Assembly: GCF_023716925.1 (NCBI RefSeq)
Contig: NZ_JAMQQG010000007.1
Location: 1 to 39,402, forward strand
Source: Frankia sp. R82
Lineage (GTDB): Bacteria > Actinomycetota > Actinomycetes > Frankiales > Frankiaceae
DNA: 39,402 nucleotides
Reading direction: 5' to 3'
The position numbers were made by a program, and so were the translations under genes. Under the pieces are notes generated by a model that worked only from the letters and a program-made list of their open reading frames with translations, was not told the DNA's origin and did not search any database. Shown piece after piece: positions 1 to 39,402 of this stretch; positions within the stretch are counted from its first letter, which is position 1; each line of letters opens with the position of its first letter.

Positions 1-426
1 CGGCGGAACGGGGTTGGCGGGTGGGCGGGGCCGGCCCGCCGTGGGCGCGCCCGAGCCGGCGAGCATCGTCTCCTGCTCGGTCAGATCCGGCTCGCCCGGG
101 GCCGCCTCCTGGGCCGAGGCCACCGGTGCGGGCGGGGGCGGCGGGATGAGCGTCACCGACGGGCCGTCGGCCGCGCCGAGCCGCAGCCGGACCTCGCCGC
201 CGCGCAACGGGACGACACCGGCCCGGGAACCGTCCACCCAGATGCCGCTGGAACTGATGTCGCGGGCGAGCCAACCGTCCGCGGTCGACTCCAGGCGCAG
301 GTGCCGCCGGGACACCCGTCCGTCGGAGATGACCACGTCACAGTCCCGGCCGCGCCCGACCACATGGTCGCGCTCCGGCTCGAGCACTGCCTCACCGGAC
401 GGGGCGATGATCCGCAGGGTGCTCAC
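1..426 (-). CDS. FHA-domain protein, N-terminal part (runs off left edge)
   Basis: A GTG start at 426 opens a frame that stays free of stops to the window edge (142 codons). Residues about 5-90 form a forkhead-associated (FHA) fold: GRGRDCDVVISD followed by RVSRRHLRL and then SSSGIWVDG, the conserved Gly-Arg, Ser-Arg-x-His and Ser-Gly turns that bind phosphothreonine. After residue 95 it becomes Pro/Ala-rich with a TEQET stretch, which could itself be a kinase target. FHA proteins read Ser/Thr kinase signals. In actinomycetes an N-terminal FHA domain is often joined to an ABC ATPase or secretion component, but the C-terminal part lies outside the window, so the effector domain is unknown. The family is secure; the role is open. 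Confidence 0.85.
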   Translation of the reverse strand, partial: MSTLRIIAPSGEAVLEPERDHVVGRGRDCDVVISDGRVSRRHLRLESTADGWLARDISSSGIWVDGSRAGVVPLRGGEVRLRLGAADGPSVTLIPPPPPAPVASAQEAAPGEPDLTEQETMLAGSGAPTAGRPRPPANPVPP

Positions 427-512
427 TGCGTGTCCTTTCCAGGACGAGGAAACGGAGCCGGGACGTCTGCCGTCGCCCGCCGGGCCGGGAGGTCCCGGCC
501 GGGCGGACAGAA

Positions 513-580
513 CCGCTCAGACGGGGCAGGCCGCTCAGGCGGGGCAGGCCGCTCAGGCGGGGCAGGCCGGTCAGGCGGGG
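513..580. repeat. 18-bp tandem repeat, 4 copies, over the Rieske stop codon
   Basis: Units at 513-530, 531-548, 549-566 and 567-580 (last one partial) with consensus CCGCTCAGGCGGGGCAGG. Each unit contains CCGC-TCAG-GCGG, a small hairpin. On the minus strand every unit carries TGA in the same phase, because 18 is a multiple of three. The true Rieske stop (571-573) is the TGA of the gene-proximal unit, so read-through would meet three further in-frame stops. Confidence 0.9.
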
Positions 581-1029
581 AAAACACTGCCGCCGCGCAC
601 GGTCACCGCAACGGGGGGCAGCGGGGCCTTCGCCGGCCCGGCGACCGGCTGGCCGGTGCGGGTGTCGAACGCGCTGCCGTGGCAGGGACAGCTGATCTTC
701 CCGTTGGCCACCGAGCTCACCTTGCACCCCTGGTGGGTGCAGACCGTCGAGAACCCCTGCACCGTGCCGGTCTCGTCCCGGGTGAGCACGATGCCGGGAC
801 CCTCGAGGATCACCCCGCCGTCGGCCGGCACGTCGTCCACCCTGGCGAGCGCGCCCGCCGCGGCGCCCGTGCCCGTGCCCTCGGCACCGCCGCCACCGGC
901 GGAGGCCGAGCTGGCGGCCGGCCTGGCCGCGTCGCTGCCGTGGGCGACGGCGAACCCCGCCGCGCCGCCGGCCACCGTGACCACGATGCCGGGCACGACC
1001 AACCGCCGGCTCGGAGCTTCCTGCGTCAT
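571..1029 (-). CDS. Rieske [2Fe-2S] protein, single-domain, membrane-anchored or Tat-exported
   Basis: 152 aa. CTHQGC at 97-102 and CPCHGSAF at 114-121 are the two Rieske boxes: C97, H99, C114 and H117 would bind the [2Fe-2S] cluster, and C102/C116 form the usual disulfide. The N-terminus has RR at 8-9 followed by a hydrophobic segment (about 11-29), which fits a Tat signal or anchor; a Ser/Gly/Ala-rich linker (35-60) leads to the domain. Such small actinobacterial Rieske proteins are thought to pass electrons outside the membrane. The next gene upstream (1105-1677, 75 bp away, same strand) encodes a cytochrome-b561-like membrane protein and is probably the partner. An 18-bp tandem repeat spans the stop codon. 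The partner is inferred from context only. Confidence 0.93.
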   Translation of the reverse strand: MTQEAPSRRLVVPGIVVTVAGGAAGFAVAHGSDAARPAASSASAGGGGAEGTGTGAAAGALARVDDVPADGGVILEGPGIVLTRDETGTVQGFSTVCTHQGCKVSSVANGKISCPCHGSAFDTRTGQPVAGPAKAPLPPVAVTVRGGSVFPA

Positions 1030-1104
1030 GACGTCGTCCTCGGATTCGGGCGCTGGCGGCGGTCGGAGTCGGCTGCTGGCAGGCGCGGGACGGACCCGCC
1101 GCGC

Positions 1105-1677
1105 TCAGACATGCGGGATGCCGGACTGGGTGAAAAACCACAGCGAGGCGGTCAGCCACAGGGCTACCAGACTCGACAACACCAGCGAACCGAGCACCGG
1201 CAGGGTCCAGCCGGGCAGCCCGCGGACCCGCAGGCTCAGCATCTTCGCCGCGTAGGCCCCGTAGAAGGCGCAACCGGCGATGCCGTGCACGACCACCCGG
1301 GCCTCACCGGTGGCGAACCCCAGCGACCAGATACAGGTGAACGCGACCGGCAGCGTCAGCACGAACGCGGTCGTCCCGCTCCACCGGTGCAGCGGCCCGA
1401 TCCATCCGGGGGCCCTACCCGCGCCGGGTAGCCGCCCCCACATCCACAGCGCCGAGATCAGCTGTACCAGCGCCAGCACCACGGCCGCCGTCGTCAGCCA
1501 GGCCTTCATCGGGAGCGTGCCGGAAAACCCCAGGTCGAACAGTGGTTTTCCGGCCGGCTCGTGAACCTTTGCATAGACCCCCGTGGCCACCGCGACCGCG
1601 GCGCCGAGTAGTAGCACCCCGGCTACCGCCCCGCCCCGAACCCCCGGTCTGGCCGACGGCTGTGCGTCGACAGTCAT
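1105..1677 (-). CDS. DUF6529-like five-helix membrane protein, possible b-type cytochrome
   Basis: 190 aa with five predicted membrane helices at roughly 15-36, 57-80, 102-119, 128-149 and 157-182. The protein resembles the DUF6529 group, in which the fold recalls cytochrome b561. H97 (GPLHRWSG) and H131 (VVVHGIAG) sit at the ends of successive helices and could bind haem; that is inference. It lies 75 bp before the Rieske gene on the same strand, so the two probably form a small redox unit that moves electrons across or along the membrane. The start at 1677 is kept because the first residues (MTVDAQPSARPG) form a short cytoplasmic lead before helix 1. The 257 bp upstream up to pepN hold no gene and probably carry the promoter. 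Confidence 0.8.
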   Translation of the reverse strand: MTVDAQPSARPGVRGGAVAGVLLLGAAVAVATGVYAKVHEPAGKPLFDLGFSGTLPMKAWLTTAAVVLALVQLISALWMWGRLPGAGRAPGWIGPLHRWSGTTAFVLTLPVAFTCIWSLGFATGEARVVVHGIAGCAFYGAYAAKMLSLRVRGLPGWTLPVLGSLVLSSLVALWLTASLWFFTQSGIPHV

Positions 1678-1934
1678 TCCCCGTCCCCCTCATCCCGCGC
1701 CCAGGTGTCCCCGCCTGGGCGCGTCCGCTCCCGCGCCGGGAGCATGTGCCGCAGATCATAGCTATGTCGATCATGGTTTGGCGTCCCGAAGGTCGCCGTT
1801 GTCCTGCCGACAATGCCCGAGCGCGCAACCGACCGACCGTGAACGTCGCTGGAGCGACAACGAACTGGCCGCTTGTCGCCAGGGGGCCACCGTGTCCGGC
1901 CGATCTGTGCGTTGTGTGCCCGTTGCCGGTCTGG

Positions 1935-4670
1935 TCAGGGCCGGGGCTGGCGCGGGGCCGGCGACGATGGGCGAAGGCCGGAGCCGGAGGCAGTGAGGCG
2001 GGCGATGGCGAGGCGGGTGGTGAGGGCGCGGGCGTGGACGGCGCGGCGAAGCTCGTCGGTGGCGTCGATGACGACGCGGCGCAGGACCTGCCCGAGGTCG
2101 GTGCGGGCGAGCAGGGCGTCGGCGGCGCGCGCGGTGCGGGGGGAGACGGCGAAGTGCGGGAAGGCGGCGGTGGCGATCTGGCGGGCGGCGTGCGGGGTGC
2201 GCCGGGCGGTCATCGCGGGCACCTGGTCGAAGTAGCGTTCCACGTAGGGCGTGGTGAGCTGGTCCTGTTCGGGCTGCCAGAAGCCGTCGGCGGTGGCCGC
2301 GACCAGGCGGGCCGACGGCTGGTCGGACAGCATGATCAGGTCCCAGGCGCGGGCCTTGGCGGTGGGGCTGGCGATGGCGGCGCGGGCCCGGGCGGCGTTC
2401 TCGGCGGCGCGGGCGCTGCGGTCCTGCCGGGCCTCGGCGGCGATCTCCCGCTCGCCGGCGTGGCCCAGCACGACCAGGCGGTGCAGGAGTGTCCAGCGCA
2501 GTTCGGGGTCGACGACCAGGCCGGCAGGGGCGTCCCGGCCGGTATGCCAGGCGGCGAGTTCGGCGGCGTCGTCCGGCCCGGCGAGGCCGATGGTGCCGCG
2601 GGCTGCGGACAGCTGCCGTCCGCTGCCGGGGGCGGCCTCGGCAAGCACCAGCCGGCAGGCGGCGTGCAGGCGGGCGGCGGGGTCCGCGCGGTCGGTGGGG
2701 GCAAGGTAGCGGTTGAGGGCGACGGTGCGCGCGAACCGCAGGACGTCCTCGAAGACAGCAAGCTGGGTTTCGGCGGGCAGCGCGGCCTCGGCGAGGTCGA
2801 GGTAGCGCTCGGCGGGCCAGTCGGCGTCGCGGGTCGCGTCGGCCGCGGCGGCCCAGATCACCGCGCGGGCCAGCGGGTCGGTGATGTGCGGCAGGGTGTT
2901 CGGCAGGGACTCCAGGTCCGCGGCGGTGAACCGGGTCTTGGCGTAGGTCAGGTCGCCGTCGTTGACGAGCAGCAGCCGTCCGGCCGGCGTGCCGAGCAGG
3001 TCGGTGACCTGGGTATCGCCGTCCGGGGCGTCGGCGGCGAGGTCGACCTCGACCCGGTGCAGCAACGCCAGCGCTCCGTCCACGCCCCCCACGCCGTTCA
3101 CCCCGGCGGACGGCGTGGGGGAGGCGGGTGCGGTGGGTGACACGCCGTAGACGGCGATGCCGACGCGGTGGGGGCGCAGGGTCGGGTAGCGGGGCGGGGC
3201 GCTCTGGCGCACGGTGACCGCGGTGAACCGGCCGGCCTCGTCGACGGAGATCCGTGGCGTGAGCGTGGTGACCTGCTCGCGGCGCAACCACAGCTGCGCC
3301 CAGTCGGTGAGGTCGCGACCGCTGGCGGCGGACAGGGCGACGAGCAGATCGTCGAGGGAGGCGTTGCCGTAGGCGTGGCGGGCGAAGTAGGCGCGCAGGC
3401 CGGTACGGAAGGCGTCCTCGCCGACCCAGGCGACGAGTTGGCGCAGCACCGAGGCGCCCTTGGCGTAGGAGATGCCGTCGAAGTTCAGCAGGGCGAGGGC
3501 GGTGTCGGCGACGTCGACGGGTGCGACCGGATGGGTCGAGGGTCGCTGGTCGGCGGCATACCCCCAGGCCTTGCGGCCGACGGCGAAACTCGTCCAGGCG
3601 TCGGTGAAGCGGGTCGCCTCGGCGGTGACCCGGTAGCCCATGTACTCGGCGAACGACTCGTTCAGCCACAGGTCGTCCCACCAGCGCATGGTGACCAGGT
3701 CGCCGAACCACATGTGGGCCATCTCGTGCGCGATGACGACCGCCCGCAGCTCACGTTCGGCGTCGGTCACCGCCGAACGGTAGACGAACTCGTCGCGGAA
3801 GGTGACACAGCCCGGATTCTCCATCGCCCCGGCGTTGAACTCCGGGACGAACGCCTGGTCGTACTTGCCGAACGGGTAACGGTCGGCGAACAGCTCGTGG
3901 TAGCGATCCAGACAGGACTTCGTCACCTCGAGGATCTCGCCCGCGTCGGCCTGCAGATGCGGCGCGAGCGCCCGGCGGCACAGCAGCCCGAGCGCGATCC
4001 CGTCATGGCTGTCCTCGATGAGGTGGTACGGCCCGGCGACCACGGTGACGAAGTACGTTGCCAGCGGTGGTGTCTCGGTGAACTCCCAGCGTCCCGGCGC
4101 GGTCTGCCGGCCGGCGCCGTTGGCCCGCACCACCCAGTCCGGCGGCGCCAGCACGACCAGGCGCACCGGGGCCTTGAGGTCCGGCTGGTCGAAACAGGCG
4201 AAGATCCGCTGGGCGTCGTCGAGGAAGGTCTGGGCGTACAGGTACACCTCGCCGTCCTCGGGGTCGCTGAACCGGTGCAGCCCCTCGCCCGTGTTGGAGT
4301 AGCGCATCGTCGTCGACGCGACGAGCTCGTTGGACGTGGCCAGCTCGCCGAGCAGGATCCGGTTGCCATCGCGCGCCGCCGGGCCGAGTGGGCGGCCGTT
4401 GAGCCGCAGGTCGTGGACGTCCACGGCCTTGAGTTCGGCGAAGCCGCCGGCGGGCCGCGCCGACGGGCCGGTGGGGGCGCTCCCGTCGGGGCCGGCCCGG
4501 TCGGGTCCCGTGGCGTCCTCGGCCGGGTCGCGCAGGCTGAACCGGACCCGGGTCGTCGAACCGAACTCCGTCGACGTGCGGGCCGCCGTGAGGTCCAGTT
4601 CGATGTCGTAGCCGTCGACGCGCAGCAACTGCGCGCGGGCGACGGCCTCGTCCCGGGTGAGCGTGTGCAT
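1935..4670 (-). CDS. pepN: Aminopeptidase N (M1 family zinc metallopeptidase)
   Basis: 911 aa, cytosolic enzyme that removes N-terminal residues from peptides. GAMEN at 281-285 binds the substrate N-terminus. HEMAH at 315-319 with E338 (LNESFAEY) is the HExxH-18-E zinc site, and the DRYPFGKYDQAFVPEF stretch before GAMEN is typical of the actinobacterial PepN group. A C-terminal ERAP1-like helical domain follows. The protein is longer than most homologues, partly from two Pro/Gly/Ala-rich insertions, near residues 50-76 (N-terminal beta domain) and within the region encoded around 3060-3150. ATG at 4670 is used because MHTLTRDEA leads directly into the conserved RVDGYDIELDL. No partner gene is needed for function. 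Long antisense frames across it are base-composition artefacts. Confidence 0.97.
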   Translation of the reverse strand: MHTLTRDEAVARAQLLRVDGYDIELDLTAARTSTEFGSTTRVRFSLRDPAEDATGPDRAGPDGSAPTGPSARPAGGFAELKAVDVHDLRLNGRPLGPAARDGNRILLGELATSNELVASTTMRYSNTGEGLHRFSDPEDGEVYLYAQTFLDDAQRIFACFDQPDLKAPVRLVVLAPPDWVVRANGAGRQTAPGRWEFTETPPLATYFVTVVAGPYHLIEDSHDGIALGLLCRRALAPHLQADAGEILEVTKSCLDRYHELFADRYPFGKYDQAFVPEFNAGAMENPGCVTFRDEFVYRSAVTDAERELRAVVIAHEMAHMWFGDLVTMRWWDDLWLNESFAEYMGYRVTAEATRFTDAWTSFAVGRKAWGYAADQRPSTHPVAPVDVADTALALLNFDGISYAKGASVLRQLVAWVGEDAFRTGLRAYFARHAYGNASLDDLLVALSAASGRDLTDWAQLWLRREQVTTLTPRISVDEAGRFTAVTVRQSAPPRYPTLRPHRVGIAVYGVSPTAPASPTPSAGVNGVGGVDGALALLHRVEVDLAADAPDGDTQVTDLLGTPAGRLLLVNDGDLTYAKTRFTAADLESLPNTLPHITDPLARAVIWAAAADATRDADWPAERYLDLAEAALPAETQLAVFEDVLRFARTVALNRYLAPTDRADPAARLHAACRLVLAEAAPGSGRQLSAARGTIGLAGPDDAAELAAWHTGRDAPAGLVVDPELRWTLLHRLVVLGHAGEREIAAEARQDRSARAAENAARARAAIASPTAKARAWDLIMLSDQPSARLVAATADGFWQPEQDQLTTPYVERYFDQVPAMTARRTPHAARQIATAAFPHFAVSPRTARAADALLARTDLGQVLRRVVIDATDELRRAVHARALTTRLAIARLTASGSGLRPSSPAPRQPRP

Positions 4671-4737
4671 ACCGCGAACCTACGAGATGCCGGCCGGGCC
4701 TGGTCACGGATGTGGCCGGTAGCCCGGGACGGGCGGA

Positions 4738-5133
4738 TCAGGCCATCGCCGCCCGGGTGCGGCGCAGCCAGAGCAGACCGAGCACGGGCAGGACGACCGG
4801 GATGAACAGATAGCCGCTGCCGTAGGTGGACCACACGGCCTGGTCAGGGAAGGCACCCTGGTCCAGGACGCTGGCGGTGCCGACCGCGAGCACACCGGCG
4901 AGCTCCGTCGCGCAGGCGGCGACCGCGACCCGGTGCCAGCGCGGCCCGCGGCGGGTGAGCGCCACCGTCGCCACGACATAGACCACGGCGGCGAACGCGG
5001 ACAGCAGGTAGGCCAGCCGGGCATGGTCGAACTCGGTGGCGATCTGGACGGCGGAGCGGGAACAGGCCGCCACCGCGAAGATCGCGTACACGGTCACCAG
5101 GATCCGCCCCGGCCCGGACGAGGTCTCAGCCAC
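4738..5133 (-). CDS. Small four-helix membrane protein (second of a pair)
   Basis: 131 aa from a GTG at 5131-5133 (VAETSSGPGRILVTVYAIF). A longer frame opens upstream but would lie wholly inside the preceding gene, and the GTG overlaps that gene's TGA by 8 bp (5126-5133), an arrangement typical of translational coupling. Four hydrophobic segments are visible: ILVTVYAIFAVAAC, YLLSAFAAVVYVVATVAL, VAVAACATELAGVLAVG and GYLFIPVVLPVLGLLWL, ending in a basic tail. I recognise no catalytic motif. With the gene before it, this looks like a two-subunit membrane protein of the kind often found beside pepN in actinomycetes; function unknown. Confidence 0.8.
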   Translation of the reverse strand: MAETSSGPGRILVTVYAIFAVAACSRSAVQIATEFDHARLAYLLSAFAAVVYVVATVALTRRGPRWHRVAVAACATELAGVLAVGTASVLDQGAFPDQAVWSTYGSGYLFIPVVLPVLGLLWLRRTRAAMA

Positions 5134-5491
5134 CGGCGCTCGCCCAGACCTGCCCAAGTCGGACGACGACCATCGCGGCGGCGAGGAACGCGACGCCGAG
5201 GACCGCGCTGCCCCAGCGGGAGCGCTCACCGAGCGTCCACCACACCCCGATCGGCAGCACCACGACCGAGGCGATCAGATACAGCACGAACACGGCCGGC
5301 TCCCCGGCCTGCTCGCCGCCGATCAGCTTCACCACCGCGGCGACCGCCTGGGCGACCAGCGCCAGCTCGCATCCGCCGGCACCGACCAGCAGCCCCACCC
5401 CGACCGGCCGGTCCCGCAGGACCTGTACCAGGCAGGCCACCGCGACGATCAGCGTGACGGTGATCGTCGCGACCTCAAGTCCTGTGATCAT
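5126..5491 (-). CDS. Small four-helix membrane protein (first of a pair)
   Basis: 121 aa if translation begins at ATG 5491 (MITGLEVATITVTLIVAV); an in-frame ATG 63 bp earlier would add a polar, arginine-rich lead that looks unlike coding sequence, so I reject it. Four hydrophobic helices: EVATITVTLIVAVACLVQVL, a long one around GLLVGAGGCELALVAQAVAAV, FVLYLIASVVVLPIGVWW and VLGVAFLAAAMVVVRLG. It overlaps the next membrane gene by 8 bp and the two products have similar size and topology, which suggests a heterodimer. No enzyme motif is visible and I cannot name the family. Confidence 0.78.
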   Translation of the reverse strand: MITGLEVATITVTLIVAVACLVQVLRDRPVGVGLLVGAGGCELALVAQAVAAVVKLIGGEQAGEPAVFVLYLIASVVVLPIGVWWTLGERSRWGSAVLGVAFLAAAMVVVRLGQVWASAGG

Positions 5492-5602
5492 CCGTGCCGC
5501 GTTCCGGACCCATGCACCCGCATCCGTACCCCTTCCGCCGTTACGCCGCCGCACCGGCGCCGTTCCCGGCCCCGTCGAAACGCCCCCGGTCAGCTACTAC
5601 AG

Positions 5603-6487
5603 ATGGTAGGACTTGCCCGGGCGGACACAGCGGCCGCCAGCACCGACGAGGCGGGGCCCGGGGAGGTGAGCGCGGCGGCGGAGGTCGACGTGCGGCTGGG
5701 CGTGGGGCTGGCGCTGCTGCTCGCGGTGGCCGTCGGGGTGCTGTCCTGGGCCCGGATCCCGCGCCGAACGGGCGTGGTGACCGCCTCGCTACGGGCGATC
5801 GTCCAGCTCACCGTCATCGGGCTCGCCCTGCGCGGGGTGTTCGCCGCGCCGCTGGCCTCCATCGCGGTCCTGGCGGTGATGCTGACCGCCGCGGTGGTGA
5901 CGGCGTCGCGGCGCCTGGCCGGGTTCGTCGCGGCGACCCGGCGGGTCACGGTCTCGTGCCTGCTGGGCGCGGGAGTGACCGTCGGGCTCATCTTCGCCGT
6001 CGGCGCGGTGTCGCCCACGGTGCGCACCCTGGTCGCGCTTGCCGGCAGCATCGTCGGCGGGACGATGACCGCCTGCACACTGACCGGCCGGCGCCTCGAC
6101 GACGGGCTGCGTCGTCGCTGGGACGAGGTGGAGGCGTGGCTCGCCCTCGGCGCACCGCCGCGGCGGGCGGTCGTGGACATCGCCCGAGACAGCGTCGCCG
6201 AGGCGCTCGTCCCGGCGTTGGACCAGACCCGCACGGTTGGCCTGGTCACGCTGCCGGGGACGTTCGTCGGCGCGCTGCTCGGTGGCGCGTCGCCCGCCGG
6301 GGCGGCCCGCTTTCAGGTGGTGGTGCTCGTCGGCCTGCTGTGCGCCCAGAGCATCGCCGCGGTGTCACTGGCCTGGCAGCTTGGCGCGCCGACGCGTCGA
6401 CCCGGGGCGGACACCGACCAGACCGATCAGGAGGCGACGGGCTCCAGCACGAAGACCGGGATCACCCGGTCGGTCCTGCGCTGGTAG
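5603..6487 (+). CDS. fetB: FetB / UPF0014-family ABC transporter permease, no ATPase partner nearby
   Basis: 294 aa from ATG 5603; the frame is open further upstream but that part overlaps the divergent membrane gene. The protein has about seven hydrophobic segments and the family signatures RATVQL-like [36 protein letters not shown] and [19 protein letters not shown]. Family members (FetB/YbbM, Arabidopsis ALS3-like) are permeases of two-gene ABC exporters with a FetA ATPase, linked to iron or aluminium tolerance. No ATPase gene is in the window, so the partner must be elsewhere or the protein acts alone. The last 61 bp run through the 3' end of the opposite-strand gene at 6427-6867. Confidence 0.88.
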
Positions 6488-6867
6488 TCCGCATAGTCCG
6501 GCCAGACGGCGACCGCGCGGTCCCACCAGCGGTCCTTCTCGTCGCCGGTGACCTCGCGGGCGACGTAGTCCCGCCGGTCCGCGCCGTCCTGCAGTTCGAC
6601 GTGCGGATCGGCCACTATGTTGTGATACCAGACAGGGTGCTTCGGCGCGCCGCCCTGCGAAGCGACCACCGCGTAGGCGCCGCCCTGCTCGACCCGCATC
6701 AGTGGGGTCTTGCGGATCTTCCCGGACTTCGCGCCCCTGGTCGTCAGAATGATGACGGGCACGCCCTTGAGGTCGTTGCCCCGGGTGCCGCCGGAGCTTT
6801 CGTATTCGGCGACCTGGTCGCGGACGTAGGACGCGGGGCTGGGTTCGTACTCTCCAGTCAGAGGCAT
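6427..6867 (-). CDS. Deazaflavin (F420)-dependent nitroreductase / quinone reductase (Ddn-like)
   Basis: 146 aa, the usual length of the single-domain Ddn split-barrel family. Diagnostic stretches are [25 protein letters not shown] (about 37-60; TTxGxKSGxxRxTPL binds F420 phosphate), [19 protein letters not shown] (65-83) and LEPVAS at the C-terminus. Known members reduce quinones or nitro compounds with F420H2, often at the membrane. The ATG at 6867 gives the standard [23 protein letters not shown] lead, seen in many homologues. It converges on fetB, and the stop codons lie 61 bp inside each other, so the two transcripts are complementary at their 3' ends. Confidence 0.93.
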
Positions 6868-6982
6868 GGCCTCCAGTCAACACCAGGCGCCACCCGGTGA
6901 CCGGGCGAGGCCGCGACCGGGTGGGGCGTTCCCGGCGACCAGGCGATCTCGTCCAGAGCCCGCAGGCGAGGCGCCGGGCAGC

Positions 6983-7324
6983 TCAGGAGCTGAACAGCAT
7001 GCGGGCGAAGCCACCGTGCTTGGCGCGACCGTGCCCGTGTCCGTGACCCCAGGCGGGCTGGTCGTAGTGCCCGGGCTGTGGGTACGGCACCGGCTGCGCG
7101 GCGTAGTGACCGCCCTGCGGGAAGCCGCCGGGCTGGGCGTACGGGGCGGGGGCGGGAGGCGGGGGCGGCTGGCTCCACTGCCCCTCGAGTCGGGTCAGTG
7201 CCTCCAGCTCGCCGTAGTCGAGAAAGATGCCGCGACAGCCGTCGCACTGCTCGATCTGGACGCCGTTGCGGTTGTACGTCCGCATCGCCGCGTGACACTT
7301 CGGGCACTGCAGGGTGTAGCTCAC
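6983..7324 (-). CDS. TFIIB-type zinc-ribbon protein with Pro/Gln and His-rich tail
   Basis: 113 aa from GTG 7324 (VSYTLQCPKC). A longer open frame upstream is rejected because the domain normally starts within a few residues of its first Cys. CPKC at 7-10 and CDGCRGIFLDYGELEAL at about 28-44 are the two knuckles of the zf-TFIIB family, with the diagnostic Cys-x-x-Cys-x-Gly-x-Phe-Leu-Asp-x-Gly-Glu-Leu. The second half is low-complexity (Pro, Tyr, Gln, Gly) and ends in a HGHGHG metal-binding-like run and KHGGFARMLFSS. Zinc-ribbon proteins of this type are widespread, but their role in bacteria is not known. Confidence 0.85.
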   Translation of the reverse strand: MSYTLQCPKCHAAMRTYNRNGVQIEQCDGCRGIFLDYGELEALTRLEGQWSQPPPPPAPAPYAQPGGFPQGGHYAAQPVPYPQPGHYDQPAWGHGHGHGRAKHGGFARMLFSS

Positions 7325-7420
7325 GGTTGCCACCTGCCGATCAGCGTGCGCCAGACATCGGATCTTGCCTCGAGCGTATCGGCTGGACTGCACACCGCCG
7401 CCGAGCAGTCGCCTTCCCGA

Positions 7421-7492
7421 CCGTCTCTGCCGGTCGGTCCGTCTCTGCCGGTCGGTCCGTCTCTGCCGGTCGGTCCGTCTCGGCCGGTCAGT
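7421..7492. repeat. 18-bp tandem repeat, 4 copies, over the phosphotransferase stop codon
   Basis: Units at 7421-7438, 7439-7456, 7457-7474 and 7475-7492, consensus CCGTCTCTGCCGGTCGGT. The first three are identical; the gene-proximal one differs at two bases. One of these changes (TCG to TCA on this strand) makes the TGA stop of the phosphotransferase gene at 7488-7490. Without that change the frame would read on through the array. Confidence 0.9.
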
Positions 7493-8504
7493 CCGGTGCC
7501 GACCGGTGTGCTGCCGCGATGCGTGCGCAGGCGGCGACGAACTCCCGGTCGACGTCCGCCATCGGACGGTCCGCGCCGGCCAGGCCGAGGTGGTCGGCGA
7601 CGGCGGTCGCGGCGTACTCCACGGTGAGTGCGCGCGCCGGCAGGTCGAGCACTGGCCACGGGTCGCCGTCGGCCGGGACGGCGGGCCCGCCGCCGGCGCG
7701 GTAGGCGTCCAGCAGAGCAGCCCACCGGTCCATGGTCAGCAGCCCGGCGGCGAACCAGGCGGCCGGGCGGGCCAGATCCCAGGCGGGATCGCCGAGCCCC
7801 AGATCGTCGACGTCGATGACGCGCCACCCGAGGTCGGGCAGCGCGACGAGCTGGCCGAAATGCCAGTCGCCGTGCACCACCGTGGTTGGCCGACCCGGCC
7901 GGGAAGCCGCCGGATCGGCGAGGGTGTCGTGCGCGGCGAGGACGGGGGCGGCGAGCTGATGACCGGCGTGTGGGCGCAGCCGGGCGACGCGATCGGCGAG
8001 GCGGCGCAGGACGTTCGCCGCCGGCAGGGTGGCGAGATCGCCGAGGCCGACCGGGAACCGGTGCAGTCGGGCGAGCAGCGCGCCGGCCGGCGCCCAGGGT
8101 GCCCGGTCGACGTCGCGTGCCCCGAGACCGTGCCCCGCGGGCCAGGCGCTGACCAGCTGGGACCCGATCCGGGCCACGAACGTCTCCGGCCGCCCGGTCG
8201 GGACCGGCGGTTCGGCCAGGGGAAGCGGAGCGAGCAGCACCTTCCGCAGCGCCGGGCGGGCGGCGACCCGCAGCCGGGCGGCCAGCTGCTGCGGATCCGT
8301 ACCGGCCGGATGCGCCTTGAGCACGAGGTCGCCGCAGCGCACGATCAGCCGGTCGTCGCGGCGGGACACCACCACCGGCGTCCACGGTGGTGCGGCCTGG
8401 GCGGGGACGTCCATGACTGGCGCGAACCGCGGGGCGAGACGGGCCATCGCGTCGACCAGCTCCGCTGCCGGTCCGTCGACCGCCGCCGCGCCGGACGTGT
8501 TCAC
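7488..8504 (-). CDS. Aminoglycoside-phosphotransferase-like kinase (APH family)
   Basis: 338 aa from a GTG at 8502-8504 that overlaps the TGA of the upstream methyltransferase gene by 4 bp (GTGA), a sign of translational coupling. The kinase core is visible: catalytic loop VVHGDWHFGQLV (209-220, D213) and metal-binding loop VIDVDDLGLGDPAWDLA (229-245). The usual Asn of the HGDxxxxN box is Gln218, which may weaken or alter magnesium binding. The family phosphorylates aminoglycosides, macrolides, choline or other small hydroxyl compounds; the substrate cannot be read from the sequence. Pairing with a methyltransferase suggests joint modification of one small molecule or of an antibiotic (inference). 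Confidence 0.87.
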   Translation of the reverse strand: MNTSGAAAVDGPAAELVDAMARLAPRFAPVMDVPAQAAPPWTPVVVSRRDDRLIVRCGDLVLKAHPAGTDPQQLAARLRVAARPALRKVLLAPLPLAEPPVPTGRPETFVARIGSQLVSAWPAGHGLGARDVDRAPWAPAGALLARLHRFPVGLGDLATLPAANVLRRLADRVARLRPHAGHQLAAPVLAAHDTLADPAASRPGRPTTVVHGDWHFGQLVALPDLGWRVIDVDDLGLGDPAWDLARPAAWFAAGLLTMDRWAALLDAYRAGGGPAVPADGDPWPVLDLPARALTVEYAATAVADHLGLAGADRPMADVDREFVAACARIAAAHRSAPD

Positions 8505-9499
8505 CGCACCGGCTTGCGGAGCCGCCAGATGCACTCGGACGGCCACCGGCGGGCCCACGCCTCGTCGTCGCGCCCACCGGAGGCTTCCCCCGCCTGACCG
8601 TCGAACACCGCCTGACCGTCGAACACCGCCTGACCGTCGAACACCGCCTGACCGTCGAACACCGCCTGGCCGTCGAACACCGCCTGGCCGTCGAACACCG
8701 GGTCGGACTGGACGGCGGCCGGCACGGGGCTCGGCGGGCGCGGTTCGAGGAGATCCTCGACGATCAGGCCGCTGTCGCGGAACAGCCTGATCCAGGCCCC
8801 GTACGGCAGGTTCATGCTGACCAGACCGTCCGCCTCGGCGACAAGCCGCAGGCCGAAATAGTCGTGGATCAGACGGGTGCCGGGGGAGTCCCGGCCGGGA
8901 CGCACGGTGACCTCGTAGATCGGGCTGACGTGGCTGAAGGCCAGCAGTCCGCCGGGACGCAGCACCCGGGCCGCCTCCGGGATGGCCCGCATCGGGTCGG
9001 CGAAGCTGAACGCGCCATGGTCGGCGAAGACGATGTCGAAAGATGCCTCGGCGAACGGCACCGCCTCGGCGCTCGCCTGCACCAGCGGGAAGCCGAGCCC
9101 CGTGTCGGCGGCCAGCCGCCGGCTGTGGCTCAGCTGCCGTTCCGACAGGTCCAGCCCGACGGCCCGCGCCCCACGGCGGACCAGCGCCGTCGACCACTGG
9201 CCGCCGCCGCAGCCCATCTCCAGCACATCCCGCCCGTCGACCTCGCCCAGCACCCTCAGCCGCGATTCGGGAATCTCCCACAGCCCCCAGGAAATGTCCC
9301 CGGTGAACGCCTGCCGGCGGATCTGTGGCCCGTTCAACCGCTGGTACTCGTCGGAGATCTCGTTCCAGCGCGCCCGGTTCGTCCGCACATGCGTACCGAC
9401 CCGGGCGCCGCTGTCGACCCTGCCACCGCTGTCTGCGCCGCCGTCGCCCCTTGCCCCGCCGTCGATCCCGCCGCTGTTGATCCCGCCACTATTGATCAT
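8501..9499 (-). CDS. Class I SAM-dependent methyltransferase with internal VFDGQA repeats
   Basis: 332 aa, Methyltransf_11-type fold: motif I DVLEMGCGGGQWS at 91-103, acidic ribose-binding VGLDLS at 114-119, PFAEASFDIVFADHGAFSF at 148-166 and the post-core LRPGGLLAFSH at 180-190. Two low-complexity stretches frame the core: an N-terminal Ile/Asn/Ser/Gly repeat (1-35) and six VFDGQA copies at 268-303, which fall between the fold and a final strand-like segment WPSECIWRLRKPV. Start at 9499 is backed by the strong purine-rich ribosome site GGGAGGAGGACGAGGG just upstream. It is followed by the phosphotransferase gene with a 4-bp overlap. The methyl acceptor is unknown. Confidence 0.9.
   Translation of the reverse strand: MINSGGINSGGIDGGARGDGGADSGGRVDSGARVGTHVRTNRARWNEISDEYQRLNGPQIRRQAFTGDISWGLWEIPESRLRVLGEVDGRDVLEMGCGGGQWSTALVRRGARAVGLDLSERQLSHSRRLAADTGLGFPLVQASAEAVPFAEASFDIVFADHGAFSFADPMRAIPEAARVLRPGGLLAFSHVSPIYEVTVRPGRDSPGTRLIHDYFGLRLVAEADGLVSMNLPYGAWIRLFRDSGLIVEDLLEPRPPSPVPAAVQSDPVFDGQAVFDGQAVFDGQAVFDGQAVFDGQAVFDGQAGEASGGRDDEAWARRWPSECIWRLRKPVR
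8591..8698 (-). repeat. 18-bp in-frame minisatellite, 6 copies, coding for VFDGQA repeats
   Basis: Six head-to-tail units starting at 8591, 8609, 8627, 8645, 8663 and 8681 (plus-strand unit CGCCTGACCGTCGAACAC; the last two have G for A). On the coding strand each reads GVFDGQ-phase VFDGQA, six times, in the C-terminal part of the methyltransferase. The near-identity at DNA level, including third positions, indicates recent slippage expansion. Confidence 0.95.
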
Positions 9500-9746
9500 C
9501 GTGCCCTCGTCCTCCTCCCGGCGGACGCGGCACCGCGTCGGGCGCCACCGGTCGGCGGCGCGGGTCGGGTCGGAGCCGCAGGGCCGGGTCGCCGCGCGGG
9601 ACGCCGTCCGGAAAAGACGTTGTCCGGTCGCGAGGCGGCTGTCGGGATGGATCAGTTCGTCCGGTGCGTCATCGTATGAGACGGGTACGGAGTACCTGAC
9701 TGTCGCATCATCCCGACTGGTCCCGCGGGGATCCGACGGACGGTCG

Positions 9747-10241
9747 TCAGGCCTTCGGCTCGGCGACGGCGACGGCGGTGTGGGTGCCGTCCACCGTGCG
9801 GGCGCGCACGGTCACGGTGTCGCCGGAATGGATGTCGGTGACCTTGGCCGCCTTCTGGTCGACGCGGTACCTCGTCTCGCCGGTCAGGACGTAGGTCGCG
9901 GCGTAGCCGTCCTCGCTGGTGACGCTGAGCGAGGTCGGGCTGATCGTGGTGACCTTGCCGCGCTGCCCGTCGACGACCTCGTAGCCGTGGTCGGTCTTCA
10001 CGGTCGCCTCGCCGTGCAGCGCGTTCTGGCGCAGACGGCGGGCCTCGGCGAGCCTCGGGTGATCCGCTCCGGGCCGGTCACCCGCCGTCGCCGCTGGTGC
10101 GGACGGGGAGGCCCCGGCGGACGCGGGGGTGTCGGCGAACGCCGCCGTGCCGGTCAGTCCGACGCCGACGCCGAGTCCGAGACCGAGCATGCCCACCGCG
10201 GCCACGACGGCACCCCGTCGCGTGCTCATGAACCTGCGCAT
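9747..10241 (-). CDS. Secreted protein with DUF5666-like beta domain
   Basis: 164 aa from ATG 10241, which has GAAAGGA 8-14 bp upstream; an in-frame start 51 bp earlier lacks such a site. MRRFMSTRRGAVVAAVGMLGLGLGV... is a classical signal peptide with likely cleavage after AFA (about residue 37). After an Ala/Pro/Ser linker, the mature part holds VVDGQRGKVTTISPTSLSV and SGDTVTVRA, a pattern of small beta strands as in the DUF5666 group (repeated OB-like units on the cell surface or in the periplasmic space). There is no catalytic motif. Neighbours give no hint of its role. Confidence 0.78.
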   Translation of the reverse strand: MRRFMSTRRGAVVAAVGMLGLGLGVGVGLTGTAAFADTPASAGASPSAPAATAGDRPGADHPRLAEARRLRQNALHGEATVKTDHGYEVVDGQRGKVTTISPTSLSVTSEDGYAATYVLTGETRYRVDQKAAKVTDIHSGDTVTVRARTVDGTHTAVAVAEPKA

Positions 10242-10789
10242 CGTTGCTGTCCTTTCACCCGTCCACACGCCGTAGGTGACGGCGTGGCGCACCGGGGTGG
10301 CGCGCCGTCCTCGCCATGGTGGCGCGCTGACATGTGAACCAGATGCGAACCGTGTCCGGTTGCCGAGTCAGTGCATCCGGACGGTGGAGTCGGCAGGTGG
10401 GCCGCCGGGCGGGCACGTGATCAGCGTGGTCCGGACGGTGGGGTGTGCGGTCGATCCGCGCGGGGGGTCGGGGTGGCCGCCGGGCGGCGTGCGGGGGATG
10501 ACCACGCGTGGGGTGCCCCGGCCGGCATGATGGCCGGCACCCACCCGATCGGTGTCTCCGCCAGCCCGGAGGTGGCGCCGGGCCGGGGTTCGGGGCGGGG
10601 TCTCGGCGGCTGGGGTCTCGGCGGGCGGGGCAGGGCAGGGGCGATGGGTGTCCCCACGCGAACCGCCCGGGTCGGGGAGATTATCTCCCGGCCCGGGCGG
10701 TCATGGTCGCGGTGGCCGTTGGGCCGTGCCGCATGGACGGCCAGACGCCTGACGTGGTGCTTTTACTCAGGGTGCGAGGGGGGTCCTTG
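10242..10789. other. Intergenic stretch between ndh end and secreted-protein start
   Basis: 548 bp without a credible gene; open frames here have no codon bias or recognisable product. The left 60 bp should hold the promoter of the secreted-protein gene. The main structure is the long hairpin at 10663-10700, listed separately. Confidence 0.6.
10663..10700 (-). terminator. Very strong hairpin downstream of ndh
   Basis: Arms 10663-10680 and 10684-10700 pair over 17 bp (CCGCCCGGG... with ...CCCGGGCGG), with one G:U, one bulged G and a TTA loop. It lies 90 bp after the ndh stop on the strand of ndh transcription. There is no clear T-run, which is common for actinobacterial terminators. Confidence 0.6.
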
Positions 10790-12277
10790 TCAGACGCGGG
10801 ACGCGGCCCGGCCGTTCGCCTCCGGGGTGGGCTGCGCGGGTACCGCCGAGCGGGCGGCGCCGGTCCAGCTGGGCGCCTCGTCCGCCTTGGGGGGCAGGGA
10901 CGGGGCGAAGTTGTCCCCGAGGCGTTGCAGGGCCGCCCGGGCGAAGATCTGCTGCTCGGTGACGGTGCGCTCCGAGCGGCCGCGGCCGATGAAGCTGACC
11001 GTCCAGTGCAGCAGGGTGGTCAGGCGGTGCTTGAACCCGATGATGTAGACGAGGTGCACGGCAAGCCAGACCAGCCAGGCGAAGAATCCGCTGAACTGGA
11101 CGTTGCCGATCTTGGCCACCGCGCTGAACCGCGAGATGGTGGCCATGCTGCCCTTGTCGTGGTACTTGAACGGGTTGCCGGTGCGCTTGCCCGCCACCCA
11201 GCCCTGGATCTCCTTGGCCGCGTGCCGTCCGCCCTGGATGGCGACCTGGGCGACGCCAGGAAGCCGGTCGAGGCTCATCATGTCGCCGATGACGAAGACC
11301 TCGGGGTGGCCGGGCAGGGTGAGGTCGGGCAGCACCTCGATGCGGCCGGCCCGGTCGATGCCGGCACCGGTCTGCTCGGCAAGCTGCTTGCCCAGTGGGC
11401 TTGCCGCGACCCCGGCGGCCCACACCTTGCAGACCGACTCGATGCGCCGGCGGGAGCCGTCGGCGTCCTCGACCTCGATGCCGGTCGCATCGACGTTGAC
11501 GACCTTCGCGCCGAGCTGGACCTCGACGCCGATCTTCTCGAGCTTGTCCTGCGCCTTCTCGCCGAGCCGCTCGCCGAAGGGCGGCAGCACGGCGGGCGCG
11601 GCGTCGAGCAGGATCACCCGGGTCCGGGTCGTGTCGATGCTGCGGAAGTCGTGCCTGAGCGTGCGCCGTGACAGCTCGGCGATCTGCCCGGCCATCTCCA
11701 CGCCGGTGGGGCCCGCGCCGACCACGACGAACGTGAGCAGCCGCTCGATGTCGGCCGGGTCGGTGGAGGCCTCGGCGAGCTCGAACATGCCGAAGATCCG
11801 CCCGCGCAGCTCGAGGGCGTCATCGATGCTCTTCATGCCCGGGGCGTGCGTGGCGAAGTGGTCGTTGCCGAAGTACGACTGCCCGGCTCCGGCGGCGACG
11901 ACGAGGCTGTCGTAGGGCTGCACGGTGGTGCGCCCGAGCAGCTGTGACGTGACGGTGCGGGCCTTCACGTCGATCTCGGTCACCTCGCCGAGCACGACCT
12001 GGGCGTTGTCCTGCTTGCTGAGGACCTCACGGGTGGTCGGGGCGATCTCGCCCTCGGACAGGATGCCCGTCGCTACCTGGTAGAGCAGCGGCTGGAACAG
12101 GTGATGGGTGGTCTTGGCAACCAGGGTGATCTCGACGGGCGCCTTGCGAAGAGCCTGCGCAGTGAACAATCCGCCGAAGCCAGAGCCGATGATCACCACG
12201 CGGTGCGGGGAGCTCCGGCGCCCCTCGAGCCGTTCCGGTTCGCCGGCATGCCCGGTGTGGGCGCTGTCCGTATTCAC
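10790..12277 (-). CDS. ndh: Type II NADH dehydrogenase
   Basis: 495 aa, single-subunit, non-proton-pumping NADH:menaquinone oxidoreductase on the inner face of the membrane. VVIIGSGFGGLFTAQAL (27-43) binds FAD, FVVVGAGPTGVEMAGQIAEL (184-203) binds NADH, and VFVIGDM (around 330) is the second FAD contact. AIQGGRHAAKEI is the quinone-site signature, and FFAWLVWLAVHLVYIIGFKHR near the C-terminus is the membrane-binding helix. A final Pro/Ala tail is not conserved. The start is a GTG at 12277 with GGAGAAGGA 4 bp upstream. No operon partner; the hairpin at 10663-10700 probably ends the transcript. Confidence 0.97.
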   Translation of the reverse strand: MNTDSAHTGHAGEPERLEGRRSSPHRVVIIGSGFGGLFTAQALRKAPVEITLVAKTTHHLFQPLLYQVATGILSEGEIAPTTREVLSKQDNAQVVLGEVTEIDVKARTVTSQLLGRTTVQPYDSLVVAAGAGQSYFGNDHFATHAPGMKSIDDALELRGRIFGMFELAEASTDPADIERLLTFVVVGAGPTGVEMAGQIAELSRRTLRHDFRSIDTTRTRVILLDAAPAVLPPFGERLGEKAQDKLEKIGVEVQLGAKVVNVDATGIEVEDADGSRRRIESVCKVWAAGVAASPLGKQLAEQTGAGIDRAGRIEVLPDLTLPGHPEVFVIGDMMSLDRLPGVAQVAIQGGRHAAKEIQGWVAGKRTGNPFKYHDKGSMATISRFSAVAKIGNVQFSGFFAWLVWLAVHLVYIIGFKHRLTTLLHWTVSFIGRGRSERTVTEQQIFARAALQRLGDNFAPSLPPKADEAPSWTGAARSAVPAQPTPEANGRAASRV

Positions 12278-13299
12278 GATCCTTCTCCGCTCAAACTCTT
12301 GACTCCCAGCGGTGCCCGTTGGCGCCGCGGAGACCGTATCCCCACGAGCACACGGGTCTCCCCTGACTATCTTCCGCCCTATGAGCGCCCTGGCATCGTG
12401 TTCATCGTCACCTCACTCCGCGACGATGGAGCTCGCATTGTGTGGTGTGGAGCACATCTGATCCGGCGGGCGAATAGGCCTAGCCCGGACATCGCGTCGT
12501 GTGTGGTTGTTCCGCGGGCGGCGACCCACCTGTGGGGGCAACCTGGGAAAAGGACCGCGTGATGTCCGGCGTTCACCTTACCGCCCGCCCCCACGTCGGG
12601 CCGAGCGGGGTTCTGCGACTCCCGCAGGCCCGGCTGCCTCGGTGTTCCTGGCCCGCAGCCGGTCGCCGCGGGGTCGACGGTGCTCGCCTGGGCGGGGCCT
12701 GGGCCGGCTGGCTGCCGGGATGCCCGTCCGGCTGGTCGTGGGGTGCGGATCCGGCCGTCCGGTGCAGGCCCGGTTCTCTGCATCGGTGTATTCCGCCGGC
12801 ATTTTGTTCTGCGGATGTGCGGGTCGCTCGCGCGTTCTTTCGCCGGCGCGTCCGGCCGCTCCTTTGACTGGCTCCATCCACCCGCGTCATCTACGTGGCT
12901 CCTCCACCGGGGTCCTCCACCACGTCCGCGGCACGTGCACCTTCACCGGCAGCCGGGTAACGCCGACGATGCCGGCAGCGCCAGCAAGGGTGTACGCGCG
13001 ATTCCGCCGGGTGACTATGTGTGCTGGTCCTTTTCTGGTCCCGGGCCGGTCTGTCCGGTCTTCGGTTGTGAGCCGGCGCCCGCGGTGGCCACACCCGGCC
13101 GGTCGTGGATGGTCGCCGGGCCGGCCGACGGGGTCTGGCCGGGGTGGCTCCGTGTCGGTGACGCTGCGTGTGACCGGCTGGCCCGGGGCTGATCGTCCAG
13201 TGCGATCTGACCGACCCGCCTGGTGACGAATGTTGCGAGCATGGACAATTCTTTCACCGTCCGTGCCCGCGCTGGGCCGGTCGAACGGGAAGGGTGACG
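12278..13299. other. Long intergenic region between divergent ndh and DUF574 genes
   Basis: About 1.0 kb with no gene I can support. Several frames are open because of base composition, but none has the third-position G/C bias or motifs of the neighbours. The two ends must hold the divergent promoters for ndh (near 12280-12420, locally more AT-rich) and the methyltransferase (near 13200-13290). No tRNA, riboswitch or repeat was recognised. Confidence 0.5.
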
Positions 13300-14118
13300 A
13301 TGGCTGACGTACCCGGATGGGCGACGGGCGTGGATGTCGACCGGCCGAGCGCCGCGCGCATGTACGACTACGCCCTCGGTGGTTCGCACAACTTCGCCGC
13401 CGACCGGGACGCCTACGCGGCGGTCGTGCGGACCTTCCCCGACGCGCCGCTGGTGGCCCGCTCGAACCGGCTGTTCCTGCACCGGGCCGTGCGCCACATC
13501 CAGACCGAGTTCGGCATCAACCAGTTCCTCGACCTCGGCTCGGGCGTGCCGACCGTCGGCAACGTGCACGAGATCGCCCAGCACCTCGACCCGAAGGCCC
13601 GCGTCGTCTACGTCGACATCGACCCGGTGGCGGTCGCCCACGCCGAGATGCTGCTCGCCGACAACCCGGGGGCCGCGATGCTGCGCGCCGACGTCCGGGA
13701 CCCGGCGGCGGTGCTGCGCTCCGAACCGGTCACCGCCCTGCTCGACCTCACCCGTCCGGTCGCCGTCCTCATGGTCACCGTGCTGCACTTCATCGACGAC
13801 GAGGACGACCCTGGCGCCATCGTGCGGGCCTTTCGCGCGGCGACCGTCGCGGGCAGCGCGCTGGCCGTGTCGCATCTGGTCGCCGACGACTGGAACGACG
13901 AGTCCCGCAACGTCCGCGGCGTTTACGACCGGACGTCCACCGGGATCAACCCGCGGACGAAGGAGCAGATCGCCGGGCTACTCGAGGGCTACACCCTGGT
14001 CGAGCCCGGGCTCGTGCACTCACCGAGCTGGCGGCCCGACCCGGGTCCGGCCGGGCTCGACCCGCTGAGGGACGACCCGAAACGGTCCGTGGCGCTCGCC
14101 GCGGTGGGCCGCCGGTAG
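13300..14118 (+). CDS. DUF574 / Methyltransf_19 SAM-dependent methyltransferase
   Basis: 272 aa. ATG 13300 is preferred over an in-frame GTG at 13294 because GGGAAGG (13287-13293) sits 6 bp from the ATG and would abut the GTG. The start of the protein, WATGVDVDRPSAARMYDYALGGSHNF, is the hallmark of the DUF574 family that is greatly expanded in Streptomyces and Frankia. NQFLDLGSGVPTVGN is motif I, VVYVDIDPVAVAHAE motif II, and VLHFIDDEDDP the post-core acidic loop. Substrates of the family are mostly unknown. The diguanylate cyclase gene starts 17 bp after its stop, so they are probably co-transcribed. Confidence 0.95.
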   Translation: MADVPGWATGVDVDRPSAARMYDYALGGSHNFAADRDAYAAVVRTFPDAPLVARSNRLFLHRAVRHIQTEFGINQFLDLGSGVPTVGNVHEIAQHLDPKARVVYVDIDPVAVAHAEMLLADNPGAAMLRADVRDPAAVLRSEPVTALLDLTRPVAVLMVTVLHFIDDEDDPGAIVRAFRAATVAGSALAVSHLVADDWNDESRNVRGVYDRTSTGINPRTKEQIAGLLEGYTLVEPGLVHSPSWRPDPGPAGLDPLRDDPKRSVALAAVGRR

Positions 14119-14135
14119 CTTGGATGGAGGCGTCC

Positions 14136-15599
14136 ATGGCTCCGCCCGGCGGGGCGCTGCGGGCCGTGGGGCCCGCGTCGGCGGCCCGGGCCCAAGGGAT
14201 TGACGGTTTCGCCCGGGCATGGGCCCGCGCGATCGTGGGTGCGAGCTTCCCGGACAGTCCCCAGCCCGACGTCGAACGGCGGCTGCACGGGCTGTCCGAG
14301 CGGCTGGTCGACGTTCTGCTGCGCGAACCGTTCGTCGCCCAGGAAGCGGCACCCGTCGCCGTCGCCCTGCTCGAGCACACCTACGGTGCCTGCGACGCGC
14401 TCGCCGCGACCGTCGAGGTCTGCGGCGCACAGCTGCTCACCGCGCTCGCGCTGGAACCGAACCCCGAGCTCACCGGCCGGATCGCCGCGTTGCAGGGCGC
14501 GTTCGTCCGCGGCTACACCCAGGCGCTGCGTGAACGCATCCTCGCCGACCAGGGCCGGATTCACCGGGCCGCCCACCAGGCCACCGCCGAGCGGGTGCGG
14601 TTGATCTTCTCCGCGCCCACCGTGGGTATCGTCCTCGCCGACGAGTACGGTCGGATCCAGGACGCCAACGAGGCGTTCGCGCGGATGGTCGGCGTCTCGC
14701 CCGCGCGGATGATCGGCCGGTCGCTGCCCGATTTCGCCCACCCGGACGATGCCGCGCACCTCGGCCTGGAGCTGGCCGCCCAGCGGCGCGGCGGGTCCGC
14801 CCGCGGCCCGCGGGCCGAGCCGCGACTACGCAGTGAGCTGCGGCTGCGCGGGCCGTCCGGGGCGGTCGTGTACGCCGAACTGTCGACGTCCTGCCAGCAC
14901 AGCGGTGGACGATGCGACGTCCAGCTGACTCTCGTCACCGACGTGACGGAACGTCACCAACTGCAGGAGGTGCTGCGACACCAGGCCCGTCACGACGCCC
15001 TGACCGGCCTGCCGAACCGCATCGCCCTCGGTGAACGGGTCGGCGACCTGACCGCCACCGGCCGGCCGCGGCGGATCGGCCTGTGCTTCGTCGACCTCGA
15101 CCGGTTCAAGGCGGTCAACGACGGCCACGGGCACGATGTCGGTGACCGGCTGCTCATAGCTGTCGCCGAGCGGCTGCGCGCCACGCTTGCGGACGGGCAG
15201 CTGCTGGTCCGGATGGGCGGGGACGAGTTCGTCCTGCTGCTGGCCGACACCAACGGCATCGAGGACGTGACGGCGGTGGCCGCGCGGGTGCTGGCCGCCC
15301 TGGCCGAACCGATCCGGATCGGCCGCCACCTGTTCACCGTGGGGGCGAGCGTGGGGCTGGTCGAACGTGAGGTTCTCGGGGGCGACTTCGACGAGCTGAT
15401 GCGGGCCGCCGATCGATCGCTGTACCGGGCAAAGAACGCCGGGCGGGGCCGCTGGGTCGTGTTCGACGCCGACCACGACGACGAGCAGGCCAGCCGGGAC
15501 CGGACCAACCGGGATCAGGCCAACCGGGATCAGGCCGGCCGCAACCGGGCCGGTGGAAACCGGGCCGTCCACACGGGCGGGATGCACCGCGGTACGTGA
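14136..15599 (+). CDS. PAS-GGDEF diguanylate cyclase
   Basis: 487 aa from ATG 14136 (GGAGG at 14126-14130, 5-bp spacing). An uncharacterised helical N-terminal region (about 20-145) is followed by a PAS domain (about 150-275; IFSAPTVGIVLADEYGRIQDANEAF, ending VTDVTERHQLQ). The GGDEF domain (about 283-450) has DALTGLPNR, metal ligand D320 in FVDLDRFK and an intact GGDEF at 361-365, so it should make cyclic di-GMP from GTP. The inhibitory RxxD site expected nine residues before GGDEF is absent (ADGQ there), which predicts weak product inhibition. There is no EAL domain and no membrane helix. The tail contains 15-bp repeats (15507-15536) coding for NRDQA. Confidence 0.95.
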   Translation: MAPPGGALRAVGPASAARAQGIDGFARAWARAIVGASFPDSPQPDVERRLHGLSERLVDVLLREPFVAQEAAPVAVALLEHTYGACDALAATVEVCGAQLLTALALEPNPELTGRIAALQGAFVRGYTQALRERILADQGRIHRAAHQATAERVRLIFSAPTVGIVLADEYGRIQDANEAFARMVGVSPARMIGRSLPDFAHPDDAAHLGLELAAQRRGGSARGPRAEPRLRSELRLRGPSGAVVYAELSTSCQHSGGRCDVQLTLVTDVTERHQLQEVLRHQARHDALTGLPNRIALGERVGDLTATGRPRRIGLCFVDLDRFKAVNDGHGHDVGDRLLIAVAERLRATLADGQLLVRMGGDEFVLLLADTNGIEDVTAVAARVLAALAEPIRIGRHLFTVGASVGLVEREVLGGDFDELMRAADRSLYRAKNAGRGRWVVFDADHDDEQASRDRTNRDQANRDQAGRNRAGGNRAVHTGGMHRGT

Positions 15600-15754
15600 G
15601 TGGGAACCGTGGCGCCGGCCCGGTCCTCCGGACACGGCCCGGTCCCGTTCGCCGGTGGCGCGCGATCGGTTTCTCGCGGACGCAGTCAGGGAGCTGACAG
15701 TACGGGAATCGTTACCACGCAGCCAACGGCGGTGCCGCCTCATAGGCTCGAAGA

Positions 15755-16276
15755 ATGCGGTCCTCGCGTGATTGTTGCCGGTCCGGACGCGCGGGAGTCA
15801 TCCGCGCCGACCGGAGCGGTCGTGCCCGTGCCCGAGCCCGGGCTCTGCTCTCGGCCGGCGGCGAGCCAGGGCGTCCACGCCTGGTCGCGGCCGGTGGCGC
15901 CACAGCGCGGGTAGGCGCGGGCGGCGCGTTGCTGGGGCTCGCCGCGGCATGCACCGGCCTGCTCGTCGGCTGCTCGTCCAGCGGGTCCGGGGTGGCCAAC
16001 GACGTGCGCATCACCAACTGCACGCGCGACCCCGACAACCACCGGGCGGTGGTGCGGGGAACGGTGCACAACGGCTCGTCCAAACAGTCGAACTACGTCA
16101 TCCAGATCGACGTCCAGGCCAACGACAGCAAAATCGAAAGCGGTCTGACCTCTGTGCTGCGGGTCGGGTCAGGTCAGACCGAGACGTTCACCGTCCACCC
16201 GGTCGGCGCGGACGTCCCCAGCGGCACCGCGCTGCGGTGCACCATCGCCCATGTCGGCCGCATCGCCGCCGAGTGA
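15755..16276 (+). CDS. Small lipoprotein with FxLYD-like beta domain
   Basis: 173 aa as drawn. The lipobox LLVGC (C73) precedes SSSGSGVANDVRI, so the mature protein is about 100 aa and anchored outside the membrane. The mature part (NCTRDPDNHRAVVRGTVHNGSS..YVIQIDVQ..) has the strand pattern of the FxLYD family, which covers extracellular beta-sandwich proteins of unknown role. The Arg/Ala-rich lead of some 50 residues before the hydrophobic core is too long for a normal signal peptide, so the real start may be an internal non-ATG codon near 15929 (TTG); I cannot settle it. Confidence 0.65.
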   Translation: MRSSRDCCRSGRAGVIRADRSGRARARARALLSAGGEPGRPRLVAAGGATARVGAGGALLGLAAACTGLLVGCSSSGSGVANDVRITNCTRDPDNHRAVVRGTVHNGSSKQSNYVIQIDVQANDSKIESGLTSVLRVGSGQTETFTVHPVGADVPSGTALRCTIAHVGRIAAE

Positions 16277-16389
16277 CGCCGGGCCGGTCTCAGCCGGCGT
16301 CGGCCGGCGTCGGCCGGCGCAGCCACTGAGCCGCGAAGCCGCTCGGTCGAGCGGGACGGGGCCGCGCAGGGATCGGGCCGCTCGGGGAC

Positions 16390-17199
16390 TCAGCCGTGCA
16401 GCGCCGGTCCGGTCTGCGGTGCCCGGCCGAGGTAGGCGCGGGTGCGCGGCGGGGGGACGGACAGCCGGCGGGGCCAACTGCCGTGCCCGAACACAGCCGG
16501 CCCACGGAGGACCTGGCCGGCGGCCGGCGCCCCGATCAACGGAGGACCGATCGGTGGGGCGGATGCCCGGGGTGTGAGCGCGTCACCGACGATTCGCCCG
16601 CCGGCGACCAGGCCCGTACCGCCCGAGCCGTCGGTGGCGGGACAGCCGCCCGCGGGAGGGCCGGCGGCCGACCGGTCGGGGTCCGTCAGGCCCGGGTCGG
16701 GGGTGCCACCGCGCAGCAGACCGACCCGGGCGGCGACGCCGAGGCTGTAGAGCAGGGCGCGCACCCGCGTGTCGATCTCGTCGCGGATGGACCGGACCTC
16801 TTCGAGCGGTCGCTCGGCCGGATCGTCGACCTCCCAGGTCAGGTACCGGGCATGCGGGTACTGCGGGACGGCGTCACCGCAGCCCATGGTGATGACCACG
16901 GACGCGGACCGCACGGCGTCATCGGTCAGCCGGATGGGCCGGTGGGCGGACAGATCGATGCCGAGCTCGGCCATGGCCGTGACGACCGCGGGCGCCGTCC
17001 ACGGCGCGGGGGAGGTACCGGCCGAGTGGGCCTGGATGCGACCGTGGCTGTGCTGGCTGAGTAGCGCCGCCCCCATCGGCGAACGACCGGCGCCCCGGGT
17101 GCAGACAAACAGCACCTCAGGACCATCGGCCGCCACGGCACCCGGGTAGGGAGCGTGGGCCGCCTGCGGTGTGGCCACGGTGGGACACGTGTGGGTCAT
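16390..17199 (-). CDS. ArsC-like low-molecular-weight phosphatase with long Pro/Gly tail
   Basis: 269 aa. Residues 28-150 match arsenate reductases and low-molecular-weight phosphatases of actinobacteria: P-loop C33-TRGAG-R39-S40 (Cx5RS), ITMGCGDAV at 103-111, and WEVDDPAERPLEEVRSIRDEID at 122-143, which supplies the catalytic Asp. Differences from typical arsenate reductases: HNAGRS is TRGAGRS, and the second Cys of GDACP is Val111, so a mycothiol-type or general phosphatase activity is as likely as arsenate reduction. The last 110 residues are low-complexity (Pro, Gly, Arg) and do not belong to the fold. No other arsenic gene is near. Confidence 0.8.
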   Translation of the reverse strand: MTHTCPTVATPQAAHAPYPGAVAADGPEVLFVCTRGAGRSPMGAALLSQHSHGRIQAHSAGTSPAPWTAPAVVTAMAELGIDLSAHRPIRLTDDAVRSASVVITMGCGDAVPQYPHARYLTWEVDDPAERPLEEVRSIRDEIDTRVRALLYSLGVAARVGLLRGGTPDPGLTDPDRSAAGPPAGGCPATDGSGGTGLVAGGRIVGDALTPRASAPPIGPPLIGAPAAGQVLRGPAVFGHGSWPRRLSVPPPRTRAYLGRAPQTGPALHG

Positions 17200-17257
17200 G
17201 TCGGCCTCCGCATCCTGATGGCTGCATCTCGACCCAGACCTGTCGAAAAGGTGACAA

Positions 17258-17392
17258 GTGGGTATCTGTCCGGCCTGCGGTCAAAGCGATGGCGCCGAGG
17301 ACAGAAATCGTCCACCAGATTATCCGGATGGGCGACGATGGTGGGCTTCACGTCAAATGCGGGCATTGAGCTCATCCTACCGGGAGATGTGA
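17258..17392 (+). CDS. Possible 44-aa zinc-knuckle-like small protein
   Basis: A GTG at 17258 follows an ideally placed AAAAGG (17246-17251, 6-bp spacing) and a TGA lies in frame directly before it (17252-17254), so the start is defined. The product begins VGICPACGQ and continues ..PPDYPDGRRWWASRQMRALSSSYREM. It has one CPAC knuckle and a Trp/Arg-rich stretch. Third positions are only about half G/C, far below the neighbours, so it is either recently acquired or not a gene. It is divergent from the ArsC-like gene. I recognise no family. Confidence 0.35.
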   Translation: MGICPACGQSDGAEDRNRPPDYPDGRRWWASRQMRALSSSYREM

Positions 17393-17719
17393 AGGCCATC
17401 CGCTCATTATTGACCCGAATCGCGAGGCGTCGGGGTGATCGTCGCAGTTGTATCGGAGTCGGTCGGTGCCTGCTGCTCGGTGCTTGACGGGGTTCGGGAG
17501 GCCGTGGTGCTCAGGCGGCGTCGTTGGTCATCGGCGCCTGGCGCGTCCCGGCGAACGAGGCGGGCCCGCGGGCGGGTCGGCGCGGGGAGAGGCCGGGTCT
17601 GGACGGTGGCCGATCGGGCATCCGCGGGTGGCGGGGGCAGGGACGGCGCCGGCTCGGCAGCGTCCGCCGTCGTGCCCGCCAGGCCCGCGTGTCAGTCCGG
17701 GCACCGATGCGGGTCCTGG
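17393..17719. other. Intergenic, no gene seen
   Basis: 327 bp downstream of the flavoenzyme gene. The first 60 bp are AT-richer; the remainder is GC-rich with short open frames lacking bias or motifs. Nothing specific recognised. Confidence 0.5.
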
Positions 17720-18949
17720 TCATCGTCGCATCATCAGCGCGTCGCCGAGCAGGTAGGCACCCACCATCTCGAAGTTCGCCGGAGCCAGCGTGATGTGCGC
17801 AACAGCGCTGTGGACGTCCCGGAAGCAGCGGTCCAGCCGGCTGCTCTCGGCCAGTGCCCGGGTGCCGGCCAGGCTGTGCAGACTGTCGACGGCCCGCACG
17901 GTGTTCTCCCCGACGGTGGCCGCAGCCAGCCTGATCAGCGCGGACAGGTCCTCGCCGCCGATCGGACCGTGTGGGCCGGCATGGTTGGCCGCATCCTCGA
18001 GCATGAGCTCCGCGGACCGGACCAGACCGGCGGCCCGGGCGAGCCCCGCCTGCACGGTGTGACTGGAGGCCAGCGTCTGGCTGCCGCGTGCGGGCACGGC
18101 GCCCACCGCGATGCCGGGAAAAGCGCTCAGGGCGTCCTGGGCGATGCCCAGGGCGGTGGAGGCGGTGGTGAACGGCCCGAAGTCGTAGTAGGCGATGGGA
18201 TATCCCCGCGAAGGCCGGGTCTGCGGCGGGCGGCGCAGCAGGCTCCCGTCGACGGTGAACTCCTCGGGAACGAACAGGTCGTCGACGGAGAAGCTCACGC
18301 TGCCGGTGCCGCGCAGGCCCACCGACTGCCAGTCCTCGGCGAAGCGCACCGCGTCGGCGGGCACGAACAACATGCGGACGGGCGGTGGGGAACCGGGCGC
18401 CAGCGGTGTGCCGGTGCCGCCGGTGTCATCGGTGCCGCCGGTGTCATCGGTGTCATCGGTGACGAGGCTCGCGCAGACCAGCCACTCGGCGTGGGTCGAG
18501 CCGCTGGCGAACGACCAGCGGCCACGCAGCCGGTAGCCGCCGGGGACCGGCTCGGCGTGTCCGGTCGGGTTGATGCCGCCGACCACGAGCCCGTCGCACT
18601 CGGCGAACAGCTGGGCGGAGACCTGCTCGGGCAGGTAGTCCGACATCCGGGAGATGACCCCCTGCACACCCATCTGCCAGGCGACCGAGGCGTCCACCCG
18701 GGCGAGCGCCTGCAGTACGGCGGAGCCGGTGTGCACGCTGACGCCACCGCCGCCGAACGACGGGGACACCCACATGCGATGGATGCCCTGTTCCCGCAGC
18801 GCGTCGATGACGGCCGCGGGCGTCACCCGTTCTCGTTCGGTCCGTTCACGCTCCCGGACCAGCACCGGAGTGACGGTATCGACGCGGGCGAGCCACTGCT
18901 TCGTCTCCTCGTGCGAGTGCGCGGAACCGCTCCAGAACACGTCAGCCAC
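17720..18949 (-). CDS. Acyl-CoA-dehydrogenase-fold flavoenzyme (group D monooxygenase/HsaA-like)
   Basis: 409 aa. The order of features fits the acyl-CoA dehydrogenase superfamily, and more closely its monooxygenase branch (HsaA, DszC type): helical N-terminus, WVSPSFGGGGVSVHTG, ALARVDASVAWQMGVQG, the middle beta-domain with GGYRLRGRWSFASGSTHAEW and DDLFVPEEF, and a C-terminal four-helix bundle. The catalytic Glu of true dehydrogenases is not obvious, which also favours an oxygenase. A TDD/TGG-type low-complexity loop (encoded near 18415-18465) is inserted in the beta-domain and comes from short DNA repeats. Reduced flavin would be supplied by a separate reductase; none is adjacent. The substrate is unknown. 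Confidence 0.82.
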   Translation of the reverse strand: MADVFWSGSAHSHEETKQWLARVDTVTPVLVRERERTERERVTPAAVIDALREQGIHRMWVSPSFGGGGVSVHTGSAVLQALARVDASVAWQMGVQGVISRMSDYLPEQVSAQLFAECDGLVVGGINPTGHAEPVPGGYRLRGRWSFASGSTHAEWLVCASLVTDDTDDTGGTDDTGGTGTPLAPGSPPPVRMLFVPADAVRFAEDWQSVGLRGTGSVSFSVDDLFVPEEFTVDGSLLRRPPQTRPSRGYPIAYYDFGPFTTASTALGIAQDALSAFPGIAVGAVPARGSQTLASSHTVQAGLARAAGLVRSAELMLEDAANHAGPHGPIGGEDLSALIRLAAATVGENTVRAVDSLHSLAGTRALAESSRLDRCFRDVHSAVAHITLAPANFEMVGAYLLGDALMMRR

Positions 18950-19509
18950 CTACTCTGCTCGCCGGGTCGTGTCGGCTCTGCTGGAAAGGGTCAGAACAAA
19001 GGTGCCGGCCGGCTGTGGGCCGGTCGGTTTCCGGCGTTTTTCGTGTCGGGTCAAAAATTATCAACTCTGTTGACGCCCGGCTACGAACAGAAGTCCAGCC
19101 GCCCGGAGGTGCCAGCACCTGGTGGCCGCTGCTCGCCGTCAGCTCCCGGGCACCGCGCCGTCCCAGTTCAACCATAATGACGCTGAGCTGCAATGACGTC
19201 ACCTGTGTCCCTTCCGGTTGCGTGGGCGCACCCGCGGATCACGGGCAGGTTGCGGGCCATTTCTTCCGCAACTACGGGTCGATGGTAGCAATTTTGACGC
19301 AGATGCGGAACCAGGTCTGATGTGGTGCCCGTGCCGGCGGATTTATGCCCGAAAGGGGTAGGGGGTCACCCGTCGATGTGGTGCGGTCGGGTGAGGGGAA
19401 TCGGCGTCGACGACGTTGCGGCCGGTTACCGTCCGGCGTTGATCGCGCCGTCAAGGTGAGGCCTCGTCGTGGCAACTCGTCCGATACATCCACCGGGTAG
19501 GATTTATTC
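18950..19509. other. Intergenic region upstream of flavoenzyme and molbindin genes
   Basis: 560 bp between divergent genes. A 101-codon frame at 19015-19320 (plus strand) lacks codon bias and ribosome site and is not called. The stretch around 19020-19080 and 19250-19310 is AT-richer than average, as expected for promoters. An imperfect inverted TTGCGG...CCGCAA lies at 19250-19271. No molybdate-type operator was recognised. Confidence 0.45.
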
Positions 19510-19932
19510 ATGGTCCTTAGTATTCGTAATCAATTCACCGGGATTGTGAGCGAAGTTGTCTACGGCTCCGTCATGGGGACCGTCGCCATGGAGATCTCCG
19601 GTGGGCACACGCTGACGGCCACCGTCACCATGGATGCGATCAAGGAGCTGGGGGTGGGTGTGGGCAGTCCCGTCGCGGCGCTGATCAAGTCGACGGACAT
19701 CTCCGTGGCCATCCGCGAAACCGCTGGGCTGAGCATCCGAAACAAGCTGCGCGGGACGCTCGTCGAGCTTGATTCCGGGGGTGCGATGTCGGTCGCGCGC
19801 ATCGCGCTGGGCGAGGGCGTGGAGATCACGGCCGCCATCACCCGGGCAGCGGCCGAGGAGCTCGGTCTGGCACCGGGTCTCGAGGTCACCGCATTGATCA
19901 AGTCGACCGAGGTGTCGTTCGCCGCGGTCTGA
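19510..19932 (+). CDS. Two-domain molbindin (tandem Mop domains)
   Basis: 140 aa made of two Mop (TOBE-like) units, about 3-68 and 73-138. Each starts LSIRN(Q/K)..G, contains TAT(V)TM..KELG or TAAITRAAAEELG, and ends (A/T)ALIKST(D/E)(I/V)S. Mop units assemble into rings that bind molybdate or tungstate in the cytoplasm, so the protein stores or buffers the oxyanion. Single-unit and two-unit molbindins both exist; the two-unit form matches ModG-type proteins. The ATG at 19510 has TAGGA 9 bp upstream. No mod transport or molybdopterin gene is adjacent, so this is an orphan buffer. A perfect hairpin follows. Confidence 0.93.
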   Translation: MVLSIRNQFTGIVSEVVYGSVMGTVAMEISGGHTLTATVTMDAIKELGVGVGSPVAALIKSTDISVAIRETAGLSIRNKLRGTLVELDSGGAMSVARIALGEGVEITAAITRAAAEELGLAPGLEVTALIKSTEVSFAAV

Positions 19933-19941
19933 CCCACGTGG

Positions 19942-19978
19942 TTCCGGCCGGTCGGAACTTCGCCCCGACCGGCCGGAA
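19942..19978 (+). terminator. Perfect 14-bp stem after the molbindin gene
   Basis: TTCCGGCCGGTCGG (19942-19955) pairs exactly with CCGACCGGCCGGAA (19965-19978) around a 9-base loop, starting 9 bp after the stop codon. No U-tract follows on the plus strand. Confidence 0.7.
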
Positions 19979-20072
19979 AAGCTCTGTTGAAAGCAGCATC
20001 CGGCGACCGGGCACATCGGTGTCAGCGGGTCGGCGGACATGTGCTCCGGGCAGAAATAAAGGATAATTCCCG

Positions 20073-20303
20073 GTGCACCGCGGAATCGCCCCGGATACGG
20101 GGCATGGCGCTGGTGCCGGCCGTCCCGGAGTCGCCGGCGGCGCGTGAACACCCGTGAGCGGGTGCCCGCGGGCACCCCCGTGGGAACACCCCGGTGCACC
20201 CGCAGGGCACCCGTGTCCCGCTCGAAAGACGTCGAATCTGCTGGTCGCGCCGGGTGCACTCGGACGGGTGCACCCGGCGACCGCGAACGGCTCACAGGTG
20301 CAC
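20073..20303. repeat. GTGCAC palindrome cluster in a gene-free region
   Basis: GTGCAC occurs at 20073, 20194, 20254, 20268 and 20298, mostly inside GGGTGCACCCG-like contexts; 20266-20275 is the perfect palindrome GGGTGCACCC. An 18-bp perfect palindrome, GGGTGCCCGCGGGCACCC, lies at 20160-20177. No gene is supported between 19979 and 20482. Confidence 0.6.
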
Positions 20304-20482
20304 CCGCCAGCCGGCCCGAACGGGCGGCACGGGGCGCCGGTGGACATCCGACGGGCCGCCCGCTGATGGGGTGGGGGCGGCGGGCGGCCCGTCGGGTTGA
20401 GGCATCCCCGTCGCAGGGGCGCCTGGTCTGTGGCCGCACCATCACGGTGCGGGTGCGGGTGCGGGTGGCGGACCCGGCGCGG

Positions 20483-21349
20483 TCAGCCCTCCGCGGACCG
20501 CGCCGGGTCGTCTGGTCGAACCAGCTGTTCGTTCGGGCGCCGGTCCTGGCTGTCGAGGCGTGGTCGGACGGGGCGCAGGGCACTGCCGTGCAGGAGCAGG
20601 AATCCGGGTGGCCGATGATCGTTCGGCCGGGCCGGCGCCGGGGCGTCAAGATTGTCGACGGCGTGCGCCCGCACCGCGACGAGGATCAGCTCCCAGATCG
20701 TCGAGGGCAGCCGGCTCTCCCGTGGCTCTTCCACTCCGACCCGGATGATGATCTCGTCGGGCAGGCCGCGGGCGACCTGACCGTGGCCCGCGCTCCAGGA
20801 CGTCCAGCCGATGGACCCGTCGGCCGTGGTGAGCACCTCGAACCGTCCCGTGCGCACGTCGTCGACGAACGCCGACCACAGCTGATGGGGCATCCGCAGC
20901 TCGCACGTCCGTCCGGCATAGCGGTAACGGATAATTACGATGGCGCCGCGGCAGGTGAACCGTAGCCCGGGAGCGCAGGCCGGGCGCCGCCAGTACGGCG
21001 GGGGCGGGGGAACCGGCCCGGCCGGTGCGGTCGGCCCGACCCGCGCCCTCGTGGACGTCCGCTGGCCGGAGTTCTGCTGGCCGGACCTCGACGGCGCGGC
21101 GGTCTGCCGGTCGGTGGTGGTCTGGTGCTCAGCGGCGGTCTGCCGGTCACAGGTGCGAGGGGTGACGGCTGGTGCAGGGTCCGGGAGAGGACCTGATGGT
21201 GCGATGCGCGAGGTCCCCTCCCGGTGTGCCTCACCGCCCATACACGCCCGCGTGGCGATCCGCCCACCGCGGTGGGGAACCGAATGCGAGCGGGGCAGCA
21301 ACCCTCGGCGGAATCCGCAGTCCCAGGAGGAGAATCCCGTTGTACTCAC
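20483..21349 (-). CDS. Uncharacterised protein; only the C-terminal half is convincing
   Basis: The open frame gives 288 aa. The stretch coded by about 20640-20955 looks like real protein: VIIRYRYAGRTCELRMPHQ, LWSAFVDDVRTGRFEVLTTADG, GLPDEIIIRVGVEEPRESRL and STIWELILVAVRAHAVDNLD. The last part is polar and Arg/Pro-rich. The first 115 residues (coded by 21000-21349) are Ser/Thr/Arg/Pro-rich and may be untranslated. No standard start codon lies just before the convincing part, so the start is unresolved and 21349 is a maximum. LWSAFVDDVRTGRF resembles the end of DUF397 proteins, but the rest does not. Function unknown. Confidence 0.5.
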   Translation of the reverse strand: MSTTGFSSWDCGFRRGLLPRSHSVPHRGGRIATRACMGGEAHREGTSRIAPSGPLPDPAPAVTPRTCDRQTAAEHQTTTDRQTAAPSRSGQQNSGQRTSTRARVGPTAPAGPVPPPPPYWRRPACAPGLRFTCRGAIVIIRYRYAGRTCELRMPHQLWSAFVDDVRTGRFEVLTTADGSIGWTSWSAGHGQVARGLPDEIIIRVGVEEPRESRLPSTIWELILVAVRAHAVDNLDAPAPARPNDHRPPGFLLLHGSALRPVRPRLDSQDRRPNEQLVRPDDPARSAEG

Positions 21350-21532
21350 CAGGAGTCCTCCTCGCCTCGGTTGCTGGGACGCGGTGCGCGTCCGCCGGTG
21401 AACACATCACACCGTGCTGAGCCCATCCCCGACAGAGCGCAACCACCAGGTGCGGCCCCGCCCGTCCCCGTTGCACCGCTGTTGACCATGTGGCCGAGCC
21501 GGCTGCGCAGGTCCCCTGCCCTGGGTGGGACG

Positions 21533-22330
21533 TCAGGCCAGCGGCGGCGGTGGGACGGCGCCGTGCATCGCGGTCAGCCCGCCGTCCGCCGCCAGCACGG
21601 CACCGGTGATGTAGGCGGCGTCGGCCGACGCGAGAAACCAGATGGCCGCCGCCTGCTCCCGGGCACGCCCCCAACGCTGCAGCGGGATGCGCCGGCTGGA
21701 CGCGTCGACCAGGCCCGGGACGTCGCGATGGCGGGCCATCAGCGGTGTCTCGGTGAGGCCGGGGGCGATGGCGTTGACCCGGATGTTCGTGGCGGCAAGG
21801 TCAAGCGCCGCGGCCCGGACCAGATTGACCACCGCGCCCTTGGACGCGTTGTAGGCCCAGTTGCCGGGGTCGGCCGCGAGCCCGGCACTGGATGCGGTCA
21901 CGACGATCGCGCCGCCGCCGGTGGCCCGTAGCGCCGGCGCGGCCGAGCGGATGCCGATCGCGACGCCCCGCACGTTGACGGCCAGGATCCGGTCGAGCCG
22001 GGCGATCGCGCCCTCGTCCTCCCACGGCAGGGTGCCGCCGATCCCGGCGTTGAGCACGACGGTGTCCAGCCGGCCGAAGTGGTCCACCGCCGCCTGCACC
22101 ATCGCGGTGCCCGTCTCCTGCGCGGACACGTCCCCGACCAGCGGGACGATCTCGCCCGGCCGGTCGGACGTCGGCACCCCGTCCGGTCGGGGGGTGCGGG
22201 TCAGGTCCGCGAGACCGGCCTCGTCGGCGTCGACGGCAACCACGTTGCAGCCACGTTCAGCGAACAGCTGGACGCAGGCGAGCCCGATCCCGGACGCCGC
22301 GCCGGTGATGATGACCGAGGGCCGTCCCAC
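21533..22330 (-). CDS. Short-chain dehydrogenase/reductase (classical SDR)
   Basis: 265 aa from GTG 22330, chosen because GGAGG lies 5 bp upstream and VGRPSVIITG starts the fold immediately; the frame is open to 22384. TGAASGIG is the NAD(P) motif, NAGIG the core Asn loop, VTASSAG the catalytic Ser region and YNASK the Tyr/Lys pair. VVAVDADEAGL has Asp at the end of beta-2, which favours NAD(H). The C-terminus ITGAVLAADGGLTAMHG is normal for the family. It stands alone on its strand, about 490 bp from the small HTH-like gene. Substrate unknown. Confidence 0.93.
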   Translation of the reverse strand: MGRPSVIITGAASGIGLACVQLFAERGCNVVAVDADEAGLADLTRTPRPDGVPTSDRPGEIVPLVGDVSAQETGTAMVQAAVDHFGRLDTVVLNAGIGGTLPWEDEGAIARLDRILAVNVRGVAIGIRSAAPALRATGGGAIVVTASSAGLAADPGNWAYNASKGAVVNLVRAAALDLAATNIRVNAIAPGLTETPLMARHRDVPGLVDASSRRIPLQRWGRAREQAAAIWFLASADAAYITGAVLAADGGLTAMHGAVPPPPLA

Positions 22331-22395
22331 GCCGCCTCCACAGATCTGCCGTCCCCGAACCCGTGGTCCCCCATGGGCGAGCATCTCCGAGCAGG

Positions 22396-22641
22396 GTGAA
22401 CGCAGGGTCGCCGCGCTATGACACGGCGACCAACACCGTCGTCGACGCGCTGGAGAGCGGCGACCTTGTGCGGGTCGCGCCGAACGTGTCCGGCGTCGCG
22501 ATCTGTCTTGGAGACGGCACCGACACCATCGACGCCAACCCGGGCGCGGACACCTGCCTGAACGTCGAGAACGCCGTCAACTGCGAGTTCGTCGTGAAAC
22601 GAACATCAACGACGCGCGGTTATGAAGCAGCAATAATGTGA
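22396..22641 (+). pseudogene. Fragment of a secreted-type protein, or small orphan gene
   Basis: A GTG at 22396 opens 81 codons: SPRYDTATNTVVDALESGDL, VRVAPNVSGVAICLGDGTDT, IDANPGADTCLNVENAVNCE and a short tail. The three Cys and the Asp/Gly/Asn-rich pattern look like the C-terminal part of an exported or calcium-binding-type protein, but there is no signal peptide and the ribosome site is weak. It begins just outside the divergent SDR start. I read it as a gene remnant. Confidence 0.35.
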
Positions 22642-22821
22642 CGCGCGCAATCACGCCGGCCAGGGACACCCGTCAGGGGAAACCCGGCCGGTGGTCGGCC
22701 GAGTCCGTCGAAAAACGCTCGACGAGGGCATGGGAAGAGGGGTGAACGCCCGGGGTTGATCGGGGTCGAGGCGAGCCGGAGCTTCGTCGGCCGGCTCGTC
22801 GCCTCGGTGCCCCCGGCTGGT

Positions 22822-23112
22822 TCAGTCGTCGGTGACGGCGGTCCACCTGCGATCGCGCGAGGTGGCTGCGCCGAGGTCCTGCAGCCGCCGCAGGGCGGCG
22901 GTCACCTCGGCAGCGGGCAGGTCGAGTGCGTGCGCGAGGACGCGGGCGCGCAGCGGTTCGTTCGCGCAGCGCAGCGCGGCTCGCACGCGAGCCCCCGTCC
23001 GATCCGTCCGGCCCGCGAGTTCGGCGCGGTGCCGTAGGTCCTGCCGGGGCAGCTCGATGGCTAAGCCACCGTCCGACTGATCGGTGATGGTGACGTGCTC
23101 CACAGAATGCAT
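22822..23112 (-). CDS. Small winged-helix-like protein
   Basis: 96 aa from ATG 23112 with GGGAGTG 7 bp upstream. The N-terminal 30 residues form a strand-like stretch (SVEHVTITDQSDGGLAIELP). Residues 42-95 (ARVRAALRCANEPLRARVLA, HALDLPAAEVTAALRRLQDL, GAATSRDRRW) fit a helix-turn-helix with a short wing, as in small MarR/ArsR-like DNA-binding folds. The upstream 230 bp are AT-rich with a TATAGAT box. It could regulate the neighbouring SDR or LLM genes; this is inference only. Confidence 0.65.
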   Translation of the reverse strand: MHSVEHVTITDQSDGGLAIELPRQDLRHRAELAGRTDRTGARVRAALRCANEPLRARVLAHALDLPAAEVTAALRRLQDLGAATSRDRRWTAVTDD

Positions 23113-23341
23113 TAGGTCACTCCCGCATTTAGTGCTGACATCTATAACGATGCAACATGAAGGCGGTTTATTTTCTGCGACCTGCGTCGCTTTACTGCGG
23201 GTAGTTCCGAAAATACTGTATGTGTGCAGATTTTCCCGGCGCTAGCCGGATAGCGCCCGCACAGGATACCGGTTCTCCGGGTGCTGTCCGGGGACCTGCG
23301 ACCCGGGGCGTGCCGGAGGTCGGCGCGTGCCGGGAGGTCGG

Positions 23342-24286
23342 TCAGTGCGCGCCGAGGGGGACGATGACGTTCTCGGCGAAGCGGCGCATCCCCTCGATCG
23401 CCTCCCGGGAGCGGGTCCATGCCTGGACGATGATCCGGGTCACCCCGGCCTCGACATAGGGCTCGACGTCCTCGGGTCGCTGCACCTGGCCATGGACGGT
23501 GATCTCCAGCGGCTCGGTGCGTCCCGCGCGTTCGGTGAGGGCCCCCAGGCGTTCCAGCGACGCCGGCAGCTGCTCGAGGGTGTGGTTCATCGGCATCCAG
23601 CCGGTGCCGAACGTGGCGGCTCGGCGCAGTGCTGCCGGCCCGTCCCCGCCGATGTGCAGCGCCGGCCCACCCGGCCGCGTCGATCGCGGTTCGAACGTGA
23701 CCGGACCGAAGTCGAAGAACCGGCCGTGATGTTCGACGACCTCCTCCGTCCACAGTCGGCGCAGGACGTCGAGGGTCTCGTCGATCCGTGCCCCGCGGGT
23801 GTCGAAGTCGAGGTTCAACGCCTCCCACTCCGCCCGCAGCCAGCTCGCGCCGACCCCGAGGGCCAGCCGGCCGCCGGAGAGGATGTCCACCGTGGTCGCC
23901 GCCCGCGCGGTGAGGAACGGGTGGCGCAGACCGAGGTTGAACACGTTCGTACCGATGGTGATGTTCGTGGTTCGCGCCGCGATGAAGCTCAGCATGGCCA
24001 TCGCGTCGTGCACCGGGACGTTCGGCGGGATCGGCGGGTGGTCCGCGCCGGCGAACGGGCTCCCGCTGGTGTCGATCGGCACCACCACGTGCTCGGGCAC
24101 CCACACCGACTCGAAACCGAGCCGGTCCGCCTCGACCGCGACATCCACCCACGCCCTCGGGTTGACCGATCCCAGGTGCACGGCGAACGCCGGGGAGCGC
24201 ACCGTGGACCGGGAGGCGCCCGTCGGGCCGGCGACCGTGGCCGTTGGCGCACCCGAGGCTGCAGCGGGGGTGTGAGGCGAGGTCAC
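23342..24286 (-). CDS. LLM-class F420-dependent oxidoreductase
   Basis: 314 aa from GTG 24286 (VTSPHTPAAASG), with AGAGGA about 9 bp upstream; the first 30 residues are a disordered Ala/Thr/Ser lead. The luciferase-like TIM barrel is clear: WVDVAVEADRLGFESVWVPEH, MAMLSFIAARTTNITIGTNV, the family signature GGRLALGVGASWLRAEWEAL, IDETLDVLRRLWTEE, and GGPALHIGGDGPAALRRAA. The closest type is the TIGR03619-like actinobacterial F420 group, which oxidises alcohols or reduces C=C or imine bonds with F420/F420H2. It is divergent from the di-iron enzyme gene with 401 bp between starts, so shared control is possible. Confidence 0.92.
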   Translation of the reverse strand: MTSPHTPAAASGAPTATVAGPTGASRSTVRSPAFAVHLGSVNPRAWVDVAVEADRLGFESVWVPEHVVVPIDTSGSPFAGADHPPIPPNVPVHDAMAMLSFIAARTTNITIGTNVFNLGLRHPFLTARAATTVDILSGGRLALGVGASWLRAEWEALNLDFDTRGARIDETLDVLRRLWTEEVVEHHGRFFDFGPVTFEPRSTRPGGPALHIGGDGPAALRRAATFGTGWMPMNHTLEQLPASLERLGALTERAGRTEPLEITVHGQVQRPEDVEPYVEAGVTRIIVQAWTRSREAIEGMRRFAENVIVPLGAH

Positions 24287-24422
24287 GGGCACGGTCCTCT
24301 CGGTGGGCACGGTCCTCCGATGCTGGAGGCCCCATCCGGTTGTACCGCGGGCGGGCGTTGCCAGGCACGCGGATCGACGCCGCCACGGCCACCTGGGCGG
24401 CGTCCCACGTCGGCCCACGGCG

Positions 24423-24492
24423 GGCCGGTCCGCTGGCCAGGAACATGCATGGCCGGCGGACCGGCCGGCCAGGACCCCGTCGGCCGGTCCGC
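24423..24492. promoter_or_regulatory. Three GGCCGGTCCGC boxes in the divergent LLM / di-iron promoter region
   Basis: GGCCGGTCCGC occurs at 24423-24433, inverted at 24456-24466, and again direct at 24482-24492. The first two form an inverted repeat with a 22-bp spacer that contains ATGCAT. The position between two divergent starts (24286 and 24688) suits an operator. No binding protein is known. Confidence 0.45.
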
Positions 24493-24687
24493 GTGGGTGA
24501 GCTGGAAGCGCTGATGTGCCTGTGGGGTGCGGCTCGGTGCGGGCCGGATGGGGCCGTGGGATGCCGCGGGATAGCGGATGCGGATTGTGCGATTGCGAAG
24601 TGTGGATCACTGGTTGTCGGTGGGTGGCTGCCCGTTTACGGTATGGGCGGAACGGGCTGCGAGGAAATACCCAGGAGGGAATCTCCC

Positions 24688-25530
24688 ATGCCGACCGCCA
24701 TTCCGGAAACGGCCCACAGCTTCGAAGTATTCACGCATTATGAGCGCCTGCAGTGGAAGGTTTCCGACCTCGACCTCGGCAACATTCATCGCGAGCTCGT
24801 CCAGCCCGCCTACATCCCCCTGGTCAAGGGTGTGGTGATGGGTGAGGCCACCTCGCTTCCCGGCCTGCACGGCTTTCTCAGCGAGTTCGACGACGACTAC
24901 GACTGCTCGGCCTTCGTGGCCGTCTGGGCCTATCAGGAGCTCCAGCACCACTACGCGTTCCGGGCCTGGCTGCGGGGCGTCGACGTCCACATCGACCAGG
25001 CGAGGATCGAGGCGCTGCGTGAACCGTACGAGGCCGGCGTCACCCCGAGCGCGACGCTGACCACGAACGTTATTTCCGAAATCATTGTCAACACCGTCTA
25101 CCGGGCACTGTCGGAATGGGTGCAGGAGCCGGTTCTGGCTGACCTCTTCCTGCGGGCGAGCCGGGACGAGGCCGGGCACGCCCGCGAGTTTCTCTACTAT
25201 CTCAAGCGCCGCCTGGCGCAGCACCCGCACGAGCTGAAGTCCGTGCTGGAGCGCATCCACTTCTATGTGACGAGCGCCCGGCTCAACCACCCCGTGGGCG
25301 TCTACAAGCACCAGCGGGTGGAACAGATGCGGGGCTACGAGACCGTCGACGACGTCATCGACGTCTACCTCCAGATCTCCCCGCCCGACGCGCTGGACAG
25401 GCTGCAGGCCAAGCTCCGGCGGATGCTCGGGACGGCCGTCGGCCTCGACCTGAGCCGCAACTCGGCCATCCGGCACGCCATGGCCGACCTGGCCGTGGCC
25501 GAGACGCCTGTGCCCGAAGGAGTGTCATGA
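24688..25530 (+). CDS. Ferritin-like di-iron enzyme, acyl-ACP desaturase/oxygenase-like
   Basis: 280 aa from ATG 24688, with CAGGAGGGA 7 bp upstream, an excellent site. All-helical, with two ligand pairs in the spacing of carboxylate-bridged di-iron proteins: E84-xx-H87 (YQELQHH) and E161-xx-H164 (SRDEAGHAREF). E53 and E131 (NVISEIIVNTVY) are candidates for the remaining ligands. It is shorter than plant stearoyl-ACP desaturases (about 360 aa) and close to the size of bacterial ferritin-like oxidases. The ACP gene overlaps its last 4 bp (ATGA), so the likely substrate is an acyl or aminoacyl chain on that ACP. Desaturation, hydroxylation or N-oxidation cannot be told apart from sequence. Confidence 0.82.
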   Translation: MPTAIPETAHSFEVFTHYERLQWKVSDLDLGNIHRELVQPAYIPLVKGVVMGEATSLPGLHGFLSEFDDDYDCSAFVAVWAYQELQHHYAFRAWLRGVDVHIDQARIEALREPYEAGVTPSATLTTNVISEIIVNTVYRALSEWVQEPVLADLFLRASRDEAGHAREFLYYLKRRLAQHPHELKSVLERIHFYVTSARLNHPVGVYKHQRVEQMRGYETVDDVIDVYLQISPPDALDRLQAKLRRMLGTAVGLDLSRNSAIRHAMADLAVAETPVPEGVS

Positions 25531-25796
25531 CGACCGCGCCCGCGTCCCGCGACGAGATTCTCCGTACCGTCACCGAGATCGTGCACCGTGAGATCGGCAT
25601 CCCGCTCGACCGCCTTGCACCCGACTCCGACCTGCGTGGTGCCGAAGGTGCGGACTCGGTGAAGGTCCTCGTCATGATCTCGCGCGTCGAGCGCACCTAC
25701 GGTATCGAGATCGACGACCAGGACGTCTTCACCCTCTCCTCGATCAACGACGTCGTCCGCGTCGTACAGGCCGCCCGGTCCGAACCGGCGCTCTGA
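25527..25796 (+). CDS. Acyl carrier protein
   Basis: 89 aa. ILRTVTEIVHREIGIPLDRL, APDSDLRGAEGADSVKVLVM and YGIEIDDQDVFTLSSINDVVRVV match the four-helix ACP fold. S44 in ADSVKVL is the phosphopantetheine attachment site; Val replaces the usual Leu after Ser. The ATG overlaps the TGA of the di-iron gene, so the two proteins should be made in fixed ratio. No ketosynthase, acyl-ACP ligase or thioesterase is in the window, so loading and release would rely on enzymes elsewhere. This separates it from the fatty-acid synthase ACP, which sits among fab genes. Confidence 0.93.
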   Translation: MTTAPASRDEILRTVTEIVHREIGIPLDRLAPDSDLRGAEGADSVKVLVMISRVERTYGIEIDDQDVFTLSSINDVVRVVQAARSEPAL

Positions 25797-25828
25797 ACCA
25801 CCCCGACGCCGGGCATCGCCACGCGCCT

Positions 25829-25891
25829 GAACCGGCCGTGTGCCGGCCGCCCGTGGCCTCCTGCCGGTGAGGAAGCCGCGGACGGCCGTTC
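25829..25891. terminator. Long imperfect hairpin between convergent ACP and helR genes
   Basis: GAACCGGCCGT (25829-25839) pairs with ACGGCCGTTC (25882-25891) with one bulged base; inner CCTC...GAGG and GGC...GCC add further pairing. It sits between two convergent stop codons (25796 and 25964) and could end both transcripts. Confidence 0.5.
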
Positions 25892-25963
25892 GGCTTTCGG
25901 GTGCTCGGCGTCAGTACTCGTCAGAACCCGTCACAACCAGCGCGGCGAGCTCGGCCGGCCGGC

Positions 25964-28303
25964 TCAGGTGGAGGTGAGCAGCACCAGCTGGCGGGTGGCG
26001 CGGGTCATCGCGACATAGCGGTCGACGGCGCCGGTGATGCCATCGCCGAAGCTGTCCGGATCGACCAGCATCACCAGGTCGAACTCGAGGCCCTTCGCCA
26101 GAGTCGGCGTCAGTACCTGGACGCGCGGGAACGCCCGCACCTGCGGCGAGGGCTGGAAACCGGCGGCGCCGATCACGCAGGCGGTGCCCTCGGCGTGTTC
26201 GTCCAGCCAGCCGGCCAGCATCGGCTCCAGCTCGGCCACGGCGGCCCGGGTGACGGGCAGGCCGCTGGCCCGGATGGACGTCGGCACGTTGGCGTCGGGC
26301 AGCGCGGCGCGGATCACCGGTTCGGCCTGGGCCATCACCTCCTGCGGCGTCCGGTAGTTGATGCTCAGACCGGCCAGCCGGATCTCGTCGAACCCGACCC
26401 GTCCCAGGCGTTGTTGCCACGACTCGGTGAAGCCGTTGCGGGCCTGGGCCCGGTCGCCGACGACGGTGAAACTGCGCGACGGGCAACGGGCGAGCAGCAT
26501 CTGCCACTGCACGTCGGTGAGTTCCTGCGCCTCGTCGACGACGATGTGCGCGAACGGCCCGGCGAGCAGGTCGGCGTCGGTGCGGGGCAGCGCGTCGGCG
26601 TCGACCAGGGCATCGCGCATGTCCTGGCCCATCAGCATGGTCGCCACCCCCTCGAAGTCGTCCTCGGCGGCGAGCAGGCCGTCGACGACATGGGACATCC
26701 GTTCCTGCTCGGCCGCGGCGGCGGACGCCTGCTCCCGGCGCCGCCGGGCGGCCTGCGGATCACCGAGTCGCTGACGGGCCAGGTCGAGCAACGGCAGGTC
26801 GGCGCTCGTCCACGCCCGGGCGTCGGCGCGCTGCAGTGCCGCGACCTCCTGCCGGCTCAGCCACGGCGCGCACCTGTGCAGGTAGGCGGGCACGGACCAC
26901 AGGTCGGCGACGATGTCGGGCGCGTCGAGCAGCGGCCAGGCCCGCGCGAACGCGGTGCGAAACCCCCGGTCACGCAGCAGCGCCGCCCGCAGCGCAGGGG
27001 CGGGAATCTCCTCGTAGCCGTCACCGTCCGGGTCGCCGATCCGGACGTCGGCGAACTTCTCCGCGAGGACGGTGAGCAGCTCCTCGAGGACCTGGTCGCG
27101 TGCCTCGTTGTGCGGAACACCGGCCTGCGCCGCGTCGAACCCCTGCGCCCAGTCATCGGCGGTGAGCCGGACATCCGACCACGGGGTCGAGATCGTCAGC
27201 GTGACGGTCGGCGGTTCCTCGTAGAAGGTGGCGGCACCGTCCATCGCCTCCACCCACCGTGCCGACGCCTTCAGCCGCTTCACCAGTCCGTCGTCGGTCC
27301 CGTCGTCGGTCCCGTCGTCGGTCCCGTCGTCGGTCACATCAGGGATGCCGGCGCTTTCGGGAACGCCGGCGCTCTCGGGGACGAGGTCGCGCAGGGTGCA
27401 GGTCTGCACGCCCTCTTCGCCAAGGCTCGGCAGGACGTCGGCGGTGTAGCCGAGGTAGGGCTGGTGCGGGCCGACGACCAGCACCCCGCCGCGCTGGCGC
27501 TGGCGCAGCCGCGGGTCGGAGTAGAGCAGGTAGGCGGCGCGGTGCAGCGCCACGACGGTCTTGCCGGTCCCGGGGCCGCCGTCCACGACGAGCGCGCCGC
27601 GCGACCCGGCCCGGATGATCGCGTCCTGGTCGGCCTGGATGGTGCCCAGCACGTCCCGCATCCGGGGCGAGCGGCTGGCGCCGAGGCTCGCGATGAAGGC
27701 GGACTGGTCGTCGAGCGCGGCGTGTCCCTTGAGTGCGCCGTCCCCGTCGATGACGTCCGCGGTGAAGACCTCCTCCCAGTAGTCGGTGATCCGGCCGAGG
27801 GTCCAGCGGTAGCGGCGCCGGCTCGCCAGCCCCATCGGGTTGGCGTGGGTCGCGCCGAAGAACGGCTCGGCCGCGGGGGAGCGCCAGTCGAGCAGCAACC
27901 GCCGCCCCGCACTGTCGAGCAGACCGAGCCGCCCGATGTAGACCGGCCCGTCCTGCCCGGGATCGTCGGTGTCGTCGAGCGCGCCGGCGCCGTCGCTCTC
28001 GGCCCCCGCGCCGACGTCGGCGCGGACCATCCGGCCGAGGCACAGGTCCAGGCCGAAGCGGCTCAGGGTGCCCAGGCGGGCGGTGAGGCGATGCACCTCC
28101 AGGTCGCGATCCATCGCCGCCTGGCCCTTGCCGCCGGGACCGCGCCGTGCCGCGACGAGACGCTCGGTGAGCTCGGCGATCTGCCGTTCGAGGGTGGCCG
28201 CGATCGCGGCGAAGTGCCGATCGTCGTCACCCACCAGGCCCTCGTCGGCCTTGGCCGCGAGATGCTCGGGAAGGTCGAACGCGCTGGTGGTGAGGGAGTT
28301 CAA
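25964..28303 (-). CDS. helR: HelR-type HelD-like ATPase that recycles RNA polymerase (rifamycin protection)
   Basis: 779 aa. It starts at TTG 28303 (MNSLTTSAFDLPEHLAAKAD), which is the N-terminus I expect for HelR; GGAG lies about 10 bp upstream. A coiled-coil arm (about 25-90), Walker A GGPGTGKT (242-249), VVDEAQELT (Walker B), INYRTPQEV and VLTPTLAKGLEFDLV plus YVAMTRATRQLVLL form the UvrD/HelD-type motor. HelR proteins of Streptomyces and Mycobacterium abscessus dissociate rifamycin-stalled RNA polymerase. The 19-bp inverted repeat at 28416-28434 matches the rifamycin-associated element that marks rifamycin-inducible genes. A four-copy 12-bp repeat adds a TDDG loop at 324-339. Generic HelD is the alternative. 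Confidence 0.9.
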   Translation of the reverse strand: MNSLTTSAFDLPEHLAAKADEGLVGDDDRHFAAIAATLERQIAELTERLVAARRGPGGKGQAAMDRDLEVHRLTARLGTLSRFGLDLCLGRMVRADVGAGAESDGAGALDDTDDPGQDGPVYIGRLGLLDSAGRRLLLDWRSPAAEPFFGATHANPMGLASRRRYRWTLGRITDYWEEVFTADVIDGDGALKGHAALDDQSAFIASLGASRSPRMRDVLGTIQADQDAIIRAGSRGALVVDGGPGTGKTVVALHRAAYLLYSDPRLRQRQRGGVLVVGPHQPYLGYTADVLPSLGEEGVQTCTLRDLVPESAGVPESAGIPDVTDDGTDDGTDDGTDDGLVKRLKASARWVEAMDGAATFYEEPPTVTLTISTPWSDVRLTADDWAQGFDAAQAGVPHNEARDQVLEELLTVLAEKFADVRIGDPDGDGYEEIPAPALRAALLRDRGFRTAFARAWPLLDAPDIVADLWSVPAYLHRCAPWLSRQEVAALQRADARAWTSADLPLLDLARQRLGDPQAARRRREQASAAAAEQERMSHVVDGLLAAEDDFEGVATMLMGQDMRDALVDADALPRTDADLLAGPFAHIVVDEAQELTDVQWQMLLARCPSRSFTVVGDRAQARNGFTESWQQRLGRVGFDEIRLAGLSINYRTPQEVMAQAEPVIRAALPDANVPTSIRASGLPVTRAAVAELEPMLAGWLDEHAEGTACVIGAAGFQPSPQVRAFPRVQVLTPTLAKGLEFDLVMLVDPDSFGDGITGAVDRYVAMTRATRQLVLLTST
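27289..27336 (-). repeat. 12-bp in-frame tandem repeat inside helR (TDDG x4)
   Basis: Four head-to-tail units of CGTCGTCGGTCC (plus strand) at 27289, 27301, 27313 and 27325; the last differs by one base. They code for Thr-Asp-Asp-Gly repeats in a loop after the Walker A domain, with an adjacent VPESAG duplication near 27345-27380. Confidence 0.92.
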
Positions 28304-28415
28304 CAGCGTCAGCTCCAGCTTTCGGTCGAAGGTCGCGCACGACCACTGCGCGCGGGCCCGGCGCCCGCGTGGCCACGGGCACCAGCCACGGCTGGCGATT
28401 CTGCGGCATCCACTG

Positions 28416-28434
28416 GGTCTTGCGGCAAGCCCCC
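28416..28434 (-). promoter_or_regulatory. Rifamycin-associated element (RAE) upstream of helR
   Basis: On the minus strand the site reads GGGGCTTGCCGCAAGACCC: a 9+1+9 inverted repeat with 8 of 9 pairs matched, very close to the published RAE (GGGGCTTGCGGCAAGGCCC type). It is 113 bp before the helR start. TATAGC (28441-28446, minus strand) lies directly upstream as a -10 box, so transcription should start at the edge of the element. Confidence 0.82.
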
Positions 28435-28535
28435 CACCGTGCTATAGCTTAGAAGTGGCCAGGAGTGCCAGTTCCTCCGGTCAGGTGATCAGACCGGCCA
28501 GATGATCGGCTCGGCCGGGTCGGGTGGTGGACCGG

Positions 28536-29309
28536 TCAGGTGACGGAGAAGCCGCCGTCGACGAACAGGGTCTGGCCGGTGACGTAGGCGGCGGCCGGGC
28601 CGGCGAGGAAGACGGCGGCGCCCGCGAAGTCCGAGAGTTCACCGTTGCGCCCGATCATCGTGCGGGCGGCCAGCGCCTCGGCCCGTCGAGGGTCCTCGAA
28701 GACGGCCGCGGTCATCGGTGTGCGGACGAACCCGGGTGCGATCGCGTTGCAGCACACGCCGTTTTTCGACCAGGCCTCGGCCTGCGATCTGGTCAGCGCC
28801 GCGACACCCGCCTTGGACACCCCGTACGCCCCGCTGTTCCCGAACGCCCGGATCGTCTGCTGCGACGCCAGATTGATGATCCTTCCCCAACCACGGTCCG
28901 CCATTGCCGGACCGTACCGGCGGCCCAGCAGAAAAGGCGCGTCGAGGTTCACGGCCATCGTGAGATCCCACTCGTCGTCGGTCAGGTCGTCGAACGGCGG
29001 TCGCAGGTTCACGCCCGCCGAGGTGACGAGAATGTCCGGCTCCCCGAACGGCTCGGCCGCACGCTCGGCCGCCCGGCGCAGCTGCGCACGATCCGCCAGA
29101 TCGCAGGAAAATCCCTCCGCGTCGTCACCTGCGTCTCGAAGCTCCGCCACCACGGCTGCCAGCGCATCGTCCCGGCGGCCCAGCGCGACCACCCGCGCCC
29201 CCGCCCGCCCGAGCGCGACCGCGATGGCCCGCCCGATCCCGGACGTCGCCCCGGTCACCACCGCAGTGCGTCCCTGCAGGGAGAACAGGTCGACCAGGAA
29301 CTCGCCCAT
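28536..29309 (-). CDS. Short-chain dehydrogenase/reductase, FabG/gluconate-dehydrogenase type
   Basis: 257 aa from ATG 29309 with AGAGGA 8 bp upstream; the frame is open to 29531 but that lead has no SDR homology. FSLQGRTAVVTGATSGIGRA is the NADP motif, with RVVALGRRDDAL giving an Arg pair that favours NADP(H). SAGVN, LASQQT and YGVSKAG hold the Asn, Ser and Tyr/Lys. ending FVDGGFSVT. The layout MGEFLVDLFSLQG resembles 2-deoxy-D-gluconate 3-dehydrogenases and related sugar-acid SDRs. It lies upstream of helR on the same strand, but helR has its own promoter. The stop codon sits in CCTGACCGG, the same context as the Rieske gene. Confidence 0.92.
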   Translation of the reverse strand: MGEFLVDLFSLQGRTAVVTGATSGIGRAIAVALGRAGARVVALGRRDDALAAVVAELRDAGDDAEGFSCDLADRAQLRRAAERAAEPFGEPDILVTSAGVNLRPPFDDLTDDEWDLTMAVNLDAPFLLGRRYGPAMADRGWGRIINLASQQTIRAFGNSGAYGVSKAGVAALTRSQAEAWSKNGVCCNAIAPGFVRTPMTAAVFEDPRRAEALAARTMIGRNGELSDFAGAAVFLAGPAAAYVTGQTLFVDGGFSVT

Positions 29310-29385
29310 CAGTGGTCCTCTCGTTGGGCCCGCGCGGATCGTGTCGACCGCGGGTAACTGCCACTGGAAGCCATCGGTGCTGGCG

Positions 29386-29640
29386 TCACGTTGTGCCGCC
29401 CGGCCGCCAAGGCCGGACGAGGCCACCCCGCAGGCACTCCCACCAGGCCTGATTCTGGTGTGACCAGGGCTGCATCGGGTGCGGATGGCCAGGGCGCAGC
29501 GGGGCCGGAGTCGAGATTCCGGCGCCGGCAAGAACCTCCTGGCGGAAACTGGCGATGTCGACCATGAGCACGGCCGGCTCGGCCGCCGCGGTCAACCATC
29601 GCACAGCCTCGCCGTTTCTCCCGGGGTCGGACCACGACAC
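29386..29640 (-). CDS. Trp-rich small protein of unknown function
   Basis: 84 aa from GTG 29640, with a very strong GGGAGGAG 6 bp upstream. Codon third positions are strongly G/C, as in real genes here. The N-terminal half is amphipathic (NGEAVRWLTAAAEPAVLMVD, IASFRQEVLAGAGI). The second half is Pro/His/Trp-rich (GHPHPMQPWSHQNQAWWECL then RPWRPGG). No signal peptide and no known domain. It ends 76 bp before the SDR start on the same strand and could be in one transcript with it. Confidence 0.6.
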   Translation of the reverse strand: MSWSDPGRNGEAVRWLTAAAEPAVLMVDIASFRQEVLAGAGISTPAPLRPGHPHPMQPWSHQNQAWWECLRGGLVRPWRPGGTT

Positions 29641-30100
29641 GTCGGGCTCCTCCCGCAGAGGGTGATGGCCGCCGGTACGGAGAGTTCTACCAGAGTGGGA
29701 AGGCGTCGGGATGCTCGCTTTCCTGGCTTCCTGCTGGCCGTCGGTGGTCAGTGCTCGTGGGTGGTGAACGCTCGGCGGATGATGCTGCTTCTGCTGGCTG
29801 ACCGGGCCGCGACCGCGTCGGGCTCGGCCAAAGCCGGGTCGGGACCATCGCGCCCCAGTACGCAGCCGCCAGCAGTCGCGTTCCGGTCCCGCCCACTACC
29901 GTTTCGGTACGCGGATTCTTGGTTCCGGGCATATCGCGAGTTTTTCGCTCACCGCGCACCGTCATTTGTTCGGACCCTCGTTCCGGCATCAGACCTTCGT
30001 GCCATTGACGCAGAGACCGGCATCACGGTAGAAACCGTCTACCCGTCGGTAATATCCGATGTCCGCGGTGGATCATTGGATTCTGATGCAGGGAGAACTG
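29641..30100. other. Intergenic region before the hydrolase-like lipoprotein
   Basis: 460 bp between divergent genes. Several short frames exist without codon bias. The right part (29920-30090) is AT-richer than its surroundings and is the likely promoter region of the lipoprotein gene. Nothing else recognised. Confidence 0.5.
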
Positions 30101-31609
30101 ATGTCCCGAATGCGTTCTGCCGCGGCCGCGGCAGCAGTCGCGATAGGCTTGGTCATGGTCGGTGCCTGTGCGCCGGGAGGCCCACCGTCAGCGGTGTCGG
30201 CGGCGGCGGAAAATCATTTATCGCATCCCGCACCCACCGCCGTCGTGCCGACCATACAAGGTCCCATTGCGAATCCACGCCAGACGGACTACGCCAGCTA
30301 CCCGTTGGACAAAATCGGCTACGCGGAATCAGAATTTTTCTTCTCCGGGACCGCCAGGGCATATTCTTCCGCGACCGCACTCGCCTCGGACGGTAAGTGG
30401 AAGGTGCAGCCCGGGGCGTCCGCGGCCTACCGGTCCCGGCTGACCGTCCTGCAGCCGACCGACCCGGCGAAGTTCAGCGGAAACGTCGTGGTCGAATGGT
30501 TCAACGTCACCTCCGGCCAGGACGCGAGTCCGGACTGGGCGTACGGTCACGACGAGATCGTCCGTAACGGCGATGTCTATGTCGGTGTCTCGGCGCAGGA
30601 GGGCGGCGTCAACCAGCTGAAGAAAGGGGACCCCGACCGCTACGGCACGCTGGTACACCCGGGTGACAGCTTCGCCTACGACATCTTCTCCCAGGCCGGC
30701 ATGGCGGTGCGCGCCCGCACGGCGACCCTGTTGCCCGGGCTGGCTCCCACAGTGATCCTCGGCGACGGCCAGTCGCAGTCCGCGACCGCCCTCACCACCT
30801 ACGTCAATGCCGTCGCGCCGACGGCCAACGTCTTCGATGGCTACCTCATCCACAGCCGGGCCGGCACCCCGTTGGCGCTTTCCCAGTCGCCGCAGACCAG
30901 GATCAGCGCGCCGTCGGGGACGCGGATCAGGGATGACCTGGCGGTACCGGTGTTCGAGCTGCAGACCGAGACCGACGTGCTGGGAATCATGCACTTCCTC
31001 CCGGCAAGGCAGCCGGACACTGGTCGGTTGCGACTATGGGAGGTGGCCGGCACAGCACACGTCGACACCTATGTCGCGGTGCAGTCGACCAACGACGACA
31101 CCGGCTGGGGTTCCGATCTTGCCCAGTTCGCGTCGATGAGCTCCCCACCGTCCGGTCTGAACGTGACCCTGCAGTCGGGACCGCTCAAGCTGAGCTGCTC
31201 GGGAAATCTGAACACCAGCCAGCACCACTACGTCTACCAGACCGCCCTGCACGATCTCGCCGTCTGGGTACGGACCGGTACCGAGCCGCCGCACATGCCG
31301 CCGCTCACGGTCGACACGTCAGGGTCGCAGCCGGTCTTCTCACTCGATGCCGATGGTAACGTCCTGGGCGGAGTTCGCACGCCGGCCGTCGATGCTCCGG
31401 TCGCCACCCTCAGCGGCCTGCCGGTCAAATCGACACTGGATTTCTGCATCTTCTTTGGGCAGACGCATCCGCTGACACCCGGCAGGCTTTCCGCCCTCTA
31501 TCCGACACACCAGGACTTCGTGCAGAAGTGGAAAAGCGCCGTGGCCAGCGCTCTGAGCGCCGGCGCGCTGCTGCCCGCTGACGCCAGGATTCTCACCGAC
31601 GTGGTCTGA
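30101..31609 (+). CDS. Exported alpha/beta-hydrolase-domain lipoprotein (Abhydrolase_10-like)
   Basis: 502 aa from ATG 30101, with GGGAG 7 bp upstream; an earlier ATG at 30059 would bury the signal peptide. MSRMRSAAAAAAVAIGLVMVGAC is a lipoprotein signal with lipobox VGAC (C23). The mature protein carries VVVEWFNVTSGQDASPDWAY, VGVSAQEGGVNQLKKGDPDR, VILGDGQSQSATALTTYVNA (nucleophile Ser in GQSQS) and a late His in EVAGTAHVDTY. These match the large actinobacterial family annotated as alpha/beta hydrolase domain-containing proteins. It probably hydrolyses esters outside the cell; the substrate is unknown. No linked transport genes. A strong palindromic hairpin follows the stop. Confidence 0.88.
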   Translation: MSRMRSAAAAAAVAIGLVMVGACAPGGPPSAVSAAAENHLSHPAPTAVVPTIQGPIANPRQTDYASYPLDKIGYAESEFFFSGTARAYSSATALASDGKWKVQPGASAAYRSRLTVLQPTDPAKFSGNVVVEWFNVTSGQDASPDWAYGHDEIVRNGDVYVGVSAQEGGVNQLKKGDPDRYGTLVHPGDSFAYDIFSQAGMAVRARTATLLPGLAPTVILGDGQSQSATALTTYVNAVAPTANVFDGYLIHSRAGTPLALSQSPQTRISAPSGTRIRDDLAVPVFELQTETDVLGIMHFLPARQPDTGRLRLWEVAGTAHVDTYVAVQSTNDDTGWGSDLAQFASMSSPPSGLNVTLQSGPLKLSCSGNLNTSQHHYVYQTALHDLAVWVRTGTEPPHMPPLTVDTSGSQPVFSLDADGNVLGGVRTPAVDAPVATLSGLPVKSTLDFCIFFGQTHPLTPGRLSALYPTHQDFVQKWKSAVASALSAGALLPADARILTDVV

Positions 31610-31632
31610 CGTTTTCCGGCGGTTTCCGGCGC

Positions 31633-31684
31633 CCACCATAGCGGCGGAAACCGCCTGCTGCGGCTGTTCCCGCCGCTATGGTGG
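31633..31684 (+). terminator. 15-bp perfect inverted repeat with nested hairpin after the hydrolase gene
   Basis: CCACCATAGCGGCGG (31633-31647) pairs exactly with CCGCCGCTATGGTGG (31670-31684). The 22-base loop contains CCGC-CTGCT-GCGG (31651-31663), so a second hairpin can form. It starts 24 bp after the stop and could end transcription. Confidence 0.65.
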
Positions 31685-31982
31685 ACCGTCACAGGTTTAC
31701 CGGGGCGTGGTCAGCGGGAATTCTGCGGACCGCCAGGGCAAGCTGCAGGCACAGCCGGCCGGCGGGCTCGCGGACGGGTCACCCGAGGGCGACCTCGGCC
31801 TGGGAAAGGCCGGCCTGCAGGGTGCAATGGTGCACGTTCGGCAGTCGGGTGGCACCTTGGGCGGCTGGTGTCGGCCGGCGAAGCCTCGCAGACCGCGCTG
31901 ACGGTTGTGGAGATGGTCGTGGTCGTGGGGTGTCAGCGAAGGAGCGCCACCGTGAGCGAGTCGATTCCGGTACCGGCGAGTG

Positions 31983-32168
31983 TCAGCGAGGCTGCGTCAG
32001 TTCCTGCGTCCGGGGTCCGATCTTCTTCAGGTAACCCGCCGTGACAACCAGGTTGATCCGGTGCTCGTGCAGCAGCGCGTACATGGCGGTATCGAGCTGG
32101 CCGGGACCGGGATAGGTGGCTCCTGACATGTGCACTGCCGAAATGGAACGGGCATACGCAGCTGGACG
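31983..32168 (-). pseudogene. Fragment of a PurN-like formyltransferase, in frame behind the SRPBCC gene
   Basis: 62 codons without a proper N- or C-terminus. The readable part is RSISAVHMSGATYPGPGQLD then MYALLHEHRINLVVTAGYLK and KIGPRT, followed by QELTQPR and TGA. GIPAVHL..ATHPDP and DLVVxAGYxKxxGPRTL are hallmarks of phosphoribosylglycinamide formyltransferase (GART/PurN) and related hydrolases. The catalytic Asn and His-rich downstream region (NTHPALLP) is missing, so it cannot be active. It is in the same reading frame as the gene at 32169-32528, divided from it only by that gene's TAG. Confidence 0.68.
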
Positions 32169-32528
32169 CTACTGGCCGAACGTGTAACGCAGATTGGCAT
32201 TGATCAGCTGGTTCAGGCGCTTGCGCAGGTGGCCGGAGTTGCTCTGGTCCGGGACCGGCTCGTCCACGTACAACGTCCAGCGCAGATCTGTGCCGCTGTC
32301 CTGGCTGCGCGGGAGGTGGAAGTGGACGGTCGCGTCCGGCCTACGTGGCCACAGCGACGACCAGACCAGCCAGGTGGGGGACGCGGCAGACAACACCTGG
32401 GGTCGTTGTTCGTCGCCGAGCAGAATCAGCCAGGGGCGAGCCGGGTCACGATCGGGCTCGGTGAGCGCCTCGAAGATCACATGCGGTGGTGCTGGCTGAT
32501 TTCGACGCCGACTCCCGATCTCGATCAC
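32169..32528 (-). CDS. Small SRPBCC-like protein (polyketide cyclase/START fold type)
   Basis: 119 aa from GTG 32528 (MIEIGSRRRNQPAPPHVIFE). The pattern is a helix-grip fold: an N-terminal strand, VIFEALTEPDRD helix, strands WLILLGDEQRPQVLSA, WLVWSSLWPRRPDATVHFHL and TDLRWTLYVDEP, and a long C-terminal helix GHLRKRLNQLINANLRYTFGQ. Such proteins bind hydrophobic ligands. I know similar unnamed proteins in actinomycetes but not their ligand. Length matches those homologues, so the TAG at 32169 looks like the genuine end, and the following in-frame formyltransferase piece is foreign to it. About 240 bp separates it from the divergent GNAT gene. Confidence 0.78.
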   Translation of the reverse strand: MIEIGSRRRNQPAPPHVIFEALTEPDRDPARPWLILLGDEQRPQVLSAASPTWLVWSSLWPRRPDATVHFHLPRSQDSGTDLRWTLYVDEPVPDQSNSGHLRKRLNQLINANLRYTFGQ

Positions 32529-32770
32529 ACGATCAGTTTAGGCTTCCACGAAACTCCGCCGGCCGGCGATCTCGTGGGTGCAGCTCGCACCTGCCCCTTG
32601 CCATCCGGTGTTCTGTTCGTGGTTGGCAGCCATGTCCGGCTGGGTGATTGCCGGTGAGAGGGCGGCCACCCGCACATGCTCGATGGCTGGTGCTGCCGGA
32701 TCGGCAGTTCTGGCCGGCTACGAAAGGATCTGCGATAACCGCCGTCGACCCGCAGCCGGATCCGCGCGAG

Positions 32771-33280
32771 ATGATCACATATGTCGAGATGACCTCGCGC
32801 TGTCAGCTACGTCCCGCACCGGTGAATCCCCTGGTGGCCTTCGAGCTACTCCAGCCCGGCTCACCGCTGGTCCGTTCCGCGACACTGCGGGTGGGCTCGC
32901 CGCACCGCTGGCCGAGCCTCACCTGGTCGGACGGCCAGTGGGCGGCCCGGCTGGCCGATCCCTGGCGCCACTGGTGGATCATCCGATGGGATGGCGAGGT
33001 TGCCGGGATCGCCGAAGTCAGGGTCCATGTGCCGGACGAGGTCGAAATAGCGACCTTCGGGCTCGTCCCCGAGTTCGTCGGCTCCGGGTTCGGTGGTTAC
33101 GCCCTTACCCTCACCACCGAAGCGGCGTGGAGCATCCCGCTTCCGAGCCAGCGGGGAGTGCGCCGAGTCTGGCTGCACACCTCGACGCTCGACCATCCAC
33201 ATGCCCTGCCGAACTATTTGCGCCGTGGCTTTCGACCGTTCCACGTCGAAGTCCGGGAAGACCCGACGGACGCCCGGTGA
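32771..33280 (+). CDS. GNAT-family N-acetyltransferase
   Basis: 169 aa from ATG 32771 (MITYVEMTSRCQLRPA), where related actinobacterial proteins begin; the frame is open to 32648 but the added part is unlike them. The acetyl-CoA fold is visible: WWIIRWDGEVAGIAEVRVH (beta 2-4), VEIATFGLVPEFVGSGFGGYAL (motif A with GSGFGG pyrophosphate loop) and VRRVWLHTSTLDHPHALPNY followed by RRGFRPF (motif B). The acceptor is unknown. No operon partner; a 31-codon frame overlapping its stop (33277-33372) is not called. Confidence 0.9.
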   Translation: MITYVEMTSRCQLRPAPVNPLVAFELLQPGSPLVRSATLRVGSPHRWPSLTWSDGQWAARLADPWRHWWIIRWDGEVAGIAEVRVHVPDEVEIATFGLVPEFVGSGFGGYALTLTTEAAWSIPLPSQRGVRRVWLHTSTLDHPHALPNYLRRGFRPFHVEVREDPTDAR

Positions 33281-33567
33281 AGGCGCGGATCCTGTTCTGG
33301 GTCGACGGCAGCGACATCACCAGGATCGCTGGCTACGGACTGTGCCGCCGACCACGAACCGCGGTCAGGTGATGTGGGTGCGAAGGGTGCCCTCAGGACA
33401 GCCAGAAATGATCAGTTTTTCGGCAGAACGGTGCCGAACCTTCTGGTGGGAGCTGGCGCACCGGCAAGGACCCAGACCCTGCATTCGTGGACCAGGAGAT
33501 CACCGGTGGTTCGGCCGTAGACGCCCGCAGCCGTCCAACCGCACAGATCTCGCTCCTGTCGTGGGTG

Positions 33568-34500
33568 TTACGGGTTCCGGAACGCCCGCCGGTGGGCACT
33601 GGGAGTCGTTCCTACCTGGGCGCGGAAACGGCGTCGTAGATTGACAGCAGAGCAGAGGCCGACACGGGCCGCGATCGCCTCGACCGACAGGTCTGTCTCC
33701 TCAAGCAAGGTGCGCGCCGCGCTCACCCGGCGGGAGAGCAGCCACGCACCCGGGCTGGTTCCGAGCCGGTCGGCGAAGCGGCGAGCCAGGGTCCGGGGCG
33801 AGACGCTGAGGTGCGCGGCCAGGTCGCTCACCGAAAGCGGTGTGCCGAGGCGCGCGCCAGCCCAGTCGAGCAGGTCATCGAGTTCGTCCCTGGGGGCGTG
33901 CGGTGGCCGGTACCGTGCCTGGCCGCCCTGGTGGGGCGACATCGCCATGTGGCGCGAGAGAAGGGCGGCGTGCGCGGCGCCGTGGTCCTGGCGGACCAGG
34001 TGCAGGCACAGATCGATGCCCGCACCTGCGCCGGCACTGGTGGCGACGTCACCGTGATCCACGAAGGGTCTGTCGGGCTCCACGGGTATCCCGGGAAACT
34101 CCCGTCGTAGCTGTTCGGCGCGCGCGGGGTGGGCGGTGGCTGCGCGGCCGTCCAGCAGTCCGGTACGGGCAAGGGCGAAGACCCCGGAGCAGATCGTCAC
34201 CAACCGCGCCCCACGTGCGTGGGCCGCAAGCAGCGCGCCGCGTACCGCGGCGGACAGCGGCGTTTCCACCGGCAGCCAGCCCGGGATGATCACGGTGTTC
34301 GCGGCCTCGAGCGCCGATAGGTCCTGTGACACGGTCATCGTGTACCCGCCGGTGGTCGGCACGGGGCCCGGTGTCTGTGCGCACACCGCGAACTCGTAGT
34401 GCTGTGGCACCCCGAGGCGTGCCGTGCCGAAGACCTCGACGGCGCAGCCGAGCTCGAATGTCGACTGCACTGGTCGCACCAGGGCCACCACGCGATGCAT
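33568..34500 (-). CDS. GlxA-type AraC-family regulator (DJ-1/PfpI domain + HTH)
   Basis: 310 aa. Residues 1-180 form a class-I-glutaminase-like DJ-1/PfpI domain (VVALVRPVQSTFELGCAVEV, VIIPGWLP, LVTICSGVFALARTGLLDGR with the nucleophile-elbow Cys in TICSG). Residues 210-305 are the AraC HTH pair: LSVSDLAAHLSVSPRTLARR, LSVEAIAARVGLCSAVNLRR and a final FRAQVGTTPSAHRRAF. These regulators often control a divergent metabolic gene. Here the divergent neighbour is a cupin gene starting about 60 bp away, so the short shared region (34501-34562) probably holds the operator. The ligand is unknown. Confidence 0.95.
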   Translation of the reverse strand: MHRVVALVRPVQSTFELGCAVEVFGTARLGVPQHYEFAVCAQTPGPVPTTGGYTMTVSQDLSALEAANTVIIPGWLPVETPLSAAVRGALLAAHARGARLVTICSGVFALARTGLLDGRAATAHPARAEQLRREFPGIPVEPDRPFVDHGDVATSAGAGAGIDLCLHLVRQDHGAAHAALLSRHMAMSPHQGGQARYRPPHAPRDELDDLLDWAGARLGTPLSVSDLAAHLSVSPRTLARRFADRLGTSPGAWLLSRRVSAARTLLEETDLSVEAIAARVGLCSAVNLRRRFRAQVGTTPSAHRRAFRNP

Positions 34501-34562
34501 GGCAGGAAAGTACCCGGTCGTGTCCCTGCGGACGCTGTCGTGTCGCGTCCGCGCACGTCAAC

Positions 34563-34907
34563 GTGGTGGGTGTGCATCCGCAGATTCTTGCCCAGGAGGG
34601 CTACATCGCTGTCTTGGCAGACGACTGCCCGGTCCGCGACCTTTTCCCCGGTATCCGGCTGCGTCCACTGTGGCGGGGGCCGTCCGGTGCGCACGCGGGT
34701 CTACTGGAGATGGACCCGGGCGCCTGTTGGCCGCGTCGCGATGTCCACGAGCCCGGTCCGGAAGAGGTCTATGTGGTCGCCGGTACTTTCCACGACGGCG
34801 CGCGTGACTATCCGGCCGGCACGTTCCTGCATGCCCCGGCCGGGTCATGGCATGTGCCCGCGACGACCACCGGCTGCACGCTGTTCCTCTTCTACCCGGC
34901 GGGCTGA
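34563..34907 (+). CDS. ChrR-like cupin protein
   Basis: 114 aa if read from GTG 34563; other GTGs at 34566 and 34572 are equally possible because no ribosome site is clear. Two cupin motifs: RPLWRGPSGAHAGLLEMDPG then WPRRDVHEPGPEEVYVVAG (H and E metal ligands), and FHDGARDYPAGTFLHAPAGS ending HVPATTTGCTLFLFYPAG. This is the ChrR cupin-like group, used either as a metal-dependent dioxygenase domain or as a sensor domain. Here it stands alone without the zinc-binding anti-sigma part. It is divergent from the GlxA-type regulator and is its likely target. Confidence 0.83.
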   Translation: MVGVHPQILAQEGYIAVLADDCPVRDLFPGIRLRPLWRGPSGAHAGLLEMDPGACWPRRDVHEPGPEEVYVVAGTFHDGARDYPAGTFLHAPAGSWHVPATTTGCTLFLFYPAG

Positions 34908-35104
34908 GGCCGATCTGGCGCAGAAACCTAAGGCTCGGCCTGGTGGCACGCAATATCGCGAAGGAGGTCAAGACGCCGCTGGCACCGCATCGTGAGGTGC
35001 GCTACAGCCGGAAGGGGCGCGCTGGCATGGTGAAATTCTTTAATTTGACCGCTGAATCCACGGGGCAAGGAAAATGGGGCCTTGTCCATGGACATCCGCC
35101 GGCT

Positions 35105-35538
35105 CGGTTCATCGTCGTGGACACCCTCGGACTGCTGCTGACGGTGCTCGTTGTTCCGGCCAGCCGTCAGGACCACGATGGCGCCCGCCAGCTGCTGGTC
35201 GACCCTACTTCACCACCCCCAGCCGCCGGTCTCTGTTCGCAGACGGCGGGTTCGCCGGACGGTTCGTCACCTGGGCCTCCACCGTCGTGAAGACCACCAT
35301 CGAGATCGTCCGGAAGAAGGACGGGCAGAAAGGCTTCCACCCGCTCCCGAAACGCGGGGTTGTGGAACGCGCCCTGGCGTGGATCACCGGACATCGCCGC
35401 CTCGCCCGGGACTACGAACGCGACTCGGCCAGCTCTGCCGCCTTCGCGCACTGGGCCATGATCCGCACGATGGTCCGCCAGCTCGCCCGGCGAACCCCGG
35501 TCTCCCGCTGGACGCTACGGACGACCCACGAGAACTGA
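35105..35538 (+). pseudogene. IS5-family transposase remnant, frameshifted and 5'-truncated
   Basis: The first frame reads RFIVVDTLGLLLTVLVVPAS, RQDHDGARQLLVDP (35110-35210) with the first DDE Asp. The next frame resumes at about 35206 with YFTTPSRRSLFADGGFAGRF (second Asp), VVERALAWITGHRRLARDYE (Glu) and SSAAFAHWAMIRTMVRQLAR to a stop at 35538. So all three catalytic residues survive but a one-base-type frameshift near 35206 splits them, and the N-terminal DNA-binding half is gone. The 200 bp before it (34908-35104) hold no gene. A genuine programmed shift is unlikely because the N-terminus is missing. Confidence 0.82.
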
Positions 35539-35609
35539 AAGCGATCAAGATTCAGGACGGGCACTCAGAAGGCGGCTGGCGCCGGGCTGGCGACACAGAC
35601 GGCAGAAGG

Positions 35610-36461
35610 TCACGCCGACTCGGCGAGTCGACGAAGGATCTGGGCCGTCGACTCGTCCAATGGGTGAAACGACTCGACGGCCAAATCGGAGAGCGTGATG
35701 TCCGCCGGAGCACCAACCGTAGCGATCATGCTGAACATGGACATGACGCCGAACGGCGTGCGTATCCGCAACGGCACGACGACTCCAGCGGAGGCCGGGT
35801 CCGGTGGCGGGACCGGTAGCGCTGCCTCTCCGCTCGGTAGCGAGTAGGCGGACACCTCCTCGTACAACGCCCGCAGGTCGGCGTTGCCGGTGGCGGTGAC
35901 CTGGTGGAGGAGTCGGCCGATCGCGTGCGCGCGCACGTCAGGAAAATTGAGGCATTGTGAGGCCAGGCCGTCGGGATGCAGGATGAGCCGCATCACGTTG
36001 GCTCCTGGATCCGTCAGATGCGCCGGAACGCTGGCCAACAGCACCGACATGGCACGATTGCTTTCTACGACGTCCCAGTTCTGGTCGATCACGGTCGCTG
36101 GGTAGGGTTCGTGGCCGGCGAGGAGAGCGTTCAGTGCCGCGCGGACCATCATCATCTGGTCGCTGTCCAGCGAGCTCCCCTGGAATACCGGCGCATATCC
36201 GGCAGCGAGCAGCAGGTTGTTGCGCTCCTGAAGCGGCACGTCCAGGTATTCGGCCAGGCGCAGCACCATCGCCCGACTCGGTCGTGACCGGCCGGTCTCG
36301 ACGCACGACAGGTGCCGAGTCGACGTGCCGGCTATCAGGGCGAGATCGAGTTGACTCAGCTTCCTGCGCCGGCGCCAGGTGCGCAGCAACTGCCCAACCC
36401 CGATGGTGGGGCCGGACGGCGAGGGGACTCCAGCTTCCATGTACTCAACGTATCCAGCCAT
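35610..36461 (-). CDS. XRE-family regulator with MmyB-like ligand-binding domain
   Basis: 283 aa from ATG 36461; other in-frame ATGs at 36539 and 36440 cannot be excluded. The HTH is at about 20-80: GQLLRTWRRRRKLSQLDLAL, IAGTSTRHLSCVETGRSRPS. It is followed by the MmyB-type domain (about 100-270): DNWDVVESN-like IDQNWDVVESNRAMSVLL, NVMRLILHPDGLASQCLNF, LYEEVSAYSLPSGE and FGVMSMFSMIATVGAPADIT, ending FHPLDESTAQILRRL. Members are thought to sense fatty acids or similar ligands and to control a neighbouring gene. The divergent neighbour here is the membrane protein at 36566, about 100 bp away, so the shared region is a probable operator. Confidence 0.92.
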   Translation of the reverse strand: MAGYVEYMEAGVPSPSGPTIGVGQLLRTWRRRRKLSQLDLALIAGTSTRHLSCVETGRSRPSRAMVLRLAEYLDVPLQERNNLLLAAGYAPVFQGSSLDSDQMMMVRAALNALLAGHEPYPATVIDQNWDVVESNRAMSVLLASVPAHLTDPGANVMRLILHPDGLASQCLNFPDVRAHAIGRLLHQVTATGNADLRALYEEVSAYSLPSGEAALPVPPPDPASAGVVVPLRIRTPFGVMSMFSMIATVGAPADITLSDLAVESFHPLDESTAQILRRLAESA

Positions 36462-36565
36462 GACCGAATCTTGACCTGGGAGGTCATGGATTCCCCTGCG
36501 GAACCTTGCCATGCTGCTCGTCGCTCCCAGCGAACACATGCCGCAGAAATAGGAGAAGACCTGCG

Positions 36566-37021
36566 ATGGCTACTCGCACGGCGCCTGTGACCGACCCGAC
36601 CGAGCGGCACGACCCCGCCCGGTTGCTGCGCCTTGTCCTGCGCATCGACAGCGGTAGTACCGCGGTGATGGGCGTCGTCCTGATCGCGGCCAGCAGCCTG
36701 CTGGTATCTCCCACCGGGATTCCGGTCGCATTCTCGGTCGGATTCGGGCTCTATCAGCTGGCCGGCGCGACCGCACTTTTCTTCGTCGCGACCAGGCCGA
36801 CGATTCCGTCTGTTCTCGGGTGGGCCGTCGTCGGTCTGAACATCGTGTCCGGGCTCGGTTGCCTGGTGGTGGCGGTCGCCGACCTGGTATCGCTCACCAC
36901 CTTTGGTATCGTCTTTATGATTATCGGAGCGATGGTTGTGGCGGTCTACGCGGTGCTCGAGTACGCCGGAATCAGGCGAATGATCGAATCCGGTGGCGGC
37001 CGGGCGTTTAAGGCTCGATGA
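36566..37021 (+). CDS. Four-helix integral membrane protein
   Basis: 151 aa from ATG 36566 (MATRTAPVTDPTERHDPARL), with AGGAG about 13 bp upstream; an earlier in-frame start is not supported. Helices: STAVMGVVLIAASSLLV, VAFSVGFGLYQLAGATALFFVA, SVLGWAVVGLNIVSGLGCLVVAVADL and TFGIVFMIIGAMVVAVYAVLEY. Similar proteins in actinomycetes are unnamed. It is divergent from the MmyB-like regulator and is the likely regulated gene. Its 3' end overlaps by a few bases the frame of the truncated duplicate on the other strand. Confidence 0.8.
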   Translation: MATRTAPVTDPTERHDPARLLRLVLRIDSGSTAVMGVVLIAASSLLVSPTGIPVAFSVGFGLYQLAGATALFFVATRPTIPSVLGWAVVGLNIVSGLGCLVVAVADLVSLTTFGIVFMIIGAMVVAVYAVLEYAGIRRMIESGGGRAFKAR

Positions 37022-37214
37022 CCGGCCAGTGGCACGCGGATCTAACGACGGCATGGGCTGTCGACAGCGCCAGCAGCCCGCCAAGGAACAGCCACGGAGT
37101 CCCTAGCTTCCCTGGATCTTCCAGGCACCTCCGTGCATACGCCGGGTACGGCGACCCAACGTGGCCAGTCCGCTGGAGCCCAGCGGGTGTCTCACCCGAG
37201 ACTGACGCAGAGGG

Positions 37215-37415
37215 GGCGATACCGGCGGCCGGCCGTCGGCCGTCCGCCTCCCGGTACGGGCTCGACCTCACGCGCCGCCCCGGCTGGCTCACGAAGATCT
37301 TCGCCATCTGCTGGCCGAGGCCTGGCGGCGCCGAGACCCGCACAGCGATGTGAGGAAAGTGCTCGCGCACGGCCCGCGCAACCCATTGGGCAAGCGGGTT
37401 TGAGCACCTCCTCAC
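37215..37415 (-). pseudogene. 3'-truncated duplicate of the 38649-38915 gene
   Basis: Begins at the same GTG (37415) and codes for the same 67 residues (RRCSNPLAQWVARAVREHF.. to ..GRRPAAGIA) as copy 2. At 37214 homology ends; the frame continues to a TAA at 37008 through sequence with poor codon bias that also overlaps the end of the membrane gene. The C-terminal FKQQMKAAATS end of copy 2 is missing. Confidence 0.7.
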
Positions 37416-37434
37416 ACGCCGGTGGCGGACCGCG
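37215..37434. repeat. 220-bp perfect direct repeat, copy 1
   Basis: Identical, base for base as far as I can compare, to 38715-38934; the copies are offset by exactly 1500 bp. It covers 20 bp upstream of a GTG plus the first 67 codons of the small gene intact at 38649-38915. No terminal inverted repeats or target duplications are evident at its edges. Confidence 0.93.
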
Positions 37435-37435
37435 A

Positions 37436-37552
37436 TCAGCCGAGCTCGTTGGCCGCGCGCTCTGTGGCGTACACCGCCATCAGCGCATTGACGTAGTCAG
37501 CCAGGCGCGTCGTCTTGGGCTGCCACCACGAGTCGCACGAAAGAGACTTTAG
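37436..37552 (-). pseudogene. C-terminal fragment of an unknown gene ahead of repeat copy 1
   Basis: 38 codons after an in-frame TGA: ..CDSWWQPKTTRLADYVNALM then AVYATERAANELG and TGA. The last 30 codons have strong G/C third positions, so this is the end of a once real gene. It stops 20 bp before the GTG of the truncated duplicate, and the two may have been neighbours in one operon. Family not recognised. Confidence 0.45.
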
Positions 37553-37868
37553 TCACTCGCTAGTGGGCGGAGCGGCTCGGCTGTCGCGACCTGACCGAAA
37601 TGCTCGGACCAGCTCAGGGGCGTCGCGTCAAACCGCGCGTCACACGAGACCGACGTGCCTCCGTTTTCCACCGCTCGCGAAAGGGTGCGATGAAGCAGGG
37701 CCAACGACGGGAGGCTCCGCGACCCGGTGACAGGTACGGAGAGTGAGGCCGACAGGGGGCCGCCTGAGGCGTCCCGCAGTACCGTCCGTCAGGCCACCAG
37801 CGGCACCCCAGCCAACCCTGACACTCAACCCGGCCCGGCCCATCCCCATCGATGCCGCGCGACGTGCC
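37553..37868. other. Intergenic, no gene seen
   Basis: 316 bp downstream of the orphan gene at 37869. Lower GC than the rest of the window around 37640-37700. Open frames here lack bias. No transposon ends recognised. Confidence 0.45.
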
Positions 37869-38294
37869 TCAGGAGTCAGGCCTGTCAGCCGTCCAAGAGA
37901 TGCCCTCCAGGTCCAGGCCTGCCGGCGGAAATGATCTCCGATTGGGGCCGCGTCGTTCGGCAAGACAGATCTTGCCTTTTATTGACCGTTCGAGCCGGAG
38001 CTCAACGAGCGACAGGGACATGTCCGACTCGAAACTTTCCTCAATCTGCATGATGATGTGTTCCAATCGGGCTTCATCGCGCGCATCCCTCTGCGTATAG
38101 AAAAGTGCAATGACGTTTTTCTCGGTTAGCTCATCGAAGTACCTTTCCAGAAGATTCAATGTAAGTGTGACGCGAACAGATCGACCCTCGCCATGAAGAT
38201 CGAATGTGCCGGCTGCAGGATTCAGGTCAGAAAGCTGGTGCCGGCGCCCAAGGGTTTCGGCAATGGCATCGAAGATTGCCTCCTTGTCGACCAT
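37869..38294 (-). CDS. AT-richer orphan gene, function unknown
   Basis: 141 aa from ATG 38294, with GGAGG 5 bp upstream. The protein is charged and helical/strand mixed: VDKEAIFDAIAETLGRRHQL, FDLHGEGRSVRVTLTLNLLE, RYFDELTEKNVIALFYTQRD and SFESDMSLSLVELRLERSIK, ending SWTADRPDS. No signal peptide or membrane helix. Base and codon use differ clearly from the rest of the window (many A/T third positions), and it sits among mobile-element debris, so recent transfer is likely. It might belong to a defence or toxin-immunity context, but nothing in the sequence shows this. No family recognised. Confidence 0.65.
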   Translation of the reverse strand: MVDKEAIFDAIAETLGRRHQLSDLNPAAGTFDLHGEGRSVRVTLTLNLLERYFDELTEKNVIALFYTQRDARDEARLEHIIMQIEESFESDMSLSLVELRLERSIKGKICLAERRGPNRRSFPPAGLDLEGISWTADRPDS

Positions 38295-38648
38295 ATAAAC
38301 CTCCGCCATTCGTGGCACTCGTCACGACGGGCCGCTTGTCGGCGTGTAGCTAAGCAAAGAATCCTCGCCGACAGGAGAGGCGTCGACAAGGACCGATCAG
38401 GATCTGTCGGGCAAGGTTCTTTCTGGCATGCTATCGCGCGGTCGGAGGATCTGGAGCTACCGGGCAGCTAACTCGGGCTGTTCCTCCAGGAGTTTTCCTG
38501 ATCTTGATGCGAGGGTGTGCCCGCGCCGAGAAGGCGCCTCCGGGCTGGGACGATGCGCGCGTCTAGCCCGAGACTGACACAGCGAACTCCTGCGGACTGT
38601 TGCGCGACCAACAAACCTGCCAAAATGCGAAACCTCAGGTCAGACCGC
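38295..38648. other. Gene-free stretch upstream of the orphan gene
   Basis: 354 bp. The first 150 bp (38295-38450) are AT-richer and should hold the orphan gene's promoter. CCCGAGACTGAC at 38566-38577 also occurs at 37194-37205, beside repeat copy 1, suggesting that the duplication once extended further. Confidence 0.45.
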
Positions 38649-38915
38649 CTACGATGTGGCCGCGGCCTTCATCTGTTGCTTGAAGTCGCGGGCCGTAGGA
38701 AGGGGGTCGGGTCCGGCGATACCGGCGGCCGGCCGTCGGCCGTCCGCCTCCCGGTACGGGCTCGACCTCACGCGCCGCCCCGGCTGGCTCACGAAGATCT
38801 TCGCCATCTGCTGGCCGAGGCCTGGCGGCGCCGAGACCCGCACAGCGATGTGAGGAAAGTGCTCGCGCACGGCCCGCGCAACCCATTGGGCAAGCGGGTT
38901 TGAGCACCTCCTCAC
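38649..38915 (-). CDS. Small basic protein, full-length relative to its truncated duplicate
   Basis: 88 aa from GTG 38915 (VRRCSNPLAQWVARAVREHF), continuing HIAVRVSAPPGLGQQMAKIF, VSQPGRRVRSSPYREADG and ending PTARDFKQQMKAAATS. Third positions are almost all G/C in this frame and not in the other two, which is the main evidence that it is coding. No ribosome site is visible before the GTG, and an IS630 fragment abuts 20 bp upstream, so the true N-terminus may have been lost. No family recognised. Its first 67 codons are duplicated at 37215-37415. Confidence 0.55.
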   Translation of the reverse strand: MRRCSNPLAQWVARAVREHFPHIAVRVSAPPGLGQQMAKIFVSQPGRRVRSSPYREADGRRPAAGIAGPDPLPTARDFKQQMKAAATS

Positions 38916-38934
38916 ACGCCGGTGGCGGACCGCG
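38715..38934. repeat. 220-bp perfect direct repeat, copy 2
   Basis: Partner of 37215-37434. The right edge (38934) is exactly where IS630 transposase homology begins; the left edge lies inside the small gene, which continues normally here, so this copy is probably the original. Confidence 0.93.
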
Positions 38935-39274
38935 GTAGCCAGTACACGCATAGCCAGTCCGCGTGGCTGTGGACGAATGCGCGGACGGTGTGGGCGTGAT
39001 GGCCGGGCAGGTTGTCCCACACCACCATGATCTTCCCGTTGAGCTGGTGGTGCGCGGCGGTCACCAACCGGATGAAGTCGGCGGCGACGAAGCCCTTCTG
39101 CTCGCCACGGCAGCCCCGGTGGACCAGCAGCCGGTAGATCAGCCGAGGCCGCCGGCCGGGGCGGACACGGACCATCCCGGCGAGCGAGACCCGCGCAGAA
39201 CACCGGCCGGACACCGTCACGACCGGGGTGCGGCCACGCCGTGCCCCGGTCCGACCCTTCGGCGGCCTCAGCCC
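38935..39274 (-). pseudogene. IS630-family transposase fragment
   Basis: About 113 codons: LRPPKGRTGARRGRTPVVTV at the left end of the protein, GRRPRLIYRLLVHRG, GFVAADFIRLVTAAHHQLNG, KIMVVWDNLPGHHAHTVRAF and SHADWLCVYWLP, then the homology stops at the repeat edge. Only the middle DDE Asp (in WDN) is present; the first Asp and the final Glu are outside the fragment. Its first codon directly follows the TAG of the NHL-repeat gene and both are in the same reading frame. It cannot be active. Confidence 0.85.
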
Positions 39275-39402
39275 CTATTGGCCGTCGGTGCCGACCCGGC
39301 GTACCCGGTGGTTGCCCCCGTCGGCGATGTAGAGGGTGCCGGTGTGGTCGAGCGCCACGCTGTTCGGATTCCCGAGTTGGGCGTGGGTGGCTGGGCCGCC
39401 GT
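39275..39402 (-). CDS. NHL-repeat protein, C-terminal end (runs off right edge)
   Basis: 42 codons to a TAG at 39275-39277: GGPATHAQLGNPNSVALDHT then GTLYIADGGNHRVRRVGTDG and Gln. GPAT-Q-L..P-GVAvD..G.LYIAD..NhRVRrV is one NHL beta-propeller blade of the type found in tandem at the C-terminus of actinobacterial Ser/Thr kinases and secreted proteins. The stop coincides with the junction to the IS630 fragment in the same frame, so the propeller may have been cut short by the insertion. The N-terminal part is outside the window. Confidence 0.85.
   Translation of the reverse strand, partial: GGPATHAQLGNPNSVALDHTGTLYIADGGNHRVRRVGTDGQ

Follow-up and report, generated by a model that had tools for sequence, protein, structure and literature searches.

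A ferritin-like protein paired with an acyl carrier protein in Frankia, probably a reduced paralogue of a larger fatty-acyl tailoring cluster

The window, that is, the whole stretch of 39,402 nucleotides of Frankia sp. R82 that was analysed (contig NZ_JAMQQG010000007.1), contains a pair of genes encoding a ferritin-like protein, designated FER, and an acyl carrier protein (ACP). The features of this locus are collected in Table 1, together with the proteins of a related locus that this genome carries on contig C99. The overlap of the two genes by ATGA, described in an earlier note on this DNA, was found at 25527, where the FER stop codon and the ACP start share these four bases. A scan for sigma-70 promoters upstream of the pair found none. 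All 38 genes of the window, called by script, were scanned against Pfam, and no AMP-ligase, ketosynthase or hotdog thioesterase was recognised among them, in agreement with the earlier statement that the surroundings hold no synthase, ligase or thioesterase gene. A gene whose product falls in TIGR03619, a subfamily of F420-dependent LLM oxidoreductases (23342-24610, minus strand), lies divergently from FER, and the gene of the RNA polymerase recycling ATPase HelR (NF041254, 1130 bits; 25964-28303, minus strand) lies directly downstream of the pair and convergent with it.

Table 1. Features of the FER-ACP locus in the window and proteins of the related locus on contig C99.
Feature	Location	Strand	Remarks
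Ribosome-binding site AGGAGG	24673..24678	+	9 bases upstream of FER ATG
FER, 280-aa ferritin-like di-iron protein	24688..25530, stop included	+	Predicted acyl-ACP oxidase/desaturase-like
Ligand E53 codon	24844..24846	+	Invariant in 61/61 aligned rows
E84-L-Q-H87 codons	24937..24948	+	E84 and H87 invariant in alignment
Ligand E131 codon	25078..25080	+	Opposite E150 of FER2 in profile comparison
E161-A-G-H164 codons	25168..25179	+	E161 and H164 invariant in alignment
ACP, 89-aa acyl carrier protein	25527..25796	+	PF00550, E 1e-14; ATGA shared with FER stop
ACP Ser44 codon, predicted phosphopantetheine attachment site	25656..25658	+	D43-S44 in 56/56 aligned ACPs
Alpha/beta hydrolase	30059-31609 (window)		PF20091
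C99 PPTase-type protein	L004		PF01648
C99 acyl-AMP ligase (FAAL)	L004		PF00501
C99 hotdog thioesterase (TE)	L004		PF03061
C99 CMAS-family methyltransferase (MT)	L004		PF02353, E 1.5e-41
C99 FER2, second ferritin-like protein	L004		PF03405, E 1e-14

FER has two ExxH motifs and two further glutamates, which is the ligand set by which a ferritin-like di-iron carboxylate protein is recognised. The motifs E84xxH87 and E161xxH164 were located in the 280-aa protein exactly where they had been noted before, and E53 and E131, unnamed earlier, completed the set. All six ligands were conserved in each of the 46 full-length Frankiaceae copies, and they were identical in every row of a wider, 61-row alignment, to which these 46 sequences contributed together with a copy interrupted by an in-frame stop, 12 sequences of family f4 and two Burkholderiales outgroups. 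The full-length Frankiaceae copies were 261-296 aa long, and a GGAG/AGGAG-like stretch preceded the FER start in most of the 12 loci compared. Window-type relatives of FER showed 76-93% identity, so that the reading frame is no accident; in a collection of named genomes, seven near-full-length matches and one partial match were found, all of them in Frankia. An AlphaFold model of FER (7 sequences, at least 85% identical to the first) had a mean pLDDT of 39 and a pTM of 0.24 and was unusable.

The kinship of FER was examined by family models and profile comparison. In Pfam, the window protein matched no desaturase model and only weakly matched PF02915 Rubrerythrin (E 1.3e-5); among 20 family members, Rubrerythrin was matched by 15 and PF03405 by none. 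The best match of the FER profile among solved structures was DesA2 (1za0; E 1.3e-4), covering the middle of the protein only, followed by a de novo designed helix bundle (E 2.1e-4); with the single FER sequence, DesA2 (E 0.051) ranked behind this same bundle. A DNA search of the genome to which the window belongs revealed a second FER copy, 53% identical, on contig C99, in the order PPTase-FAAL-FER-thioesterase-ACP-methyltransferase-FER2-P450. The second ferritin-like protein of this locus, FER2, matched DesA2 (1.2e-12) and plant acyl-ACP desaturases, among others. When the FER and FER2 profiles were compared (probability 94%, E 9.8e-8), E84/H87, E131 and E161/H164 of FER stood opposite E98/H101, E150 and E180/H183 of FER2. 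A separate PF03405 desaturase of the same genome is encoded on contig C244 (E 3.1e-62).

Among solved structures, the ligase of the C99 locus was most similar to three chains that bear the label polyketide synthase (E between 3e-72 and 5e-72), followed by the fatty acyl-adenylate ligase 3pbk (3e-68), FadD23 (2e-62), FadD32 (3.5e-59) and FadD28 (3e-43), and 4-coumarate CoA ligases appeared only from 4e-25. Judged by these similarities, it is a putative FAAL, nearer to fatty acyl-AMP ligases than to CoA ligases. Altogether, 59 full-length FER loci were collected: 17 of the window type, including the window itself, two intermediates (L059 and L060) and 40 of the cluster type, the last comprising 28 from Frankiaceae and 12 from f4. 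This set leaves out truncated or fragmentary FER genes (L012/L061, L062 and the pieces of G033) and includes the copy with the in-frame stop, L055, which is not one of the 46 full-length Frankiaceae copies. With genes of the survey genomes called by a codon-model script and not by an annotation pipeline, a complete same-strand FAAL-FER-TE-ACP-MT-FER2 group was present in 33 of the 39 cluster-type loci that could be assessed, the 12 of f4 without exception; the exceptions elsewhere were four loci without TE (L063-L066), one without FAAL (L067) and one with the genes on the opposite strand (L082). MT and FER2 followed within about 2.1 kb in 38 of these 39 loci, L082 again having them on the opposite strand, and P450s often accompanied the six-gene core. 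No description of this core was found in the open-access literature searched, nor did a search of open-access text by ACN14a locus tags, guessed from position, find papers on the cluster.

The methyltransferase of the core deserves separate consideration. In cyclopropane fatty acid synthase, a Cys, a Glu and a His serve to bind bicarbonate. In columns placed by alignment, the Glu was replaced by Val and the His by Ser or Thr in all 41 MT sequences; the Cys column held Ser or Ala in 39 and Cys in two, and the Tyr was retained in all 41. Despite the strong PF02353 match, MT therefore lacks the residues by which a cyclopropane fatty acid synthase is recognised, and the idea of a cyclopropane product, to which the CMAS match had first pointed, was rejected in view of the substitutions at the catalytic Glu and His. 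Methylation other than cyclopropanation appears more likely for the same reason.

The failure of the acyl-ACP desaturase model to recognise FER leaves some room, although not much, for a BioE-like enzyme, which would oxygenate or cleave the chain on an acyl-ACP instead of desaturating it. According to PMC12915131, BioE is a soluble ferritin-like di-iron oxygenase, as FER would be, with the ligand order E-ExxH-E-ExxH; it acts on long-chain acyl-ACP and converts it to pimeloyl-ACP, so that cleavage is possible in a ferritin-like protein. However, the ligands E41, E68xxH71, E140 and E170xxH173 given there do not match the spacing of FER (53/84/87/131/161/164): 72 residues separate E68 from E140 in BioE and 47 separate E84 from E131 in FER. 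On this spacing, as far as the accessible text of PMC12915131 allows, identity of FER with BioE of biotin synthesis was rejected. Moreover, FER aligned to DesA2 and FER2, and a Pfam scan of the genes around the window copy and the C99 copy recognised no biotin gene. Desaturation by FER, rather than hydroxylation or cleavage, would be the reaction that we infer.

The distribution of the family was surveyed with the 20-row FER profile at the levels of class, family and phylum, the survey genomes being samples of larger groups. In the class survey (393 genomes), the Frankia family was represented by 35 genomes, and 30 of these had a FER homologue, although G006 and G033 showed no more than fragments of it. 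Beyond this family, there were one strong match (G361) and two weak partial ones. The family of G361 gave strong matches in 12 of 301 genomes (11 of genus g37 and one of g122) and four weak partial matches, and the phylum survey (396 genomes) yielded the window's own genome and two weak partial matches. Weak partial matches (G055, G085, G045 and others; G347, G255, G614 and G397; G706 and G717) were not counted as members. A scan of viral contigs found no relative, and tblastn against plasmids found four distant places in Burkholderiales with 26-28% identity; an origin from a phage or plasmid was rejected on these results. On a Methylibium petroleiphilum plasmid (L119:7279-9831), genes for an HDO-like iron enzyme (PF14518), a crotonase and the distant FER homologue lie in a row. 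On a Burkholderia plasmid, a membrane desaturase gene adjoins the FER relative, and an acyl-AMP ligase and an ACP are encoded within 9 kb (script-called genes).

The history of the window copy was then read from its sister loci. In a maximum-likelihood tree of the 61 rows, the window FER belonged to a 17-row clade (100/100), which together with L059 and L060, where FER lies beside a full cluster on the opposite strand, made up a clade of 19 rows (100/100) with a long branch leading to it. TE followed FER in seven of the 17 window-type loci, the window strain not being one of them, and FER2 did so in two (L047 and L048); no FAAL or MT of the cluster was found near FER in any of the 17. The presence of TE among these rows required at least three state changes on the FER tree, and the TE of the sister locus L043 had one match in the window genome, namely, the C99 TE, with 59% identity. 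These three results, i.e., the tree, the state changes and the TE match, suggest that a FER-TE-ACP(-FER2) unit was the ancestor from which the window pair arose by shortening. The earlier idea of a self-standing minimal module was therefore not sustained: the pair appears to be a reduced paralogue, with ligase, PPTase, thioesterase, methyltransferase and FER2 encoded on C99, and some sister loci still keep TE or FER2.

Reduction of this kind raises the question of whether the window copy is a decaying relic retained by chance after the loss of its partners. TE and FER2 are missing in the window, the surroundings of window-type loci vary between lineages, and FER is broken in some strains. In Frankia sp. 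QA3, whose loci L055:9147-9956 and L011:8001-8810 are probably one genome, an in-frame TGA stands at the invariant Trp94 of an otherwise intact window-type FER. In F. nodulisporulans, only the FER residues from about 205 on remain, beside pieces of an IS66 transposase, with an intact ACP. These two cases suggest that the window-type copy is dispensable in some strains. In the window, by contrast, NG86 dN/dS against six orthologues was 0.07-0.13, which points to purifying selection, and the six ligands, the start, the ribosome-binding site and the ACP serine are all intact, so that decay is an improbable explanation. Among the varied surroundings, G005, which we take to be F. alni ACN14a, carries a window-type FER-ACP pair (L054:2356-8818) just downstream of genes for a PEP mutase, a TPP-enzyme, an Fe-ADH and an aminotransferase, a phosphonate-like set. 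A 63-residue FER fragment (L062) was also found near homologues of these phosphonate-like genes.

The window ACP has the family match and the conserved serine in a DSL/DSV motif by which an acyl carrier protein is recognised, the residue following D43-S44 being V in 53 and M in three of the 56 aligned ACPs; it shares 52% identity over 75 aa with the C99 ACP. The pair was sought in other genomes, as had been proposed earlier. A same-strand ACP gene was located within 0.9 kb after FER in 52 of 57 assessable loci (14 window-type and 38 cluster-type), i.e., 56 mapped loci and the window, with L046 and L078 omitted since the contig ends soon after FER. In L059, L060 and L082, the ACP gene lies in the neighbouring cluster on the opposite strand, and only the window-type loci L057 and L058 have FER without any ACP in 19.5 kb. 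Homologues that never pair with an ACP were thus not what was found, and this pairing supports the earlier suggestion of a di-iron enzyme tied to an ACP and probably working on a carrier-bound chain. If the two genes were only a co-inherited operon fragment and FER did not use the adjoining ACP, loci such as L057 and L058, and G006/L012, which keeps the ACP after the loss of most of FER, might be expected; since two families share the same-strand pair, and its surroundings vary, such an arrangement seems slightly less probable still than decay.

AurF has an additional histidine, which precedes its last ExxH by four residues. Least probable of all is that FER is an AurF-like N-oxygenase of an ACP-tethered amine or amino acid: three of the 20 members (best E 6.6e-4; the window protein not at E 0.1) and two Burkholderiales relatives match PF11583 weakly, but the latter score 24.8 and 23.0 bits, under the Pfam cut-off of 29.6, the place of the additional histidine is taken by an alanine (Ala157) in all 59 rows of the family, and the partner ligase is FAAL-like and not an amino-acid adenylating enzyme.

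Taken together, the alignment of FER with FER2, the weak match to DesA2, the pairing with ACP and the presence of FAAL support FER as a di-iron enzyme related in function to acyl-ACP oxidases. It probably oxidises, and most likely desaturates, a fatty chain held by ACP, the pair being a reduced paralogue of the FER-TE-ACP core of the larger cluster. The gene pair, the ligand set, the paralogue cluster, its conservation and the absence of TE in comparison with the sister loci are what can be read from the sequence. In the proposed mechanism, the ACP would be activated by a PPTase and loaded by FAAL or by fatty-acid synthase, FER would act on the fatty chain while this is bound to the phosphopantetheine arm of its ACP, and a TE would release the product. 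Since neither TE nor FER2 lies beside the window pair, activation, loading and release would come in trans, presumably from C99. The earlier note had left open whether a specialised lipid or an amino acid is tailored; because the partner ligase is FAAL-like, a lipid is favoured and an amino-acid substrate disfavoured.

Several known systems resemble parts of this arrangement. Plant stearoyl-ACP desaturases carry the ligand set E-ExxH-E-ExxH. Like these enzymes and DesA2/DesA1, FER is ferritin-like and has this set, and its gene sits with that of an ACP. The DesA and plant desaturases belong to PF03405, as FER2 does, whereas FER, with 261-296 aa, was not matched by this model, and its match to DesA2 is confined to the middle of the protein. 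Mycobacterial meromycolate tailoring employs FadD32, AcpM, DesA1/2 and MmaA/CmaA. It is similar to the Frankia core in having a FAAL, an ACP, ferritin-like desaturases and a CMAS-family methyltransferase on an ACP-bound chain; however, the Frankia genes form one compact six-gene group, and their MT lacks the bicarbonate-binding Glu and His. A third comparison concerns JamABC/polyyne cassettes; we take IPR005804, used in a screen for them, to denote membrane-type desaturases. PMC8406139 describes cassettes in which a free-standing ACP receives its fatty acid from a FAAL, with more than one desaturase, a thioesterase and, in some actinobacteria, a P450, and a screen by IPR005804 desaturases and rubredoxin. 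The Frankia core differs in its two ferritin-like proteins and CMAS-like methyltransferase: the former have their matches in Rubrerythrin (FER) and PF03405 (FER2) instead of PF00487, and so fall outside the cassette definition of that paper.

One of these loci lies near genes associated with symbiotic Frankia. Table 1 of PMC10252897 is a list of genes that Frankia clusters 1-3 have retained and cluster 4 lacks; FER itself does not appear in the portion of the list available. At the large cluster of L071 (G005:C1:3445000-3464500), a gene for an FAD oxidoreductase (L071:17340-18575, 411 aa) starts exactly at the place of FRAAL3191, and a LysR gene overlaps the place of FRAAL3189 (PMC10252897). 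These two listed genes, in one Frankia genome, tie the surroundings of the large cluster to the symbiotic lineages. Upstream of the large cluster, L071:4167-6676 encodes a protein with weak likeness to AMP-ligases, together with a reductase of the LuxC/aldehyde-dehydrogenase type (PF05893); homologues of these genes also occur in L068 and L077 and hint at the formation of an aldehyde or alcohol. A second FAAL cluster of the same genome (L159:7251-13437; G005:C1 about 3738250-3744440) comprises a membrane desaturase (PF00487), an ACP-like protein, a CFAS-like protein that keeps the Glu-His pair, a P450, a FAAL and a hotdog-TE-like gene assigned by reading only, and its positions fit FRAAL3449, 3451 and 3453 in the PMC10252897 list. 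The possibility that FRAAL3449-3453 are the FER cluster was rejected, as the cluster at that place is another one and encodes a membrane desaturase; other enzyme families seem to provide a parallel solution there.

A wider reading is advanced only tentatively. FER may found an unrecognised family of ACP-dependent di-iron oxidases. In concert with FER2 and MT, the latter of CMAS family but without the residues for cyclopropanation that it once had, it may lead to an oxidised, methylated fatty-acid product common to Frankiaceae and another family of actinobacteria; the window pair would then be a split-off second FER-ACP line, the 17-member clade with a long branch of its own, serving a different tailored acyl-ACP. 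Since the desaturase model of Pfam does not recognise this family, automated annotation can hide FER. An odd two-gene observation has thus become a pathway that is defined and open to testing, with a conserved FAAL-ACP cluster that combines two different ferritin-like di-iron proteins with a CMAS-like methyltransferase devoid of cyclopropanation residues.
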